Below are positions 1 to 64,000 of a stretch of 64,000 bases of DNA, in pieces. The notes beneath the pieces are model-generated. The model made no database searches. It was not told the DNA's origin and saw nothing but the letters and a program-made list of their open reading frames with translations. Source of the stretch: Paraglaciecola sp. T6c (GTDB lineage: Bacteria > Pseudomonadota > Gammaproteobacteria > Enterobacterales > Alteromonadaceae); the NCBI RefSeq assembly GCF_000014225.1, contig NC_008228.1:930001-994000 (forward strand), given 5' to 3'. The translations under genes were made by a program, and so were the position numbers. Position 1 is the stretch's first letter. Every line of letters begins with the position of its first letter.

Positions 1-2
1 CT

Positions 3-1946
3 GACCTTGCACTCTCTGGTATAAATGAAGCTAAAGAGTCTAATAGCTCGAACTTATATCTAGATGTCCAAATCTTAGACCCAGATGGTAAGCAAGTTGC
101 TGCATCAAAAACTAAGCTCAAACAAGGCCAGGCAACTGTAATAAACAGTGAACTGCAGTTGCAGCGTCCCCAGCTGTGGACGCTTGAACAACCGAACTTG
201 TACACCGCTAAGGTGGCGCTGCGCAGTAAACTGGGAGTTGTCGATTCAACCGAAACGCAATTTGGCGTAAGAAGCCTTGCTTTCGATCCAGACCAAGGCT
301 TTTTACTTAATGGCAAAAGCACTGAGTTTAAAGGTGTCAATTTGCATCATGATGCAGGGGCCGTGGGGGCAGCCGTGCCAAAAGAAATTTGGCGTTACCG
401 CCTAGAAAAGCTTCAATCTGTTGGAGTGAATGCCCTGCGATTGGCACACAACCCCCACTCGACAGATCTGCTCGATTTAGCTGACGAGATGGGCTTTTTA
501 GTCATCGCTGAAATGTTTGATGATTGGTTGCGCCCGAAAGACAAGAGCGTGGTATTTTTAAGCGATAACGCCGGCAAGGGAGATGCGGTTAAATCCTACA
601 CTGAGCATTTCCCCCAATGGGCCGAGCGCGACCTAAGCGATTTGATCCGTCGTGATTTTAATCATCCCTCCGTCATCATGTGGAGTATCGGTAATGAAAT
701 CGAGTGGACATACCCTTACTACAATGCGTCTCAACAATGGGATGGTGACAAAAAAGATTATCACGGCAAAAACCCACCTGTTTACGACCCTATCAGGGTA
801 CGCAAAGAATTTGATAACAACAAAGGTCAAGAAGTCGACCATCTTGCGCGAACGGCCAAATACCTAGCAAACATCGTTAAAAAGCTCGATGTATCACGAC
901 CCGTTACCGCTGGCATGGTCACCCCATCAGTGAACTTTGTAAGCGGCTATGCCGATGCTCTTGACGTAGCGGGCTTTAATTATCGCTCGCAAGAGTACGA
1001 CGCAGCCCACGAGATGTACCCAGATAAACCAATTTATGGCTCGGAAAACTGGGGCACGTGGCCAGAATGGAAAGCAGCCAAAGATCGTGCATTCGTGCCG
1101 GGCATTTTTATTTGGACAGGCTTCGCATACAAAGGCGAGGCAGGGCCTTGGCCGCGCAAAGGATTAGAGATTTCCTTGTTCGACTATGCGGGCAATAAAA
1201 CCCCTCGTGGTCATCAGTTTGAAGGGTTTTGGGTTGACGAACCTAAGGTTTATTTGGCGACCATAGAGGCCGCTGAATCTGAGTACCAGTTTAATGAACA
1301 AGAAGGTTGGGTGTTTACCGAACGTGCTCACCCTATTGAAAAAATGCAGTGGCTTAGAGCATGGGAATGGTATGACGTTGACGATAGCTGGAACTATCAA
1401 CCGCAACAAGACGTTATCGTTCACGTTTATTCAAACACCGAGCAAAGTGAATTACTGTTAAACGGGGTTTCACTGGGCAAGCAATCTATCAGTGACGACA
1501 ATAACCGTATTTTATTTTGGCAGTTACCGTTCACAGCAGGCGAGCTAAAGGTCGTTGGTTACAATGATGGGCAGCCTGTTGCAGAGTACGCATTACATAC
1601 CCACCAAACTATCGCATCCATAGAACTCACGTCGACTAAAACCCAAATGCAAGCGGATCAGTACGATGTTGCTCATGTGCATGTCAGGTTGGTGGATAAA
1701 AACGGCAACACCGTCCTTAACCATGATGACAGCGTACGCTTTAGTGTGTCTGGTCCTGGCACCTTACTGGCTGTGGACAACGGTTGGGAGAACAGCGTAC
1801 AAGACGAACGTGCAGATAATATTTTACCTCACCAAGGGCGAGCCTTAGCCATTATTCAGTCTACTGACCTAGCGGGAGACATTACCTTACGGGTGGATAC
1901 CCAAGGTGCTGAGCCTGTTTTTATAACCTTGAACAGCAGTAAATAA
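3..1946 (+). CDS. Glycoside hydrolase family 2 protein with DUF4982 (5'-truncated by window edge)
   Basis: This is the 3' 647 codons of a GH2 exo-glycosidase (beta-galactosidase-like). The frame is open from the first bases of the window and no in-frame start precedes the edge, so the N-terminal sugar-binding domain lies mostly outside. The catalytic TIM barrel shows the acid/base Glu in the motif SIGNE (codon 696-698) and a nucleophile Glu in GSENWG (codon 1044-1046). A DUF4982-like beta-sandwich follows (VHVYSN...ELLLNG), and an invasin/Big-like domain ends the protein (from about 1610). The GH16 gene starts 12 bases after the stop and was probably co-transcribed. In this galactan locus the likely role is removal of beta-linked galactose from oligosaccharides; the exact substrate is inference. 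Confidence 0.88.
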   Translation, partial: DLALSGINEAKESNSSNLYLDVQILDPDGKQVAASKTKLKQGQATVINSELQLQRPQLWTLEQPNLYTAKVALRSKLGVVDSTETQFGVRSLAFDPDQGFLLNGKSTEFKGVNLHHDAGAVGAAVPKEIWRYRLEKLQSVGVNALRLAHNPHSTDLLDLADEMGFLVIAEMFDDWLRPKDKSVVFLSDNAGKGDAVKSYTEHFPQWAERDLSDLIRRDFNHPSVIMWSIGNEIEWTYPYYNASQQWDGDKKDYHGKNPPVYDPIRVRKEFDNNKGQEVDHLARTAKYLANIVKKLDVSRPVTAGMVTPSVNFVSGYADALDVAGFNYRSQEYDAAHEMYPDKPIYGSENWGTWPEWKAAKDRAFVPGIFIWTGFAYKGEAGPWPRKGLEISLFDYAGNKTPRGHQFEGFWVDEPKVYLATIEAAESEYQFNEQEGWVFTERAHPIEKMQWLRAWEWYDVDDSWNYQPQQDVIVHVYSNTEQSELLLNGVSLGKQSISDDNNRILFWQLPFTAGELKVVGYNDGQPVAEYALHTHQTIASIELTSTKTQMQADQYDVAHVHVRLVDKNGNTVLNHDDSVRFSVSGPGTLLAVDNGWENSVQDERADNILPHQGRALAIIQSTDLAGDITLRVDTQGAEPVFITLNSSK

Positions 1947-1958
1947 GGCGTTTTGAGC

Positions 1959-2846
1959 ATGAAACTAATATTAAAAGCGACAATGAAGGCGATGGTCAGC
2001 GGGTTGTCTTTGACATTGTGTACCGTGAGTGACGCACAGGAGTTAACTGTGCCGCCCCCTGGATACACGGCCATTATCCAAAAAAGCGATTTAGTGCAGC
2101 GGCAAAACCAGCAGTTCCCTTTGTCGGATCAAAACAACAAGGGCAAGTGGGTTTTAAATTCACAGTTTACTGATGAATTCGATGGCCAAATATTGGATAC
2201 CCAACGTTGGCACCCAACTAACCCTGGTTGGAAAGGGCGAGAGCCGACCTTTTTTCACAAAGACAATACTCGCTTAGAAGGCGGCGAGCTGGTTATGTCT
2301 ATTAATCAACATGGAGATACCGAATTACCTGAAGGATATACACATTCATCAGGGTTTATTAAAACCAAAGAGCGTGTGCTTTATGGCTATTTTGAGTCAG
2401 AAGCAAAGTTAATGGATGCCCCTTGGGTATCTGGGTTCTGGTTGACCATGGGCACCAAAGAGTGGTGGACAGAAATTGACATTCAAGAGAATTGCCCCTG
2501 TGTTGATGGCCAGCGTCACGATATCAACAGTAACCTGCATGTGTTTCGCTCGCCTAAGGAGCATGGGAATGTCAAAAAACATTTCTCTGATTCAAAGAAA
2601 TACTATCACCCAGATGAGATTCAAAAGGACTATCACGTTTGGGGGCTAGAATGGAACGAAGACGTGATCCGCTTTTTTATTGACGGTTTTATGTTTCGAG
2701 AAGTTGAAAATACCCATTGGCACCAGCCGCTGACAATTAACGTTAATAATGAATCAAACAAATGGTTTAACGCCTTACCAGATGATAATCGTACGGATGA
2801 AGAATATAGAGTTAAATACGTGCGCGTGTGGCAACAGCGTCAGTAA
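1959..2846 (+). CDS. GH16 endo-hydrolase (agarase/porphyranase type), secreted
   Basis: This 295-residue GH16 enzyme has a signal peptide (residues 1-26). The catalytic signature ExDxxE is present as EIDIQE, with nucleophile E172, helper D174 and acid/base E177. The single jelly-roll domain ends in the usual KYVRVWQ strand, with no attached CBM. I chose the ATG at 1959; a TTG two codons upstream (1953) is less likely because the AAGG ribosome site sits near 1945-1948. It follows the GH2 gene by 12 bases and is closed by a strong hairpin terminator. GH16 contains agarases, porphyranases, carrageenases and laminarinases. The locus points to a red-algal galactan, but the subfamily cannot be fixed by eye. 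Confidence 0.9.
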   Translation: MKLILKATMKAMVSGLSLTLCTVSDAQELTVPPPGYTAIIQKSDLVQRQNQQFPLSDQNNKGKWVLNSQFTDEFDGQILDTQRWHPTNPGWKGREPTFFHKDNTRLEGGELVMSINQHGDTELPEGYTHSSGFIKTKERVLYGYFESEAKLMDAPWVSGFWLTMGTKEWWTEIDIQENCPCVDGQRHDINSNLHVFRSPKEHGNVKKHFSDSKKYYHPDEIQKDYHVWGLEWNEDVIRFFIDGFMFREVENTHWHQPLTINVNNESNKWFNALPDDNRTDEEYRVKYVRVWQQRQ

Positions 2847-2854
2847 TAGGCCGT

Positions 2855-2886
2855 AACGGTAAGCAAGGCTCGCTTACCGTTTTTTT
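2855..2886 (+). terminator. Rho-independent terminator after GH16
   Basis: A perfect 10-bp stem (AACGGTAAGC / GCTTACCGTT) with a 7-base loop runs into a tract of seven T. It sits 9 bases after the GH16 stop, so it ends the GH2-GH16 transcript. Confidence 0.9.
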
Positions 2887-2952
2887 GCAAGGAATGTGCT
2901 TTTGCCGCCGGCGATAAACCGCTGATAAAACAACTTAGCTTAATCGGCAACA

Positions 2953-3621
2953 CTAGCAACCAGAAGCGTCATCGGGCAGCGGGGCTAAGCCAATATTCGC
3001 TAATTCAATCTCCATTTTGCCTTGGGTGCCAATCGATATACTGGTGACGTTGCTAAAATCGAACTGGCCAGATTTATCAAAACAACTTAACGGTATGGGC
3101 ACATTCAGCCATTGGTCTTTTTGTAATTTCCCCAGCGCCGTATTAATGGGCAACTCACCGATACATTTATTTGAGTTATTGCATTGCATCGTGAGCTTAG
3201 TTAACGCATTCGGTGCCCGTAGCACCTTTATGTTAAGCACTAATGCCGCTATTTTTTTCACCGACGATATATCCGCATTGCTTCTTCCTAAGCTGAAGGT
3301 GCTGTCGTAGAGCGCGTTGCCACCCCATTCATTTTTCACTTTCCGGCCCTTCCACTTTAGGTTCAGCGCGTCCCCCTTGGTATTTTGCTGTGCTGGGCGG
3401 ACCGTTAAGTTCCCCCTAGCCGTGGCGGCTTGTTGATCCTCCAAGGGAATATAGTAATTCAAGCCATTACCTATCGACGCCGTCCAATTGCCCACGGCCT
3501 TGCCTTGCGTCAAGTAACTAGACACAGGATCGGTACCAAAGCTGAATGCTTGAGCGGTAAACAAGCCGGTTAAGACAAGTGCTAATGTGTGTCGCGTGTA
3601 AGATTTTTTTGTGTTTTGCAT
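2953..3621 (-). CDS. Exported ExoP_C-like (galactose-binding-fold) protein
   Basis: This 222-residue protein has a signal peptide (about residues 1-28, cleavage near AQAFSF). The rest resembles the C-terminal galactose-binding-like domain found on GH3 exo-beta-glucan hydrolases (ExoP_C type). It has the typical core with WG..ALYDS, LVLNIKVLRAP and a closing strand of the type IELANIGL. Here the domain stands alone without a catalytic part. It is last in the operon receptor, lipoprotein, halogenase, this gene, starting 28 bases after the halogenase stop. A periplasmic or surface glycan-binding role is plausible but not shown. Two Cys pairs (for example C140/C147 region) may form disulfides. 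Confidence 0.68.
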   Translation of the reverse strand: MQNTKKSYTRHTLALVLTGLFTAQAFSFGTDPVSSYLTQGKAVGNWTASIGNGLNYYIPLEDQQAATARGNLTVRPAQQNTKGDALNLKWKGRKVKNEWGGNALYDSTFSLGRSNADISSVKKIAALVLNIKVLRAPNALTKLTMQCNNSNKCIGELPINTALGKLQKDQWLNVPIPLSCFDKSGQFDFSNVTSISIGTQGKMEIELANIGLAPLPDDASGC

Positions 3622-3649
3622 AAAGCCACCTTGTTATTTTTCTGAGGTA

Positions 3650-5149
3650 CTATTGGAGGTAGGACTGATGCGGTGCTAAGCGTGCGACTTCTGACTGTAT
3701 GGCGAGTTTCACGTTATTGAAGAACGGCTCAGCTTGCTGCGCATCGAACTGTTTGTCTGAAAAAGCGGAATAGTCCCCTAAGTAGCCTTGCCCCACCAAC
3801 ACTTGAAACCAACTTTGAAAAGGAAACAAACTACTTTCAGGTAAGTTGATGTAGCCAGTGCGGTTAAATTCGGCCAAGTAATGTTGCAATGTTTGCGGGA
3901 TCGGCATCGTCTTACAGTGTTGCCAGAATGGGGTGTCGGTACGTTTAGATACATGATAATGCGTGAGCAAAAAGTCTTTTATGCTTACAGCCTCATGATA
4001 AAACATGCGGTTAAAACGCTTGGCCTCGTGAGCTCTGTCTTGCCCAGAGATAAGTGCATCTTTTAGCTCGAGTGCGTATTTGTGAATAAGATGAATACTG
4101 GTCGACTCAAGAGGCTCAAGAAACCCGCTAGCAAGCCCGATGGCAATACTGTTGCGATGCCAAGGCGTAGTCAAACAGCCTGTTTTAAAATGAAGGATCT
4201 TAGGCTCGGTGATGAGTTGTTCACCTGCAAGTGCCTTCTTCAGTTCTTGTAATGCTTGCTCGTCAGTTAGAAATCGGCTAGAGAATACGTATCCGTTTCC
4301 TGTGCGATCACGCAGGGGAATTTCCCAGCGCCAGCCAGCGTTCATAGCGATTGATTTGGTATAGGCTGCAGCAGGCGTATCGCGTTTCGTCTGTACGGCG
4401 ATAGCAGCGTCACAAGGCAATTCATGGCTCCAATCGTTGAATTTACATCCGTAGTGCACCTTATTTAAACGTCCATACATACCGGAGCAATCGACAAAAT
4501 ACTCCCCAGAAACATTACGTCCATCGCGTAAACTCAAACTTGATATGTCTCCGTTGCGTTTGTTATTAACACGACTCACTGTGCCTTCAATATGTTCAAC
4601 CAAGTGTTCCTGTGCGTATTGCTTTAACAAGTCTGCAAGCTTGCTGGCATCAAATTGGTACGCATAAAATAGCAATGAAAGAGGGTAGAAGTGTTGTGGG
4701 TTAGCGCCTTTTGGAATGGCCAGCGGCGGATGAAACTTGCCCGCCTTTGCCGCCACTGCACTGGGGATATAACTACCGAGATCGGTTAGGTTAAGGGGGC
4801 CCGCGTATTTGAGCCAAGCCTGGGGGAATGAAAGTGCGTTGAATGGCGTACCAATATCTCCAAACGCATGCATGTATCGGTTACCTATTTCAGACCAATC
4901 TTCAAACTGAATACCGTACTTATATGTACCGTTAAGTCGCATTAAAAAACGGTGCTCGTCTAATTCTAAATATTTTAATAATAGGGTGAGTGGCGGGATG
5001 GAGGCTTCACCGACGCCGACACTTGGAATGTCAGGGCTTTCGACTAAGCGGATATGAAATCTATCGTTAGGTAAGCCTTTAGCGAGTATGGCCGCTGACA
5101 TCCAGCCTGCTGTGCCACCACCTAATATTGTTATCGTTGTTTTTTTCAT
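3650..5149 (-). CDS. Flavin-dependent (tryptophan-type) halogenase
   Basis: This 499-residue protein belongs to the PrnA-like halogenase family, which uses FADH2, oxygen and halide to make HOX. The FAD motif GGGTAGW is at residues 10-16. K77 in the context TYKYGI matches the catalytic lysine. The family box GWRWEIP is at 272-278, and E348-S349 in GFLEPLEST match the substrate-orienting Glu and chloride-contacting Ser. All key residues are therefore present. There is no signal peptide, so it should be cytoplasmic. It is the third gene of the receptor operon, an association seen widely in marine and freshwater proteobacteria whose purpose is unknown. The natural substrate cannot be deduced. Confidence 0.9.
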   Translation of the reverse strand: MKKTTITILGGGTAGWMSAAILAKGLPNDRFHIRLVESPDIPSVGVGEASIPPLTLLLKYLELDEHRFLMRLNGTYKYGIQFEDWSEIGNRYMHAFGDIGTPFNALSFPQAWLKYAGPLNLTDLGSYIPSAVAAKAGKFHPPLAIPKGANPQHFYPLSLLFYAYQFDASKLADLLKQYAQEHLVEHIEGTVSRVNNKRNGDISSLSLRDGRNVSGEYFVDCSGMYGRLNKVHYGCKFNDWSHELPCDAAIAVQTKRDTPAAAYTKSIAMNAGWRWEIPLRDRTGNGYVFSSRFLTDEQALQELKKALAGEQLITEPKILHFKTGCLTTPWHRNSIAIGLASGFLEPLESTSIHLIHKYALELKDALISGQDRAHEAKRFNRMFYHEAVSIKDFLLTHYHVSKRTDTPFWQHCKTMPIPQTLQHYLAEFNRTGYINLPESSLFPFQSWFQVLVGQGYLGDYSAFSDKQFDAQQAEPFFNNVKLAIQSEVARLAPHQSYLQ

Positions 5150-5197
5150 TGGGTAACCAACTTCTTTTATGTGAAAAACATGAAGCGTGTTACCGAC

Positions 5198-5220
5198 AAA
5201 GCCCCGATATACGGGGCTTT
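5198..5220. terminator. Hairpin between lipoprotein and halogenase genes
   Basis: A perfect 9-bp stem (AAAGCCCCG / CGGGGCTTT) with a 5-base loop lies in the 90-base gap between the lipoprotein stop and the halogenase start. The T tract is short on the minus strand, so it may be a partial terminator or a 3'-end protecting hairpin that lowers halogenase expression relative to the receptor. Confidence 0.6.
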
Positions 5221-5239
5221 TATAGATGTTACTTAACGT

Positions 5240-6940
5240 TTATTCGACATTCTCGTAAGACAAGTTGTCAATGTACGCTTCGACACTTGGCTCAACATGG
5301 AAGTTAAAGTAAAAACTGCCATCGTTGCGACTCTCGCCTGGGCTGTTGAACCTGTGAGTAAAGCGCACAACTTCACCATTGGCTACTTGCTCTGGTGTCA
5401 CATTTAGCACTGTGGTTTGCCAATTGATCACACCTGGAGACTGGAAGTAAACCTGAATGGCGCTGCCTTGAATGACGCGAACATCGAAGCTCACTTCGTG
5501 GGCGACAGAAGTATCGACACCTGCATGGGCAAACGCTTTAGGTGAAAATTGCGCTTTTACACCGTTACCGCCCATAGAGTTAACGTACAAGCTTTGACCA
5601 TCAATAGCGTTAGCATCATCACGCAACTCTATTACCCCAAGGTTAACTTGGCCTGCATCTGTTCTAGCAAACAGAAAGTCAGGGCCGAGGGCATCTTCTG
5701 ATGAGAATTCACGCTTACCTTTAGCCATCAGATTGGCACCCGGAACAATCGTTACCTCTGTATCATAGGTTAAGTTGGTGTCTTCAATCGTGGCCGTTAC
5801 TATGACTTTGTTGTCGTCCTGCATATCCACTGCGTTGTTGTACACAAGCGGTGTCACCAGCCCATCTTCATCCACTGTGAGTTTGTCTGTATCAGAAGAC
5901 GTCCAAAGTACATTATTGGTAAATTCCACTTCGTCAGTATCGGGCAACAACAGATAATCTAAATCTAGCGGTGTATCTAATTGAACTTCGACTGTGGCTA
6001 AGGTATTGGGTGATTCAGCCGCATCGTCATCAATAATAGCAATGCCTGTGGGGTCCGTTAATGGCACGACGTCACCAGTTACTTCTGTCGTTAAAGTGCC
6101 ATCTTGGTTTGCGACAAGGATCGTAAATGAGCCCAGTTCAACGCCCGTTATCAGGCCCTGAGGACTCACTGATGCCACTTGTGGGTCCATACTGGTGAAC
6201 ACAGGGTTGATATAGGTGGTGTTTGCTGGCGTCAAATTGGCGTTGATTTGTGCGGTATAGCCTTTTGCTACCTCGACATTGGCGTCACTGACTAAATTAA
6301 TCTCTTGTGCTTTGACTTCGGCACCATTGACCGTAATCGTTAATTCCACCTCAGGTAGTGTATCTGAACCATTATCAACTGAGTAAGTGAAGCGATAAAC
6401 ACCTTGGGAGTATAGCTGTGGCGGCACATCTATAAGCGGCTCATCATTGCTGATGTCATCGTCAGCATTGTTGCTTGCTTCGATTTCACTGTTTTGCGTG
6501 TTAACTTGTTGAATTAAGGCGTCTCTTTGTTCAACCGTGTAGGGATGCACAAGCGTATCTTCGAATACAGAGCCATCGAACGTCAATTCATTCAATGTGG
6601 CGGTGACCGCTCTGTTCGGCAAAGGCGGCCCAACGAAAAGGTTTTGTACTAAGCCATCAGGTCCAGGTATTTCGTTACCAAACTCATCTATCACTTTTTC
6701 AAGGTAGGTAAGTTTTCGAATAAATATTGGTGTATCAGCTGGGTTAGTGACCCCATCGGTTAAATCAATCGTTATGGTTTCATCTTCGCTGAACGTCAGT
6801 GTTGGGCTCGTTTGTGCAACCTGAGGAGCCGGTACATCGTCACCAAATAATTCTTGCGTGCCATCGCCTTCTCCGCACGCGGTTAACGCCAAAGATACAG
6901 CTAAGCCTAAACTACATTTTTTAAGTAAGTTTGTGTACAT
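5240..6940 (-). CDS. Big2-containing lipoprotein, putative partner of the TonB-dependent receptor
   Basis: This 566-residue lipoprotein has its lipobox at LALTAC (C22). It has cadherin/Big-like beta-sandwich segments: an N-terminal part (about 45-215), Big_2-type domains around residues 215-290 and 320-405 (with DGLVTPL and ...GLITGVELG), and a C-terminal jelly-roll like a carbohydrate-binding module (about 405-566). No catalytic motif is visible. It begins 74 bases after the receptor stop and is part of the same minus-strand operon. By position it could be a surface glycan-binding protein that hands oligosaccharides to the receptor, the role SusD plays in Bacteroidetes. This is inference from context. 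Confidence 0.7.
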   Translation of the reverse strand: MYTNLLKKCSLGLAVSLALTACGEGDGTQELFGDDVPAPQVAQTSPTLTFSEDETITIDLTDGVTNPADTPIFIRKLTYLEKVIDEFGNEIPGPDGLVQNLFVGPPLPNRAVTATLNELTFDGSVFEDTLVHPYTVEQRDALIQQVNTQNSEIEASNNADDDISNDEPLIDVPPQLYSQGVYRFTYSVDNGSDTLPEVELTITVNGAEVKAQEINLVSDANVEVAKGYTAQINANLTPANTTYINPVFTSMDPQVASVSPQGLITGVELGSFTILVANQDGTLTTEVTGDVVPLTDPTGIAIIDDDAAESPNTLATVEVQLDTPLDLDYLLLPDTDEVEFTNNVLWTSSDTDKLTVDEDGLVTPLVYNNAVDMQDDNKVIVTATIEDTNLTYDTEVTIVPGANLMAKGKREFSSEDALGPDFLFARTDAGQVNLGVIELRDDANAIDGQSLYVNSMGGNGVKAQFSPKAFAHAGVDTSVAHEVSFDVRVIQGSAIQVYFQSPGVINWQTTVLNVTPEQVANGEVVRFTHRFNSPGESRNDGSFYFNFHVEPSVEAYIDNLSYENVE

Positions 6941-7014
6941 CTTACTAATTCTCCAATTTTTGGCGCTCGTTTAACCTTTGGTTATAACAAGCGCGACAAT
7001 ACGATTTGTGTGCG

Positions 7015-10000
7015 TTAGAAATTCACTCTGGCGCTGACACGGAATTGACGACCCGTTTTGTATTCCCCGATGGTTCGCCCTTGATAAACGTCATCCGTCA
7101 GTGCGTTGCCTTCGCTCAATACCGTTACGTTGCCATCAGCATCTCTCAAGGTCAGGTCTCGAGAGGTGAAGTACGTGCGAGTGATGTCATCCGTAAGATT
7201 CAGCGCATGGAACGTAAACGTGATGTTCTCATCCCATTTGTAGGTGGCACTAAAATCAAGCTTGGTAGTGGAATCTTGCCAAGCGTTACCATTGGTCACT
7301 TCGCCCACGAATTGGTCAGAATTAAATCTATGAGTTAAGCGAAGTTGATGTCCGTCTTTCTCCCAGAACAAGGTTGTATTGGCGCTGTGCCTTGGCGTAT
7401 ATGCTTGGGGGACAGGTTGCACGACACGCTGTAAAGTTTCATCAAAGTCTGATTCGTTTTCTGAGTCAGCAAAGGTGTAGTTAAAGTTAACTCCGAGGCC
7501 AGACCAAAAGCCGGGCAAAAAGTCATAAGATTGGTTGTAAGAAAATTCTAACCCCTGAGTGACTGAGCCTTTACCGTTACGCAGTACGCTGGCTTGGAAG
7601 TTACGACATTCCACAGGCAAAACGTTGGCTATTTGCACTTGAACTACCCTGAAAGGCAAACAGTCACTGTTAAACGGTGTCACTTCGTTGACCTGGGTTA
7701 CGCGACCATCATTGGGGTTAGTCACTTCGGTTTCTGCCCCTGGGTTGATGACTATTTCGTCGAGGGATATCGACTCTAGCCCATAGTCAGTTCGAATATC
7801 CTTAAGATAAACCTCAGCACTGACACGCTCTTCAAAGTTTTTCATGTCTTTTCTAAACAAGGCGACAGACACCAAACCTGCTTTGTTGAAGTACCACTCC
7901 AATGAAATATCGATGTTGTTCGACGTTAAAGGCTGAAGTCTAGGGTTGTTAGTACGAATACTACTTGAATCAACACCCCATGGGTCTTCACTGGCGCTAA
8001 AGCCCGGTGTAAGAGAGTCAAACCTAGGACGTGCCATGGTTTTTGAGGCCGCAAAGCGGGCTATTAATTCATCATTGATGGCATAGTTTAAGTTTGCACT
8101 TGGCAACCAAATTTCAGATTCGTTTTCACCGGTGCCGGCAAATGCACGGTTGTTAACCTCTCTAAGAGATGAGATTAAACCCGCGTCCAATAGCGCTTGG
8201 GCGCTAGCGCTTTGGGTTGAAGTATCCCTGTGGTCAAGTAATTGATACCAGTTTCGAGAGTTGTTGGTGACAGGTTCGTTTTGCGGGAATTGCCCTACTG
8301 GGCTGACCACATTGCCGTTTGCATCGTATTCGACCGCAAAACCGCGATCTACCGAATCACCTGCATCGTTGGTAACGATACCTGAGAAGCCGTCATCGTA
8401 GCATGGGTAAATGTTAGGGTCGGCGTTCACCACTGAACCATCAATAAACACGGCCTCTGGGCACGGCGCCAATGAAGTATTAGCCAGTTGTTTGCCATAG
8501 ATCAGCGCGACTGGGTCAAATGCAACATTTTGTCCGTTAAAGCTAAAGGTTGAGTTGCCAATGGAGGTGTTTTCTGTTTTCACATAACGCACACCAATGT
8601 TACCGGTGAGTTTTGAATCAAAGTACTCAAAGTTTAGCTTAGCGTAGGCAGACACGTTGTCTTGGGTGATTTTTCGGTCGCCATTGTTATTACTCACCAA
8701 CACCGAATTTGGTATTTGGAATCGCTCAGCAAACGCTTTTTCTGGGTCAAGGATCGCCCAACCATTAAGGTAGTTGGTGTTGTATTCACTGGCATTAGAG
8801 CCAAGTAGGCCGTCAAAGAAGTCGCTAACGGGTAAGCCAGTGCCTGCTGTAAAATCAGCCACTGTGATATCGCCTTGGCCTAAACCGGATATGACCTCAC
8901 CGGTTTCTGGGTTCAACACAATATCGTCGGTATTCGAGAAGTCTTGGTAGTCAGTGAAGACCTCTTTATCACGGCTAGAATATTTAAAGCCAAACTCAAC
9001 CTTATTAACGCCGACAAATTCTACGGCCCAATCAAAATCTAAAAATACAGATTTATTGGTGTCGATTTGATCTTCGTTGTAGCGAGATAAACCACCCAAA
9101 TGATTAGCGTTCAAGTCATACGGACTAAACCCAGTAGGAGAAATATTTGATTGAGCTCCCCCAGCATTGATTGGGACGTATGATACAGGCTGATCCCCTG
9201 TGACCAATACACACTGGCCAGTGCTGCAATCAAAACCAACGGGTTGTAACACGGCATTACCGTTAGGATCTACAACAGGCACTTCGGCCAACTCAGGAAT
9301 CGGCACCCTGTTCCAGTTTTGCGTTCTGACAGATGCATTGGGCAGGGATTCAAAGTCTGTTCTTGAATAACCTGCAGTAAACTCGACCAGCAGATCTTCA
9401 GTTAATTCATGATTAATTTTTAAGGTGGCTACTTTGTTCTCGGTTTCATTACCAGATAGTTGGCGTGAAAAACCACCTGAAGCAAAACGGTTTATTGATT
9501 TTACTAATGTGTTGCTTTGTTCATCAAGGATCCACCAGTCTTGCTGAGGATCGGTAAAAACCGTGCCCAGATGCGCTTGGGTTTCAGGAACCGACCCGTT
9601 GAATTCAGTATTGTGAAAATTGGTGACGGCAGAACCCAATACTGACAAATCTGGGGTAGTAACGTTTATGCTATGAGAGTCTTGTTCAAAGGTCTGTTTT
9701 GAATAGCTCAAGTCTAATTGCACGTCTGTTACGTCAGTGGGCAGAAACTGAATGCCCATAGTGAGCGTATCGCGGTCACGCGTATTTACAAACGTATTGA
9801 AAGAGCGGCCATTGGCGATAATCGCATCACGCTCTTCAGTGATGACTTCGCCATCTAAGTTGGTTGCCCCACCTTCGCGAATTCGCGCTGTTTTGTAGGG
9901 GGAGAGCCAATCGCCACCTAATGAATCTCGGCGTGTATCTTGGGTCTCTTTTGAAGCCGTAACGATAATGCCTAAATTATCATCAAGAAACTTCTCTGAG

Positions 10001-10671
10001 AACGTACCGCTTACTTTAAAGTTATTCTTTTCAGCGTATTCGTTATGCCGCCCTTGTACTTCAATTGAGCGACGATCTTCTTCTACACTCAAGGGTTTGA
10101 ATGTTTTAAGAATAACGTTAGCACCTAATGAGCCTTCATCATGATCTGCCGCGGCAGTTTTTATCACGTTGATAGAGGATAGAATGTCGGATGAGAACGT
10201 ACTTAAATCAACACTTTCATCTGACACACTCTGATTTGATCCAGAGCCGTTTAAACCAGATGTTAATGCGACGCCGTTAAGTGAAATTTGGTTTAATGCC
10301 GCTCCTGCACCACGAACGGAAATACGCGTACCTTCACCGTCAGACTCTTGCACCGTGACCCCGGTGACACGCGATAAGGCATCAGCAATGTTTTGATCGG
10401 TAGATTTACCTATATCTTCTGCAAATATCGAATCTTGTACACCATCAGAGAATTTCTTGGCGTTGATGGAGCGAATAACGCTTCCTCTATAACCTGAAAC
10501 TTTGATGACCTCTAAGTCTTCTTCAGCTTTTTTCTTTTTCTCTTTCTCTTCTTCGCTACTGGGTGTGTCTTGTGCATCGGTATCTTGAGCAAATACAGTT
10601 GCAGAGTTGGAAGCAAATAAAAGAGGCATCATCGCGAGGACGAGTGGCTTTAATTTGAAACTTGCAGACAT
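7015..10671 (-). CDS. TonB-dependent outer membrane receptor for oligosaccharides
   Basis: This 1218-residue outer-membrane transporter has a signal peptide (1-29), then a highly charged Glu/Lys-rich stretch (39-52) and a TonB box-like segment (EVIKVSG, 54-60). The plug domain spans about 65-195 (DALSRVTGVTVQ, RISVRGAG). A very long 22-strand barrel ends in VSARVNF with the terminal Phe needed for barrel insertion. The architecture fits the Xanthomonas/Caulobacter-type TonB-receptor group associated with plant and algal glycans. It heads a four-gene operon with the Big2 lipoprotein, halogenase and ExoP_C-like protein. A shared-motif site lies 172 bases upstream of the start. Substrate specificity is inferred from the surrounding galactan enzymes. 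Confidence 0.95.
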   Translation of the reverse strand: MSASFKLKPLVLAMMPLLFASNSATVFAQDTDAQDTPSSEEEKEKKKKAEEDLEVIKVSGYRGSVIRSINAKKFSDGVQDSIFAEDIGKSTDQNIADALSRVTGVTVQESDGEGTRISVRGAGAALNQISLNGVALTSGLNGSGSNQSVSDESVDLSTFSSDILSSINVIKTAAADHDEGSLGANVILKTFKPLSVEEDRRSIEVQGRHNEYAEKNNFKVSGTFSEKFLDDNLGIIVTASKETQDTRRDSLGGDWLSPYKTARIREGGATNLDGEVITEERDAIIANGRSFNTFVNTRDRDTLTMGIQFLPTDVTDVQLDLSYSKQTFEQDSHSINVTTPDLSVLGSAVTNFHNTEFNGSVPETQAHLGTVFTDPQQDWWILDEQSNTLVKSINRFASGGFSRQLSGNETENKVATLKINHELTEDLLVEFTAGYSRTDFESLPNASVRTQNWNRVPIPELAEVPVVDPNGNAVLQPVGFDCSTGQCVLVTGDQPVSYVPINAGGAQSNISPTGFSPYDLNANHLGGLSRYNEDQIDTNKSVFLDFDWAVEFVGVNKVEFGFKYSSRDKEVFTDYQDFSNTDDIVLNPETGEVISGLGQGDITVADFTAGTGLPVSDFFDGLLGSNASEYNTNYLNGWAILDPEKAFAERFQIPNSVLVSNNNGDRKITQDNVSAYAKLNFEYFDSKLTGNIGVRYVKTENTSIGNSTFSFNGQNVAFDPVALIYGKQLANTSLAPCPEAVFIDGSVVNADPNIYPCYDDGFSGIVTNDAGDSVDRGFAVEYDANGNVVSPVGQFPQNEPVTNNSRNWYQLLDHRDTSTQSASAQALLDAGLISSLREVNNRAFAGTGENESEIWLPSANLNYAINDELIARFAASKTMARPRFDSLTPGFSASEDPWGVDSSSIRTNNPRLQPLTSNNIDISLEWYFNKAGLVSVALFRKDMKNFEERVSAEVYLKDIRTDYGLESISLDEIVINPGAETEVTNPNDGRVTQVNEVTPFNSDCLPFRVVQVQIANVLPVECRNFQASVLRNGKGSVTQGLEFSYNQSYDFLPGFWSGLGVNFNYTFADSENESDFDETLQRVVQPVPQAYTPRHSANTTLFWEKDGHQLRLTHRFNSDQFVGEVTNGNAWQDSTTKLDFSATYKWDENITFTFHALNLTDDITRTYFTSRDLTLRDADGNVTVLSEGNALTDDVYQGRTIGEYKTGRQFRVSARVNF

Positions 10672-10842
10672 TTATAAGTTCTCCTGTTAAATACCGACTG
10701 TGTAGGGTGAGATCCGTAAGGCAATCTGACTCGGTTTCAGTCTAGTATCACTAAATGTATGTGTGTGTTTTTCGTATTATATATAAAATGTCGTTTTTAT
10801 ATGTTGATGAGTATATTTAGTTGTTTCTTTTATGTAAAGATA

Positions 10843-10856
10843 ATTCACATGTAAAT
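10843..10856 (-). promoter_or_regulatory. Shared operator-like motif, site A (receptor promoter)
   Basis: On the minus strand this reads ATTTACATGTGAAT, a near-palindrome around ACATGT. It closely matches sites B-I in this window and lies 172 bases upstream of the receptor start. Confidence 0.55.
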
Positions 10857-11321
10857 CAGGAGTTTTATCAATGTAATTATGTGTGCTCAGACATTCACTC
10901 TTTTTTCACGCTGGATACTATTCGGTTACTTTCTTCTAAGCTATTGTTAATTAGGTTAATTTTTTGATGCTTATGCGCCAGAGATAATGCCTGATGGTTT
11001 TTAGAATTTGTGCGTAACACAGGCTATAACCTAGTAATTATAAATTTTTAAGTAACAAATTAGTTACAAGTGACTATTGCCACTGCGTGTGAATGACGCT
11101 TTGAGTTAAATCAATTATGCCAGCTAAGGACTGAATATAGACAGTTACGTAGATTTTCTAGGAAGCCAAATACTGTGTTAAGCAGTTATATTAAATACAC
11201 TTCTTATGTCTTACTGAGCGATATTGGTAGGTTTATTTGCCCGTTTTGCATTTCCTCTTATACTAAAGTCTAAAAAATACCCGTGGCAAACGTAGAAAAC
11301 AGCATTGCAAGTGTATATATG

Positions 11322-11347
11322 AAAATGTATATTCAAATATACATTTT
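11322..11347. promoter_or_regulatory. Perfect 26-bp palindrome upstream of GH43
   Basis: The arms AAAATGTATATT and AATATACATTTT are exact inverted repeats of 12 bases around the dinucleotide CA. It ends 18 bases before the GH43 ATG, so a protein bound here would block transcription or translation initiation. A dimeric repressor site is the simplest reading. The arms are AT-rich, so cruciform formation is an alternative. Confidence 0.6.
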
Positions 11348-11365
11348 AACAATAAGTCAAAGATC

Positions 11366-12718
11366 ATGCTCACAGGTCGTTTTAAATTACAGCTTCTAGG
11401 TTTATGTTGTCTGTCTAGCTCCGCCCTAGCGGATAATCCGCTCGTTACTCATATGTTCACTGCAGACCCTACTGCTCGGGTATTTGAAAACAAAGTCTAT
11501 GTTTACCCTTCAACAGACGTGGTGTGTGAAGAGGGCTTTGGTAACAACGGGTTTTGTATGCCCGGCTATAACGTGTTTTCTTCAAGCAATCTTCACGATT
11601 GGCAAGACCATGGCACTATAGTTGACCAGACCGATGTGCCTTGGGGGAAAAAAGATGGTTTTGGCATGTGGGCACCTGATGTCGTTGAGAAAGACGGTAC
11701 ATACTATTTTTACTTCCCTGATATCCCGCTAGACGAAAGCGGGTTTAGGCGAATTGGTGTCGCTACGGCGCAGTCTCCTGCGGGGCCATTTAGCGTAATG
11801 GATGACTATATAGCAGGCGTCAGTGGGATTGATCCTAATGTGTTTATTGATGACGATGGTCAAGCTTACTTGTACTTCGGCGGAGGTGAGAAACTCTATG
11901 TAGCCAAGCTTAAGCCAAACATGGTTGAGTTAGCGAGCGAGCCTAAAGAAATTGCAGGGTTGCCATCTAAGTATAAAGAAGGGCCTTTCTTATTTAAGCG
12001 CAATGGCGTGTATTATTTTACTTTTCCTCATTCCCCAAGCGGCTCTGAAGAGTTGGCTTATGCGGTGGGTGACAGCCCCTTAGGGCCCTTCGAATATCAA
12101 GGCATGTTCATGCAACGTTGGCGTGATGGTATTTGGACCAACCACCACTCTGTTGTGGAATACGAAAACCAGTGGTACGTGTTTTATCACCATCACCAAA
12201 TAAGCCAAAATCAACATTTGCGCTCGATGCGAGCCGACAGATTATTTTTTGACAATAGCGGATATATTCAACCAGTTACCCCCACTGAGCGAGGAATTGG
12301 CACCCCATTGGCGACGGCAAAATTACAGATCGACAGATACAGTATGTTGTCTGATAAGGGAGTCATAGTCTCAAAAGTGACTGGAGGAGCCTTACCAGCG
12401 AATTGGCAAGTTGACTGGATAGAAAATGGCGCATGGTTGAACTATGAGCGTGTTGATTTTGAGCAAGGCCAAGCTAAGAAAATCGTCGTTCAAGCGGCTT
12501 CGAAAACGCAAGGGGGCACGGTCGAGGTGCGCTTAGGTGGCCCCGAAGGTGAAGTTATTGCGCAAGTGCCAATCAGCAACACGGGTGGTTGGGATAAATG
12601 GCAAGCATTTGAAGCGCCAGTTAACACCAAGTTAACTGGGGTTAACAATCTCTCATTTGTGTTTAAAGGCGCCGAACAAGGACACTTATTTAACATTGAC
12701 TGGGTGAGCTTCAAATAG
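11366..12718 (+). CDS. GH43 glycosidase with C-terminal CBM6, secreted
   Basis: This 450-residue protein has a signal peptide (1-22, cut after ALA). The five-bladed propeller domain carries the three GH43 acids: base D34 in TADPTARV, pKa-modulating D156 in SGIDPNV and general acid E205 in KEGPFLF. Residues about 320-450 form a CBM6-like beta-sandwich (NGAWLNYERVDF, GGTVEVRLGG, NIDWVSF). GH43 enzymes release arabinose, xylose or galactose from chain ends. The subfamily here is one with an xylanase/galactosidase-like Asp-Pro-Thr-Ala motif, and the substrate is uncertain. It is followed by a DUF1080 lipoprotein and GH117 on the same strand, so removal of side groups from agar-type oligosaccharides is a fair inference. 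Confidence 0.88.
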   Translation: MLTGRFKLQLLGLCCLSSSALADNPLVTHMFTADPTARVFENKVYVYPSTDVVCEEGFGNNGFCMPGYNVFSSSNLHDWQDHGTIVDQTDVPWGKKDGFGMWAPDVVEKDGTYYFYFPDIPLDESGFRRIGVATAQSPAGPFSVMDDYIAGVSGIDPNVFIDDDGQAYLYFGGGEKLYVAKLKPNMVELASEPKEIAGLPSKYKEGPFLFKRNGVYYFTFPHSPSGSEELAYAVGDSPLGPFEYQGMFMQRWRDGIWTNHHSVVEYENQWYVFYHHHQISQNQHLRSMRADRLFFDNSGYIQPVTPTERGIGTPLATAKLQIDRYSMLSDKGVIVSKVTGGALPANWQVDWIENGAWLNYERVDFEQGQAKKIVVQAASKTQGGTVEVRLGGPEGEVIAQVPISNTGGWDKWQAFEAPVNTKLTGVNNLSFVFKGAEQGHLFNIDWVSFK

Positions 12719-12762
12719 CGCTCACAGGTGCCTTGTGTGCCTAAAAAAAGGGTAAATTCAAA

Positions 12763-13677
12763 ATGAATACTTTATTTCACTCGCCACGTGTGGGTTATCA
12801 ACTCTGCCGGTTTGGAGCCGTCTGTTCTGTGTTGCTGTTAAGTGCATGTTCCCCTACGGATAATACGACTAAGCAGGCACCAGAAAGTCAATGGCGTTAC
12901 TTACTCGATAGCGAATTGTCTCAATGGAATGCTTGGATGGGTGTGCCTCATTCGTCGGTAAAAGGATTACCTGAAGGAACACACCAAGCTGACAACTTAA
13001 ACGTGAACGGCGACCCAAGTGATGCCATGGGGCTCAATGCCGATGTGAAAAGTGTGTTTTCCGTTAGCCAAGAGCAGCAACCCGTGTTGCACGTGAGCGG
13101 TGAAATTTATGGTGGTTTAACCAGCAAGTTAAACTTTGAAAATTACCACTTGAGCTTACAAGTGAAATGGGGGGATAAAAAATGGGCGCCTAGGCTTGAA
13201 GCCAAACGTGACAGTGGTCTGCTGTTTCACTGCCAAGGTGAGCATGGTGCATTTTGGAAAGTGTGGAAGGCATGCCAAGAGTTACAAATTCAAGAAAGTG
13301 ATTTTGGTGACTACATTCCCCTTGCTGGCCCAGGAGGGACAATTCGCTCGACTTATAAAGATGGTCAACAATTTTATGACCCAAACAGCCAAGAGCGGAA
13401 TCAGGTTGGGGGTTATAGTCATGCGTATTTAGAGCCAGATTATCAACATGGTAACTGGAATACGGTGGAGCTTTACGCGTTGGCCGACAGCGCTGTGTTT
13501 GTTGTTAACGGCGAGGTGGTCATGGTTGTGACGGACTCGATTAACGAGCAAGGGGAGCCATTAACCTCAGGGCAGCTACAGTTGCAATCTGAAGGCGCAG
13601 AGGTGTTTTTTCGAGATGTGAAAATACGTCCAATTCAGGCATTTCCTAATCATATCGTGCGCGAAGCACACTTATGA
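12763..13677 (+). CDS. DUF1080 (3-keto-disaccharide hydrolase fold) lipoprotein
   Basis: This 304-residue lipoprotein has its lipobox at LLSAC (C29). The rest is one concanavalin-like jelly-roll of the DUF1080 family, with YHLSLQVKWG, RDSGLLFHCQG and the closing strand VFFRDVKIRPI. Some members of this family have been reported to hydrolyse 3-keto-glycosides; others may only bind sugars. It begins 44 bases after GH43 and its stop overlaps the GH117 start by 4 bases (ATGA), so the two are translationally coupled. The active site cannot be judged by eye, so catalysis is not claimed. The nearby haem-protein operon makes an oxidised-sugar substrate worth considering. Confidence 0.78.
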   Translation: MNTLFHSPRVGYQLCRFGAVCSVLLLSACSPTDNTTKQAPESQWRYLLDSELSQWNAWMGVPHSSVKGLPEGTHQADNLNVNGDPSDAMGLNADVKSVFSVSQEQQPVLHVSGEIYGGLTSKLNFENYHLSLQVKWGDKKWAPRLEAKRDSGLLFHCQGEHGAFWKVWKACQELQIQESDFGDYIPLAGPGGTIRSTYKDGQQFYDPNSQERNQVGGYSHAYLEPDYQHGNWNTVELYALADSAVFVVNGEVVMVVTDSINEQGEPLTSGQLQLQSEGAEVFFRDVKIRPIQAFPNHIVREAHL

Positions 13678-14966
13678 AATACTGGCTAATCGGGGCGCTT
13701 TCTTTAAGCCTAACGGCCTGTAACAACACCACGATGGAGTCAGAGACCCGCGCAGCATCAACATCTGTGAGCGCGCCTAATAAAGCATATTCTCAAGCGG
13801 ATTATGCCTATTTGGCAATTAGTCAGCCTGACACAATGAGTGCGGCGTCTAAACGCGCTTTAGCGCGGAATTATCATAAAAATGAACAATGGTTCGGTGA
13901 GTTTAGACACGAAACCTTATTTGGTGACTTTGCTTTCGATCCCAATGTGAGCAGGCGCGATCCGTCTAAAGTACTTAAGGTGGATAACGTATTTTACACT
14001 TGGTATACCCGCACTACAGGGGAGGCCGTAGGGTTTGGCACAGGGGATCCTAACGCCAAAGTCTTTCCGTGGGATCAAGCTGAGATTTGGTATGCCACGT
14101 CAAAAGACGGATACCATTGGCAAGAAAAAGGTCGAGCACTGGGGACGGGAGACGTTGGTCAGTTTGATGATCGCTCCGTTTTCACACCAGAAGTGTTGGC
14201 TCACCAAGGAATGTTTTATCTCGTATATCAGGCCATTAAGGCACCTTATCTAAATCGTACTAAAAATACTGTGGCCATGGCGTATTCCTCTTCACCTGAT
14301 GGGCCATGGCGCAAACTTGATGCACCTATATTAACAGCATCAGACACTGGCGAGTGGGCAGGGACACAAGACAATCGCTTCTTAGTTAAATCCCAAGGAG
14401 ATTTTGACAGCCATAAAGTACATGACCCAACGTTACTGTTTTATCGTGATAAGTTTTACCTGTATTACAAAGGTGAGCGCATGGGAGAGCGTAAAACGGC
14501 TGGGGGCCGAGAAATTCGTTGGGGCGTGGCGATTGCTGATAACCCTCAAGGCCCGTATATCAAGTCTGCGTTTAATCCTATTACCCACAGTGGTCACGAG
14601 CTCTGCGTGTGGCAATACCAAGATGGAATTGCCATTGTCTCCTCCCATGACGGCCCAGAAAAGCAAACGATTCAATACGCCCCCGACGGTATTAATTTCG
14701 AAGTCATGTCTTACCTTCCATCGGTGCCTAGCGCGATAGGTTTAGTGGAGTCATTAGATAAGAATGCCTACCCAACGGCAGGCTTAGAATGGGGGCTATA
14801 CCATGAATATGTTATCCCGCCGGGGAAAACCTGGATGTCGGGCATTAATCACATAAAGCGTTTTAGCTTTAATGCACCAAACCGCGTTTCCATGCAAGGC
14901 GACTCAATAGGAAACACCCCGCAAAACAACTCTGGCGAATTTATCAATAAGCAGAGCGATCATTAG
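13674..14966 (+). CDS. GH117 alpha-1,3-neoagarooligosaccharide hydrolase-like lipoprotein
   Basis: This 430-residue lipoprotein (lipobox SLTAC, C16) is of the GH117 family, which removes 3,6-anhydro-L-galactose from the non-reducing end of neoagaro-oligosaccharides. The five-bladed propeller shows the conserved pieces SRRDPSKVLKV (D96), KVHDPTLLFY (D251) and SGHELCVWQ (H308, E309), matching the family's acidic residues and metal-site neighbourhood. The N-terminal helical region (about 40-80) fits the domain-swap segment of known dimers. Its ATG overlaps the DUF1080 stop. This is the clearest marker in the window for an agar/porphyran substrate. The C-terminus has a short extra tail (about 410-430) of low complexity. 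Confidence 0.9.
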   Translation: MKYWLIGALSLSLTACNNTTMESETRAASTSVSAPNKAYSQADYAYLAISQPDTMSAASKRALARNYHKNEQWFGEFRHETLFGDFAFDPNVSRRDPSKVLKVDNVFYTWYTRTTGEAVGFGTGDPNAKVFPWDQAEIWYATSKDGYHWQEKGRALGTGDVGQFDDRSVFTPEVLAHQGMFYLVYQAIKAPYLNRTKNTVAMAYSSSPDGPWRKLDAPILTASDTGEWAGTQDNRFLVKSQGDFDSHKVHDPTLLFYRDKFYLYYKGERMGERKTAGGREIRWGVAIADNPQGPYIKSAFNPITHSGHELCVWQYQDGIAIVSSHDGPEKQTIQYAPDGINFEVMSYLPSVPSAIGLVESLDKNAYPTAGLEWGLYHEYVIPPGKTWMSGINHIKRFSFNAPNRVSMQGDSIGNTPQNNSGEFINKQSDH

Positions 14967-14995
14967 AAGGCGCCACATATAACGAAAGCCTCTAA

Positions 14996-15325
14996 TCTGG
15001 TAGAGGTTATCGCTATGGCGTGACCGCAAATACAGATTTCTTCGCAGCGCTAAGCTATGAGTATGCAGATGTGTCAATTGACGCTGGCTTTGCTGAAGAT
15101 GATTTCGACGACAACGGATATGGTGTGTCCGCAGGCGTGCGTTCAATGGTAACAAGGGCGGTTGAGTTACGTGGTGTTATTCATTACGTTAACGTTGAAG
15201 AAGATGATACAGCGTTTGAGTTAGGTGCTGATTATTTCATTACACCTAAGTTTGCCGTTGGTGCTTCTTACACTCTTGCTGATGACGTAGATGTGTTCGG
15301 TATTTCCGCTCGCTACAATTTCTAA
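14996..15325 (+). pseudogene. 5'-truncated outer-membrane beta-barrel protein remnant
   Basis: An in-frame stop lies at 14993-14995. From there about 109 codons encode alternating amphipathic strands (GYRYGVTANTDFFAALSYEY, FELGADYFITPKFAVGASYT) ending in SARYNF, the aromatic C-terminal signature of an outer-membrane barrel. The start, signal peptide and first strands are missing, and the gene begins only 30 bases after the GH117 stop. A GTG at 15020 exists but would give a barrel half with no signal peptide. I read it as the tail of an OmpA/porin-like gene left behind when the galactan genes were inserted or rearranged. The original terminator is still present. Confidence 0.72.
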
Positions 15326-15342
15326 TTCAGGCTTCATATGAT

Positions 15343-15367
15343 AAAGGCCACATGAAGTGGCCTTTTT
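15343..15367. terminator. Bidirectional rho-independent terminator
   Basis: A 9-bp stem (AAAGGCCAC / GTGGCCTTT) with a 5-base loop and a T tract follows the barrel remnant (+). It also lies just past the stop of the DUF1501 operon (-), so it can stop transcripts from both sides. Confidence 0.88.
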
Positions 15368-15394
15368 TGTGTTAAGTGCAGTCAGATCAAACGC

Positions 15395-16813
15395 TTAGAT
15401 TAACAAGTTCTTCATCACTTTGCCGTGCACATCGGTTAAACGAAAGCGTCTGCCTTGATACTTGTAAGTGAGCTTTTCATGCTCAACCCCCATTAGGTGC
15501 ATCAATGTGGCTTGAAAGTCATGCACATGCACGGGATCTTTGATGATGTTGTAGCCGAATTCGTCCGTTTCACCGTATATACCCGGCTTAATGCCGCCCC
15601 CTGCCATCCACATGGTAAAGCAGCCAGGATGATGGTCACGGCCATAATTGGTTTCTGTCAGCTTACCTTGAGAGTAATTCGTGCGGCCAAATTCGCCTCC
15701 CCAAACGACTAGGGTATCGTCTAGTAGTCCGCGTTGTTTCAAATCTGTCACCAGCGCTGCAGAAGCCTGATCGGTCTTTTCACACTGGGCTTTAATGCCG
15801 CCAGGTAGGTTATCGTGTTGATCCCAGCCCTGATGATAAAGCTGAGTAAATTTAACGTTGCGCTCAGCTAAGCGCCTAGCCAAAAGACAGTTAGCTGCGT
15901 AAGTGCCCGGTTTGCGTGAGTCAGGCCCATACATATCAAAAACCCAATCAGGCTCATCGCTGAAATCAGTGGCATCAGGTACTGACTTTTGCATGCGCTC
16001 AGCCATATCGTATTGCGCTGCCCGTGACATAATCTCTTCATCTTGCCACTGTTGATATTGTGCATCTTGCAGCTGTTTGAATTTATCCATTAGCTTCGAG
16101 CGGTTCTTCACGTCTAAGCCCGGCGGGTTGTTTAAATAAAGTACTGGGTCTGCTCCGCCTCTAAATTGAACACCTTGATGGATAGAGGGCAAAAAGCCAT
16201 TTCCCCACAGGCGCGAATATAAAGGCTGGCCGCCGGCATTGGTTGATACCATGACGATGAAAGGCGGTAAATTGGGGTTGTCGGAGCCTAGCGCATAGCT
16301 TAACCAAGCGCCTATGCTGGGGCGACCAGCGATAGGGAATCCTGTTTGTAAGAAGGTTATCGCCGGATCGTGGTTGATAGCATCTGTGTGCATTGAGCGC
16401 ACGATACACAAGTCATCAACAATTTTGGCCGTGTGGGGCAATAGCTCACTCACCCAAGCCCCAGATTCGCCATATTGCTTAAAGTCATACACTGAGCGAG
16501 CTAAGGGCAGCGAACTTTGCTGCGCACTCATGCCCGTTAGGACTTGATCGCCTCTAACTTCTGCCGGCAGTTGTTGACCATGGCGTTTGTCTAACGTGGG
16601 TTTGTAGTCAAAGGTTTCCAGTTGCGATGGCCCGCCGCTTTGAAACAAGTAGATAACCCGCTTGGCTTTGGCAGGTGTGTGCGGAGAGCCCAAAATACCA
16701 TTTAAGCCAGGGTTAAGGTCTCGTGCTTGAGCGAAATTAGGAATGGCGCTGGCCATCGCCCCAGCGGCTAAACCCTGCATCGTACCTTTTAAAAAATCTC
16801 GTCTGTTTGTCAT
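15395..16813 (-). CDS. DUF1501 protein (alkaline-phosphatase-like fold), Tat-exported
   Basis: This 472-residue protein has a twin-arginine signal (NRRDFLKG, then a hydrophobic stretch to about residue 30). The body is DUF1501, a family of the alkaline phosphatase/sulfatase clan of unknown reaction. Family pieces visible are FQSGGPSQLETFDYKP, NHDPAITFLQTG and VWGGEFGRTNYSQG. There is no formylglycine motif. It is last in a four-gene operon, 9 bases after the DUF1549/DUF1553 gene, and the two families are regular neighbours in Planctomycetes and Verrucomicrobia. A hydrolase acting on a sulfated or phosphated group in the periplasm is possible, but no activity is established. Confidence 0.85.
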   Translation of the reverse strand: MTNRRDFLKGTMQGLAAGAMASAIPNFAQARDLNPGLNGILGSPHTPAKAKRVIYLFQSGGPSQLETFDYKPTLDKRHGQQLPAEVRGDQVLTGMSAQQSSLPLARSVYDFKQYGESGAWVSELLPHTAKIVDDLCIVRSMHTDAINHDPAITFLQTGFPIAGRPSIGAWLSYALGSDNPNLPPFIVMVSTNAGGQPLYSRLWGNGFLPSIHQGVQFRGGADPVLYLNNPPGLDVKNRSKLMDKFKQLQDAQYQQWQDEEIMSRAAQYDMAERMQKSVPDATDFSDEPDWVFDMYGPDSRKPGTYAANCLLARRLAERNVKFTQLYHQGWDQHDNLPGGIKAQCEKTDQASAALVTDLKQRGLLDDTLVVWGGEFGRTNYSQGKLTETNYGRDHHPGCFTMWMAGGGIKPGIYGETDEFGYNIIKDPVHVHDFQATLMHLMGVEHEKLTYKYQGRRFRLTDVHGKVMKNLLI

Positions 16814-16822
16814 GTTCGGCTC

Positions 16823-19800
16823 CTAACGTTTAATGACGCTAGCGTCGTGGTTAATTAACATATTGGTCACTGTGCCCAATGCAGCCAGCTTAATTTCATT
16901 AAGCTCACTATTGGCAGGGGTTTCACCCACAGATAGAAATTCGGCTGCCTTGTCAGGTGTTTGGCTAAAGCTTTGCTCGATCTCGCTATACATTTCTAGG
17001 ATCAGAGCCTGCTCTTGTTCGCTTGGCATACGACTGGTCAGTAAACGATATACTTTCTTGAGTTGTTCTTCGGTATTTGCGGTGTCGCTTAACACGCTTT
17101 GTGCTAACACACGAGATGCCTCAACAATTTGCGGATCGTTTAACAGTGCCAGCGCTTGTAATGGGGTGCTGGTTGCTTGCCTAACCCCCACACTGTGCGC
17201 CCGGGACGGAGCATCAAAGGCGGTCATATTGGGTGGCGGAACGCTGCGCTTGTATATGGTGTACATGGAGCGGCGATACAAATCTTGCCCAGAGCCTTGC
17301 ACGTAATCCATGTTGTTCATTCGCCAAATACCATTAGGCTGATAAGGGTGTACGCTTTTCCCGCCCACCTGCTCGACTAATAAACCGCTACTGGCCAGTG
17401 CATTATCACGGATCATTTCAGCTGTTAAACGAGCACTTGGGCCGCGAGCCAGTAGCGTATTCTCTGGGTCTAGCTCTTTTAGCTCAGGGGAGCCCTTGGA
17501 TGATTGAGTGTAAGTCGATGAGTTGACCATCAACGCGATGAGCTGCTTAACGTTCCACCCAGATTCAATGAATTCCACTGCAAGCCAGTCGAGTAATTCT
17601 GGGTGTGACGGCAGCTTGCCTTGACTGCCAAAGTCCTCTGGTGTGGTCACCAAACCTTGGCCATAAATCATCTGCCAATAGCGGTTAACCACAACCCGAG
17701 ACACCAGTGGATTTTTAGCATCCGTTAGCCACTTGGCTAAGCCCAAACGATTTTTAGGTAAACTTTTATCAAACGTTAGGACCGTCTCAGGGACACCGGG
17801 TTCTACTGGCTCCCCGTGCTCTGCATAGCTGCCACGATTCAGTACGTAGGCTTGCTTCGGACTAGGACCTTCTTTCATGACCATAATTTCTTGAATCTGC
17901 TCAGCTAAACCACTGTGCTCGGCCCGTAATTCGGATAGGTGAGCAATGTCTTGCTGAAATGCACTGTTGTACCTGTGATTGTATAGGGCCAATAAATCTT
18001 GCTGGGCAAAGTCAGATTCACGGTTTTGAGTGCCAAACGCGTTAGCGACTTCAACATGTGTCAAGTCAGCGCTGTAAACTCGCAGGTTATCAACTAGGGT
18101 GTCAGGTGTGCCTCGACTACGCCATCTGGCCCCAATTTTTAAGCCCATTTCTTTGAGCACGCCTTCATGTGTGTGTTTGAAATCTTTGTATAGATTGTCT
18201 TTCTCAACCTGCATTTTTAGTGGTTGGCCGTCGATATAAAAATGTACACCAGCGGCTTTTGAAGAGCCGTCGTAGGTCAGAGTGATATTTTGCCACCGAT
18301 TGCGTGTTACCTCTTCGGTTGAGGTTAATGTAATGGCGTTAAATGGGTAAGTATGGGCAAAACGCACCAGCCAGCGTCCGTCCTGTATTGAAACATCAAA
18401 GCCTTTAAAATTATAAAGAATACCGGCTTTGTTGTAATGAAACAGGACCCCTTCTTCTAACGAGTCAGGCACTTTGGTATCTAAGCTAATGCTAAAGCGT
18501 TTCGCGCGCTCGAAGCCGTTTACGGTCGGAAAGTAAAGAGGATCGTCGCCATTTAGGACGATTGCTTCTCGGCCATCGTCTTTTATATGCACCATCGCAT
18601 CGCCCACTTTCTTTTTCGGGTCAGAGCCAAAGATAACCTTCCCGGGGGCATCTTTGTTGATCTGGTTGCTGATGTTGTCGTTACTATCAGAGGAAGACAA
18701 AGGAAAGTAGGCCTGCAGGGTTTGGTTAATGTCTCGGGCGTCAGAGGATATATTACTGTTTACCCACTGTTTGAAGGCGTTGTTGTCGACGCTGTGGCGA
18801 GAGTCCATCTGCTGGGTTAGGGCATTCATTTGTGTCGTGATGCGTTCAAGCTGCGCTTGTTGCGTGTCAGTAGGCAATAGCAATGTGGGGACAGGCATAT
18901 CGTTGGCATCGTAGGATATTTGCCCTGACTCTTCGATATTGTTAAAAAATGCTGTCGTGGCGTAATACTCTTTGGCAGATATAGGGTCGTATTTATGGTC
19001 GTGACATTGGGCGCAGTGCATGGTCAAACCCAGTAAGCCTGTGCCTACGGTTTGCACCCGATCTTTCACGTACTCCACTCTGAATTCTTCGTTAACGATC
19101 CCGCCCTCGCCATTTTGTGCATGTATACGGTTGAAGGCCGTGGCGAGCACTTGCTCTTTTGTTGGGTCAGGTAGCAAGTCGCCGGCAAGCTGCCAGGTAA
19201 CAAATTCATCGAATGGCATGTTTTGGTTAAATGCTTGAATGACCCAATCACGATAGGGAGACATGTCTCGGTAAAAGTCTGTGCTGTATCCATGGGTATC
19301 AGCGTAGCGCGCAACATCTAGCCACTCTGTTGCTAAGCGTTCACCAAATGCAGGGGTGGCAAGTAACCGCTTTACCACTTGCTGATAGGCATCAGGGTTG
19401 GTGTCAGCAAGAAACGCATCGATTTCCTCTAAAGTAGGGGGCAGGCCAGTAAGATCGAAGGTGACTCGGCGTATCAGTGTTTCTTTGTCAGCACGAGGAC
19501 TGACCGTTAAGCCTTTATCCTCGATGGCTTTCAGTATGAAATTATCCACTGGGTTTGCCGCCCAGTCTGAGTTGGCGGGTGTCGGCAAGGTTGTTTTTTC
19601 TGGGGCAATAAAAGACCAGTGCTTTTTGTATTTTGCACCTTGATCTATCCATTTTCCGATGAGCGCTTTTTCCCGGGGAGACAGCGATAGATTTGACTCA
19701 GGTGGTGGCATAACCATGTTTTCATCATCAGACATGATACGACGATAGGCAGCACTGTTTTTGGCTGAACCTGCGACTAAGGCGGCCAGTCCGTCATCGG

Positions 19801-20047
19801 TCTTGTGGCTGGTGGCACTGTCAAAATTAGACAGGCTTAAGCCCGCTTTGGCGTTGGCTACATCCGGGCCGTGACATAAATAGCATGTATCTGACAGGAT
19901 CGGCTTAACATGGTAGTTAAAATCGACCACATCAGGCAGTGGCTCTTTAAATGCCACATCGCTTGCATCGTCGTTGCAACCCGCGACGAGCATTGCCATG
20001 GGCAAACCAACAATAACAGTAGTGATAAGGGGGAAATGAATTTTCAT
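16823..20047 (-). CDS. DUF1549/DUF1553 lipoprotein with two CxxCH haem motifs and a LamG-like domain
   Basis: This 1074-residue protein has a lipobox LVAGC (C24). A planctomycete-type cytochrome domain (PSCyt1) with the haem motif CYLCH lies at 55-59. DUF1549 (about 145-375) contains a second motif, CAQCH (345-349), in the usual context CHDHKYDP. A LamG/concanavalin-like insert spans about 490-690 (FSISLDTKVPDS, GVHFYIDGQ). The DUF1553 domain (about 775-1030) contains NRYWQMIYGQGLV and STPLQALALLND. It would be a periplasm-facing, membrane-anchored c-type haem protein. The start is 8 bases after the NHL gene and the stop is 9 bases before DUF1501. Function is unknown; electron transfer from a sugar-linked oxidation is one hypothesis. 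Confidence 0.88.
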   Translation of the reverse strand: MKIHFPLITTVIVGLPMAMLVAGCNDDASDVAFKEPLPDVVDFNYHVKPILSDTCYLCHGPDVANAKAGLSLSNFDSATSHKTDDGLAALVAGSAKNSAAYRRIMSDDENMVMPPPESNLSLSPREKALIGKWIDQGAKYKKHWSFIAPEKTTLPTPANSDWAANPVDNFILKAIEDKGLTVSPRADKETLIRRVTFDLTGLPPTLEEIDAFLADTNPDAYQQVVKRLLATPAFGERLATEWLDVARYADTHGYSTDFYRDMSPYRDWVIQAFNQNMPFDEFVTWQLAGDLLPDPTKEQVLATAFNRIHAQNGEGGIVNEEFRVEYVKDRVQTVGTGLLGLTMHCAQCHDHKYDPISAKEYYATTAFFNNIEESGQISYDANDMPVPTLLLPTDTQQAQLERITTQMNALTQQMDSRHSVDNNAFKQWVNSNISSDARDINQTLQAYFPLSSSDSNDNISNQINKDAPGKVIFGSDPKKKVGDAMVHIKDDGREAIVLNGDDPLYFPTVNGFERAKRFSISLDTKVPDSLEEGVLFHYNKAGILYNFKGFDVSIQDGRWLVRFAHTYPFNAITLTSTEEVTRNRWQNITLTYDGSSKAAGVHFYIDGQPLKMQVEKDNLYKDFKHTHEGVLKEMGLKIGARWRSRGTPDTLVDNLRVYSADLTHVEVANAFGTQNRESDFAQQDLLALYNHRYNSAFQQDIAHLSELRAEHSGLAEQIQEIMVMKEGPSPKQAYVLNRGSYAEHGEPVEPGVPETVLTFDKSLPKNRLGLAKWLTDAKNPLVSRVVVNRYWQMIYGQGLVTTPEDFGSQGKLPSHPELLDWLAVEFIESGWNVKQLIALMVNSSTYTQSSKGSPELKELDPENTLLARGPSARLTAEMIRDNALASSGLLVEQVGGKSVHPYQPNGIWRMNNMDYVQGSGQDLYRRSMYTIYKRSVPPPNMTAFDAPSRAHSVGVRQATSTPLQALALLNDPQIVEASRVLAQSVLSDTANTEEQLKKVYRLLTSRMPSEQEQALILEMYSEIEQSFSQTPDKAAEFLSVGETPANSELNEIKLAALGTVTNMLINHDASVIKR

Positions 20048-20055
20048 GGCTTGAC

Positions 20056-21300
20056 CTACACGCGTTCTAATTTAATGGGGTACATCTGATTGGCATTCCA
20101 CTGGCCCACATACAGATTTTCGTCATCATCTACACACACAGCATGGCAGTGATTAAAAACCTGATAGTTGGTTTGCATAGGCTGTAGCTGAGCATTGACA
20201 TACTCAGGTGCTAAACCGCCGGGATTAGAGACCACACGGTTGTTTTTATCGAGTATGGTGATAAAACCGGAGTTAGGAGCCATCTTTGCGTCTATGTGCG
20301 ACCAGCAAACAGGGGCGTAAAAATGCTCACCTTTGAACACAGGACCGCCTACATAGGCCCCTGGTAAATGAATATCACCGAGTAATTTTCCGTCCATTGA
20401 ATACTTTTTGATAGCTTGTTCGCCCCTTGAGCTGACAAGTAAGTGGTGATTATTTGGGTCACGTGTGTCCACTCCAATACCATGGGTATTGACCAAGTTC
20501 AGTGATTTATCGGCGTTTTTCGTGCCTCCCCAGTGGCGCAGATATTTACCATTGCTATCGTAGTGAATAACAAAATCTGATCCGTAGCCGTCGGTGACGT
20601 ACAAATCTCCGTTAGGGGCGACGGTGAGATCCGTCGGTTGATAGCGCATGTCTGGGGTATAAATACCTATTGTGACGGGGTGGCCTATGGTGTAAACCAG
20701 TTTTCCGTCTATCGTTAGCTTGGCGATAAAGCCACTTTGTGGATACCATTTATTTTTCCATTGATCGTCAGGGCGGTTGCGATCAAGCACCCATCCGCAA
20801 TCAACGATATAGATAAAGTCTTCACCATTTTCATGGGAAATTTTAACGGAATGCGCCCCGGGGTATTGTGTGCCCCAAGCGTCCAGCAATTTGCCGTCTT
20901 TGTTGTACACCACGAAGTTATTTACGTCGCTATCGGTGACCATGATGATTCGCCCTTTAGAGTCGATGGCCAGACCGTGACTGTTTTCAACGGGCACTTT
21001 GTGGGGATCTAATCTGCCCCAGTTGTAGTCCACTTTATATTGAAAGTCGCCGTGGCCAACGATGCTACCGTGAGGTGAACGTCCCGCTTTGGGCAACTGC
21101 TTTTTCTCGGGTTCATGAGCATGGGTAGAAGACGACATGCCGGCTAATAGCAAAGCGCTACCGAGTGTTGCGCCACCTTGCAAGAACTGGCGCTTACTTG
21201 TATCTACCTTGGGGGCGTCAAGCGCTGAGTGACAGGCCGAATCAAGGGCTGAATGAGAGCTCGCTGTTTCAGTGGTGTTCAGTTTCGTATTTTGCATCAT
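20056..21300 (-). CDS. NHL-repeat six-bladed beta-propeller protein, exported
   Basis: This 414-residue protein is built of NHL-type propeller repeats (SHGLAIDSKGRIIMVTD, PTDLTVAPNGDLYVTDGYG, NTHGIGVDTRD, CHAVCVDDDENLYVGQ) over residues about 90-410. The N-terminus has a Tat-like signal with KR instead of RR (TSKRQFLQGG) followed by a hydrophobic stretch, so the export route is uncertain. Ahead of it lies a short internal duplication (SALDSACHSALDAP). The start overlaps the stop of the upstream membrane cytochrome gene by one base (TAATG), and the DUF1549 gene follows after 8 bases. Relatives include peptidyl-amidating lyase-like propellers and plain scaffold proteins. I would call it a periplasmic propeller of unknown role. 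Confidence 0.85.
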   Translation of the reverse strand: MMQNTKLNTTETASSHSALDSACHSALDAPKVDTSKRQFLQGGATLGSALLLAGMSSSTHAHEPEKKQLPKAGRSPHGSIVGHGDFQYKVDYNWGRLDPHKVPVENSHGLAIDSKGRIIMVTDSDVNNFVVYNKDGKLLDAWGTQYPGAHSVKISHENGEDFIYIVDCGWVLDRNRPDDQWKNKWYPQSGFIAKLTIDGKLVYTIGHPVTIGIYTPDMRYQPTDLTVAPNGDLYVTDGYGSDFVIHYDSNGKYLRHWGGTKNADKSLNLVNTHGIGVDTRDPNNHHLLVSSRGEQAIKKYSMDGKLLGDIHLPGAYVGGPVFKGEHFYAPVCWSHIDAKMAPNSGFITILDKNNRVVSNPGGLAPEYVNAQLQPMQTNYQVFNHCHAVCVDDDENLYVGQWNANQMYPIKLERV

Positions 21301-22697
21301 TATTCCACTTTCGATCCGTGTTTATTGTTTTGGGCAATGTCGGCGTCGTTGCTTGCGACCGTGCTGTAATACATCTTGGTGTCACCGTTTAGGGAGTGAC
21401 GAGCAAATGCCTCCGCATCGACCTTGCTGGCTGACAAGTACACTTGTTGCAATGCGGCAAATTCATTGAGCATTGGCAGTACATCGTTATCTACTTCGGT
21501 GGCGTAAAGATTGAGGTAATACAAATTAGCGGCTTGTTTCAGAGGAGCCAGAGCGCGGGTGGTTACCGTTGAGTGCTCTAAACGCAATTTTTGCAAATTA
21601 GGCAATTGGGCAATCGTTTCCATGTGGCTTTTGGTCACGTCTTTCTTAGCAATATTCAAATACAGCACATGGGATTTCACCTCAGTTAGTAGGGCTAACG
21701 TGTCGGCAGTAAGTGGCAATGGCGAAATAGACATGTCGAGGTCTAAGTAGTTGGATTGCTGGGCAATTTGCTTAACCACAAAGCCAGCATCGACTAACTG
21801 TTGGGCTTGCTCGTCGCTTATCGGCTCAATGTCCGCTAAAGAGGTTGGGTTAATGGCCAGTAGGTCAGTGAGTAAGGCTTTTTGCTCTTTGTTTTGCACA
21901 AAATCAGTCACAGGGCCTTGATGAGGAATACCTGTGGCTATCCACCACTTAATCACGTCAATTTCCTCTGCGCTAAGGGGCTTCTTGCCTTCTGCTGGCA
22001 TATATCCTTTCTCGTCATGATCGAGGGTTACGCGCTGATAAAGTTCACTGAGTTCAGGCTTACCTGCGACGACGGTATTACCACTTTTTCCGCCTTTTTT
22101 CAGGCTTTCAAATGAGGCAAGGCTGAGGCCGCCTTTTTGTTTGCTGTCGTTGTGGCAACTGGCACAGCGTTTTTCAAACATAGGGGAAATGACATCTAAA
22201 TATACATCTGCTTGAGCAAGGCTGGTGATTGGGGCTCTGGGCGCTTTATGTGGTTCAAAACCTGCTATTTGGCGAATCGGGTTCGGTGCGTACTCGACTA
22301 AATAGGTTTCACCGTGGGTCATATTGGCGCCGTAATGGCCAGTAGAAAATAACAGCCCCAACACAATGCTCGATAAGGTATAAATCACTATCCCTGGGCT
22401 GTTACGTTTAAATGCCCACCAGCAAATCCAAGCGGTAATCGCCACAGATATGCCAAAACTACGGTGTATAAAAATGGCCTCTGCACTGTAGCCATCGGCT
22501 TGAGACAACATCCAACCCAGTACGCAAGCAGCCACAGCTGAAACGGCACCCCAGAACCAAACTATGTTGAGCAGTGCACTTCGTGCTTGGCCTTTAAAAC
22601 GAACGACCATCTCTACCAGGGCTGCCAACATGAGAATACCGATAGGCAAGTGCAACACCAGTACATGAAAGCGCGCAAAGAATTGAAATAAATCCAT
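21300..22697 (-). CDS. DUF2231-type membrane protein with cytochrome (PSCyt1) and leucine-rich C-terminus
   Basis: This is 465 residues from the ATG at 22697. A TTG 11 codons upstream (22730) is possible, but the ATG directly precedes the first membrane segment. Four or five hydrophobic helices lie in residues 1-150 (LHLPIGILMLAALVEMVV, a DUF2231-like start). A PSCyt1-type domain carries the haem motif CASCH (178-182) and the PAEGKKPLSAEEIDVIKWWI helix. About 140 residues of leucine-rich-repeat-like sequence end it. It heads the four-gene operon 22697 to 15395 and is divergent from the AraC regulator. It is a plausible inner-membrane electron entry or anchor for the other haem protein. Confidence 0.82.
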   Translation of the reverse strand: MDLFQFFARFHVLVLHLPIGILMLAALVEMVVRFKGQARSALLNIVWFWGAVSAVAACVLGWMLSQADGYSAEAIFIHRSFGISVAITAWICWWAFKRNSPGIVIYTLSSIVLGLLFSTGHYGANMTHGETYLVEYAPNPIRQIAGFEPHKAPRAPITSLAQADVYLDVISPMFEKRCASCHNDSKQKGGLSLASFESLKKGGKSGNTVVAGKPELSELYQRVTLDHDEKGYMPAEGKKPLSAEEIDVIKWWIATGIPHQGPVTDFVQNKEQKALLTDLLAINPTSLADIEPISDEQAQQLVDAGFVVKQIAQQSNYLDLDMSISPLPLTADTLALLTEVKSHVLYLNIAKKDVTKSHMETIAQLPNLQKLRLEHSTVTTRALAPLKQAANLYYLNLYATEVDNDVLPMLNEFAALQQVYLSASKVDAEAFARHSLNGDTKMYYSTVASNDADIAQNNKHGSKVE

Positions 22698-22783
22698 AGT
22701 TATCTTTAAGTGTATTTTCGATGTAATCAATGTTACGCAGATGTTAAAGGTGTCACCATTGATAATCTTGATGTATATTTGTA

Positions 22784-22799
22784 TGAAATTGATATTTCA
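22784..22799. promoter_or_regulatory. Small palindrome in the AraC / cytochrome-operon divergent promoter
   Basis: TGAAAT and ATTTCA flank the tetramer TGAT. It lies among several GATGT words (about 22732, 22771, 22811) in the 169-base divergent region. It may be a binding site of the adjacent AraC protein; the shared ATTTACATRTG motif is absent here. Confidence 0.35.
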
Positions 22800-22866
22800 C
22801 TAGTAAAATCGATGTTTTTCAGTAAGTGTAGTCAAGCCTCTTTGTGTATTAAGGTGATCATAGATA

Positions 22867-23748
22867 ATGTTAATTGAACAATTCGAAACTGGCTCGGGTG
22901 GGTTTGTGTGGCAAAATCTGCAGCCTGATGCGCTATTCAGCAAGGTGCATTTTCATGTTTATGCCGCCTTTGATATGCAAATAGGGGCAGAGTGGAACGG
23001 TAGCCAGTTCGTTAATCACTACAATCGAATTTATTATGTCGAGTCTGGGGTAGCTGAATTACATTTTAGCGATCGTGTGCTCATCATGGAGCCGGGGTAC
23101 TTATACCTCATTCCGCCTTATCAATTACTGTCTCATTCAGCTCAAGGAAAGCTAGGCTTTAAGTGGGTCCACTTTCAGGCGAGTCTTGATGAAGGGTTGG
23201 ATTTATTTATGCTATACGGTAAGCCGTGTAGAGTGAAATGCACCAATCCGGATGCAACAAGCACCTTGTTTGATGAGCTAATTTCAGCAATGCAGACGAT
23301 GCGCCCAAGCGCGGTGCTAGAGCGTCAGAGCTTACTGTTAAACCTACTGCGGCCATTTATGCATATTTTTGATGATGTGCCCCAGCAGCGTAAACATTTG
23401 TTGCACCCAGCGCTTGTTTCATCCCTTAGCGTCATCAATCAACACGTCGCAAACCCGCCAAGTTTGATCGCACTTGCCGAGGCGGCAAACATGTCGCCTG
23501 AGCATTTTTCACGAAAATTCAAAGCCGCGTTTAATGTTTCACCCAAACGCTATATGGTGCACAAGCAAATCGCTTTAGCGAAACAGCGTTTGTTATTGGG
23601 GGCTGACAGTATTGATAGAGTGGCTGAAAGTTGCGGGTTTTGTGATATTTTTCATTTTTCTCGCACGTTCAAAAAGGAAACGGGCGTGACGCCCAGCGCG
23701 TTTCGCAAAGAGTACACGATCCGCGCTTTTCCCCCGAAGCCTAGTTAG
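22867..23748 (+). CDS. AraC-family transcriptional regulator
   Basis: This 293-residue regulator has an N-terminal cupin-like sensing domain (about 25-140, with YYVESGVAELHF and MEPGYLYLIPPY) and a C-terminal AraC double helix-turn-helix (about 190-285). The HTH region shows LAEAANMSPEHFSRKFKAAF and VAESCGFCDIFHFSRTFKKETG. AraC proteins of this type bind a sugar and activate nearby catabolic genes. It is transcribed away from the four-gene haem-protein operon with a 169-base shared promoter region, so that operon is the likeliest target. The effector is unknown. Confidence 0.92.
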   Translation: MLIEQFETGSGGFVWQNLQPDALFSKVHFHVYAAFDMQIGAEWNGSQFVNHYNRIYYVESGVAELHFSDRVLIMEPGYLYLIPPYQLLSHSAQGKLGFKWVHFQASLDEGLDLFMLYGKPCRVKCTNPDATSTLFDELISAMQTMRPSAVLERQSLLLNLLRPFMHIFDDVPQQRKHLLHPALVSSLSVINQHVANPPSLIALAEAANMSPEHFSRKFKAAFNVSPKRYMVHKQIALAKQRLLLGADSIDRVAESCGFCDIFHFSRTFKKETGVTPSAFRKEYTIRAFPPKPS

Positions 23749-23885
23749 GAATACTAGGGTATTGCTGGCGTATTACTGAAGTGCACCCTGCTAATTTAGC
23801 CATCCATTAATTGGGCTAATGCTGCTGATGTAACAGACCAATCGGATAGGCATCACACTCGAAACCATACACGCCAAATTTTACA

Positions 23886-25457
23886 TTAGCGCGTTTCGCG
23901 TTTAACCAAATCTGCAATGCGTTGGCTATATTGGGTGACTTTGTCCGGGTGCGTGTTAAACACGTTATGTTGCTCTTGTGGATCGTCCTTCAGGTTAAAT
24001 AATTGCGGGGTAGGGGACATGCCTGACTCAATGCGTTTATCACTGGCAATCCAAGGGTTGGTTTTATCTGTGGGGGCAATGAATTTCCAGTCACCGGTAC
24101 GAAGTGCCAACGTGTATGACTCTTCAATCAACTCAGTTCTGCCTGCTGCGTCACTGTTTAACCATGTTGCTAGATAATCTTCGCTATCAATGGCTTCTTT
24201 GTCATCTAATTCGATATTGAGCATAGATGCTAAAGAGGCGTAAATATCAATTTGACTGACCAGAGCATCGCTCACCCCAGCTTGCACTTTCGCTGGGTAA
24301 TGCACAATGGTAGGAACTCGCGTGCCGGCTTCGTAAGCGCTGTATTTACCACCACGATATAGACCCCCAGGCTGATGCTGATTTAAGGTGTTGTCAGCAC
24401 CGTCTTGATAGCCGTCATTCAACACAGGCCCGTTGTCACTGGTAAAAATAATAAGCGTGTTGTCTAGGGCGTTGATTGCTTTTAGTTTGGCTACGACCTG
24501 TCCGGTAATCCAGTCCATTTGCATAATGGCATCACCGCGAATACCCAAAGGGCTTTTTCCTAAAAAGCGCTCGTTAGGCAAACGTGGTACGTGAATATCA
24601 TGAAATGAGAAAAACAAGAAAAACGGCTTTTTCGCGTTTTGTTCGATGAAGTGATTGGCTTTATTCGTGAAGACTTGGTAGAACTCTTCGTCTTTCCATT
24701 CAGCGGATTTCCCCCCTTGCATAAACCCGATCCGGCTGATGCCATTGATAATGGTATCACTGTGTTGATTATCAGCTTGCTGGCGCAATAATTCAGGGTT
24801 TTCACGTCCTGTGGGACGCTGACCAATCTTTTCCACGTAACTTATTTTTAGCGGGTCCATGGGATCTAAATTCTGCACTCGGCCGTTTTCCATGTATACA
24901 GACGGTACGCGATCACCGGTTGAGGGCAGGATAAAGCTGTAATCAAAGCCCACCTGTCGTGGGCCGGGTTTAACTTCTTGATTCCAATCGACTGGGCTCT
25001 CGCCGTCACCTAACCCTAAGTGCCATTTGCCTACCATGGCACTGGTATAGCCGGCCTTGCTGAGCATATCGGGCAAGGTTGACTTATTCACGTTAATGAT
25101 AAGAGGCGCGTCACCTGGCAGTACGGCTGCGTTGTTTCTAAAAGCGTATTCCCCTGTGAGCAAGGAATAGCGCGAAGGGGTGCATGTCGCTGACGAGCTA
25201 TGGGCGTCAGTGAAGCGGATACCCTTGCTGGCGAGTTGGTCGATATTTGGTGTACTGACCAGGGTACCGCCATTAGCGCCAATATCGTTGTAACCGAGAT
25301 CGTCCACATAAAAAATAACGATATTAGGTTTATTTTTTACTGTTTCACTTTCACTCTGCACTTGAGTTCGGGTATAGGCTTTTCCACTGATGCCTAAGCC
25401 GCATAGTAATAAAAAAGCAGTACTTACGAGCAGCGTTTTTCCATTGATGGCTGACAT
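23886..25457 (-). CDS. S1-family sulfatase (formylglycine type)
   Basis: This 523-residue sulfatase has a signal peptide (about 1-28). The metal-site acids are in FYVDDLG (D52, D53), and the formylglycine motif is CTPSR with C92. A second conserved part is MVGKWHLGLG, and FTSDNGP gives the C-terminal metal ligands. It would hydrolyse sulfate esters on carbohydrate outside the cytoplasm after the Cys is converted by an FGE, which is not in this window. It is third in the LacZ, sulfatase, sulfatase minus operon, starting 15 bases after the previous stop. Target positions on the galactan (for example L-galactose-6-sulfate) cannot be read from the sequence. Confidence 0.92.
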   Translation of the reverse strand: MSAINGKTLLVSTAFLLLCGLGISGKAYTRTQVQSESETVKNKPNIVIFYVDDLGYNDIGANGGTLVSTPNIDQLASKGIRFTDAHSSSATCTPSRYSLLTGEYAFRNNAAVLPGDAPLIINVNKSTLPDMLSKAGYTSAMVGKWHLGLGDGESPVDWNQEVKPGPRQVGFDYSFILPSTGDRVPSVYMENGRVQNLDPMDPLKISYVEKIGQRPTGRENPELLRQQADNQHSDTIINGISRIGFMQGGKSAEWKDEEFYQVFTNKANHFIEQNAKKPFFLFFSFHDIHVPRLPNERFLGKSPLGIRGDAIMQMDWITGQVVAKLKAINALDNTLIIFTSDNGPVLNDGYQDGADNTLNQHQPGGLYRGGKYSAYEAGTRVPTIVHYPAKVQAGVSDALVSQIDIYASLASMLNIELDDKEAIDSEDYLATWLNSDAAGRTELIEESYTLALRTGDWKFIAPTDKTNPWIASDKRIESGMSPTPQLFNLKDDPQEQHNVFNTHPDKVTQYSQRIADLVKRETR

Positions 25458-25472
25458 GATTAAATCCTCGTG

Positions 25473-27356
25473 CTAGATACGTTCAAGATAGAGATAAAAG
25501 GCGGCTTTTTCTTTTGACAAGCTTTGTTTGTTATCGGTAAACCAAGCACTGATTTTTTGCTTGCCTTTGGCCAAGGGTAAGGTAATAGCACAGTGGGAGG
25601 CACGACCGTAAACGGGAGCGGAAAGCTGTTTGTCGCCCACCTGTATAACACACAGCTGTTTGTTTACCGGCGTCGCGGCGGGTATATCGTGAAAGTAAGC
25701 TTTAACGTGATAGTTTGCCGCTTGCTCTACATCGATATACCAAGGTAGCGCTTGGTATTTATCTTCTTCTGTTAACCAATGTACGTAGTCCCATTCTGGC
25801 GCAGGGGCTTGATGGCCAATGAACCAGGGCACGGCTTGATTGTCTGGTACTTCCATCCAATCCATCGCGTTAAGGCGTACTGGGTTTTCTGCGTCATTGC
25901 CAACTGAAATATAGCGGTCTTTAAAACCACTGTTTTGCATCTCTTGCCACCAAGTTTGCTTGCGCTGGCGCATTCTGGCGAGTATGTCGGGATGGTCGTT
26001 TTTAATGTCATTTTGCTGGCTTGGGTCTTGCTGTAGGTTAAACAGTTTTTCGCTGTCGTTGGCTGAAATGTAGCGCCACTGATGAAACGCAATAGCGATG
26101 GGACGTTTGACGCTGGGGTGATATACGCGTTGGTTAGTCACCACTATCGCTCGTTCGGATAACTTGCTTTCCAAAGAGCGGTTTGCCTGCTCACCCTTAA
26201 GGTATGTTGCTAAACTTGTGCCATCTAAGGTGCTATTTACCGGCGGAATATTTGCCAATTCTAAGAGCGTTGGCATAACGTCAAAATGGGCGGTTATTGC
26301 TTCGTAATCCCCGGTTGTGATATTGCCATTAGGGTAAGAGATAAAGAACGGTACCCGATGCCCTCCCTCATACACTTCCCCTTTATAGCCGCGCATATTG
26401 TCGTTCGGCTGCCAATTAGGGTATTGCTCAGCCAACGGCAGGTGGCGCTTAGTTAAATGGGTTTTCGCATCGGTGGGCTTATAAGAGCTACCGTTGTCTG
26501 TCATAAAAATAAAAATGGTATTGTCGAGTTGATCTTGGGCGCGCAGGTGAGCACGCAGCTCGCCGACTTGCTCGTCAATGTAGCTGATCATACCGTAAAA
26601 GCTTGCCATGTCTCGATTTAAACCCCGCTTTTCGTAGGGCTCAATGTGAGTTTCTGGGGCGCGGTAAGGCCCATGGGGGGCATTGAGTGCGATATAGGCA
26701 AAATACGGTGTGTCGTGTTGTTTATCGATGAACTTTTTGGCTTCATCAAACCAGATTTTAGTGGCGTAACCACTGAATTTTTCGGGTGTACCGTTGCGGT
26801 AATAGGTGTCATTAAACTGGGTATTGCCCCAATAATCTGGAGTTTGGCCGACGCCACCGCCACCATGAATGAGTACATCGTCAAACCCTTGGTCTTGTGG
26901 GCGATAAGGATAATTATCACCTAAGTGCCACTTGCCAAATATCCCGGTTCTGTAGCCATTTTCTTGAAGCGATTCAGCGAGAGTGACATGTTCAGGGCCC
27001 AACATGTACCGCCCTAAAATAGTGTGCCAAACGCCAGCTCTCAGGGAGTGTTTACCCGTTAACAAAGCAGATCGCGTGGGAGAACATGTGGGGTCTACAT
27101 GAAAGTTAGTCAGCCTGGCACTTTGCGCCGCAATATCGTCAATATTGGGGGTTTGAATAATCGGGTTATTGTGACGCCCAATATCCCCATAGCCCTGATC
27201 GTCTGTAACGATAAGCACAATATTGGGTTTGGTGGGGGGCTCAGCTGAGGCGCTTCTATTCTGCACGGCTGAGCACACTGTTAGCGACCACAACAGACTG
27301 CTTACTAGCAGCGTGATGTGGCCTACCGCCAAAGCCTGACGTCTTTTTAACCACAT
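25473..27356 (-). CDS. S1-family sulfatase with extra C-terminal domain
   Basis: This 627-residue sulfatase has a signal-anchor or signal peptide (about 10-32). The metal-site motif is IVTDDQG (D52, D53), the formylglycine motif is CSPTR with C91, the GKWHLGDN motif follows, and FMTDNGS supplies metal ligands. Beyond about residue 500 there is an additional beta-rich domain (YHVKAYFHDIPAAT, FYLYLERI) not needed for the sulfatase core, possibly for substrate binding. It starts 2 bases after the LacZ stop, so the two are almost certainly co-translated. It resembles arylsulfatase-A-type enzymes of algal polysaccharide loci. Confidence 0.92.
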   Translation of the reverse strand: MWLKRRQALAVGHITLLVSSLLWSLTVCSAVQNRSASAEPPTKPNIVLIVTDDQGYGDIGRHNNPIIQTPNIDDIAAQSARLTNFHVDPTCSPTRSALLTGKHSLRAGVWHTILGRYMLGPEHVTLAESLQENGYRTGIFGKWHLGDNYPYRPQDQGFDDVLIHGGGGVGQTPDYWGNTQFNDTYYRNGTPEKFSGYATKIWFDEAKKFIDKQHDTPYFAYIALNAPHGPYRAPETHIEPYEKRGLNRDMASFYGMISYIDEQVGELRAHLRAQDQLDNTIFIFMTDNGSSYKPTDAKTHLTKRHLPLAEQYPNWQPNDNMRGYKGEVYEGGHRVPFFISYPNGNITTGDYEAITAHFDVMPTLLELANIPPVNSTLDGTSLATYLKGEQANRSLESKLSERAIVVTNQRVYHPSVKRPIAIAFHQWRYISANDSEKLFNLQQDPSQQNDIKNDHPDILARMRQRKQTWWQEMQNSGFKDRYISVGNDAENPVRLNAMDWMEVPDNQAVPWFIGHQAPAPEWDYVHWLTEEDKYQALPWYIDVEQAANYHVKAYFHDIPAATPVNKQLCVIQVGDKQLSAPVYGRASHCAITLPLAKGKQKISAWFTDNKQSLSKEKAAFYLYLERI

Positions 27357-27358
27357 GA

Positions 27359-30628
<3,270 letters not shown>

Positions 30629-30652
30629 CTAGCTCAAATAAATGCTTTCAAA

Positions 30653-30666
30653 ATTTACATGTTAAT
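30653..30666 (+). promoter_or_regulatory. Shared operator-like motif, site B (lacZ / mutarotase divergent region)
   Basis: ATTTACATGTTAAT is a near-palindrome around ACATGT. It lies between the divergent LacZ and mutarotase genes and could serve both. Confidence 0.55.
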
Positions 30667-30763
30667 TAATTGATTCATATTTAATTTAAATGTACCGTAT
30701 TTACAAATTGACAACAATTATTTTATGCATTTATCACGCAGAAATTTTGATGAAGGAAAACAC

Positions 30764-31120
30764 ATGACTCACAAACGTTATTGCTTGGCGTTAGATTTAA
30801 TCGACGATCCAGCGCTGATAGAGCAGTATTTAGCGTTTCATACGCCAGACAAAGCATGGCCACAAATCACGCAAAACATGCGAGAAATGGGCATAGTTGA
30901 TATGGAGATTTATCATCTAGGGGATAGGCTTTTTATGATAATGGAAACCAACGAGCATTATGATCCAAACGCGGAACCGGCTACCCCAGAAGGCAGAGCG
31001 AAGAGTGATGAATGGGAAGCGCTCATGTGGCAATTTCAAAAACCTTTGCCTTGGGCAGAAGAAGGCCAGAAGTGGATTGAGATGAACAAAATATATGACC
31101 TGAAACTCGCGTTAACCTAG
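30764..31120 (+). CDS. L-rhamnose/L-fucose mutarotase family protein
   Basis: This 118-residue protein of the RhaM/COG3254 family interconverts the alpha and beta anomers of deoxy-sugars. The dimeric alpha-beta barrel fold shows YCLALDLIDDPALIEQY, the HTPDKAWPQI box and DMEIYHLGDRLFMIME with its conserved His. I chose the ATG at 30764 because GAAGGA precedes it by 6 bases; an ATG at 30725 lacks such a site. There is no signal peptide, so it works in the cytoplasm. It lies divergent to LacZ and just before a GH29 gene. GH29 releases L-fucose or the related L-galactose, so an L-fucose/L-galactose anomerase is the likely role. L-rhamnose cannot be excluded. Confidence 0.85.
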   Translation: MTHKRYCLALDLIDDPALIEQYLAFHTPDKAWPQITQNMREMGIVDMEIYHLGDRLFMIMETNEHYDPNAEPATPEGRAKSDEWEALMWQFQKPLPWAEEGQKWIEMNKIYDLKLALT

Positions 31121-31184
31121 TTTGAAATGCGGGTTAAATAGTCATAATGGTTGAATGATCGTCAGTTTAAATTTAAATGGTTAT

Positions 31185-31198
31185 ATTTATATGTGATA
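31185..31198 (+). promoter_or_regulatory. Shared operator-like motif, site D (GH29 promoter)
   Basis: ATTTATATGTGATA differs from the consensus mainly by T at position 6. It lies 84 bases upstream of the GH29 start, a usual place for an operator. Confidence 0.5.
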
Positions 31199-31281
31199 AT
31201 TTATTGTGCAAAATATGACTGGTTTAACGGCTGAATGAATAACTAGATTGATTACTAAGTGATAGATGAGGAAATAGTCTG

Positions 31282-32886
31282 ATGGCTCGCTTTACATATG
31301 CCAGCGCGATAATAGGGATGTTATTGAGCGGATTTTTAACGACACACGCAGTTGCGCAAAAAGATACACAAGTAAATGCGAAAATAGGCGCGCAAGGCGT
31401 CTCGTCTGCCCATTCAGAAGCCTTTATTTCTGGTCCGTATGAAGCCACGTGGGACTCACTAAAACAGTATCAAACCCCACAGTGGTTCCAAGATTCAAAG
31501 TTGGGGATCTTTATACATTGGGGTCCCTATGTGGTGCCTAAATATTTAGGGCCATTTTATGGATACCATATGTATCGAGAGCAAACGGTTGATATTAAAG
31601 GCAATCCGAACCCAGATAGAGTGAATAAAGTGTATCAGCACCACATAGAACACTATGGTGGCACAGAAGAATTTGGCTACAAGGACTTCATTCCAAAATT
31701 TCACGGTAAAGACTTTGATGCAAAGCAATGGATAGCCTTATTCGAAAAAGCTGGGGCTAAATATGTGGTCCCTGTTGCCGAGCATTGCGACGGTTTCGCC
31801 ATGTATGATTCCAACATTACCCGCTGGGACGCCGTCAATATGGGCCCTAAACGGGACGTTGTGGGGGAAATATTCGAAGCCGCTAGAGCAAAAGGTATGA
31901 AGGTAGGCATGTCATCTCACTATGCTTACGGCTGGTATTGGTGGGGATACAAAGAAGGGACGGACACAGTTGACCCCGCCTTTGAGGACTTTTATGGCAA
32001 ACCGCATGCGATTACCGACCCCCACAGTGAAGAACATGTAAACCAATGGTTTGCTCGTAGTATGGACATGATGCAGCAGTATGAGCCTGACTTGCTCTGG
32101 TTCGATTTAGGCTTTTCTAATCCTGAGTACGAAGAAAAGCGTAAATCGCTTCTCGCTCAATACTACAACCAGGGGGTTAAGAATGAGCAAGGCGTCGTAC
32201 TTAACTATAAGAACATTAGCTACAAGCCTATACCTGATGGCTCCGCGGTACTTGATGTGGAGTCAGGTAAATTAGACCGAATACGAGATATGCCTTGGCA
32301 AACCGACATGTCGTTAGGTGGTTGGCGCTGGTCTTACAATGACGATTGGCAAACCATGCCAGCGGATAAGTTGATTGGTGACCTGATTGATATTGTCAGT
32401 AAAAACGGTTCCCTTCTGCTCAATGTTGCGCCTGATGTGAATGGCGTTATTTCTCAAGATCAAGTCGACGTGCTTATGGAGCTAGGGGGATGGCTGGATA
32501 AAAATGGTGAGGGGATTTACGAAACAAGGCCATTCAGTGTTTTCGGCCAAGGCCCTACCAACGCCAAACTTGTGCTGCACGGCAATCACAAAGACACAGG
32601 TTATACCTCCCGCGATATCCGTTACACCCGTAAGGGCCAGTCTATCTATGCTTTTGTGCTTGATTGGCCAGAAAAGCAAGACACTGTTTCCTTCAACGCC
32701 CTTGGCAGTGAGCAACATCATCTTATCGATCCGATAAAACGTGTCTCGTTGTTGGCCAACGACGAGGAACTGGTTTGGCAACAAGATGCCGACAAACTCA
32801 CAGTAACGCTACCGAGCAAGCCCGCGGGAAACTATGCCCTTGGGATCAAAATCGAATTAACTGACCCTCCCCCTGACGTGCTTTAA
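31282..32886 (+). CDS. GH29 alpha-L-fucosidase/L-galactosidase-like enzyme, secreted
   Basis: This 534-residue enzyme has a signal peptide (1-25). The TIM barrel carries the GH29 signatures: GIFIHWGPY (75-83), VPVAEHCDGFAMY (163-175) and the nucleophile D275 in LLWFDLGF. A C-terminal beta-sandwich follows (about 420-534). GH29 retaining enzymes remove alpha-L-fucose; some act on alpha-L-galactose, which differs only at C6 and occurs as L-galactose-6-sulfate in porphyran. In this locus the L-galactose reading is attractive but unproven. It forms an operon with the GH16 lipoprotein, 41 bases downstream. A second GH29 lies at 44691-46304. Confidence 0.92.
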   Translation: MARFTYASAIIGMLLSGFLTTHAVAQKDTQVNAKIGAQGVSSAHSEAFISGPYEATWDSLKQYQTPQWFQDSKLGIFIHWGPYVVPKYLGPFYGYHMYREQTVDIKGNPNPDRVNKVYQHHIEHYGGTEEFGYKDFIPKFHGKDFDAKQWIALFEKAGAKYVVPVAEHCDGFAMYDSNITRWDAVNMGPKRDVVGEIFEAARAKGMKVGMSSHYAYGWYWWGYKEGTDTVDPAFEDFYGKPHAITDPHSEEHVNQWFARSMDMMQQYEPDLLWFDLGFSNPEYEEKRKSLLAQYYNQGVKNEQGVVLNYKNISYKPIPDGSAVLDVESGKLDRIRDMPWQTDMSLGGWRWSYNDDWQTMPADKLIGDLIDIVSKNGSLLLNVAPDVNGVISQDQVDVLMELGGWLDKNGEGIYETRPFSVFGQGPTNAKLVLHGNHKDTGYTSRDIRYTRKGQSIYAFVLDWPEKQDTVSFNALGSEQHHLIDPIKRVSLLANDEELVWQQDADKLTVTLPSKPAGNYALGIKIELTDPPPDVL

Positions 32887-32927
32887 CTGCCCAGGGAATT
32901 ATTCTTTATCTAACATTAGGAATGTTT

Positions 32928-34292
32928 ATGATTGCTAACAATAACGGGCCGCTATTAACGGCCTTAGCGGCAGCGTTTTGCTTGGCTGGCTGCCAGCAAG
33001 GCAATAGCGATATACCGGCGGCAGCGGCAAAAAGCCCTGTCCCGAGCTTTTTACCCGATGCACCTAAGGGCTTTGAATGGCTGCCCATTGACAGTATGTC
33101 TGATGAATTTAACGCTGGGGAACTCGATAGCACAAAATGGCGAGACCACATTACGACGTGGCAGGGGCGCCCTCCGGCCGAGTTTCTGACATCAAACGTG
33201 AAAGTGGCGAACGGCAATCTTGAGCTAAAAACGTCGACTCATCCTAAGCCGAATGAAACCTATTCCATGGGGGGCTCTGCGGTGTCTGGCAAGACTCCTG
33301 CCACCTTCGGTTACTTCGAAGCGCGCATCAAAGCGTCCAAAACCAAAATGTCGACAACGTTTTGGTTGCACTCGGATGAGTCTGATGATCGGCACAAAGG
33401 ATGCGGTAAATACCACTCCACAGAATTGGATATTCTTGAAACGATTGGCGGCTGGCCAGAGGACAACTGGGCTAATGTGATGCGCTCAAACACGCACTAT
33501 AAACCGAGCGAAATGGTGGATGGTAAGTGTAAAGGCGCGCCATACATTTCAAAGGGCGTAAAATATGACAGTCAAAATAAGCTCTCGGCAGACTTCAACA
33601 CCTACTCAATGTGGTGGGTAACGCCAAATCAAATGCACTTTTATTTTAATGGCAATCGTACAGGCACGGTTAATCTGGCTCATGAGCGCGACCAAGTGCC
33701 GTTCAATAGTGAAATGTCGCTGCGAATGGTAGTCGAAACATACGATTGGCAACCGCAATGGATACCAGAAGGGCATGCGCCTTATCCCAATGAGAGCGAG
33801 TTAGATGACCCAAGTATCAATACTGCTTACTACGACCACGTGCGCAGCTACCAGTTGCAATCATCAGCAGATAACCTAATTAATGATGCGGGTTTTGAAT
33901 CATCGTCGCGGGCTGACAGTTGGCAATTAGCAGGAAAACAAGCCACTTTCTCTGATGAGCCTGACATGAGTTACACCCAAGCTTGGGGCGTAAAGTTAGG
34001 GGCGCAAAGTCATGCACAGCAAACGGTGACGTTGGTTGATGAAGGGCAATATGAGATTACCGTACACGCTAAAAATATCAGCGATAGCGCTGATTCGGGT
34101 GGCAGGTTAAGCGTGCTAAGCGAACAAGGTAAGGTGCTGGATTCTGTTGTGGTTTCAGGGAATGTCTTCTCACCTTACACCTACAATTTTTCAGGCCATA
34201 AAGGGCAGAAAATCACCTTGCGTCTGAGCGGTGCACAAGCGGGCATTACTGTGTTTGATAATGTTGCAATGATGAAGGTTGAGGCCGAATGA
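32928..34292 (+). CDS. GH16 endo-hydrolase lipoprotein with C-terminal CBM-like domain
   Basis: This is 454 residues from the ATG at 32928, preferred over the ATG at 32922 because AGGA (32918-32921) is 6 bases ahead of it. The lipobox LAGC gives C22, so it is anchored to a membrane, probably the outer one. The GH16 domain (about 50-300) holds the catalytic box ELDILE: nucleophile E166, D168, acid/base E171. Residues about 310-454 form a galactose-binding-like CBM (NLINDAGFESS, ITLRLSGAQAG). The architecture is typical of agarases, porphyranases and related galactanases. It follows GH29 in the same operon. Confidence 0.9.
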   Translation: MIANNNGPLLTALAAAFCLAGCQQGNSDIPAAAAKSPVPSFLPDAPKGFEWLPIDSMSDEFNAGELDSTKWRDHITTWQGRPPAEFLTSNVKVANGNLELKTSTHPKPNETYSMGGSAVSGKTPATFGYFEARIKASKTKMSTTFWLHSDESDDRHKGCGKYHSTELDILETIGGWPEDNWANVMRSNTHYKPSEMVDGKCKGAPYISKGVKYDSQNKLSADFNTYSMWWVTPNQMHFYFNGNRTGTVNLAHERDQVPFNSEMSLRMVVETYDWQPQWIPEGHAPYPNESELDDPSINTAYYDHVRSYQLQSSADNLINDAGFESSSRADSWQLAGKQATFSDEPDMSYTQAWGVKLGAQSHAQQTVTLVDEGQYEITVHAKNISDSADSGGRLSVLSEQGKVLDSVVVSGNVFSPYTYNFSGHKGQKITLRLSGAQAGITVFDNVAMMKVEAE

Positions 34293-34366
34293 TTCGTGGT
34301 GCATAGCAGTTATAACCGCTGTATTTTATGTTGGTAACCTACGCAAAGCGCTAGGTTTTCGTTAAC

Positions 34367-34395
34367 AAAAAAGCCAACTTTACGTTGGCTTTTTT
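34367..34395. terminator. Bidirectional rho-independent terminator
   Basis: A perfect 12-bp stem (AAAAAAGCCAAC / GTTGGCTTTTTT) with a 5-base loop separates the convergent GH16 (+) and GH3 (-) genes and has T tracts on both strands. Confidence 0.93.
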
Positions 34396-34466
34396 CGCTA
34401 AGGTGGTTTTGAAGTTGCTTCCTTACAGCTTATTCATGAGACACCTTGATTACAAGGCGCGCTGGT

Positions 34467-36668
34467 TTACAACACGAACTTGGCTATTTGTGGTTTAGCC
34501 GCCCCTAGGGTTTCGCTGCGCTTGCCCGGTGACGCGTTACCTACAATGACGTGGTAATCTCCCTCGAGTAGCACGGGTTTGCCTTTGGCGTTTATGGAAT
34601 ACAACTGTTTCTTCGACACAGTAAATGAGACTTGTCCAGTTTGCCCCGGCGCCAGTTTGATCCGCTGAAACCCTTTCAGCGACTGGATTGGCTGATCTAT
34701 GCCGGCATTGGGCGTTTTCAAGTACAATTGTACTACCTCTTCCAACTCACGAGTACCAGTGTTAGTGACATTCACCGATACATCCAAGGTGCCTTTTTGA
34801 CCATCCGTGCTGCTGAGTGCCTCTGCGTTGCCAAGGGTAATATTATCAAATTTGACCGTGGCGTAACTTAAACCGAAACCAAATGGATACATGGGTTCTT
34901 CAGTCATGTAACGATAGGTGCGCCCTTGCATACTGTAGTCGTCGTAAGGAGGAAGTTGGGCTTCTGATTTGGGAAAGGTGATGGGAAGGCGACCCGACGG
35001 TGAGCGCTCACCAAACAGGATATCGGCCACGGCTTTACCGCCTTCTTGGCCTGGGTACCAAGCAAACACAATAGCATCCGCGAGTTGTGCTATTTCAGTG
35101 ACATTTACCGGGGTGCCTGCGGTTAATACCACAATAACAGGCTTATCATTGTCTTTTCTTAATTTGCGCAAAAATTCAATTTGATGCTCTGGTAAATCCA
35201 AAGACAACCTATCGCCTTTATGAGGAGAGGCAATCGCTTCACCTTCCTCACCTTCATAAGCGCCAGACAAGCCCATTACCGCTATGATGACGTCTCCCAT
35301 TTGCTTGGCTTCCCCTGTTGTCCAGTCGATGGGGTTAACGTTCGCTTGATAGGGCAAAATGCCTTGTTTGTAATTAATGGTGGTGCCAACGCTTACGTTG
35401 GCGGTTATGCCATCAAGAATGTTGGTAGTTTTACCACTCAAGCCGTAATAATTCCCCAATAAGACTTCGCTGCTACTGGCAAAGGGACCGGTGACATACA
35501 CGTTTCGAATATTCTTGTCTAAAGGCAAAACCTGGTTTTCATTCTGTAGCAGCACAATAGATTTTACCGCCATTTCGTAGGCAACGTCGGCGTGTGCGTC
35601 AGAGTTAACCACATCAGCAGAAATACTGTTGTAAGGGTTGTCGTCTTTGGGGTCAAAAAAGCCTAATTTGAATTTAGTGGCAAGGACTTTATGCAAACGC
35701 GTGTCTATGGTCTTTTCGTCCACTAAACCTGCTTCCACCGCATCGGGAAGGGCAGTATAAACAGAACCACAGTTTAAATCTGTCCCTGTGTTGATAGCTA
35801 AAGCAGCTGACTCGACAGCGTTGGCAGTGACCTTGTGATACTCGTGAAAATCCGCTAAACCCCAGCAATCTGACACGATATGCCCGCTAAATCCCCACTT
35901 ATCTCTAAGCACGGTATTTAACAAGAAATCTGAACCGCCCGCGGGATGACCGTTCACTCGGTTATACGCAGCCATAACGGTTTCAACATCAGCTTCTGTA
36001 ACCAAGGCTTCAAAGGCGGGGAAATAAGTTTCGTACATGTCTTTTTCTGAGGCGATGGCATCAAATTCATGGCGCAACGCTTCTGGCCCTGAGTGCACTG
36101 CGAAATGCTTCGCCGCTGCTGCTGTTTTTAAATACTTGGGGTGGTCACCTTGTAAACCATTCACCATAGCCTTACCCATTTGTGCTGTTAGGTATGGGTC
36201 TTCGCCGTAGGTCTCTTGACCTCGCCCCCAGCGGGGATCTCTGAAGATGTTGATATTAGGAGTCCAGAAGGTTAAGCCAGAATATTTACTGCGATTGCCT
36301 ATTTCGCTGGAAACGTTAAATTTTGCCCGTGCCTCATCTGAAATAACCGTCGCGGCTTGTAACAATAAGTCCTGATCAAAGGTGGCAGCCATTCCTATGG
36401 CTTGAGGAAAAACCGTGGCTCTGCCGTTTCTGGCTACGCCGTGTAATGCTTCATTCCAAAAATCGTACTCAGGTAAACCTAAGCGTTCAATGGCCACGTT
36501 GCCGTTAACCAGTTGCGACGCTTTTTCTTTTAGGGTCATGGCGTCTATCAAAGACTCGATGCGCTCATTGGTAGGGAGCTGAGTATCAAACCAAGGATGG
36601 TCGTTAGCCAAAGTAGGAGATGCCACACACAAAGCTAGCAATGTGATTGCCGTGTTTCTAATAATCAT
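34467..36668 (-). CDS. GH3 beta-glycosidase, secreted
   Basis: This 733-residue enzyme has a signal peptide (1-21). The two-domain GH3 core has the nucleophile D267 in IVSDCWGL, the substrate-binding DPRWGRGQETYGEDP box (144-158) and KHFAVH (187-192). A C-terminal fibronectin-III-like domain follows (VVQLYLKTP). The sequence is closest in style to beta-xylosidase/beta-glucosidase members. In this island it may remove beta-linked galactose or xylose from short oligomers; the substrate is not certain. It is a single-gene unit divergent from the sulfatase operon, with motif site E in the shared 109-base promoter. Confidence 0.93.
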   Translation of the reverse strand: MIIRNTAITLLALCVASPTLANDHPWFDTQLPTNERIESLIDAMTLKEKASQLVNGNVAIERLGLPEYDFWNEALHGVARNGRATVFPQAIGMAATFDQDLLLQAATVISDEARAKFNVSSEIGNRSKYSGLTFWTPNINIFRDPRWGRGQETYGEDPYLTAQMGKAMVNGLQGDHPKYLKTAAAAKHFAVHSGPEALRHEFDAIASEKDMYETYFPAFEALVTEADVETVMAAYNRVNGHPAGGSDFLLNTVLRDKWGFSGHIVSDCWGLADFHEYHKVTANAVESAALAINTGTDLNCGSVYTALPDAVEAGLVDEKTIDTRLHKVLATKFKLGFFDPKDDNPYNSISADVVNSDAHADVAYEMAVKSIVLLQNENQVLPLDKNIRNVYVTGPFASSSEVLLGNYYGLSGKTTNILDGITANVSVGTTINYKQGILPYQANVNPIDWTTGEAKQMGDVIIAVMGLSGAYEGEEGEAIASPHKGDRLSLDLPEHQIEFLRKLRKDNDKPVIVVLTAGTPVNVTEIAQLADAIVFAWYPGQEGGKAVADILFGERSPSGRLPITFPKSEAQLPPYDDYSMQGRTYRYMTEEPMYPFGFGLSYATVKFDNITLGNAEALSSTDGQKGTLDVSVNVTNTGTRELEEVVQLYLKTPNAGIDQPIQSLKGFQRIKLAPGQTGQVSFTVSKKQLYSINAKGKPVLLEGDYHVIVGNASPGKRSETLGAAKPQIAKFVL

Positions 36669-36738
36669 TGAACCCTCTTTATTTACATTATTGCAACAGA
36701 TGTAGGTAAAGCAGTATACATTAAATATAAATTATGTG

Positions 36739-36752
36739 TATCATATGTAAAT
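36739..36752 (-). promoter_or_regulatory. Shared operator-like motif, site E (GH3 / sulfatase divergent promoter)
   Basis: On the minus strand this is ATTTACATATGATA, identical to the consensus. It lies between GH3 (-) and the sulfatase operon (+), 26 bases before the sulfatase start. Confidence 0.6.
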
Positions 36753-36777
36753 CATTGGCTTTTTATTTGGTACACAG

Positions 36778-38661
36778 ATGCACCTAAAACGCGTTGCTTC
36801 TTTTCTTTGTATAGCCGTGTCGCTAGCACTAACGGCGTGTGTCAGGCAGTCGGGTGAGAACGATTCATTTGTTAGCGCAGCGGCAACTGAATCGACTACG
36901 GCATCATCTGAACCATCTAAACCGAACAATACACATACCAATGTGGTACTGATTTTAATTGATGATTTAAGTCACTATGGTGTGACGGCTTATGGTGCTA
37001 ACCGATTACACAGTTATGATGGTGAATTTAGTGGTGCTGAGTTTGCTACTCCTAGTATTGATGCGCTGGCACAGCAAGGGATAAGAGTAGACCGTGCATT
37101 TGCCTATCCTATCTGTGAAAACACGCGAATAGCCCTAATGAGTGGCAAGCGAAACGATAGAAATTACCTGCAGCCTAAATCTCAACACAGTTCCGATTTA
37201 ACCTTTGGCGATGCGTTTAAAAAATCCGGCTATACCACTGGCTTGTTTGGTAAATGGAAGCAAACCAGAGGCACAGTAGAGGTACCGGGTAAAGAGTACA
37301 TAAGTCAGTTTGGTTGGGACGATTACGCCGCTTTTGACGTGGTCACAGAAGGCCAGCGCTATATTAATCCTAACTTGGTGATAAACGGTGAGGTGCATAA
37401 TTATAATGGGCGAAAAGATCTCGACCCAGCGACTGGCAGGCGTTGGTATGGACCAGATATCGTTAATCGCCACGCGTTACAATTTATAGAGCAAAACAAA
37501 GACAAACCCTTCTTTTTATATTATCCCATGATTTTGGTACATGACGATCATAAACCTACCCCTGATACGCAACCCGAATCAATATTCGATGGGTTTCCAG
37601 AAAATGCCGATTACAACAACACCCGAGGGGACGACCGCCAATACTTTCCTGACATGATCCGCTACATGGATAAGTTGATTGGCCAGGTGGTGGAAAAGTT
37701 ACGTCAGCAAGCATTGCTTGATAACACCTTGATTGTTGTCATGGGCGACAACGGCACTAAAGAAAGTTTCGGACACGTATTACCTGACGGAAGCATTTAT
37801 CCCGGCAGGAAAGGAGGCAACGCAGACAACGGGTTACATGTGCCTTTGGTCTTACATTATCCCGGGGAAATACCAAGTGGCAAGCATGCTGATTATCGCA
37901 CGTACGATGGGTTGGTTAACTTGACCGATATTTACCCAACAATTGCTCAAGCGGCGGGTATCGAATTGCCTGACGCTCAGCAGATAGACGGCATCAGTTT
38001 CTGGCCTCAAGCAACGGGTCAGAAAACCAAAGAACACCGAGAATATATTTACACTTGGTATATCGGCAACGAAACATACAAAGACGAAGACAAAGTCTTA
38101 CGTTACGCATTCAATAAACAGTTTAAACGCTACGCACCAGACAAGGATTTCCCTGATGGGCGATTCTTTGACCTGCGCACTGACCCACTTGAACGCCAAG
38201 GAAACAAGGTCGTTGAAAAAGCCTGGCAATTAAAGCGTTACAGTGGGTTAGACATCAGCCAATTAACCCCGAAGCAAGCTGCTGTTTATCGATATCTAGG
38301 TGCCATTCTAGACAAGCACAAACTTACCCCAGTGACCAAGCTAACCATTGACGCGTCCCAGACAATTTTGTCACCGGGAGAGAGTGCGAACCTAGATATC
38401 AGCGCTTTCCCCAAACATGCACAGCGCCAAGGTGTTATTTGGGAGTCTAGCAATCCTAATGTGGTCAGTGTCGATAAATTTGGACAAATAAGCGCTCTCA
38501 AAGTGGGGCAGGCCACCATTCGTGCTTTCTCATGGGAAGATGCGGAGCCATTAGCTGCCAATAAAGCTAAGACCTATCAACGTACTGGGCTCTCAACATC
38601 TGTGGTGGTGAAGGTGACGTCATTGAAAATGAGCCAACAAACCAATGGAGCAAGTCAATGA
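36778..38661 (+). CDS. S1-family sulfatase-like lipoprotein with non-canonical CENTR motif and Big2 domain
   Basis: This 627-residue protein has its lipobox at LALTAC (C21). The sulfatase fold is clear: LIDDLSHYG (metal acids D62, D63), GLFGKWKQ and VVMGDNGTK. The modification site reads CENTR (C113), so the residue two after Cys is Asn where the S1 rule asks for Pro or Ala. In place of GKWH it has GKWK. A Big_2-type domain (about 520-610; NPNVVSVDKFGQISALKVG) is fused at the C-terminus. Its stop overlaps the AraC start by 4 bases (ATGA). It could be a variant sulfatase with atypical FGE recognition, a Cys-based hydrolase of other specificity, or an inactive binder. Confidence 0.82.
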   Translation: MHLKRVASFLCIAVSLALTACVRQSGENDSFVSAAATESTTASSEPSKPNNTHTNVVLILIDDLSHYGVTAYGANRLHSYDGEFSGAEFATPSIDALAQQGIRVDRAFAYPICENTRIALMSGKRNDRNYLQPKSQHSSDLTFGDAFKKSGYTTGLFGKWKQTRGTVEVPGKEYISQFGWDDYAAFDVVTEGQRYINPNLVINGEVHNYNGRKDLDPATGRRWYGPDIVNRHALQFIEQNKDKPFFLYYPMILVHDDHKPTPDTQPESIFDGFPENADYNNTRGDDRQYFPDMIRYMDKLIGQVVEKLRQQALLDNTLIVVMGDNGTKESFGHVLPDGSIYPGRKGGNADNGLHVPLVLHYPGEIPSGKHADYRTYDGLVNLTDIYPTIAQAAGIELPDAQQIDGISFWPQATGQKTKEHREYIYTWYIGNETYKDEDKVLRYAFNKQFKRYAPDKDFPDGRFFDLRTDPLERQGNKVVEKAWQLKRYSGLDISQLTPKQAAVYRYLGAILDKHKLTPVTKLTIDASQTILSPGESANLDISAFPKHAQRQGVIWESSNPNVVSVDKFGQISALKVGQATIRAFSWEDAEPLAANKAKTYQRTGLSTSVVVKVTSLKMSQQTNGASQ

Positions 38662-39536
38662 ATACGTCTCAATTAGGTGCCTATTGCGAACCTTGTTGCA
38701 TAAAAGATGGTCATGAAATCGAAATACATCATGTGAGTTATCAAGAGAAAGAAAACTATCAATGCGAAATGCATTTCCATGAAGTACAAGAGCTCATTTT
38801 TTTTGAACACGTCGCTGGCACCTTTCACTACCATCAGGGAGAGACGCCTTTACGTTCGTTCGATGTGGTTTATACCCCTGCCATGGAGACCCATGATTTT
38901 GACCTAACTGAGCAGGCTAAGTCATGGTATGTGGTGCAATTTCCTAAAGCGCTTTTTGAGACCGGTCAATTCGGTGCTCTGTCCACCTTATTCGAAGTGG
39001 GTATACATTTTCGCATTCCTGCTGCGTTTCAAGAGCAATTACTGCAGATCATTCGCTGGGCTCATGAGAGCTTTAAGTCGGATGAATATCATGAAAAATG
39101 CATCGCTTTGTTGAATTTAGCGCTGGTCATGCTTAAAGAACACGGCGAAGTCTTAAATGCCCAAGTACCGAGAATTTTAAGTTCAAGATCCCTCAACGCT
39201 AAGATCCAACCCGTAATGGAAATCTTTAGAAAGCAACCGAGTGTAGCGTTAAGTTTGGAAGATGCAGCGAAGAAATGTCACTTATCCCCATCGTACTTTT
39301 CTCGGGTCTTTAAAAGCATTTTTCGCTTTTCTTATTCTGAATATGTGGTGCGTCATCGGCTGTATCATGCTGCTAGAATGTTGGGGCAAAGCAGGGTGTC
39401 CATTACGCATCTTAGCTATGATTTAAACTTCTCTAACCCCTCGCATTTTATCGCTCAATTTAAGAAACAATACGGTTGCACACCGAATAAATATAGAAAA
39501 GCGATCCTAACAAAAAATTCTAAACAAGAAGCGTAA
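38658..39536 (+). CDS. AraC-family transcriptional regulator
   Basis: This 292-residue regulator has an N-terminal cupin domain (CEMHFHEVQELIFFEH, about residues 35-100) and a C-terminal AraC HTH pair (about 195-285; LEDAAKKCHLSPSYFSRVFKS, ITHLSYDLNFSNPSHFIAQFKKQYG). It is translationally coupled to the upstream sulfatase and lies 4 bases before the SGNH gene, so it is made from the same mRNA as its probable targets, giving positive feedback if it is an activator. It is only distantly similar to the other AraC protein at 22867. Whether it recognises the shared ATTTACATRTG motif is open. Confidence 0.92.
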   Translation: MNTSQLGAYCEPCCIKDGHEIEIHHVSYQEKENYQCEMHFHEVQELIFFEHVAGTFHYHQGETPLRSFDVVYTPAMETHDFDLTEQAKSWYVVQFPKALFETGQFGALSTLFEVGIHFRIPAAFQEQLLQIIRWAHESFKSDEYHEKCIALLNLALVMLKEHGEVLNAQVPRILSSRSLNAKIQPVMEIFRKQPSVALSLEDAAKKCHLSPSYFSRVFKSIFRFSYSEYVVRHRLYHAARMLGQSRVSITHLSYDLNFSNPSHFIAQFKKQYGCTPNKYRKAILTKNSKQEA

Positions 39537-39540
39537 GGAA

Positions 39541-41043
39541 ATGATTAATTCACACATGAATATATTGCTCTTGAAAATAAAGTTACTTGGTTCGCAGAAT
39601 CAAATCGAACGGTTTTCTACCGTTTTAAAATACATGTTCATTTCAATTGGGCTAGTGACATTGCTTTTTAGTTATCGCGTAGCGTCTATGCCGCGCATGC
39701 TTTCAAGCACGGCGCAGTTGATGAGTGAGGACGTATTGGTCTTTATTGGTGACTCAATTACCCATGGTGGCAGTTATCACCAAAACATCGCGCTTTTTAA
39801 TGCGACGCGCTTTCCGCAAAATCACGTCTTTTACGTAAATGGGGGTATTTCTGGTGACACCGCTTTAGGTACCCTGCGCCGATTTGACAGGGATATCGCT
39901 CCGCACCGGCCTGCTGTAGCGACAATCATGCTAGGCATGAATGATGTTGGGCGCTATTTATACGAAACGCCAGCGAAGGACGAAGCTGCGCGCATTGCGC
40001 GAGACAAAGAAGCAGCAGTAATACAAACCGCCTATTTAACTAATATGCGAAAAATTATGCTCAGATTAAACGAGCTTGGAACAAAGATCGTGCTCTTAAC
40101 ACCTTCTATTTATGATCAAAGTGCCCGGGTTGCTTCTGCCAATAACTACGGTGTGAACGACGCGTTGCAGGCTTTCTCTGGCGAACTGACCAAAGTTGCC
40201 AAAGAGTTTGGTGCAGAAGTAGTGGATTTTCAGCAACCCATGCTTGAGGTGAACGCTGCGCTACAAGTCAATGATCCTAGCGCTACTTTGGTCGGAGCTG
40301 ACAGAGTTCATCCTGGCGAGGCAGGGCATTTCGTTATGTCGTATGCATTTTTAGAGGCTCAGCAAGCAAATAAATACGTTGCTAATATTTCGATTGATGT
40401 CAGCAGAGAGAATCTCAATGTATTTGAAAACTGCGCTCTTAACGGTGACTTACGCACTGCTAGAGACTTTGTAGGCTTCTCATGCGAGGCAGCAGCATTG
40501 CCGTTTCCTGTTTCGAAAGCCCAAAAACAAGCATTGCAATGGGTACCTTTTATGGACGAGCTAAATCAACAGCGACTTCAAATTAGGGGCCTCAAAAAAG
40601 GCCAATACAGCCTTCATATTGATCAAAAGTTTGTTGGTATTTTTTCGCACTCTTTGCTTTCAAGTGGCGTTAACTTAGCGGCGATTGAGACCACGCCTAT
40701 GTACCAGCAAGCATTAGCAGTGAAAGCGATAAATGACCGCAGAGCGTCTACTTCGCGCTTGTTGCGTGATATCGCGCAGGTCAAATATTCGATGCTAGAC
40801 CATTACCCAGATACTGACACATCAGACCTTTCTGCTGTGTCTCAAGTGCTTTTAGCCCATGTTGAAAAGAGCGCTAATGAGCCTTGGTATGGGTATTTGA
40901 AAAAGCAAGTGAATACGTATTTAGCTGAAGTCGATAACGAAACGCATTATCGCGATGAAGTAGTTTCATTACATAAGAAAATGTACGAAGTTAATAAGCC
41001 GGGAACACATACTTACACGCTCAGTTTTGTTGGCGTGGAATAG
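39541..41043 (+). CDS. SGNH/GDSL-family hydrolase (probable carbohydrate esterase)
   Basis: This 500-residue protein has one hydrophobic segment (about 30-48) serving as signal or anchor. The SGNH blocks are complete: block I VFIGDSITHG with Ser72, block II NGGISGDT, block III LGMNDVG and block V DRVHPGEAGH. The enzyme should cleave acyl esters, probably acetyl groups on sugars. About 200 residues after the core (from about 285) form an extra region, rich in helices, that I do not recognise. The ATG at 39541 is only one base after AAGGA; the ATG at 39556 is an alternative. It belongs to the sulfatase, AraC, SGNH, sulfatase operon. Confidence 0.85.
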   Translation: MINSHMNILLLKIKLLGSQNQIERFSTVLKYMFISIGLVTLLFSYRVASMPRMLSSTAQLMSEDVLVFIGDSITHGGSYHQNIALFNATRFPQNHVFYVNGGISGDTALGTLRRFDRDIAPHRPAVATIMLGMNDVGRYLYETPAKDEAARIARDKEAAVIQTAYLTNMRKIMLRLNELGTKIVLLTPSIYDQSARVASANNYGVNDALQAFSGELTKVAKEFGAEVVDFQQPMLEVNAALQVNDPSATLVGADRVHPGEAGHFVMSYAFLEAQQANKYVANISIDVSRENLNVFENCALNGDLRTARDFVGFSCEAAALPFPVSKAQKQALQWVPFMDELNQQRLQIRGLKKGQYSLHIDQKFVGIFSHSLLSSGVNLAAIETTPMYQQALAVKAINDRRASTSRLLRDIAQVKYSMLDHYPDTDTSDLSAVSQVLLAHVEKSANEPWYGYLKKQVNTYLAEVDNETHYRDEVVSLHKKMYEVNKPGTHTYTLSFVGVE

Positions 41044-41088
41044 CGGTGATACCAACTATTAACTTTGCCCCCGTCAAGAGGAACACCT

Positions 41089-42621
41089 GTGAACACTCGA
41101 TACAAACTGAGCATATTGAGCATGATGTTTCTGCTCATCCTTCCGCACTATGTCCTTGGTAACCCTGAGCAACCGGATATTGTCGTTATTCTCGCCGATG
41201 ACATCGGGCTAGGTGATATTAGCTATTACACTGATACCGTTTTACAGCAAAAGCCGGTTGTACGTACAGCGAATATCGATGCCTTAGCGCAGCAGGGCGT
41301 CTGGATAAATGATGCTCATTCAGCCACCGCTTTGTGCGCGCCAACACGTTATGCGGTGATGACAGGTAACAACAACTATCGCTCTAAATCGCCCTGGGGT
41401 GTGTGGGGCAGTTTTCAGCCTAATGCGATTGCATCTGATGCTCCCACGCTAGGTAATGTGACGCAAAAAGTCGGCTATAAAACAGCATTCGTTGGTAAAT
41501 GGCACCTAGGCGGTGACTTTATGCGTACTGATGGTCAAAGTGTGTTCCGTGGATCTGATGAGGGGTTTATACCAGACGTTGATTTGTCGGTAATGGTCGC
41601 TGGTGGCCCGAATGATCTCGGTTTTGATTATAGCTACATGCTTCCCGATGGTATTCAAGGGCCACTTTATTTGGCATACGAAAATCAGCGCTGGGCGCCG
41701 TTATCGGACTCGTCAAACATCATTCATGTAAATCAACAGACAGTGACCCCTTTGAAAACAATTTCTGATAAAGGAGATGGTATGGGGGACAGTGCTTGGG
41801 ACACCAGTAAAATCGGCGATTTACTGTCAGCAAAAGCCGTTGAATTTATTCGCGGCCAACCGATTCAGCAGCCTCTGTTTTTATATTACGCCAGCCCTAT
41901 GGCGCATTTACCCCATATGCCACCCGCTTATTTTGATGGGGAAAAAGTCGCTGGCAGCACGCCTTCTGCGCATCTGGATATGATTCATGAATTAGATCTA
42001 CAAGTGAAAAGAATCGTTTCAGCCCTTAAATCGACAGGGCGCTACAAGGACACCTTGATTATTTTCACTTCTGATAACGGCGGGTTGACCTATCGCGTGC
42101 CTGGCACACTTGCCTCCGGGCATCGCCCTAGCGGTGACTACAGAGGGAGTAAAAATAGTGCATACGAGGGCGGCCATAGAGTCCCTTTCATTGTCTCGTG
42201 GCCAAACGCCTTGGCAAAGGGGGGGCAGCTCACGTTGCCGGTTTTGGTACAAGATATATTGGCTACTGTTGCCGCTGCAGCTGGCACACCCATGGATATT
42301 AGCGAAGCGCCTGACTCTAAGAATTTACTCCCATTGCTGACGGGGCAAGCTCAGCAAGAGCGTCATTTTATGATGTTGCAAGGTGGGTCGAATAATGAAC
42401 TGATTTACCGCCAAGGAGAGTGGAAACTCATCATGCAAAGTGATCACAAACTATCAAAAATTGAGCCCATCGCCTTGTTTAATCTGCACTCTAATCACCA
42501 AGAGCGTGAGTCGAAGAATTTACTTAAATCCCCCGAGCATCAATCAAGAATAAAAAGCATGCTAGCGGATTACAAACAGATCAGGCAATCAGGTATAGCG
42601 ACTGTCAGCGCTGATGGCTAA
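41089..42621 (+). CDS. S1-family sulfatase
   Basis: This is 510 residues from a GTG start at 41089, chosen because AAGAGGA (41076-41082) stands 6 bases ahead; the upstream TTG has no such site. A signal peptide spans 1-24 (cut after VLG). The metal-site acids are in LADDIG, the formylglycine motif is CAPTR with C83, VGKWHLGGD follows, and FTSDNGG supplies ligands. It is a canonical carbohydrate sulfatase, in contrast to the CENTR protein at the head of the same operon. It is last in that operon; the convergent SASA gene lies after 111 bases. Confidence 0.92.
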   Translation: MNTRYKLSILSMMFLLILPHYVLGNPEQPDIVVILADDIGLGDISYYTDTVLQQKPVVRTANIDALAQQGVWINDAHSATALCAPTRYAVMTGNNNYRSKSPWGVWGSFQPNAIASDAPTLGNVTQKVGYKTAFVGKWHLGGDFMRTDGQSVFRGSDEGFIPDVDLSVMVAGGPNDLGFDYSYMLPDGIQGPLYLAYENQRWAPLSDSSNIIHVNQQTVTPLKTISDKGDGMGDSAWDTSKIGDLLSAKAVEFIRGQPIQQPLFLYYASPMAHLPHMPPAYFDGEKVAGSTPSAHLDMIHELDLQVKRIVSALKSTGRYKDTLIIFTSDNGGLTYRVPGTLASGHRPSGDYRGSKNSAYEGGHRVPFIVSWPNALAKGGQLTLPVLVQDILATVAAAAGTPMDISEAPDSKNLLPLLTGQAQQERHFMMLQGGSNNELIYRQGEWKLIMQSDHKLSKIEPIALFNLHSNHQERESKNLLKSPEHQSRIKSMLADYKQIRQSGIATVSADG

Positions 42622-42732
42622 GTCTGACAAGTCGGCTATTTAGTCAGTTCTGGGGAGTGAGGCTGGGTTAACGTGCTGCTAAGAAAGATGTGACTAGCAG
42701 TGTATCGTTCTCAGCCTTTGTATTTTTCCTAA

Positions 42733-44640
42733 TTATTCCCCTATGCGAAAAGGAATAGCTGGAAACCCGTCGAGGTTATATAAGTTAGCTAAAGAGTTAT
42801 CAGCCCAAGCATAGCGCACAGATACAGGCTCCTTTATAGCCGCGGCGTGTAAACGCACTTGATTGCCTTCAATACTTGCTTGAGCATTCACATAGTGGCC
42901 GTCTTTTCCTGCTAATTCGAACCCGAGTAGAGACTGTCCTTTCGCGCGTAAGCCTTGGCCTATGTCTGTATAGCTCAGCAGAATACTGGTGCCGTCAACC
43001 TGCATCTTTTCGATCATAGGACCAGAAGCAAGGTTTTTACCGTGATAGGCGACATTTTTTGCCCCGTGCCAAAGGCGCTGTGCGACTATTTGTTTGTTTC
43101 TAGGGTGAATGTCCCAAGGGTCGCCAGCGTCCATTAATACCGCCATTGCGGTGTGGGGGAGTGCTAACGCTTGCGTTTGAGCTTCTCGTAACAGCGCCCA
43201 ATCGCTTGGAGCTGGTTGCTCTTTTATTCCATGTATGTTGGCCAGTTGTGCATAAACAAAAGGTAACTCTTTCTGACCCCAACGCTCCCGCCAGCTTTTC
43301 ATCAAAGAGGTAAACAGCGACGCGTACTGCGCAGCTTGACCTACATTACTTTCCCCTTGATACCAAATAACCCCTTTCAATGGAAAGCCAATCAAGGGAT
43401 GGATCATTGCGTTGTAAAGCACCCCTGGCTTTTGCCACAACATAGGTGGCATGGGCAGCGGGTCTTCTGCTTTATTATTGATTTTCCAATCATTATTGAG
43501 CGCTATCTTAGCGTCTTGTATGTGCAGTATTAGTTTGTCCTTGCTGGCAATATTGGCCTTGTTATCCCAGCTGTTTACGGCTCTTAAAGCGATGAGATTA
43601 TCCCCAGCATTAAAGTGCTCTTTAGGCAAAATATACGGGTCGTCTCTTTGTGCCCCGGGTGACTTTTGTACCTGCTTACCATTTAAATAGACTTGAACAT
43701 GGGAAGGGCTATAACCAATAAAAAGTGCGCCGTCAGACCGACGTTGGGCATGGGTAAGTGAAAAGTGTTTACGCGCCCATAGCACATCCGGCAAAGGGTT
43801 GAGTAAGGGCAGGTCAGCGCTTACCCAGTGATGGTCATCAAAACGAGGATGCGTTAACCCTTGAACGTGATGGCCGTCTTGGCTGTCGAGATGCTGTTGC
43901 TTTTTCAGTTCTTGGGTTTGAGTATCCTGAAATATTTGATTCCAATGTGCGGGATCAGACATCAGTTCACTTGCTTGGGTTTGATAGGCTTCTTGCTGGC
44001 GTAATGTTGGTAGTGGGGTCCACGCCTCTGCTGGCGTGCCGCCCCACGTTGCATCAATGATGGCAACCGGTACGTTTTTCTCAAGGTGCAGTTGCTTAGC
44101 AAAAAGCCATGCGATCGCTGAAAAGTTACCGGAAGTCGCCGGAGACGCCAGTTGCCACTGAGCGTGATTGATGCTGTTTTGCTCGTCGGCAGTATAATGG
44201 TTTGGTACGTCAAAATAACGGATCAATGGAAAGTTACTGTCTTTTACTTCTTGTTGCCAATTCTCGACTTGCCAAGCGAGTTTCCACTCCATGTTCGATT
44301 GGCCAGAGGCTAACCACACGTCACCAAAGTACACATCGTTTATTTCAACTGTTGAGCCAGGCTCAGCGGCACGCAGGATAAAGGGGCCACCCGCCGATTC
44401 GGCAGTTAAGGTGACTTGCCAATGTCCTTGTCGATCGGCAGAGGTATCGTGCTGTTGCCCCGCGATGGTGAGTGTAACGTTTGCGCCAGAGGCGGCTTTG
44501 CCCTTGATTTTGATAGGGGCGTCGCGCTGAATGACCATATGTTCAGCATACATAGATGGCAGCTCAATAGCGTGACTTGTTGGGGTAAGTAGGGTGCAAA
44601 AGAGAGCGAGAAAGATTGATAAGCGTAATTGTGTATTCAT
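42733..44640 (-). CDS. Sialate O-acetylesterase (SASA) family esterase, secreted
   Basis: This is 635 residues from the ATG at 44640, which opens a clear signal peptide (1-24); a TTG ten codons upstream would spoil it. The family motif WLASGQSNMEW has the nucleophile S115, and the acid-base pair is in DPWDIHPRNK. A beta-sandwich of jelly-roll type (about 255-355; GALFIGYSPSHVQVYLNG) is inserted between the halves of the esterase domain, as in many plant- and algal-polysaccharide SASA enzymes. The likely task is removal of acetyl or other acyl groups from the glycan. It follows the second GH29 by 50 bases in a minus-strand operon. Confidence 0.9.
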   Translation of the reverse strand: MNTQLRLSIFLALFCTLLTPTSHAIELPSMYAEHMVIQRDAPIKIKGKAASGANVTLTIAGQQHDTSADRQGHWQVTLTAESAGGPFILRAAEPGSTVEINDVYFGDVWLASGQSNMEWKLAWQVENWQQEVKDSNFPLIRYFDVPNHYTADEQNSINHAQWQLASPATSGNFSAIAWLFAKQLHLEKNVPVAIIDATWGGTPAEAWTPLPTLRQQEAYQTQASELMSDPAHWNQIFQDTQTQELKKQQHLDSQDGHHVQGLTHPRFDDHHWVSADLPLLNPLPDVLWARKHFSLTHAQRRSDGALFIGYSPSHVQVYLNGKQVQKSPGAQRDDPYILPKEHFNAGDNLIALRAVNSWDNKANIASKDKLILHIQDAKIALNNDWKINNKAEDPLPMPPMLWQKPGVLYNAMIHPLIGFPLKGVIWYQGESNVGQAAQYASLFTSLMKSWRERWGQKELPFVYAQLANIHGIKEQPAPSDWALLREAQTQALALPHTAMAVLMDAGDPWDIHPRNKQIVAQRLWHGAKNVAYHGKNLASGPMIEKMQVDGTSILLSYTDIGQGLRAKGQSLLGFELAGKDGHYVNAQASIEGNQVRLHAAAIKEPVSVRYAWADNSLANLYNLDGFPAIPFRIGE

Positions 44641-44690
44641 AAAGAAAATGGCAGCCACCAGCGGACACAACCGATGACTGCCAACAGGAC

Positions 44691-46304
44691 CTATTTCGTG
44701 ATTTTAATGACTTGAGCAAATCGTGACGGTGAAGTGTCGGGCAACGTGATGGTTAACCCTTTTTCAGTTTGTGAAAAGGTTAACGCTTCGTCATGGCCCA
44801 GCATGGTGACACTGGCAATCTTGTCAGGATAATTGTCGCTATTAATCGAACGGATCGTAAGTTCATCACTATTCTCCGGCCAAGCCATCAAAGTCGCGTA
44901 TAACGCATCGCCGTTTTGGGTAAAACGAATATCACTACTATTAAAGTCTTTACGGTGCTCCTCAGCATCGTTGGAGTTGGTACCATCGATAACAACGGTA
45001 GAGCCTTCGCCAAAGGTTACCCATGGGCGGGTGCTGTAAATCGCTTCACCGTTAAGTTTTAACCAACTGCCAATTTCGGCCAGTAAATCAATTTCTTGTT
45101 GCGGTATTGTGCCGTCCGGCTTGGGGCCGATATTGAGTAACATAGAGCCATTTTTACTGACAATATCAATCAAATCATCGACTAATGAGTTGGCATCTCG
45201 GTAAGACGGGTTGGTCACATAGCCCCAAGAGGTTTTTGACACAGAGGTATCTGTTTGCCAGAAATGTTCATAGGTGTCGGACATTTGTCCACGTTCAATA
45301 TCCAGTACTGCTGAACCTGGTGGGAACGAGCGAAATTCACCTAAGTCTTTGTAGTTAAGAGCTGGCATGTCGTCCCATTTCGAGCCTTTATTGTAGAAAT
45401 AGCTGGTGAACTCTTTTACATGTTGATGAAACGGCTCGGATGCCATCCACCAATCAAACCAAATCAGATCAGGCTCATATTTATCCACAATTTCTACGGT
45501 TCTCAATAGCCAATCATCTAAAAACGCTTGGGTAGGCGGGGTTTCACCTGCTTCGGAAGTTTCACGGCTGATCGCTGGGCCGTATAAGTCGCGATAGGCT
45601 TCATCTTGTACATCACTAGGCACTTCTCGCCCACCTTCGAAGAACCACCAGTTCTCAGCGCGGTGACTTGATAAACCAAAGTAGATATCAGCTTTGCTCG
45701 CTGCGGTTTTTAATTCAGCGATGACATCCCTTTTCGGTCCCATTTCAACCGCATCCCATCGGGAGTAGGAGTTATCGTACATAGAGAAACCATCGTGATG
45801 TTCAGCTACAGGCACGATATATTTAGCACCTGAGTTTTTGACGACGTCCAGCCACTTATCTGCATCAAACTTTTTAGCGGTAAACTGTGGAATGAAATCT
45901 TTATAGCCGAACTCTGTGAGTGGACCGTGTTTTTCTTGTTGATAGGCAAACTCTTCGGTGTCGCTTAGATACATTTTTCGCGGATACCATTCGCCATTAT
46001 GCGAAGGCACAGAATATACCCCCCAATGAATGAAAATGCCGAACTTGGCATCTTGGTACCAAGTTGGGATCTCATAGTCTTTAAGTGACTCCCAATTGGC
46101 TTTGAAGGGCCCTTGATTGGCGACACTGCGAATGTCAGATAATTTTTCACTGTAATCGGGTGCATCCATAGCGGTGGATTTACTCTCAGTGGTCGACGTT
46201 TTCGTGGTGGAAGACATTTCCAGCGGTTGTTCCGAGCACGCAGCGAGTAGAGTGGCAACAGTGACAGCTAGTAGACTTTTCATCGGTATCATTTTTCGAG
46301 CCAT
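44691..46304 (-). CDS. GH29 alpha-L-fucosidase/L-galactosidase-like lipoprotein
   Basis: This 537-residue lipoprotein has its lipobox at TLLAAC (C23). GH29 signatures are FGIFIHWGVY (88-97), VPVAEHHDGFSMY (164-176) and the nucleophile D284 in LIWFDWW. A C-terminal beta-sandwich spans about 425-537. It shares fold and motifs with the GH29 at 31282, but here the general region before the barrel is longer and the protein is membrane-anchored, so the two probably act on different linkages or sulfation states. Three ATG codons (46304, 46292, 46283) compete, and no strong ribosome site decides. It is the first gene of a GH29-SASA operon, divergent from the GH2 operon with two motif sites between them. 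Confidence 0.92.
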   Translation of the reverse strand: MARKMIPMKSLLAVTVATLLAACSEQPLEMSSTTKTSTTESKSTAMDAPDYSEKLSDIRSVANQGPFKANWESLKDYEIPTWYQDAKFGIFIHWGVYSVPSHNGEWYPRKMYLSDTEEFAYQQEKHGPLTEFGYKDFIPQFTAKKFDADKWLDVVKNSGAKYIVPVAEHHDGFSMYDNSYSRWDAVEMGPKRDVIAELKTAASKADIYFGLSSHRAENWWFFEGGREVPSDVQDEAYRDLYGPAISRETSEAGETPPTQAFLDDWLLRTVEIVDKYEPDLIWFDWWMASEPFHQHVKEFTSYFYNKGSKWDDMPALNYKDLGEFRSFPPGSAVLDIERGQMSDTYEHFWQTDTSVSKTSWGYVTNPSYRDANSLVDDLIDIVSKNGSMLLNIGPKPDGTIPQQEIDLLAEIGSWLKLNGEAIYSTRPWVTFGEGSTVVIDGTNSNDAEEHRKDFNSSDIRFTQNGDALYATLMAWPENSDELTIRSINSDNYPDKIASVTMLGHDEALTFSQTEKGLTITLPDTSPSRFAQVIKITK

Positions 46305-46375
46305 TTTTTAATTTATTCACGTTAATAAAATGTTAGCGACACTATAAATAAAAATGTCACTTAATTGCAAATAAA

Positions 46376-46391
46376 ATTTACATATGAAAAT
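46376..46391 (+). promoter_or_regulatory. Shared operator-like motif, site F (GH29 side)
   Basis: ATTTACATATGAAAAT is a near-perfect palindrome centred on CATATG. It lies 71 bases upstream of the GH29 lipoprotein start. Confidence 0.6.
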
Positions 46392-46583
46392 CATTATTTT
46401 TATATGCATTTTAATTTTTGCTATCAAAAACCGAGGTGCATTCTCAGCGGTGAACCCTAGATTACCCCTTGTTTTATATGTCGAATTACTGCTATTAAAT
46501 ATTATTTTTCCTAAGCTTAGCGACTTTTGCATGAGTTTTCATTTGGTATTTATTGCGCGCTGTAGAACAAGTAATACGCACCT

Positions 46584-46600
46584 ATTTATCATATATAAAT
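46584..46600 (-). promoter_or_regulatory. Shared operator-like motif, site G (GH2 operon side)
   Basis: On the minus strand this is ATTTATATATGATAAAT, itself close to a palindrome. It lies 63 bases upstream of the GH2 start and would control the six-gene operon. Confidence 0.5.
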
Positions 46601-46663
46601 GTTAACAATTGCATTTGAATCATGTATTGTCGGTTAATTGTTTGGTTAATATAAGGTTGCATC

Positions 46664-49603
46664 ATGTCTTTGCGTCTCCTTTTTTTATGCCTAGTTTGTA
46701 GTTTCGCTTTAAATGTAAATGGACAAATTAAAACCGTTGAAACGACTTCTGTTAGCTCGCGAGAGAATATAAACATTGGTTGGCGCTATCACAAAGGGGA
46801 GACGGCGCGCCCACCAAGCAGCAAGCAATGGTCTGCTGAAGACTGGCAAGAGGTCAACCTTCCGCACAGTTATGCCCTGACTTCGATTAACTTAGATAAC
46901 AGCGACGATGATAAGTCACAGCAAACATTTCATCGCGATATTAGCTTTTATGAGCGAGCGCTAACCATCAAAGGAAACCAAGGCAGTAAGGTCTATCTCG
47001 AATTTGAAGGGGCACATCAGAAAACCCGTTTGTGGGTTAATGGGCAATATGTGGGTGAACATGCGGTAGGCGCCTACACACCATTTCATTTTGATATATC
47101 TGAATTTGTTACCTTGGGTCAAACAAATACTCTTACCCTTGAGTTAGATAATCGACGTAATAAACAGATTCCGCCTGATGGCCATACGACTGATTACGTG
47201 CTGTTTGGTGGCCTTTACCGAGATGTTTATTTAAATGTATTAGACCCTCTGCATTTTACTTTCGATTGGGACTCAAGCACCTCAGGGATTTTTGTCACCA
47301 CCCCGACAGTAACAAAAAGGGATGCGACGGTCACCGTACGAAGCGAGGTGGTCAATACAGGAGATAGCCCGCGTAAGTTCTTTGTGCAAACCTATATTGT
47401 TGACCATCAGGCAATCATCATTCAAAGAAAGCGTACAGCACATACCCTAGGTTCGGGGGCCACGCATTTGGTAAAACACACCAGCGGCATCGACCAAAAC
47501 TTACGTCTTTGGTCACCAGACAGTCCCTACTTATATAAGGTGATCAGTCAGGTACTTGATGAAGAAGGAAGGGTACTGCACAGCAAAACGAATCCTCTGG
47601 GGATCCGCAAATTTGAGCTAGTGCTAGATAAAGGTCTCGTGCTCAACGGTGAACCCATTGACATTATCGGAGCGAATCGTCATCAGCATTTCCCCTATAT
47701 AGGGGATGCAGTGCCAAATAATCTGCATCGTTTGGACGCGTTAAAATTCAAGCGCTCGGGTATGAATTTAGTGCGCTTGGCCCATTACCCCCACGATAAT
47801 GCATTTTTGCAAGCATGCGATGAGCTCGGATTAATCGTGGTCGAAGAGCCTCCTACATGGATAGGTATGGGAGATAAACTGTGGATGGCACGATTAGAAG
47901 AGGCCACACGTCGAATGATACGAAATCACCGAAATCACCCGTCAGTGTTAGGCTGGGGAGCGGGTATCAACCACAGAGGTACAATCAAGCGCCTACATTA
48001 TGCCGTTAAAGAAGAAGACCCTACGCGCATCAGCATGAACAATGGCACCTTATGGACAGGGGAGCAACACTCGGGTATTACAGACTTATATGCAGTAATG
48101 GATTACCGTGGAGCGAAGCGCCAATCGGACGATCTACTCTTTGCCATGGAGCACTCGGGCTCCACTGATAGTCTTTCGCTGCAAGAGATAGTATCTCGTT
48201 ACAAAGGGGACCCAAACCTAATCGGGTTAGCCTCTTGGAGCGCCCATGACAGCCAATCTTTTATAAAACGCGATGAGCAATATCCAAATTTATCTGTGTG
48301 GCAAGCGTCAAGCTCGGATGCATTCCGTTTACCCAAACCGAATTACTATTGGTATCAATCAGAGCTTACCTCTGAGCCTATGGTACATATTGCTGACACG
48401 CGTGGTCAGTTTGACGATCAGGTGCAGGTGTTCACCAATGCCGCAGAAGTGGAGTTATTGCATAACGATCGCTCATTAGGTCGTTATCAAGCCAAGCGTA
48501 CAGAGCAAAACAAGTATCTTAATTCACCTTCTATTTTAATCCCGTTTAAGTGGCAAAGCGGCACATTAACTGCCATTGCCTACCAAAACGACGGCGAACT
48601 CGTTGTGGCGAAGCACCAAAGAGCCAAGGGTACTCAACCTGCCAAACTAGATGTAGTGTTCGATACCGCAGGGTTTGACATGACAGCAGATGGCTCAAGT
48701 ATCATTCTTGCCTACGCAAAAATCACCGACAATCAGGGAGGCTTGATTGACAAGGATACCCCTAAGGTTAGGTTTGAACTGCAAGGGGACGGCCAGATCA
48801 TTGGTGATGAAACCATTGGTGCTAATCCTGTTGCTTGGCGTAATGGCCACGCACCCATAATGATTCAAGTCGGCTCCACGGCCAGCGTTTTAACATTGAG
48901 CGCTTATGCCGACGGTTTGCAAACCGGCAGTGCTAGCGTGGCGCTAAATGAAGTAAGCCAAACACACTCAAAGAACGATTCAAGCCGTGTACTTGACCCC
49001 TTAGCGCTGTATGTCGACTTTGGTAATCAAGAACAACACCCGCAAGAAAACTTTTACATCTGGTCTCATCAATCAGGTGATGACTCTCGCGTCGTGACAG
49101 CCGCCAATGGGCAAAAGGTAACAATAGCGTTATCGGGGTCAACGGAGCCACTTACGTGGGATAACACATGGGGAGTGCCTGGTGATCTGAGCTTTCTAAT
49201 CGAAGATGGGGTAAATAACGCCAAGGGGCAACCCATTAAGCTGCACTTTGGTCAGTTACCTCAAGGGCAATATGTGCTGCAAACTTGGCATCACATGCTA
49301 AGCGATGACGGTGATGCCATTCGCCCCCTGAATTTTAGCATGCCCAATAACACTGATGCCCAAAGCGTAGATGGTTATCGCCCCACATTTGGTAAGCGTA
49401 TCGCTATTACAGAAGCTGGAGGCGGAGAAAGAGGTGACGGTGGTTCAAATAAAGGGGCTGCAGGGTTCGCACGACACACCTTTACGGTAAACGAGGGAGG
49501 TGAAGCAACGTTGCTCATGGCCGCTCCTGATGGCAATCAGCAAATACGTCTTAACGGTTTTGGTCTTACTCAATTAGTTCCAGGAGCTACCAATGGGTAT
49601 TAA
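46664..49603 (+). CDS. GH2-family protein lacking the usual acid/base Glu
   Basis: This 979-residue protein has a signal peptide (1-20). The GH2 order is sugar-binding domain (about 35-190), Ig-like (190-310), TIM barrel (310-570), then DUF4982-like and further beta-sandwich domains. The nucleophile seems kept as E496 in FAMEHSG. The normal acid/base motif GNE is replaced by GIN: the segment is WGAGINHRG with I435 and N436 where Asn-Glu is expected. Surrounding motifs (GANRHQHFPY, LVRLAHYPHD) are well preserved. It may be a variant glycosidase using another acid or a binding protein. It leads a six-gene operon ending at 56187, and its 3' end overlaps the next gene by 11 bases. Confidence 0.85.
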   Translation: MSLRLLFLCLVCSFALNVNGQIKTVETTSVSSRENINIGWRYHKGETARPPSSKQWSAEDWQEVNLPHSYALTSINLDNSDDDKSQQTFHRDISFYERALTIKGNQGSKVYLEFEGAHQKTRLWVNGQYVGEHAVGAYTPFHFDISEFVTLGQTNTLTLELDNRRNKQIPPDGHTTDYVLFGGLYRDVYLNVLDPLHFTFDWDSSTSGIFVTTPTVTKRDATVTVRSEVVNTGDSPRKFFVQTYIVDHQAIIIQRKRTAHTLGSGATHLVKHTSGIDQNLRLWSPDSPYLYKVISQVLDEEGRVLHSKTNPLGIRKFELVLDKGLVLNGEPIDIIGANRHQHFPYIGDAVPNNLHRLDALKFKRSGMNLVRLAHYPHDNAFLQACDELGLIVVEEPPTWIGMGDKLWMARLEEATRRMIRNHRNHPSVLGWGAGINHRGTIKRLHYAVKEEDPTRISMNNGTLWTGEQHSGITDLYAVMDYRGAKRQSDDLLFAMEHSGSTDSLSLQEIVSRYKGDPNLIGLASWSAHDSQSFIKRDEQYPNLSVWQASSSDAFRLPKPNYYWYQSELTSEPMVHIADTRGQFDDQVQVFTNAAEVELLHNDRSLGRYQAKRTEQNKYLNSPSILIPFKWQSGTLTAIAYQNDGELVVAKHQRAKGTQPAKLDVVFDTAGFDMTADGSSIILAYAKITDNQGGLIDKDTPKVRFELQGDGQIIGDETIGANPVAWRNGHAPIMIQVGSTASVLTLSAYADGLQTGSASVALNEVSQTHSKNDSSRVLDPLALYVDFGNQEQHPQENFYIWSHQSGDDSRVVTAANGQKVTIALSGSTEPLTWDNTWGVPGDLSFLIEDGVNNAKGQPIKLHFGQLPQGQYVLQTWHHMLSDDGDAIRPLNFSMPNNTDAQSVDGYRPTFGKRIAITEAGGGERGDGGSNKGAAGFARHTFTVNEGGEATLLMAAPDGNQQIRLNGFGLTQLVPGATNGY

Positions 49604-51230
49604 TATCAAAACCCTATTGTGTTGTTGTAGCCTGTTGATGATGCTTGGGTCAGCCATCGCCCAGACCAATACTGATTCGTCGTCGAGAAATACAATCGAA
49701 AAGTGGGAAGTGCTGGATATTACTTTAACAACCAAGGTTTCCACTCAAGCCCCTTTTGCGGCCAACGTGAATGCTTACTTTACGCATCAAGTGACAGGTG
49801 AAAAACAAACCGTTCCCATCGTGTTTAACGGTAACAATAATTGGTTGTTGCGATTCTCAGCGGCACACACCGGGGAATGGAATTACCAAGTCGAAGGGGA
49901 CGTGCCCCAACTGAATGGCTTACGTGGTCGGGTGCAAGTAATAGCAAATGATGATCCCACTAACCATGGTGCCATGGTGTTGTCACCACATAATAAACAA
50001 GCCTTTGCCTATGAAGATGGCAGTGAGTACTTTTTGTTGGGGTACGAGCTAGATTGGTTGTTTGCGTTGGATTATGCCAACGATCAGGCAACACCAAAAA
50101 GTGAACATTTGCTATCGCGCATTAAGGAGCATGGTTTCAATCATGTGGTGATGAACGTGTATGCCCATGATGTGAATTGGCAAAAAGATCCGAAACTTGC
50201 TGCCCATCCTGAACATGAGTTTGGTGGGCGACAAGACATCTACCCGTTTTTAGGGAGTAATGAGCAGCCAGATTTTTCAGCTTTGAACGTCGCTTTTTTC
50301 CAGAAACTCGATCGCAGCATTCAATTACTTCATGACAAGCGCATGGTGAGTCATTTGATGATTTACGTATGGAATAAAATGGTCAATTGGCCTGATATGA
50401 ATTCAGACGCCGATAATATGTATTTTGACTATGTGATTAAGCGCTATCAGGCGTTTCCGAATATTGTGTGGGACATTTCAAAAGAGGCGCTGTTCTATGG
50501 CCGCGCGGATGAAGCTTACATCAAAGGGCGAATTGAACGTCTGCGCAAGTTGAATCACTTTAATCGTTTAGTGACAGTTCACGACTTTAATTATTGTGCA
50601 AAATACCCAGAACAAGTCGATTTCATATCCACCCAAGATTGGGGCTATGACATTTACAACCGTATGTTAGATGTTAGAAAACGCTTTGCAGATAAGGTGA
50701 TTTATAACATAGAGCATGGAGGGTACGAAGCGTCTCCTTATGACGTGTTTCCCGGTGACTATACTGACCCAGAAGTCGCCCTTAGAAGAAACTGGATGAC
50801 GATTTTCGCTGGTGTGTACAGCACCTATTATTGGCAAGCGAATGCCTGGAACGTCATCATCTATAACCCATTTGAACAGGCTGACGCTAGCGCCCACCCG
50901 AAATTCAACTACTTCAGCGCGATGTCCGCGTTTTTCGAGCGCTTTGCGTTCTCATCCTTTGCGCCAGCCCCAGGTAAAAATGGCTCTGGTTTTACGCTAG
51001 TTGATGAACACGACACCTATTTAATTTATGTCTCAAAAGACAATTTTCAGATGTCTCGTGGCAACTGGTACTTAGTGCCTGACGGCAAAAAGCCAAAGCG
51101 CACCATGCAGTGGTTTAACACCCTAACGGGGGAGTTAACCGACGCCAGAGATATCCAAAAAGGACAATTATTTATTTCACCGTGGCGCAAAAGCGCCGAC
51201 GCCATTTTGATCAGTCAGGTAGCAGAGTAA
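49593..51230 (+). CDS. DUF5060/DUF4038-type glycoside hydrolase, secreted
   Basis: This 545-residue protein has a signal peptide (1-23). DUF5060 is a beta-sandwich (about 33-118; FNGNNNWLLRFSAAHTGEW). A TIM-barrel domain of the DUF4038/GH140-like type spans about 125-470, with candidate catalytic acids E298 in WDISKEAL and E374 in YNIEHGG, and a closing beta-sandwich follows. Relatives include apiosidases and putative endoglucanases of rare-sugar loci; the substrate here is unknown. The ATG lies inside the end of the GH2 gene with AGGAG 6 bases ahead, so translation is coupled. It is second gene of the six-gene operon. Confidence 0.8.
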   Translation: MGINIKTLLCCCSLLMMLGSAIAQTNTDSSSRNTIEKWEVLDITLTTKVSTQAPFAANVNAYFTHQVTGEKQTVPIVFNGNNNWLLRFSAAHTGEWNYQVEGDVPQLNGLRGRVQVIANDDPTNHGAMVLSPHNKQAFAYEDGSEYFLLGYELDWLFALDYANDQATPKSEHLLSRIKEHGFNHVVMNVYAHDVNWQKDPKLAAHPEHEFGGRQDIYPFLGSNEQPDFSALNVAFFQKLDRSIQLLHDKRMVSHLMIYVWNKMVNWPDMNSDADNMYFDYVIKRYQAFPNIVWDISKEALFYGRADEAYIKGRIERLRKLNHFNRLVTVHDFNYCAKYPEQVDFISTQDWGYDIYNRMLDVRKRFADKVIYNIEHGGYEASPYDVFPGDYTDPEVALRRNWMTIFAGVYSTYYWQANAWNVIIYNPFEQADASAHPKFNYFSAMSAFFERFAFSSFAPAPGKNGSGFTLVDEHDTYLIYVSKDNFQMSRGNWYLVPDGKKPKRTMQWFNTLTGELTDARDIQKGQLFISPWRKSADAILISQVAE

Positions 51231-51234
51231 CCCA

Positions 51235-52713
51235 ATGAGCCAGATAATAAATCTAAACGAAAACAGCCTTGAAGAGGCTGCCAATAAAGGCATTAACGTT
51301 CCGCAATATCGCAAGCCACCGAGTGCTGCCAAAATAGGCATAGTGCACATTGGGCCCGGTGCATTTTTTCGTGCCCATCAAGCTTGGTACACACATCAAG
51401 CGTTGAAGCGTCACGGGGGGGATTGGTGCATCAGTGCAGTGTCGCTCCGTTCGAGTGGTGTCAGCGATGCACTTACTGCGCAAAACGGATTGTACTGCTT
51501 GGCTGAGTTGGATAAAGACACCAATTTTGAGGTCGTCGGCTCGATTAAAGAAGTGTTAGTTGCTCGCCAACAATATGCTGACGTTATTGCTCGTCTTATC
51601 CATGTTGATACAAAATTTGTCACACTCACCATTACCGAGAAGGGCTATTGCCTGAACAACCAAGGTGAACTTGATCTCGCCCATGCTGATATACAGCATG
51701 ATCTTAAGGTGATGACTGAACGCGTTTCCGCGGTCGGGATACTTGTGGAGGCACTGTCTATTCGCCATGACAAAGGCCTGCCTGCATTTACCGTGATTAG
51801 TTGCGACAACATTACGGGCAATGGCGGTAAATTAAAAAATGCGCTGGTGTCGTTCGCTGCACAGTGCAATTTAACCTTGGCCACATGGCTTGCTGACTCG
51901 ATAACGTGCCCGAGCACCATGGTTGATAGTATCACCCCAGCAACAGATGATGCGCTGCGCGAACTCGTCCAGCAGACGCTAAGCATAAAAGACAATTGGC
52001 CCATAAAACGTGAGGCATTCTTACAGTGGGTAATTGAAGATTGTTTACCGTCGGATAGACCGGCCTGGGAGCAAGTCGGCGCTGTGCTAACTCAAGACGT
52101 AGAAGGGTTTGAAAGAGCGAAACTCAGGCTGTTGAATTGCCCCCATTCCAGCATTGCTTATTTAGGGTGCTTGCTTGGCATAGAGACAGTCTATGACGCT
52201 ATGCAGCATACTCAGTTGGTGGCGTTTATTGAAAGCATGATCCAAGAAGAAATACTGCCTTCTATCGAAGGGCCAAAAGAGCTCGATGCAAAGCAATACA
52301 GCCAAGATATTTTACAGCGCTTCAGAAACCCAGCCATTCGCCATTTGTTAAGCCAGATTGCGTGGGATGGATCACAAAAAATCCCCATGCGCATCTTGCC
52401 TATCATTCAGCAAAATTTACGAGAAGGGCGCAGCGTAAGGTTACTTTGCTATGCGTTAGCCGCGTGGATGCAGTTTGTGCGCCTGCAATTCAGTAAAGGC
52501 GAGACCTTAGTGGACCCATTGGCAGCTCAACTAGAAACTTTGTGCGTTTCTTGTAACGGAGAGGCGCAGCATGATGTGGGTTTATTTTTGTCGATGTCAG
52601 CTATTTTTCCTCTGTCATTAGCGACTGACGGGGATTTCAATTCAGGCCTACAAGCGGCATACACAAACTTAGCGCCGGTCATCAATGATAATCAACACAA
52701 CTGGTCTGCGTAA
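51235..52713 (+). CDS. uxuB-like: UxuB-like D-mannonate oxidoreductase (mannitol dehydrogenase family)
   Basis: This is a 492-residue cytoplasmic NAD-dependent polyol-specific long-chain dehydrogenase. The Rossmann start is GIVHIGPGAFFRAHQ (35-49), and SCDNITGNG is the conserved Asn segment. The catalytic residues K296, N301 and H304 are in KLRLLNCPH. The overall sequence runs in register with E. coli UxuB, which reduces D-fructuronate to D-mannonate. UxaB-type relatives reduce D-tagaturonate. Next to a KDG kinase in a galactan locus it may handle a keto-acid from L-galactose or 3,6-anhydro-L-galactose breakdown, but this is inference. It starts 4 bases after the DUF5060 stop. Confidence 0.88.
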   Translation: MSQIINLNENSLEEAANKGINVPQYRKPPSAAKIGIVHIGPGAFFRAHQAWYTHQALKRHGGDWCISAVSLRSSGVSDALTAQNGLYCLAELDKDTNFEVVGSIKEVLVARQQYADVIARLIHVDTKFVTLTITEKGYCLNNQGELDLAHADIQHDLKVMTERVSAVGILVEALSIRHDKGLPAFTVISCDNITGNGGKLKNALVSFAAQCNLTLATWLADSITCPSTMVDSITPATDDALRELVQQTLSIKDNWPIKREAFLQWVIEDCLPSDRPAWEQVGAVLTQDVEGFERAKLRLLNCPHSSIAYLGCLLGIETVYDAMQHTQLVAFIESMIQEEILPSIEGPKELDAKQYSQDILQRFRNPAIRHLLSQIAWDGSQKIPMRILPIIQQNLREGRSVRLLCYALAAWMQFVRLQFSKGETLVDPLAAQLETLCVSCNGEAQHDVGLFLSMSAIFPLSLATDGDFNSGLQAAYTNLAPVINDNQHNWSA

Positions 52714-52725
52714 GAGGAACTTAAA

Positions 52726-54294
52726 ATGACACTCACACTCGCCCCCTTGGATGTAGGCGTTTTCTTGGCCTACGTATTGGTGCTTCTTGGTATTGCGTTA
52801 TGGATCTCTCGGGGCGAAAAGTCCCATGAAAGAAACACAAAAGATTACTTCCTTGCGAGTAAATCGCTGCCCTGGTGGGCGATAGGTGCATCGCTAATTG
52901 CAGCTAACATCTCAGCTGAACAAATTATTGGTATGTCAGGTTCTGGTTTTGCACTAGGCTTAGGGATCGCGTCTTATGAATGGATGGCGGCTATTACCCT
53001 GATTTTGGTAGGAAAATACTTTCTGCCCATTTTTTTGAAGAACGAAATTTACACCATGCCGCAGTATTTGCAGCAGCGTTTTGACGGCAGGGTAAAAACG
53101 ACCTTAGCCTTATTTTGGTTAGCTGTGTATGTGTTCGTTAACTTGACCTCAGTGCTGTGGTTGGGCGGTTTGGCGATACAAAGCGTGGCAGGTATTGACT
53201 GGCTGTATGGCATGCTGTTTCTGGCAGTATTTTCGGTTGCCTACTCCACTTACGGTGGACTGAAAGCGGTGGCCTACACAGATATCATTCAAGTGGTTCT
53301 ATTGGTATTCGGGGGATTATTGCTTAGCTACCTTGCGTTGCAGCAGATATCCGGTGGTGAAGGGTTAATGAAAGGCTTCGGCATATTAACTGAGAAAGTA
53401 CCGGGTCACTTTGACATGATACTGAGCCCTGACAACAGTGAGTACATGAATTTACCCGGTATCTCTGTGTTAGTAGGCGGGCTATGGGTGATGAACATAG
53501 GTTATTGGGGTTTTAACCAATACATTATTCAACGAGCGTTAGCGGCTAAGAATATTCAAGAAGCACAAAAAGGTATTGCTTTTGCTGCTTATTTAAAATT
53601 GTTAATGCCGATAATCGTGGTCTTACCGGGTATTGCTGCCGTGCTGTTATTCCCTGATTTAGACAAGCCCGATCAAGCGTATCCTTCTATGATGTCGTTA
53701 ATGCCTGTGGGCATAAAAGGGCTTGTTTTTGCCGCGCTAGTAGCGGCGATCATTTCCTCTTTGGCGTCAATGACCAACAGTATCTCCACTATTTTTACCA
53801 TGGACTTGTATCGTCCCTTAAATGAGGGCAAAGGTGAGCATCACTATGTCAACGTTGGTCGCGTAGCCACCTTAGTTTCGCTGGTGGTGGCTGTGTGCGT
53901 CGCTCAACCGCTAATTGGTCAATCAGAGCAAGCATTTCAGTACATTCAAGAATTTACAGGGTTATTTTCCCCTGGTATTACAGTGATTTTCTTAATGGGG
54001 ATGTTTTGGTCTCGAACCACGTCAACGGCGGCCCTTGCTGCGGCATTGGGATCGGCAGCGTTTTCTGTTCTGATTGCATTGATGTGGCCTAGCTTACCGT
54101 TTATGGATCGAATCGGCTTGGTGTTCCTTCTATGTTTAGCTTTGGCTTATGCTGTGTCGTTGTTAGAAGCCGCTCCAGAGGTCAACAAGGGGGTGCAGGT
54201 AAAAGACATCAGCTTTAAGACGACTAACGGTTTTACCGCCGCAGCCGTTGGCGTGGTTGTTATTTTAATCGGCCTGTATGCGACTTGGTGGTAG
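52726..54294 (+). CDS. Sodium:solute symporter (SSS family), sugar type
   Basis: This 522-residue inner-membrane protein has about 14 hydrophobic helices and the SSS core. Visible family parts are SLPWWAIGASLIAANISAEQIIGMSGSGF (in the first helices), VAYSTYGGLKAVAYTDIIQ and the sodium-site region AALVAAIISSLASMTNSISTIFTMDLYR. It resembles SGLT-like sugar symporters. It would bring the monosaccharide released in the periplasm into the cell using the sodium gradient. It is fourth in the operon, 12 bases after the UxuB-like gene and 22 before the kinase, so its cargo is probably the sugar those enzymes use. Confidence 0.93.
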   Translation: MTLTLAPLDVGVFLAYVLVLLGIALWISRGEKSHERNTKDYFLASKSLPWWAIGASLIAANISAEQIIGMSGSGFALGLGIASYEWMAAITLILVGKYFLPIFLKNEIYTMPQYLQQRFDGRVKTTLALFWLAVYVFVNLTSVLWLGGLAIQSVAGIDWLYGMLFLAVFSVAYSTYGGLKAVAYTDIIQVVLLVFGGLLLSYLALQQISGGEGLMKGFGILTEKVPGHFDMILSPDNSEYMNLPGISVLVGGLWVMNIGYWGFNQYIIQRALAAKNIQEAQKGIAFAAYLKLLMPIIVVLPGIAAVLLFPDLDKPDQAYPSMMSLMPVGIKGLVFAALVAAIISSLASMTNSISTIFTMDLYRPLNEGKGEHHYVNVGRVATLVSLVVAVCVAQPLIGQSEQAFQYIQEFTGLFSPGITVIFLMGMFWSRTTSTAALAAALGSAAFSVLIALMWPSLPFMDRIGLVFLLCLALAYAVSLLEAAPEVNKGVQVKDISFKTTNGFTAAAVGVVVILIGLYATWW

Positions 54295-54316
54295 CAAAAT
54301 ATTCAAGGAATATGAG

Positions 54317-55264
54317 ATGAATAAATTACTCTTTGTCGGCGAATGTATGCTCGAACTAAGACGCGATGAAAACGGTCAAGTGCATACTAGTTATGCTGGC
54401 GACACATACAACAGTGCGGTTTATGCTAAGCGGACTTGTCCTGAGTCTGAGGTCGCATACTTGAGCGCTGTAGGGGATGATGTGTTTAGCCAACAACTAC
54501 TGAGTAACATGGCAACGGAGGGCATTGATAGCCATTTGGTTGGATGCAATCACGAACGCAATTTGGGCATTTATTCGATCACCACAGATAACAGCGGAGA
54601 GCGCTCCTTCGCATACTGGCGTGAGAATTCAGCTGCAAAAAATATGCTTAAGCAATGTAAAGAAAGCCTGATTGATGACGAAAATTTCGCTCTGATATTT
54701 TTTAGCGGAATTACTCTTGCGATCCTAGACCAGCAAGACCGCCAGAAATTATTAAGCATATTGCACAGGGCTAAAAGCAGGGGGGTAACAATAGCATTTG
54801 ACCCAAACTATCGTGCTCGTTTGTGGGCAGATAAAACGGAAGCAAAGTATTGGCTAGAGCAAGCTTATGCTCTGGCGGATATTGCGCTTCCTGGCTTGGA
54901 AGATCATGACGCTCTTTTTCAGCATACCGATGCTCAGCAAGTGCATGACTTTCTTAACCAGTTTGGTGTTCAAGAGCAGGTGATAAAATGTGGAGTACAA
55001 GGCACTTATGTCTACGATCTCACTGGAATACAGTATCACCAACCGTTTAAGCCTGCAGCAATCCAGCGCGATACTACAGGCGCGGGTGACTCGTTTGCAG
55101 GCGCTTACCTCGTGACCCGATGTGACGGTTTGAATATAGAACAAGCCACTATGCGAGCGTCCGAATTGGCGCGCACTGTAGTGCAGTTTTCAGGCGCAAT
55201 TGTAGCATCTGAATTAACGACTAACTCATTGTTCAGCGCATTAAGCAATGAAGTAAATAGTTAA
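54317..55264 (+). CDS. kdgK: 2-keto-3-deoxygluconate (KDG) kinase, PfkB family
   Basis: This is 315 residues from the ATG at 54317 (AAGGA about 7 bases ahead); an in-frame ATG at 54278 inside the symporter gene is less likely. The PfkB fold opens with FVGECMLELRR and a YAGDTYNSAVYAKR substrate segment. The catalytic base is D258 in DTTGAGDSF with its anion hole. It runs in register with E. coli KdgK. It phosphorylates KDG to KDPG for cleavage in the Entner-Doudoroff route. In agar degraders 3,6-anhydro-L-galactose reaches KDG, which fits this locus. The last base of its stop is the first base of the esterase ATG (TAATG). Confidence 0.9.
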   Translation: MNKLLFVGECMLELRRDENGQVHTSYAGDTYNSAVYAKRTCPESEVAYLSAVGDDVFSQQLLSNMATEGIDSHLVGCNHERNLGIYSITTDNSGERSFAYWRENSAAKNMLKQCKESLIDDENFALIFFSGITLAILDQQDRQKLLSILHRAKSRGVTIAFDPNYRARLWADKTEAKYWLEQAYALADIALPGLEDHDALFQHTDAQQVHDFLNQFGVQEQVIKCGVQGTYVYDLTGIQYHQPFKPAAIQRDTTGAGDSFAGAYLVTRCDGLNIEQATMRASELARTVVQFSGAIVASELTTNSLFSALSNEVNS

Positions 55265-56187
55265 TGCACCAGGGTAAATTATTAGTATATATCGCCTTTG
55301 TACTGTCTTTATTAGGGTGTAATACGATTACCCCAAACTCTATCGTAGATAGCGTAAATTGGTCACATCGTTTTGGGGGCGACTATGATATTGCCTATGG
55401 GACATCAGTTTCACAAACGTTAGATATTTATCGACAGGGAGCTTGGCATGGGCCGCCAGATTATTTTGTTCCCCACACAGGCTCTAGACCCACTTTAATT
55501 TATATTCACGGTGGGGCCTGGCATGGCGGTAGTAAAGCCGCTTCGGTTTGGTCGATTATGCCATTTGTGCAAAGAGGGTGGACTGTGGTGAATATCGAAT
55601 ATACTACTGGCGCAGGCACTGCTCCTCAAGGTGCGGACGATGTGCTGCTCGCTATGCAATGGCTAGTAAAAAATGCAGAGCGATATGCCATTGATCTCAA
55701 TAATATTGTTGTATCCGGTGATTCCGCTGGTGGACACTTAGCATTATTGGCGGGATTTATTAATGCTGTACCTAAGCATGCTGCTTACACAGGCGATGAA
55801 ATGACAGTTAAGGCTGTCATAAATTGGTTTGGTGTAGCAGATATCGCGCAGCTAGACACCTATTTGAAGAGTGCAGGAAACTGGAATTACCCAAGATTGT
55901 GGGCAAAGGATGATGTGGCTTTTGAGCGGCTCGTTAAGCAATATTCCCCCATACGATACGTTAATTCACTAACGCCATCGGTACTGAGTATTCATGGTTC
56001 ATCCGATGAAATCGTGCCTATTGAACAAACTGCGCGTTTACATAAAATACTCGACGAATTTGCGGTCCCCAACCAAGTCACAATCATACCCGATGGCCGA
56101 CATTTGGGTTTTACTGACGGCCAATTCCAAACGATTTATCGTGATATCTTTGCTTTTTTAGAGTCCGTTGACATTCCGAATCCGTAA
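55264..56187 (+). CDS. Alpha/beta-hydrolase (BD-FAE-like) esterase lipoprotein
   Basis: This 307-residue lipoprotein has its lipobox at LSLLGC (C19). The alpha/beta hydrolase core shows the oxyanion-hole motif IHGGAWHGG (81-89), the nucleophile elbow GDSAGG with S154, D248 in GSSDEIVP and H280 in DGRHLGF. This group includes bifunctional feruloyl/acetyl esterases and other carbohydrate esterases. It probably removes an acyl group from the imported glycan in the periplasm. It is last gene of the six-gene operon and overlaps the KDG kinase stop by one base. Confidence 0.88.
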   Translation: MHQGKLLVYIAFVLSLLGCNTITPNSIVDSVNWSHRFGGDYDIAYGTSVSQTLDIYRQGAWHGPPDYFVPHTGSRPTLIYIHGGAWHGGSKAASVWSIMPFVQRGWTVVNIEYTTGAGTAPQGADDVLLAMQWLVKNAERYAIDLNNIVVSGDSAGGHLALLAGFINAVPKHAAYTGDEMTVKAVINWFGVADIAQLDTYLKSAGNWNYPRLWAKDDVAFERLVKQYSPIRYVNSLTPSVLSIHGSSDEIVPIEQTARLHKILDEFAVPNQVTIIPDGRHLGFTDGQFQTIYRDIFAFLESVDIPNP

Positions 56188-56209
56188 TTATTAGCAAAGT
56201 ATGTTACTG

Positions 56210-56243
56210 AACCATCTGCTATAGGGATATTCAACAGATGGTT
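56210..56243. terminator. Hairpin between convergent esterase and PEP-CTERM genes
   Basis: A 9-bp perfect stem (AACCATCTG / CAGATGGTT) with a 16-base loop lies 23 bases past the esterase stop. T tracts are lacking, so it is a weak or Rho-assisted terminator candidate. Confidence 0.45.
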
Positions 56244-56255
56244 ATGGGCATCACT

Positions 56256-57026
56256 TTATTTAGCAATGCCATTACGTTTACCTTGGCGGCGATAACCCAT
56301 AGCCAAAGAAGCAAATATAAAGGTCAAAGCGAAGCCTGTTGGTTCTGATACATTATTAGTCGTTTCATTCACTGTCGTTAGTACCAATTCAGCGTTCGTC
56401 AACGAAGAGAATGCCGCCTCACCGAAGCTATACACGTTTGACTCGTAGAAACCGCCAAAAGACAGGGATTCGCCAGGATCGAGTAAAAATGAAAACGTAC
56501 CGCTGTCGGTGACCGTTTGGGCGCCCATGTTGATGTCTGAAGAAACAGAAGAGAACAGAAACGCTAGGTTGTTGTCATTGAACAAGGTGATAGTTGAATC
56601 TGCGAAGGCGTCATCTACAAAGGGGTCTGAAGCGCTCGCCGAGACTTGTTGAAAAATACGGTAGTCAAATACAAATTCAGCCGTACTGTCTGCACTGCTG
56701 TTACTCAGGTTCACATCGAAAAAGTAGCGTACATATTCAAAGTCTACATCAGTATTTTGTGCGCCAAGTGACGAGTTGATAAAAATAGGGTCGTTCAGTA
56801 CCGCACTCACTGGGTTGTCTCCAGTGACTACGCCATCATTCATTTGGCTACTTTGCGCACCAATCGAAAAGCGGTCTGTCTGCTGGGTATCCAATATAAA
56901 CGAACTGACATCGTCAAATGCAACCGTGGCATCTGCAGTTGTGCCTAGGGGCAAGATACTCGCCTGCGTTACCGTAGGTAATAGTAAAATTGATAATAAG
57001 CCCAAGCGTTTTAGTTTTTTATTCAT
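56256..57026 (-). CDS. PEP-CTERM-like exported protein
   Basis: This 256-residue protein has a signal peptide (1-22). The body is a beta-rich, Ser/Asp-rich domain typical of PEP-CTERM secreted proteins. The C-terminal sorting element is VSEPTGF, a hydrophobic stretch and then the basic cluster RRQGKR. The motif has Ser-Glu-Pro in place of Pro-Glu-Pro. Such proteins are processed by exosortase, often with exopolysaccharide export; no exosortase is in the window. It lies convergent to the six-gene operon and divergent to GH86, and has no visible link to galactan use. Confidence 0.75.
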   Translation of the reverse strand: MNKKLKRLGLLSILLLPTVTQASILPLGTTADATVAFDDVSSFILDTQQTDRFSIGAQSSQMNDGVVTGDNPVSAVLNDPIFINSSLGAQNTDVDFEYVRYFFDVNLSNSSADSTAEFVFDYRIFQQVSASASDPFVDDAFADSTITLFNDNNLAFLFSSVSSDINMGAQTVTDSGTFSFLLDPGESLSFGGFYESNVYSFGEAAFSSLTNAELVLTTVNETTNNVSEPTGFALTFIFASLAMGYRRQGKRNGIAK

Positions 57027-57285
57027 GATATTTATTTTTTGTATATGAAATTTATTTAGTTATAAATGATCAAGCGTTAGTTATCAAGGTATTTAACATA
57101 GTGTTTACATGATAATGATTTACTAAGTGATTGCTGATTGCTGGTATCGCTGACCTTCGTGGCTTTCGATAGTACTGAGTTATCTAGGTAACTGCCGTAT
57201 TGACGGGTCCTATTTCAGGGTTTTAAAGTATGATATTGAGTTGTGTAGCCTGTGGATAGGTCACTAACATACTGATGCTAGCTTC

Positions 57286-57337
57286 TCACAAACCAAAGTC
57301 ACAAACCAAAGTCACAACCCAAAGTCACAAACTAAAC
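57286..57337 (+). repeat. 13-bp tandem repeat, four copies
   Basis: The unit TCACAAACCAAAG occurs twice exactly, followed by TCACAACCCAAAG and TCACAAACTAAAC. It lies about 150 bases upstream of the GH86 start. Possible slippage product or a multimerised protein site. Confidence 0.85.
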
Positions 57338-57418
57338 TCACACATTAATTGCATACCAAATAAACTAAAAATAGTTGGGTGAAAAACATTTTTAGTAAAG
57401 CTCGTTAGGAAAGTTTAT

Positions 57419-57432
57419 TTTTACATGCTAAT
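57419..57432 (+). promoter_or_regulatory. Shared operator-like motif, site I (GH86 promoter)
   Basis: TTTTACATGCTAAT is a weaker match to the consensus, resembling site B. It lies 52 bases upstream of the GH86 ATG. Confidence 0.4.
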
Positions 57433-57452
57433 TTTTATTTGTAATTATTGTA

Positions 57453-57466
57453 AATCACATGTAAAT
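57453..57466 (-). promoter_or_regulatory. Shared operator-like motif, site H (GH86 promoter)
   Basis: On the minus strand it reads ATTTACATGTGATT. It ends 17 bases before the GH86 ATG and partly overlaps a 10-bp inverted repeat. Binding here would block initiation. Confidence 0.55.
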
Positions 57467-57483
57467 AAAAATTGAGGTGTTAA

Positions 57484-60435
57484 ATGAAATGGTTTCAGCC
57501 TAGTAAGGCGTCACTTGCGATAGCTTTTGGACTCGCTAGTGCAGGGTATGTACATACATCATATGGACAACCAGCAGTCGTGAGCGTTGATTTAAGTAAG
57601 CAATTATACGTAGGTGATACCACAGCACTCGATCGCAATAAATTCTTCAATATTCATTCAAGTCCCGGTGAACCCGGCGCCGCTGAACAAGACATGCTTT
57701 ACATTAAAAATGAGCTCAACGCTCAGTATGGGCGGATCTTTTGGGGGCCAATGGCCCTTAATGGCAGTGCTGATTATCCCGATACTGAACAGGCGATGCT
57801 TGACGGTGAACAATCGATTATTAATGCCAAGGCTGGGGCGTTCTATGAATTCGGGACTAATCGTATGGTTGCGACTGAACACCCTAGGAGCGTATTGGCG
57901 CCGGGCAACGATCCGGTGGAAGGCGCGCGCTGGGCTGCAGACTACTTTGAGTATTATTTTGAAGATGAAAGGCGTCCACTATTTTATGAACCAATGAATG
58001 AGCCCTTTGTCCATGCATCAGATTTCGTTGATGGGCCATGGGATCCCGTCGCTAACGAAGCAGTACAAAGACACATGGCGTCTTGGTTTGCTGAGATAGG
58101 TAAAACGTTTGACCAGCGAGGTTTAAATACTAACGTTATCGGGTTTTCTTCAGCGTGGCCGTCTTTCGAGCTGTCAGATTTTTCCCATTGGCAGTCCCGT
58201 CAAAAAATGTTTATGGACCTTGCGGGCGACCACATGGATGGTTTTTCCTTTCACTTGTACGATGGTGTCAATGTAGAGGGCCAAGACAATTTCCGTTCTG
58301 GCAGTAATGCAGAAGCCATCATTGATATGATTGAAGCATACAGTCATATTAAATGGGGAGAGGTGAAAGACCATGCCGTGACTGAGTACGGAGGGATCAT
58401 TGATGGCTACCCGCTTGAATACAGTGCTGCAAAAAGTGCGCAGGAATTGCGTTCTTACAACCATATTTTATTCTCGTTATTGGAAAGAGAAGACAGAATA
58501 CTGACATCGACACCATTCATTACGGGGATATCAAAGTGGTTTTATGATGCGAACAACTTCAACCCCTATTCAGCGACAGTGCTGCGCCCCGATCCAAATA
58601 AAATTATCTCAAATAAGGTCAACGGATACTTGCCCACTGAGAAAGCCTACTTTTATAAGTTATGGTCTGATGTGAAGGGCAATCGCGTGGCGGTAGATAC
58701 GTTAGATCCCGATCTCGCTGTGCAGGCATTCAATTATGGCAGTACGCTGTATTTGGCGTTGAATAACTATGAAGACAGCAGTAAAGACGTTGATTTACGT
58801 TTTATTTACCAAGGGAACTCGGTATCACAAGTGCGGGCGAAACGCCTAGATGTGCCGTACGATCAAGCGGCGAACTACACGGATGAAATCCTATCTTCAG
58901 CGCCTTCCAGCATTACCATGCAAGGACATGAAACAGTCGTGTTGGAATATGAGTTCGCTCAGCCGATTTCACCGGATGGTATCGTGCGAAAGAGTAGTTA
59001 TTATGCGCAAACTTATTTACAGCCCATTGTTGAAAACACTGAGTTGGCATTTACCTTCAATGATATTGATGTAGGGCAAAGCTCCATGGGGTTTGCGGAT
59101 GTATATCAGGGGGTGGAATTTGACCAAGCAGTAGTAGACGCCATTCAAACGAACGAAATTAATCGTTTAACGTCGACCATGCGTAGTTTCGATCGACAAC
59201 TGACGAACATAATAAACAAACACTCCGATGCATGGCGTGAAAGTGCCGACTTTGCGCGCCTAATACAAAGAGCGGAGCGCTCGGCGACGACAGCTAAAGC
59301 CCTGCAATATCATTATGCTATGCATGGGTATAATGCCTCAGAGCGCACGGCCATACTTAAAATGGGTGTGGGTCGCAAACACGATAAATCTAAACAACCA
59401 GTGGTGTTAGTTAACGGATACAGAGTTGAGGTGCCTAATGATTGGCGCGGTTACGATCAAACCTCACGTGAAGACTTCTTCGGCGTGATTGAAATCCCCG
59501 TGCCAGCTAAATTTTTGAAGGCGAATACCAATATTGAGTTAATATTTCCTGACACTCAAGGGCATGTTAGTTCGTTGATTTTAGAGGTTGATACCCAAGA
59601 GCCATTGCAAACTGTTGCGGTGACAGGCCTTGAAATGCAAAAGCCTTATGTCGCCATTAAGAAAGACCGCCCTTATCGTTTGTTTGCCAACGTCATGCCG
59701 CAAACGGCCACCAATAAATACCTGCTTTGGCAGTCTAGTGATGAATCTATCGCTACTGTTGAGGATGGCTTAGTCACGCCGATAGCCCCAGGTTTCGTTG
59801 ACATTAGCGCAATGAGTGAGGATGGCGAGTTTAGTGCTTCCACAAGTGTTGAGGTAAAAGACGAACTGACGGTCAGAAACACCATCGTTATTACTAACGA
59901 TGTGTCATCAATGGAACCGACAAATAGCATTACCCTTGATATTGATTACTCGACGAGTATCGATCGCGACGTTGCATTTGAGTTGATAGGCCCCCAAGGT
60001 AATTGGCTAGGTTTAAGTCGCGTTACCGTGCCAGCGGGAGAGGGCACAACTCAGATCACTCTTAGCTTTGAAGAAACGCTTGCCCCCGGAACGGGCTATA
60101 AAATAATAGCTGCCCTGCGTGAAGTAGGCGGGGACTGGAGAACCAGTGTTGATGGTCACACTATCACTGGGGTTGAAATCGCCTCTCCAGATGCCGCACC
60201 TGTTCCAGTTGACAATTTGTTAGGGGCAAATGGTGACTTTGAGCAAGGTACATTGGGAGATTGGCAACGCGTGTTTGGTTCAACTGGTGACGTCGACATC
60301 AGCCAAGAAGCCGCTTACAACGGTAGCTATGGCATTAAGTTCGACACTGCAAATGGAAGAGCGGGTATTTCACTTGGCGAAAACGTCTTACCAACAGCGC
60401 TAATGAAAGCTAACAAGAGACTATGGCGTCAATAG
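57484..60435 (+). CDS. GH86 endo-beta-agarase/porphyranase, C-terminus truncated by IS110
   Basis: This 983-residue secreted enzyme has a signal peptide (1-29). The GH86 TIM barrel has acid/base E173 in YEPMNEPF and nucleophile E301 in VTEYGGI, spaced as in known agarases/porphyranases. Beta-sandwich domains follow, then a Big_2 domain (about 735-820) and the first half of a CBM (from about 900; NGDFEQGTLGDWQ). At codon 979 the reading frame enters an IS110 element and stops five codons on (RLWRQ). Joining base 60417 to 61625 restores a 1068-residue frame. The catalytic part is intact, so the truncated enzyme may still work with weaker glycan binding. Confidence 0.93.
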   Translation: MKWFQPSKASLAIAFGLASAGYVHTSYGQPAVVSVDLSKQLYVGDTTALDRNKFFNIHSSPGEPGAAEQDMLYIKNELNAQYGRIFWGPMALNGSADYPDTEQAMLDGEQSIINAKAGAFYEFGTNRMVATEHPRSVLAPGNDPVEGARWAADYFEYYFEDERRPLFYEPMNEPFVHASDFVDGPWDPVANEAVQRHMASWFAEIGKTFDQRGLNTNVIGFSSAWPSFELSDFSHWQSRQKMFMDLAGDHMDGFSFHLYDGVNVEGQDNFRSGSNAEAIIDMIEAYSHIKWGEVKDHAVTEYGGIIDGYPLEYSAAKSAQELRSYNHILFSLLEREDRILTSTPFITGISKWFYDANNFNPYSATVLRPDPNKIISNKVNGYLPTEKAYFYKLWSDVKGNRVAVDTLDPDLAVQAFNYGSTLYLALNNYEDSSKDVDLRFIYQGNSVSQVRAKRLDVPYDQAANYTDEILSSAPSSITMQGHETVVLEYEFAQPISPDGIVRKSSYYAQTYLQPIVENTELAFTFNDIDVGQSSMGFADVYQGVEFDQAVVDAIQTNEINRLTSTMRSFDRQLTNIINKHSDAWRESADFARLIQRAERSATTAKALQYHYAMHGYNASERTAILKMGVGRKHDKSKQPVVLVNGYRVEVPNDWRGYDQTSREDFFGVIEIPVPAKFLKANTNIELIFPDTQGHVSSLILEVDTQEPLQTVAVTGLEMQKPYVAIKKDRPYRLFANVMPQTATNKYLLWQSSDESIATVEDGLVTPIAPGFVDISAMSEDGEFSASTSVEVKDELTVRNTIVITNDVSSMEPTNSITLDIDYSTSIDRDVAFELIGPQGNWLGLSRVTVPAGEGTTQITLSFEETLAPGTGYKIIAALREVGGDWRTSVDGHTITGVEIASPDAAPVPVDNLLGANGDFEQGTLGDWQRVFGSTGDVDISQEAAYNGSYGIKFDTANGRAGISLGENVLPTALMKANKRLWRQ

Positions 60436-61624
<1,189 letters not shown>

Positions 61625-61897
61625 AAGTTTAAACTGAGCTTTCAGCTAAAACGCCTGACGTCAGGCGGATGGTCAGGTGGCATGAGTCAGTTTATTAACC
61701 AAAACGGTGGCTGGAAAAGCTCAGGGCAGAAGTGGTTCGGTGGCACCCTAACGGGTGAGTGGCAACTGGTAGAAATTGAATTTGATGGGCTAGATTGGCC
61801 GGATACGCAAACCTCGTTTGAAGTCAATTTGATGACCTCAGGGCATACTTGGTATGCAGACGATTTTGTATTGGAGGAAGTACCCACAGCGCCTTGA
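61625..61897 (+). pseudogene. Displaced 3' end of GH86 (CBM tail)
   Basis: These 90 codons continue the GH86 CBM: KFKLSFQLKRLTSGGWSGG, GEWQLVEIEFDGLDWP and a final TWYADDFVLEE strand. The frame matches the GH86 gene once the IS110 copy is removed (60417 joined to 61625). There is no start codon or ribosome site of its own, so it is not expected to be translated. Confidence 0.88.
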
Positions 61898-61908
61898 CGA
61901 TAGGTTAA

Positions 61909-61934
61909 CCCTTACCTTATTATTGAGGTAAGGG
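61909..61934 (+). terminator. Hairpin after GH86 tail
   Basis: A 9-bp stem (CCCTTACCT / AGGTAAGGG) with an 8-base loop lies 12 bases past the original GH86 stop. There is no T tract, so termination strength is uncertain. Confidence 0.5.
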
Positions 61935-62068
61935 CGTTAGCGGGTGTTTCGCTATATCGCGCGTCTAATATAAGAGGGCTTTGAATCAAACGAAGCACTG
62001 TAGAGAGTTTACGCTATTTAAAACGATCTACAGGCTTCCTGTTATCTGCTCTCATTCTATTCTTTGTT

Positions 62069-62103
62069 CTTAACTCTTAACTCTTAACTCTTAACTTCTA
62101 ACT
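62069..62103 (+). repeat. 7-bp tandem repeat (CTTAACT), four exact copies plus one degenerate
   Basis: CTTAACT repeats four times without gaps from 62069 to 62096, followed by the variant TCTAACT. A short direct repeat in non-coding DNA, likely prone to slippage. Confidence 0.9.
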
Positions 62104-62395
62104 TCCATTCTACATTTTCTATTTCGCACTTTTTTACTACCGCGGATCACTACCGCGAATCAGTTGGCTTAATCATTATTCCAAACGAGGCGTTTTCAGC
62201 GTTATCCCTACATACGATTTTCTCGTTTTTAAGCGACGGACAGTGCATCAGTAAGAAGCATGTGTGTCGCAAAAGACATTGCGCTAGCCAAAAGGGGGCT
62301 TTAGACAGAGTTGTAAGGGCACGAAGAAAGAACAACGCAAAGTGTTAACAGGACACCGGCGCCTAAACCGACGTTGCTTCTTGAATGTTACGAGC

Positions 62396-62437
62396 GTCAG
62401 GGCGGTTATGGCAATAAAAGCTATGCACCGCCCTGAC
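62396..62437. terminator. 11-bp-armed hairpin downstream of GH43
   Basis: GTCAGGGCGGT and ACCGCCCTGAC are exact inverted repeats with a 20-base loop, 11 bases past the GH43 stop on the minus strand. It lacks a T tract. It may be a Rho-type terminator or an mRNA 3'-end stabiliser. Confidence 0.5.
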
Positions 62438-62447
62438 ACCAGGTTTG

Positions 62448-64000
62448 TTAGTTCTTTTGTGAATACTCGAACCAATTAAATTGTGCTTGAGCTTTGCTGA
62501 CGAGCCCTGAACTGGTGGCGTACATGCCAACATAGTTACCATTAAATCTTTGAGTTACTTCATCAGACAAGATACTTACGCTTTGAGGCGCACCGATAGG
62601 TGCTAACTGGGATTCATTCTGGCCAAAGCTAAATTGAGCCATATTATTATTTACATCAACGCGCATGATAATAGAGTCATGTGTATAAGGTACGCGAGCG
62701 ATTTCTGTCGCTATTAACTTTCCGTTTTCTGCTCGTTTACTCGTTTTTTGTAACACGAGTTCATTTGCCTGTTTAAGCAGTTGATAATGATTGGTCGACC
62801 TTCGGTATAGCACCAACCCTGCTTTTTCATTTTGCTTGGTCGAGGAGAAATTAAGCGCAGTTGAGGCGTGAAAACTATGGTGCTTAATGCGCCTAGCAAC
62901 GAACGCGGGATTAGCTAAATCTTCGATGCGCTGAGGTGCCAACGCTAAGTGAAGAGCACCAGCCTCTAGCGCGTGCCGTTGCTTGCTAGGGGTACGTAAA
63001 AAATTCCACTGTAGCGACAATTCATTAGCATTAAACTCGTCCCGCGCCGCCTCTTGCTGAACAGGTGTCCACGGTAAATTTGGTCTTGGCTGCTCTGGTT
63101 GCAGTAATCCTACCCCTGGGTTAAAGATAGGAGTGACACCACTTTCATTTCTACTCATAACCACTTTGGCTAGAAATGTCTCTCGGGAGAGTAGGGTAAT
63201 GCCTTCTTGTGGGCGTTTGGCAAGTACCACAGACCACCACTGTTCATCTTGGGTTTGCACTAAATCAGCATGGCCGGTTTGAGCAATAGGATAAGTATTT
63301 TGTAAATGACGATGGGTTAGCACGGGATTGGCATGATTGGGCACATATGGACCCCAAAGAGACTGGCTATTGAAAACCGTCACGGCGTGAAACTCGTTTG
63401 TTCCTCCTTCACCAATCAGTAACATGTATTCGCCATCAATCTTAAATAACCTCGGCCCCTCAGCCCAGCGGGCATTCGCAGCGTGGCCAAAGGTTAATTG
63501 CTTTGGTTGGCCCAGCAGGCTGGCTGATTCGATATCAATCTCTTGCATCCAAATACCATTTTTCCCCGGCCACTGTGTTTTGTCTTCCGCTTCTAATAAG
63601 CCCGCGCCAAGGTAATAGCTCTTACCGTCCTCCCAATACAATGATGGATCGATGCCTATCGCGCCTTTAAGCCATGTGGGTTTACTCCAAGGACCTGCGG
63701 GATCTTTGGCTGTGATAATAAAGTTGCCACCGCAACCTACACAGGTCGTAATAATGTAAAATGTGTTGTCGTGATACCTAATGGTAGGCGCAAAAATACC
63801 CAATGAGTCATTTAGTCCTTCTTGTAGGTTCAAATGCGTAGCGTCACTGATGCCATAGCCAACGAGCTCCCAGTTAACGAGATCTTTGCTTTTATGAATA
63901 GGCAGGGCTGGGAACCATTCAAACGTTGAGTTCGTCATGTAATAGGTATCACCAGAGCGAGTTATTGAAGGGTCGGGGTAAAACCCAGAAAGGATCGGAT
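62448..64000 (-). CDS. GH43 beta-xylosidase/arabinofuranosidase-type enzyme (5'-truncated by window edge)
   Basis: The frame is open to the window edge, giving 516 residues; an internal ATG at 63938 is not the start, because the codons before it encode the GH43 opening FYPDPSITRSGDTYYM with the catalytic base Asp. Further residues are D in IGIDPSLYWED (pKa modulator) and E in RWAEGPRLF (general acid). The C-terminal 190 residues form the beta-sandwich typical of xylosidase-type GH43 (DEFNANELSLQWNFLRTP). Substrates in this group are beta-1,4-xylose or alpha-L-arabinose ends, so it could serve red-algal xylan. Only the signal peptide and a few residues seem to lie outside. Confidence 0.9.
   Translation of the reverse strand, partial: PILSGFYPDPSITRSGDTYYMTNSTFEWFPALPIHKSKDLVNWELVGYGISDATHLNLQEGLNDSLGIFAPTIRYHDNTFYIITTCVGCGGNFIITAKDPAGPWSKPTWLKGAIGIDPSLYWEDGKSYYLGAGLLEAEDKTQWPGKNGIWMQEIDIESASLLGQPKQLTFGHAANARWAEGPRLFKIDGEYMLLIGEGGTNEFHAVTVFNSQSLWGPYVPNHANPVLTHRHLQNTYPIAQTGHADLVQTQDEQWWSVVLAKRPQEGITLLSRETFLAKVVMSRNESGVTPIFNPGVGLLQPEQPRPNLPWTPVQQEAARDEFNANELSLQWNFLRTPSKQRHALEAGALHLALAPQRIEDLANPAFVARRIKHHSFHASTALNFSSTKQNEKAGLVLYRRSTNHYQLLKQANELVLQKTSKRAENGKLIATEIARVPYTHDSIIMRVDVNNNMAQFSFGQNESQLAPIGAPQSVSILSDEVTQRFNGNYVGMYATSSGLVSKAQAQFNWFEYSQKN

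Follow-up and report, generated by a model that had tools for sequence, protein, structure and literature searches.

The gene sets closest to the locus described here are the PSCyt/PSD sets of Verrucomicrobia and Planctomycetes. PSD1 and PSCyt2 domains are each counted 41 times in the genome of the planctomycete Rhodopirellula baltica (PMC2754498), and He et al. 2017 (PMC5615132) describe PSCyt2 genes that adjoin genes of a single uncharacterised family. A literature search with most subscription journals outside its reach yielded no assigned reaction for PSD1/PSCyt2 or DUF1501, no measured activity for any member of the gene set described below, and no description either of that set as a whole or of an NHL propeller accompanied by PhyH in agar loci.

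The window analysed here (the whole 64,000-nucleotide stretch of Paraglaciecola sp. T6c DNA) carries PSCyt2 and PSD1 domains, a haem c motif and an adjoining DUF1501 gene, the combination by which we defined the PVC core. Four minus-strand genes form an operon: a DUF1501 gene (15395–16813; Pfam 2.7e-154), a PSD1 gene (16823–20047; PSD1/DUF1553 3.6e-99, PSCyt2/DUF1549 1.1e-88, PSCyt1 5.1e-15, Laminin_G_3 2.1e-08), an NHL propeller gene (20056–21300; NHL Pfam 9.8e-06) and a gene for a membrane PSCyt1 cytochrome (21300–22697; PSCyt1 6.4e-14). The reading frame of the latter is open to a TTG at 22730, and its relatives start at the ATG at 22697. The genes are separated by 9 bp and 8 bp, followed by a 1 bp overlap. 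With the sets of Verrucomicrobia and Planctomycetes (PMC5615132), this cassette shares the PSCyt1, PSCyt2 and PSD1 domains, a CBM-like insert and sulfatase neighbours. It differs from them in comprising four genes, with an NHL propeller and a membrane cytochrome, and in being gammaproteobacterial.

An AraC-type regulator gene (22867–23748, plus strand; Pfam HTH_AraC, HTH_18 and AraC_binding) diverges from the operon, as the first-pass annotation had stated, and a relative of it is divergent and adjacent at nine of the 13 subtype A cassettes, window included. Alignment of nine promoters revealed an operator-like block (22758–22792 in the window, minus strand) in seven of them, three being near-identical; the block is partial in L083 and missing from L080. 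By eye, it consists of two repeats ~21 bp apart. The window holds one operator-like site, and at ≤3 mismatches the genome as a whole yielded one; because a reversed control gave the same count, weaker AraC sites may exist.

The surroundings had been annotated as a galactan island, and our Pfam scan agrees: the window encodes GH86 beta-porphyranase domains, GH16, GH2, GH29, GH43 and sulfatases. It also holds a GH117-like gene (13674–14966) whose only Pfam match, to GH32N, falls below cut-off and whose product we take to be GH117. The source bacterium probably feeds on red-algal sugars. A gene of the DUF1080 (3-keto-disaccharide hydrolase) family (12763–13677, plus strand; PF06439, 2.2e-21) had been placed just upstream of the operon; in terms of transcription this is not so, as it converges on the 3′ end of the operon with the GH117-like gene in between. 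The DUF1080 protein is possibly a functional partner of the cassette from outside the operon.

Of 25 PSD1 places, spread over ten genomes from a single family, 22 carry the full set of four genes, which is beyond chance; the packed four-gene arrangement first noted in the window is confirmed. Complete cassettes occur in three gene orders, with a fourth in Catenovulum; L090 was scored as complete although its PSD1 and DUF1501 genes are separated by an ORF of 547 aa that by eye resembles a transposase. Over 26 cassettes the divergence of the four proteins is correlated (r=0.80–0.96, shared ancestry kept in), and none of 2000 permutations gave values as high. Glycan genes lie within ~20 kb at 19 of the 25 PSD1 places and none is in view at three, in a hand count of matches to window proteins plus 40 scanned neighbour proteins, which are part of all neighbours; in its relatives the operon is thus not mostly found apart from such genes. 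At the level of whole genomes PSD1 goes with GH117: GH117-like genes occur in nine of ten PSD1 genomes versus 17 of 186 others (uncorrected for relatedness). The link to DUF1080 holds in part, with a copy inside 15 kb at seven of 25 places. PSD1 is absent from 17 of the 26 genomes with a GH117-like gene, and other cassettes adjoin GH78, GH106, GH88 or GH115/GH98 genes. Because it recurs beside such different glycan genes, the cassette is not galactan-specific, and we reject a galactan-only role. The first-pass annotation had proposed a periplasmic oxidative or desulfating step in galactan use; what stands of this is a periplasmic accessory of redox type to algal glycan use, and what found no support is the galactan specificity together with desulfation by the formylglycine route.

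Pfam and motif scans confirmed the annotated identities of the NHL, DUF1501 and DUF1549/DUF1553 proteins. The last of these, PSD1, combines PSCyt1, DUF1549 (PSCyt2), a LamG-like domain and DUF1553 behind an N-terminus judged by eye to be of lipoprotein type, and contains two CxxCH haem motifs, CYLCH and CAQCH. The second motif, extended to CxxCHxHxxD, is present in 32/32 rows and the first in 30/32, and R767, W773, N788, W791, Y846, R873, E877, D881, R934, Q964 and N970 are invariant in 30 rows. Among solved structures, relatives of PSD1 were found only for the PSCyt1 domain, plus a chance-level match to LamG. The DUF1501 protein, presumably a member of the alkaline-phosphatase clan, has a twin-arginine N-terminus; R4 and R5 are identical in 33/33 rows, as are S63, S140, H148, E287, E317, D331, H333, D348, E374, H394 and D432, and residue 66 is E or D in every row. 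AlphaFold2 models of DUF1501 and PSD1, built from alignments of the window and three loci, had pLDDT values of 28.6 and 33.5.

The membrane protein consists of a DUF2231-like membrane part, a PSCyt1 haem c domain (CASCH) and an LRR-like tail. Of its earlier description the CASCH motif is present, and the DUF2231 label falls short, the Pfam match (E 0.0065, 17 bits) lying under the gathering score of 26.4. Four histidines of the membrane part are identical in all 20 rows that have it. Subtype C cassettes lack this part, and at all eight of them a gene of 215–226 aa adjoins; the one of the eight tested matched cytochrome b561 (PF01292, 4.7e-23), the other seven being alike by eye, and a like gene at an incomplete set matched PF01292 too. 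In the window cassette, which is of subtype A with a DUF2231-like membrane part, no PF01292 protein was found. That a cytochrome b561-type protein can replace the membrane part points to a connection with the electron chain of the membrane.

The NHL propeller has four invariant histidines (H108, H150, H273 and H386), present in 27/27 rows from 25 cassettes, Moraxella and Persicobacter, and again in 45/45 rows after 18 further relatives were added. Its profile matched PAL (3fvz/5wm0) in one long stretch, with positions 66–343 of 351 corresponding to 3fvz 26–315. A second NHL profile covered 171–349 only, and TRIM-type NHL proteins outscored PAL against the NHL profile, though in several pieces. 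We take the PAL site to comprise three metal-binding histidines, Tyr654, Arg533 and Arg706. By motif, three histidines together with Y239 and R292 of the NHL protein match this site, and His108 is extra. Again by motif, the NHL protein lacks the RGTH stretch seen in L100, a stretch similar to Arg533 of PAL, and the Arg533 position does not seem to be kept. For this reason, and given the extra fourth histidine, PAL chemistry serves as an analogy only; the sequence is consistent with a PAL-like fold carrying a four-histidine centre. As in PAM (PHM plus PAL), an oxidising protein would act first and a propeller second. In contrast to PAM, the oxidising partner in the cassette is unrelated, the histidines number four instead of the three metal-binding ones of PAL, and no peptide substrate is implied.

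NHL proteins that by eye lack a signal peptide were found at 18 places in 18 genomes, all among the 26 genomes with a GH117-like gene and in none of 170 others. A PhyH gene lies within 3.5 kb at 15 of the 18 (it is absent from view at L188, L195 and L198), and in eight of these 15 pairs the two genes are ≤15 bp apart on the same strand; among the fetched cassette loci, a three-sequence HMM found no PhyH. The 17 intact signal-less rows make up a single clade (100/100), which is joined to the cassette NHL proteins of L043, L088 and L091 (96/93). In such pairs (L186, L190 and others) the NHL protein is 58% identical to that of the window and has the same four histidines, whereas it has no signal peptide (by eye), and a 2-oxoglutarate dioxygenase replaces the cytochromes. 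Relatives of the propeller also adjoin other oxidising enzymes: in Moraxella the gene follows a glycyl-radical enzyme and its activator, and in Persicobacter it lies 3 kb from a glycyl-radical enzyme, with PhyH also there, immediately after an SDR oxidoreductase rather than the radical enzyme.

We infer from this pattern a scheme that extends to catalysis itself, the order of steps, the substrate, the reaction and the direction of electron flow. PSD1, with its two haem c motifs, and DUF1501 would together form an enzyme that oxidises an algal sugar or oligosaccharide, and the PSCyt1 protein, through its DUF2231-like or, in subtype C, cytochrome b561-type membrane part, would provide the electron path between the haems and the quinone pool. 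Processing of the oxidised product would then fall to the exported NHL propeller, in the way that PAL cleaves the hydroxylated intermediate of peptide amidation; with a sugar as substrate, an ether-type group such as an O-methyl group or agar's 3,6-anhydro bridge could be removed or opened. The cassette may thereby be a haem-based periplasmic substitute for the PhyH partner of NHL, since close signal-less NHL proteins pair with PhyH in the same bacterial family. We give this reading of the four genes, a periplasmic redox cassette for haem oxidation of algal sugar with a quinone link, NHL processing and a PhyH counterpart, slightly less than an even chance. A wider version is doubtful: PSD1–DUF1501 would be a carbohydrate oxidase of a new class that depends on haem, with c- and b-type cytochromes leading to the membrane and a four-histidine propeller lyase unmasking or cutting periplasmic algal sugars, evolutionarily interchangeable with 2-oxoglutarate dioxygenases and glycyl-radical enzymes. 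If true, the many pairs of PSD1 and DUF1501 in Planctomycetes and Verrucomicrobia would find their explanation in the same core. A compact gammaproteobacterial four-gene set that has a regulator to itself, lies in a defined polysaccharide context and probably has a PhyH-using counterpart opens the PSD1/PSCyt2 question to knock-out and substrate profiling, and propeller kin beside unrelated oxidising enzymes give long-unexplained genes a first testable role.

Oxidation of glycosides at C3 would make the cassette a flavin-free counterpart of LacABC, in which a ring hydroxyl is oxidised, electrons pass to quinones and DUF1080 splits the 3-keto product. LacABC and DUF1080 are already a described pair (PMC9007349); the likeness would lie in periplasmic, membrane-linked sugar oxidation, as proposed here, and a DUF1080 neighbour at times, and the difference is that the cassette has neither a GMC nor a Gluconate_2-dh3 subunit. 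A scan of 36 of the 38 window ORFs >150 aa gave no hit to GMC, Gluconate_2-dh3 or Gfo/Idh/MocA, and Gfo/Idh/MocA, UxuA, AP_endonuc_2 or DUF7133-cytochrome genes are close to some cassettes. Nine of 68 DUF1080 copies account for the seven PSD1 places with one inside 15 kb, versus 1.5 copies expected if uniform; this enrichment is partly expected because glycan genes cluster, and 18 places have no DUF1080 at that distance. The 68 derive from 76 matches in the ten genomes, minus five second matches in the same ORF and three below cut-off; of these three, G069:C2:105729 has an incomplete set 2.5 kb away. The sole Gluconate_2-dh3 gene of the genome (PF13618) sits beside another DUF1080 gene at 3.27 Mb, and C3 oxidation leaves the NHL–PhyH pairing unexplained. 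We consider it rather unlikely. A special case of our preferred reading, periplasmic oxidative O-demethylation of methylated algal sugars with release of formaldehyde, draws on the C–H oxidising partners beside the PAL-like propeller and on one Catenovulum cassette that adjoins GH115/GH98 genes, GH115 being linked to methyl-glucuronate. Subtype C cassettes have rhamnosidase and GH88 genes around them, a setting that does not suggest methyl ethers. Porphyran contains 6-O-methyl-galactose (PMC10033563), and with the P450 system described for this sugar the cassette would share red-algal sugar oxidation. The genome has a separate cluster at 2.80 Mb of P450 with its own redox partners (ferredoxin, ferredoxin reductase) and a zinc alcohol dehydrogenase, resembling the described demethylase set. 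This cluster weakens the cassette as the cell's sole 6-O-methyl-galactose demethylase. We judge O-demethylation by the cassette quite improbable.

Sulfate removal by DUF1501 as a hydrolase of its clan, with the other proteins accessory, would accord with the presumed clan membership, a weak match (E 0.04) of its profile to S1_8A sulfatase, the invariant acidic and histidine residues, and the sulfatases that are frequent cassette neighbours. The ten genomes gave at least 417 sulfatase matches. The C/S-x-P/A-x-R sulfatase motif is absent from DUF1501, whereas a motif scan found it in three of the four window sulfatases. Membership of the formylglycine (S1) family is rejected, and desulfation by that route is unsupported because of the missing motif. 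Dedicated sulfatases are present, and the three haem motifs and the membrane cytochrome would be left unexplained, so that we regard desulfation as very unlikely. The same holds for a complex that serves sensing, binding or stress respiration and has no catalytic action on glycans. The LRR tail, the LamG-like insert and the propeller belong to domain types that often bind, and the three PSD1 places with no glycan gene in view would fit; against this, the invariant polar residues of PSD1, DUF1501 and NHL resemble active sites, most places have glycan genes, and NHL–PhyH pairs exist.

Direct transfer from Planctomycetes, raised at first as a point to test, found no support in the rows sampled: in a quick DUF1501 tree of few rows, the nearest outsiders were Haliscomenobacter (Bacteroidota) and IMG/VR contigs, with Singulisphaera, whose three rows were the thin Planctomycete sample, farther away. 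Among 79 IMG/VR DUF1501 loci, PSD1 occurs at 53, NHL at one (a weak match) and the membrane cytochrome at none. As these two partners are nearly absent there, PSD1 with DUF1501 must have some role without them, which counts against our preferred scheme. Also against it, the NHL proteins of L089 and L090 cluster with subtype C and their DUF1501 proteins do not.

Four genes on the minus strand of the window (15395-22697), spaced by 9, 8 and -1 bp, form the packed operon that the first-pass annotation had described; the AraC gene at 22867-23748 is divergent from it. Pfam searches placed DUF1501 in one product, PSCyt1, DUF1549, a LamG-like domain and DUF1553 in a second, the lipoprotein referred to here as PSD1, a weak NHL match in the third and PSCyt1 in the fourth, a membrane protein. 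PSD1 carries two CxxCH motifs and the membrane protein a single one. The earlier assignments of DUF1501, of DUF1549/DUF1553 with two CxxCH motifs and, weakly, of NHL could be retained; the DUF2231 label of the membrane protein is weak, its score lying below the family's Pfam cut-off. Among named genome records, Alteromonas sp. MMG017 matches at 99% for NHL, Paraglaciecola chathamensis S18K6 at 88% and Agaribacter marinus at 78%.

The proposed galactan island is real because the window holds genes for GH86 porphyranase domains, GH16, GH2, GH29, GH43 and sulfatases (36 of 38 ORFs above 150 aa scanned). The DUF1080 gene, previously placed upstream of the operon, is convergent with it instead. One sulfatase with a Big_2 domain (36778-38661, plus strand) has CENTR in its motif region versus CxPxR in the other three window sulfatases, and its activation by the usual route may be doubtful. 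A tryptophan-halogenase-family gene near a TonB receptor (3650-5149, minus strand) recurs at several related loci, and an IS110-family transposase gene (60436-61392, minus strand) immediately follows a GH86 porphyranase gene.

Among relatives, PSD1 occurred in 10/196 genomes, the T6c genome counted, at 25 places. It was found in 3/369 genomes of the class (one match weak; T6c among them) and in 1/299 of the phylum, T6c itself. The DUF1501 family is widespread in the relatives (91/196 genomes), and its scores split into 26 places at 385-530 bits and remaining listed matches all at or below 154 bits. Since 25 of the 26 high-scoring genes lie at PSD1 places and the other at a contig end (genome G021), PSD1 was never seen in these genomes without a cassette-type DUF1501. 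The four-gene set is complete at 22 of the 25 places; the incomplete sets are two in genome G069 (at 996 kb and on contig C2) and the second set of genome G104. Gene order defines subtype A (cytochrome-NHL-PSD1-DUF1501; 10 of the 22, or 13 with three named records), B (PSD1-DUF1501-cytochrome-NHL; 4/22) and C (NHL-PSD1-DUF1501-cytochrome-b561-type gene; 8/22), and one Catenovulum plasmid has PSD1-DUF1501-NHL-cytochrome.

Protein distances of the four products were correlated across 26 cassettes (r 0.80-0.96; 0 of 2000 permutations as high), which shows that the genes travel together, with r values that common ancestry alone could yield. In a DUF1501 tree built by a quick method, subtypes A (13 rows, support 98) and C (8 rows, support 100) were separated, Haliscomenobacter and one IMG/VR row fell among B-type rows, and Singulisphaera rows lay outside. 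At loci L089 and L090 the NHL proteins cluster with subtype C and the DUF1501 proteins do not; parts have therefore been exchanged between cassettes. PSD1 was also present in 53 of 79 IMG/VR DUF1501 loci (6.8-17.4 kb long), which gave one weak NHL match and in which no membrane cytochrome was found. In Haliscomenobacter three of the four are present, with NHL not in view. These counts indicate that the PSD1-DUF1501 pair is the usual arrangement and that the set of four is a special build. The cassette is a real, conserved build from known, uncharacterised parts, and no description of it was found in the literature searched. He et al. (PMC5615132) place PSCyt proteins in the periplasm or the cytoplasm, frequently with sulfatases nearby, and assign them no function.

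A ~35-bp block is common to seven of nine divergent promoters (three near-identical), partial in locus L083 and not clear in L080; at up to three mismatches it matched one site in the genome, as did the reversed control. AraC adjoins 9/13 subtype A cassettes, and a larger AraC-type regulator (one Pfam-tested) adjoins 4/8 of subtype C. Upstream of the cassettes at L084 and L086 lies a gene of 1374-1376 aa, which in L084 Pfam identifies as a hybrid two-component regulator ending in an AraC-type part.

A role in galactan use had been proposed, and at most places the cassette does lie near glycan genes: by our own count these were in view at 19 of the 25 PSD1 places, DUF1080- or ThuA-type genes only at three and none at three. 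Neighbours are GH117-like, GH2, agarase (PF17992), GH29, alginate lyase and sulfatase genes in subtype A; sulfatases, agarase (PF17992) and GH43 in B; GH78, GH106, GH88, GH86-like, GH16-like and sulfatase genes in C; and GH115, GH98 and GH43 in Catenovulum. Nine of the ten PSD1 genomes carry a GH117-like gene (Fisher test, 2.9×10−8, ignoring kinship). PSD1 is nevertheless accessory, since 17 of 26 genomes with a GH117-like gene lack it. DUF1080 occurs within 15 kb at 7/25 PSD1 places. Elsewhere in T6c, a Gluconate_2-dh3 gene adjoins another DUF1080 gene (G000:C1:3269947-3271242), likely a LacABC-type 3-keto glycoside locus, and a separate cluster at 2.80 Mb (L102:7539-12801) of P450, 2Fe-2S ferredoxin, ferredoxin reductase and zinc alcohol dehydrogenase genes resembles the described 6-O-methyl-galactose demethylase set. 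DUF7133-cytochrome c proteins were noted at L043:14721-17135 and, fused to DUF1080 and adjoined by Gfo/Idh/MocA and Nramp genes, at L040:9620-13237.

The twin-arginine start of DUF1501 is kept in 33/33 rows. The cytochromes of subtypes A and B have an N-terminal membrane part with four histidines identical in 20/20 rows. The subtype C cytochrome is without this part, and a gene of 215-226 aa adjoins it in 8/8 cases, matching cytochrome b561 (PF01292, 4.7×10−23) in the one of eight tested; a like gene at the incomplete set on G069:C2 also matches PF01292. The strongest sign of an inner-membrane link is this swap of a membrane module for a b-haem module. The cassette most likely serves to process algal sugars oxidatively in the periplasm.

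The PAL (peptidyl-alpha-hydroxyglycine amidating lyase) domain of peptidylglycine amidating monooxygenase (3fvz, 5wm0) matched an eight-row NHL profile in one stretch, and a larger profile in the C-terminal half only; TRIM-type NHL proteins outscored PAL, but in several pieces. His 108, 150, 273 and 386, K194, Y234, D237, Y239 and R292 are identical in 45/45 NHL rows. By motif, three of the His, one Tyr and one Arg agree with PAL, whereas the fourth His is extra and one Arg seems to be lost; the suggested likeness of the two sites is a motif argument. Carotenoid oxygenases, with four-His iron centres, offer a parallel.

A profile search of the 196 relatives found 19 more strong NHL genes that are not near PSD1, plus four weak matches; all 19 strong loci were compared. 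The NHL of L202 begins with a signal-like sequence and clusters with subtype C, and by eye none of the other 18 has a signal peptide. Signal-less NHLs were restricted to genomes with a GH117-like gene (18/26 with, 0/170 without), which lies within 25 kb at 11/18; the neighbours often include an agarase (PF17992), a TonB receptor or a halogenase-family gene. At 15/18 (the exceptions are L188, L195 and L198) there is a PhyH-type 2-oxoglutarate dioxygenase gene no more than 3.5 kb away, in 8/15 on the same strand within 15 bp, as detected by a three-sequence HMM, with Pfam PhyH confirmed for two; the same HMM found none at the fetched cassette loci. Pairs of PhyH and signal-less four-His NHL lie at L186:9005-10915 (T6c, 2.377 Mb) and L190:9769-11691, and no description of the pair in GH117-carrying genomes was found in the literature searched. 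In genome G002 the NHL gene (L189:9890-11017) is interrupted by a stop, and the adjoining PhyH and GH117-like genes look intact. The 17 intact signal-less rows form one clade (100/100) beside three subtype A cassette NHLs (96/93).

Outside this family of bacteria, a Moraxella osloensis plasmid (L078:4390-8948) carries an NHL relative immediately behind the genes for a glycyl-radical enzyme and its activator. An NHL relative of a Persicobacter plasmid comes directly after an SDR oxidoreductase gene, 3 kb from glycyl-radical enzyme and PhyH genes. One propeller family therefore occurs with three unrelated C-H activating partners, and for this reason we read the cassette as the oxidising partner of its propeller. 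On Moraxella plasmid p4 the glycyl-radical/NHL genes are flanked on both sides by Tn3 transposases, and similar NHL matches occur on two other Moraxella plasmids and one Acinetobacter towneri plasmid.
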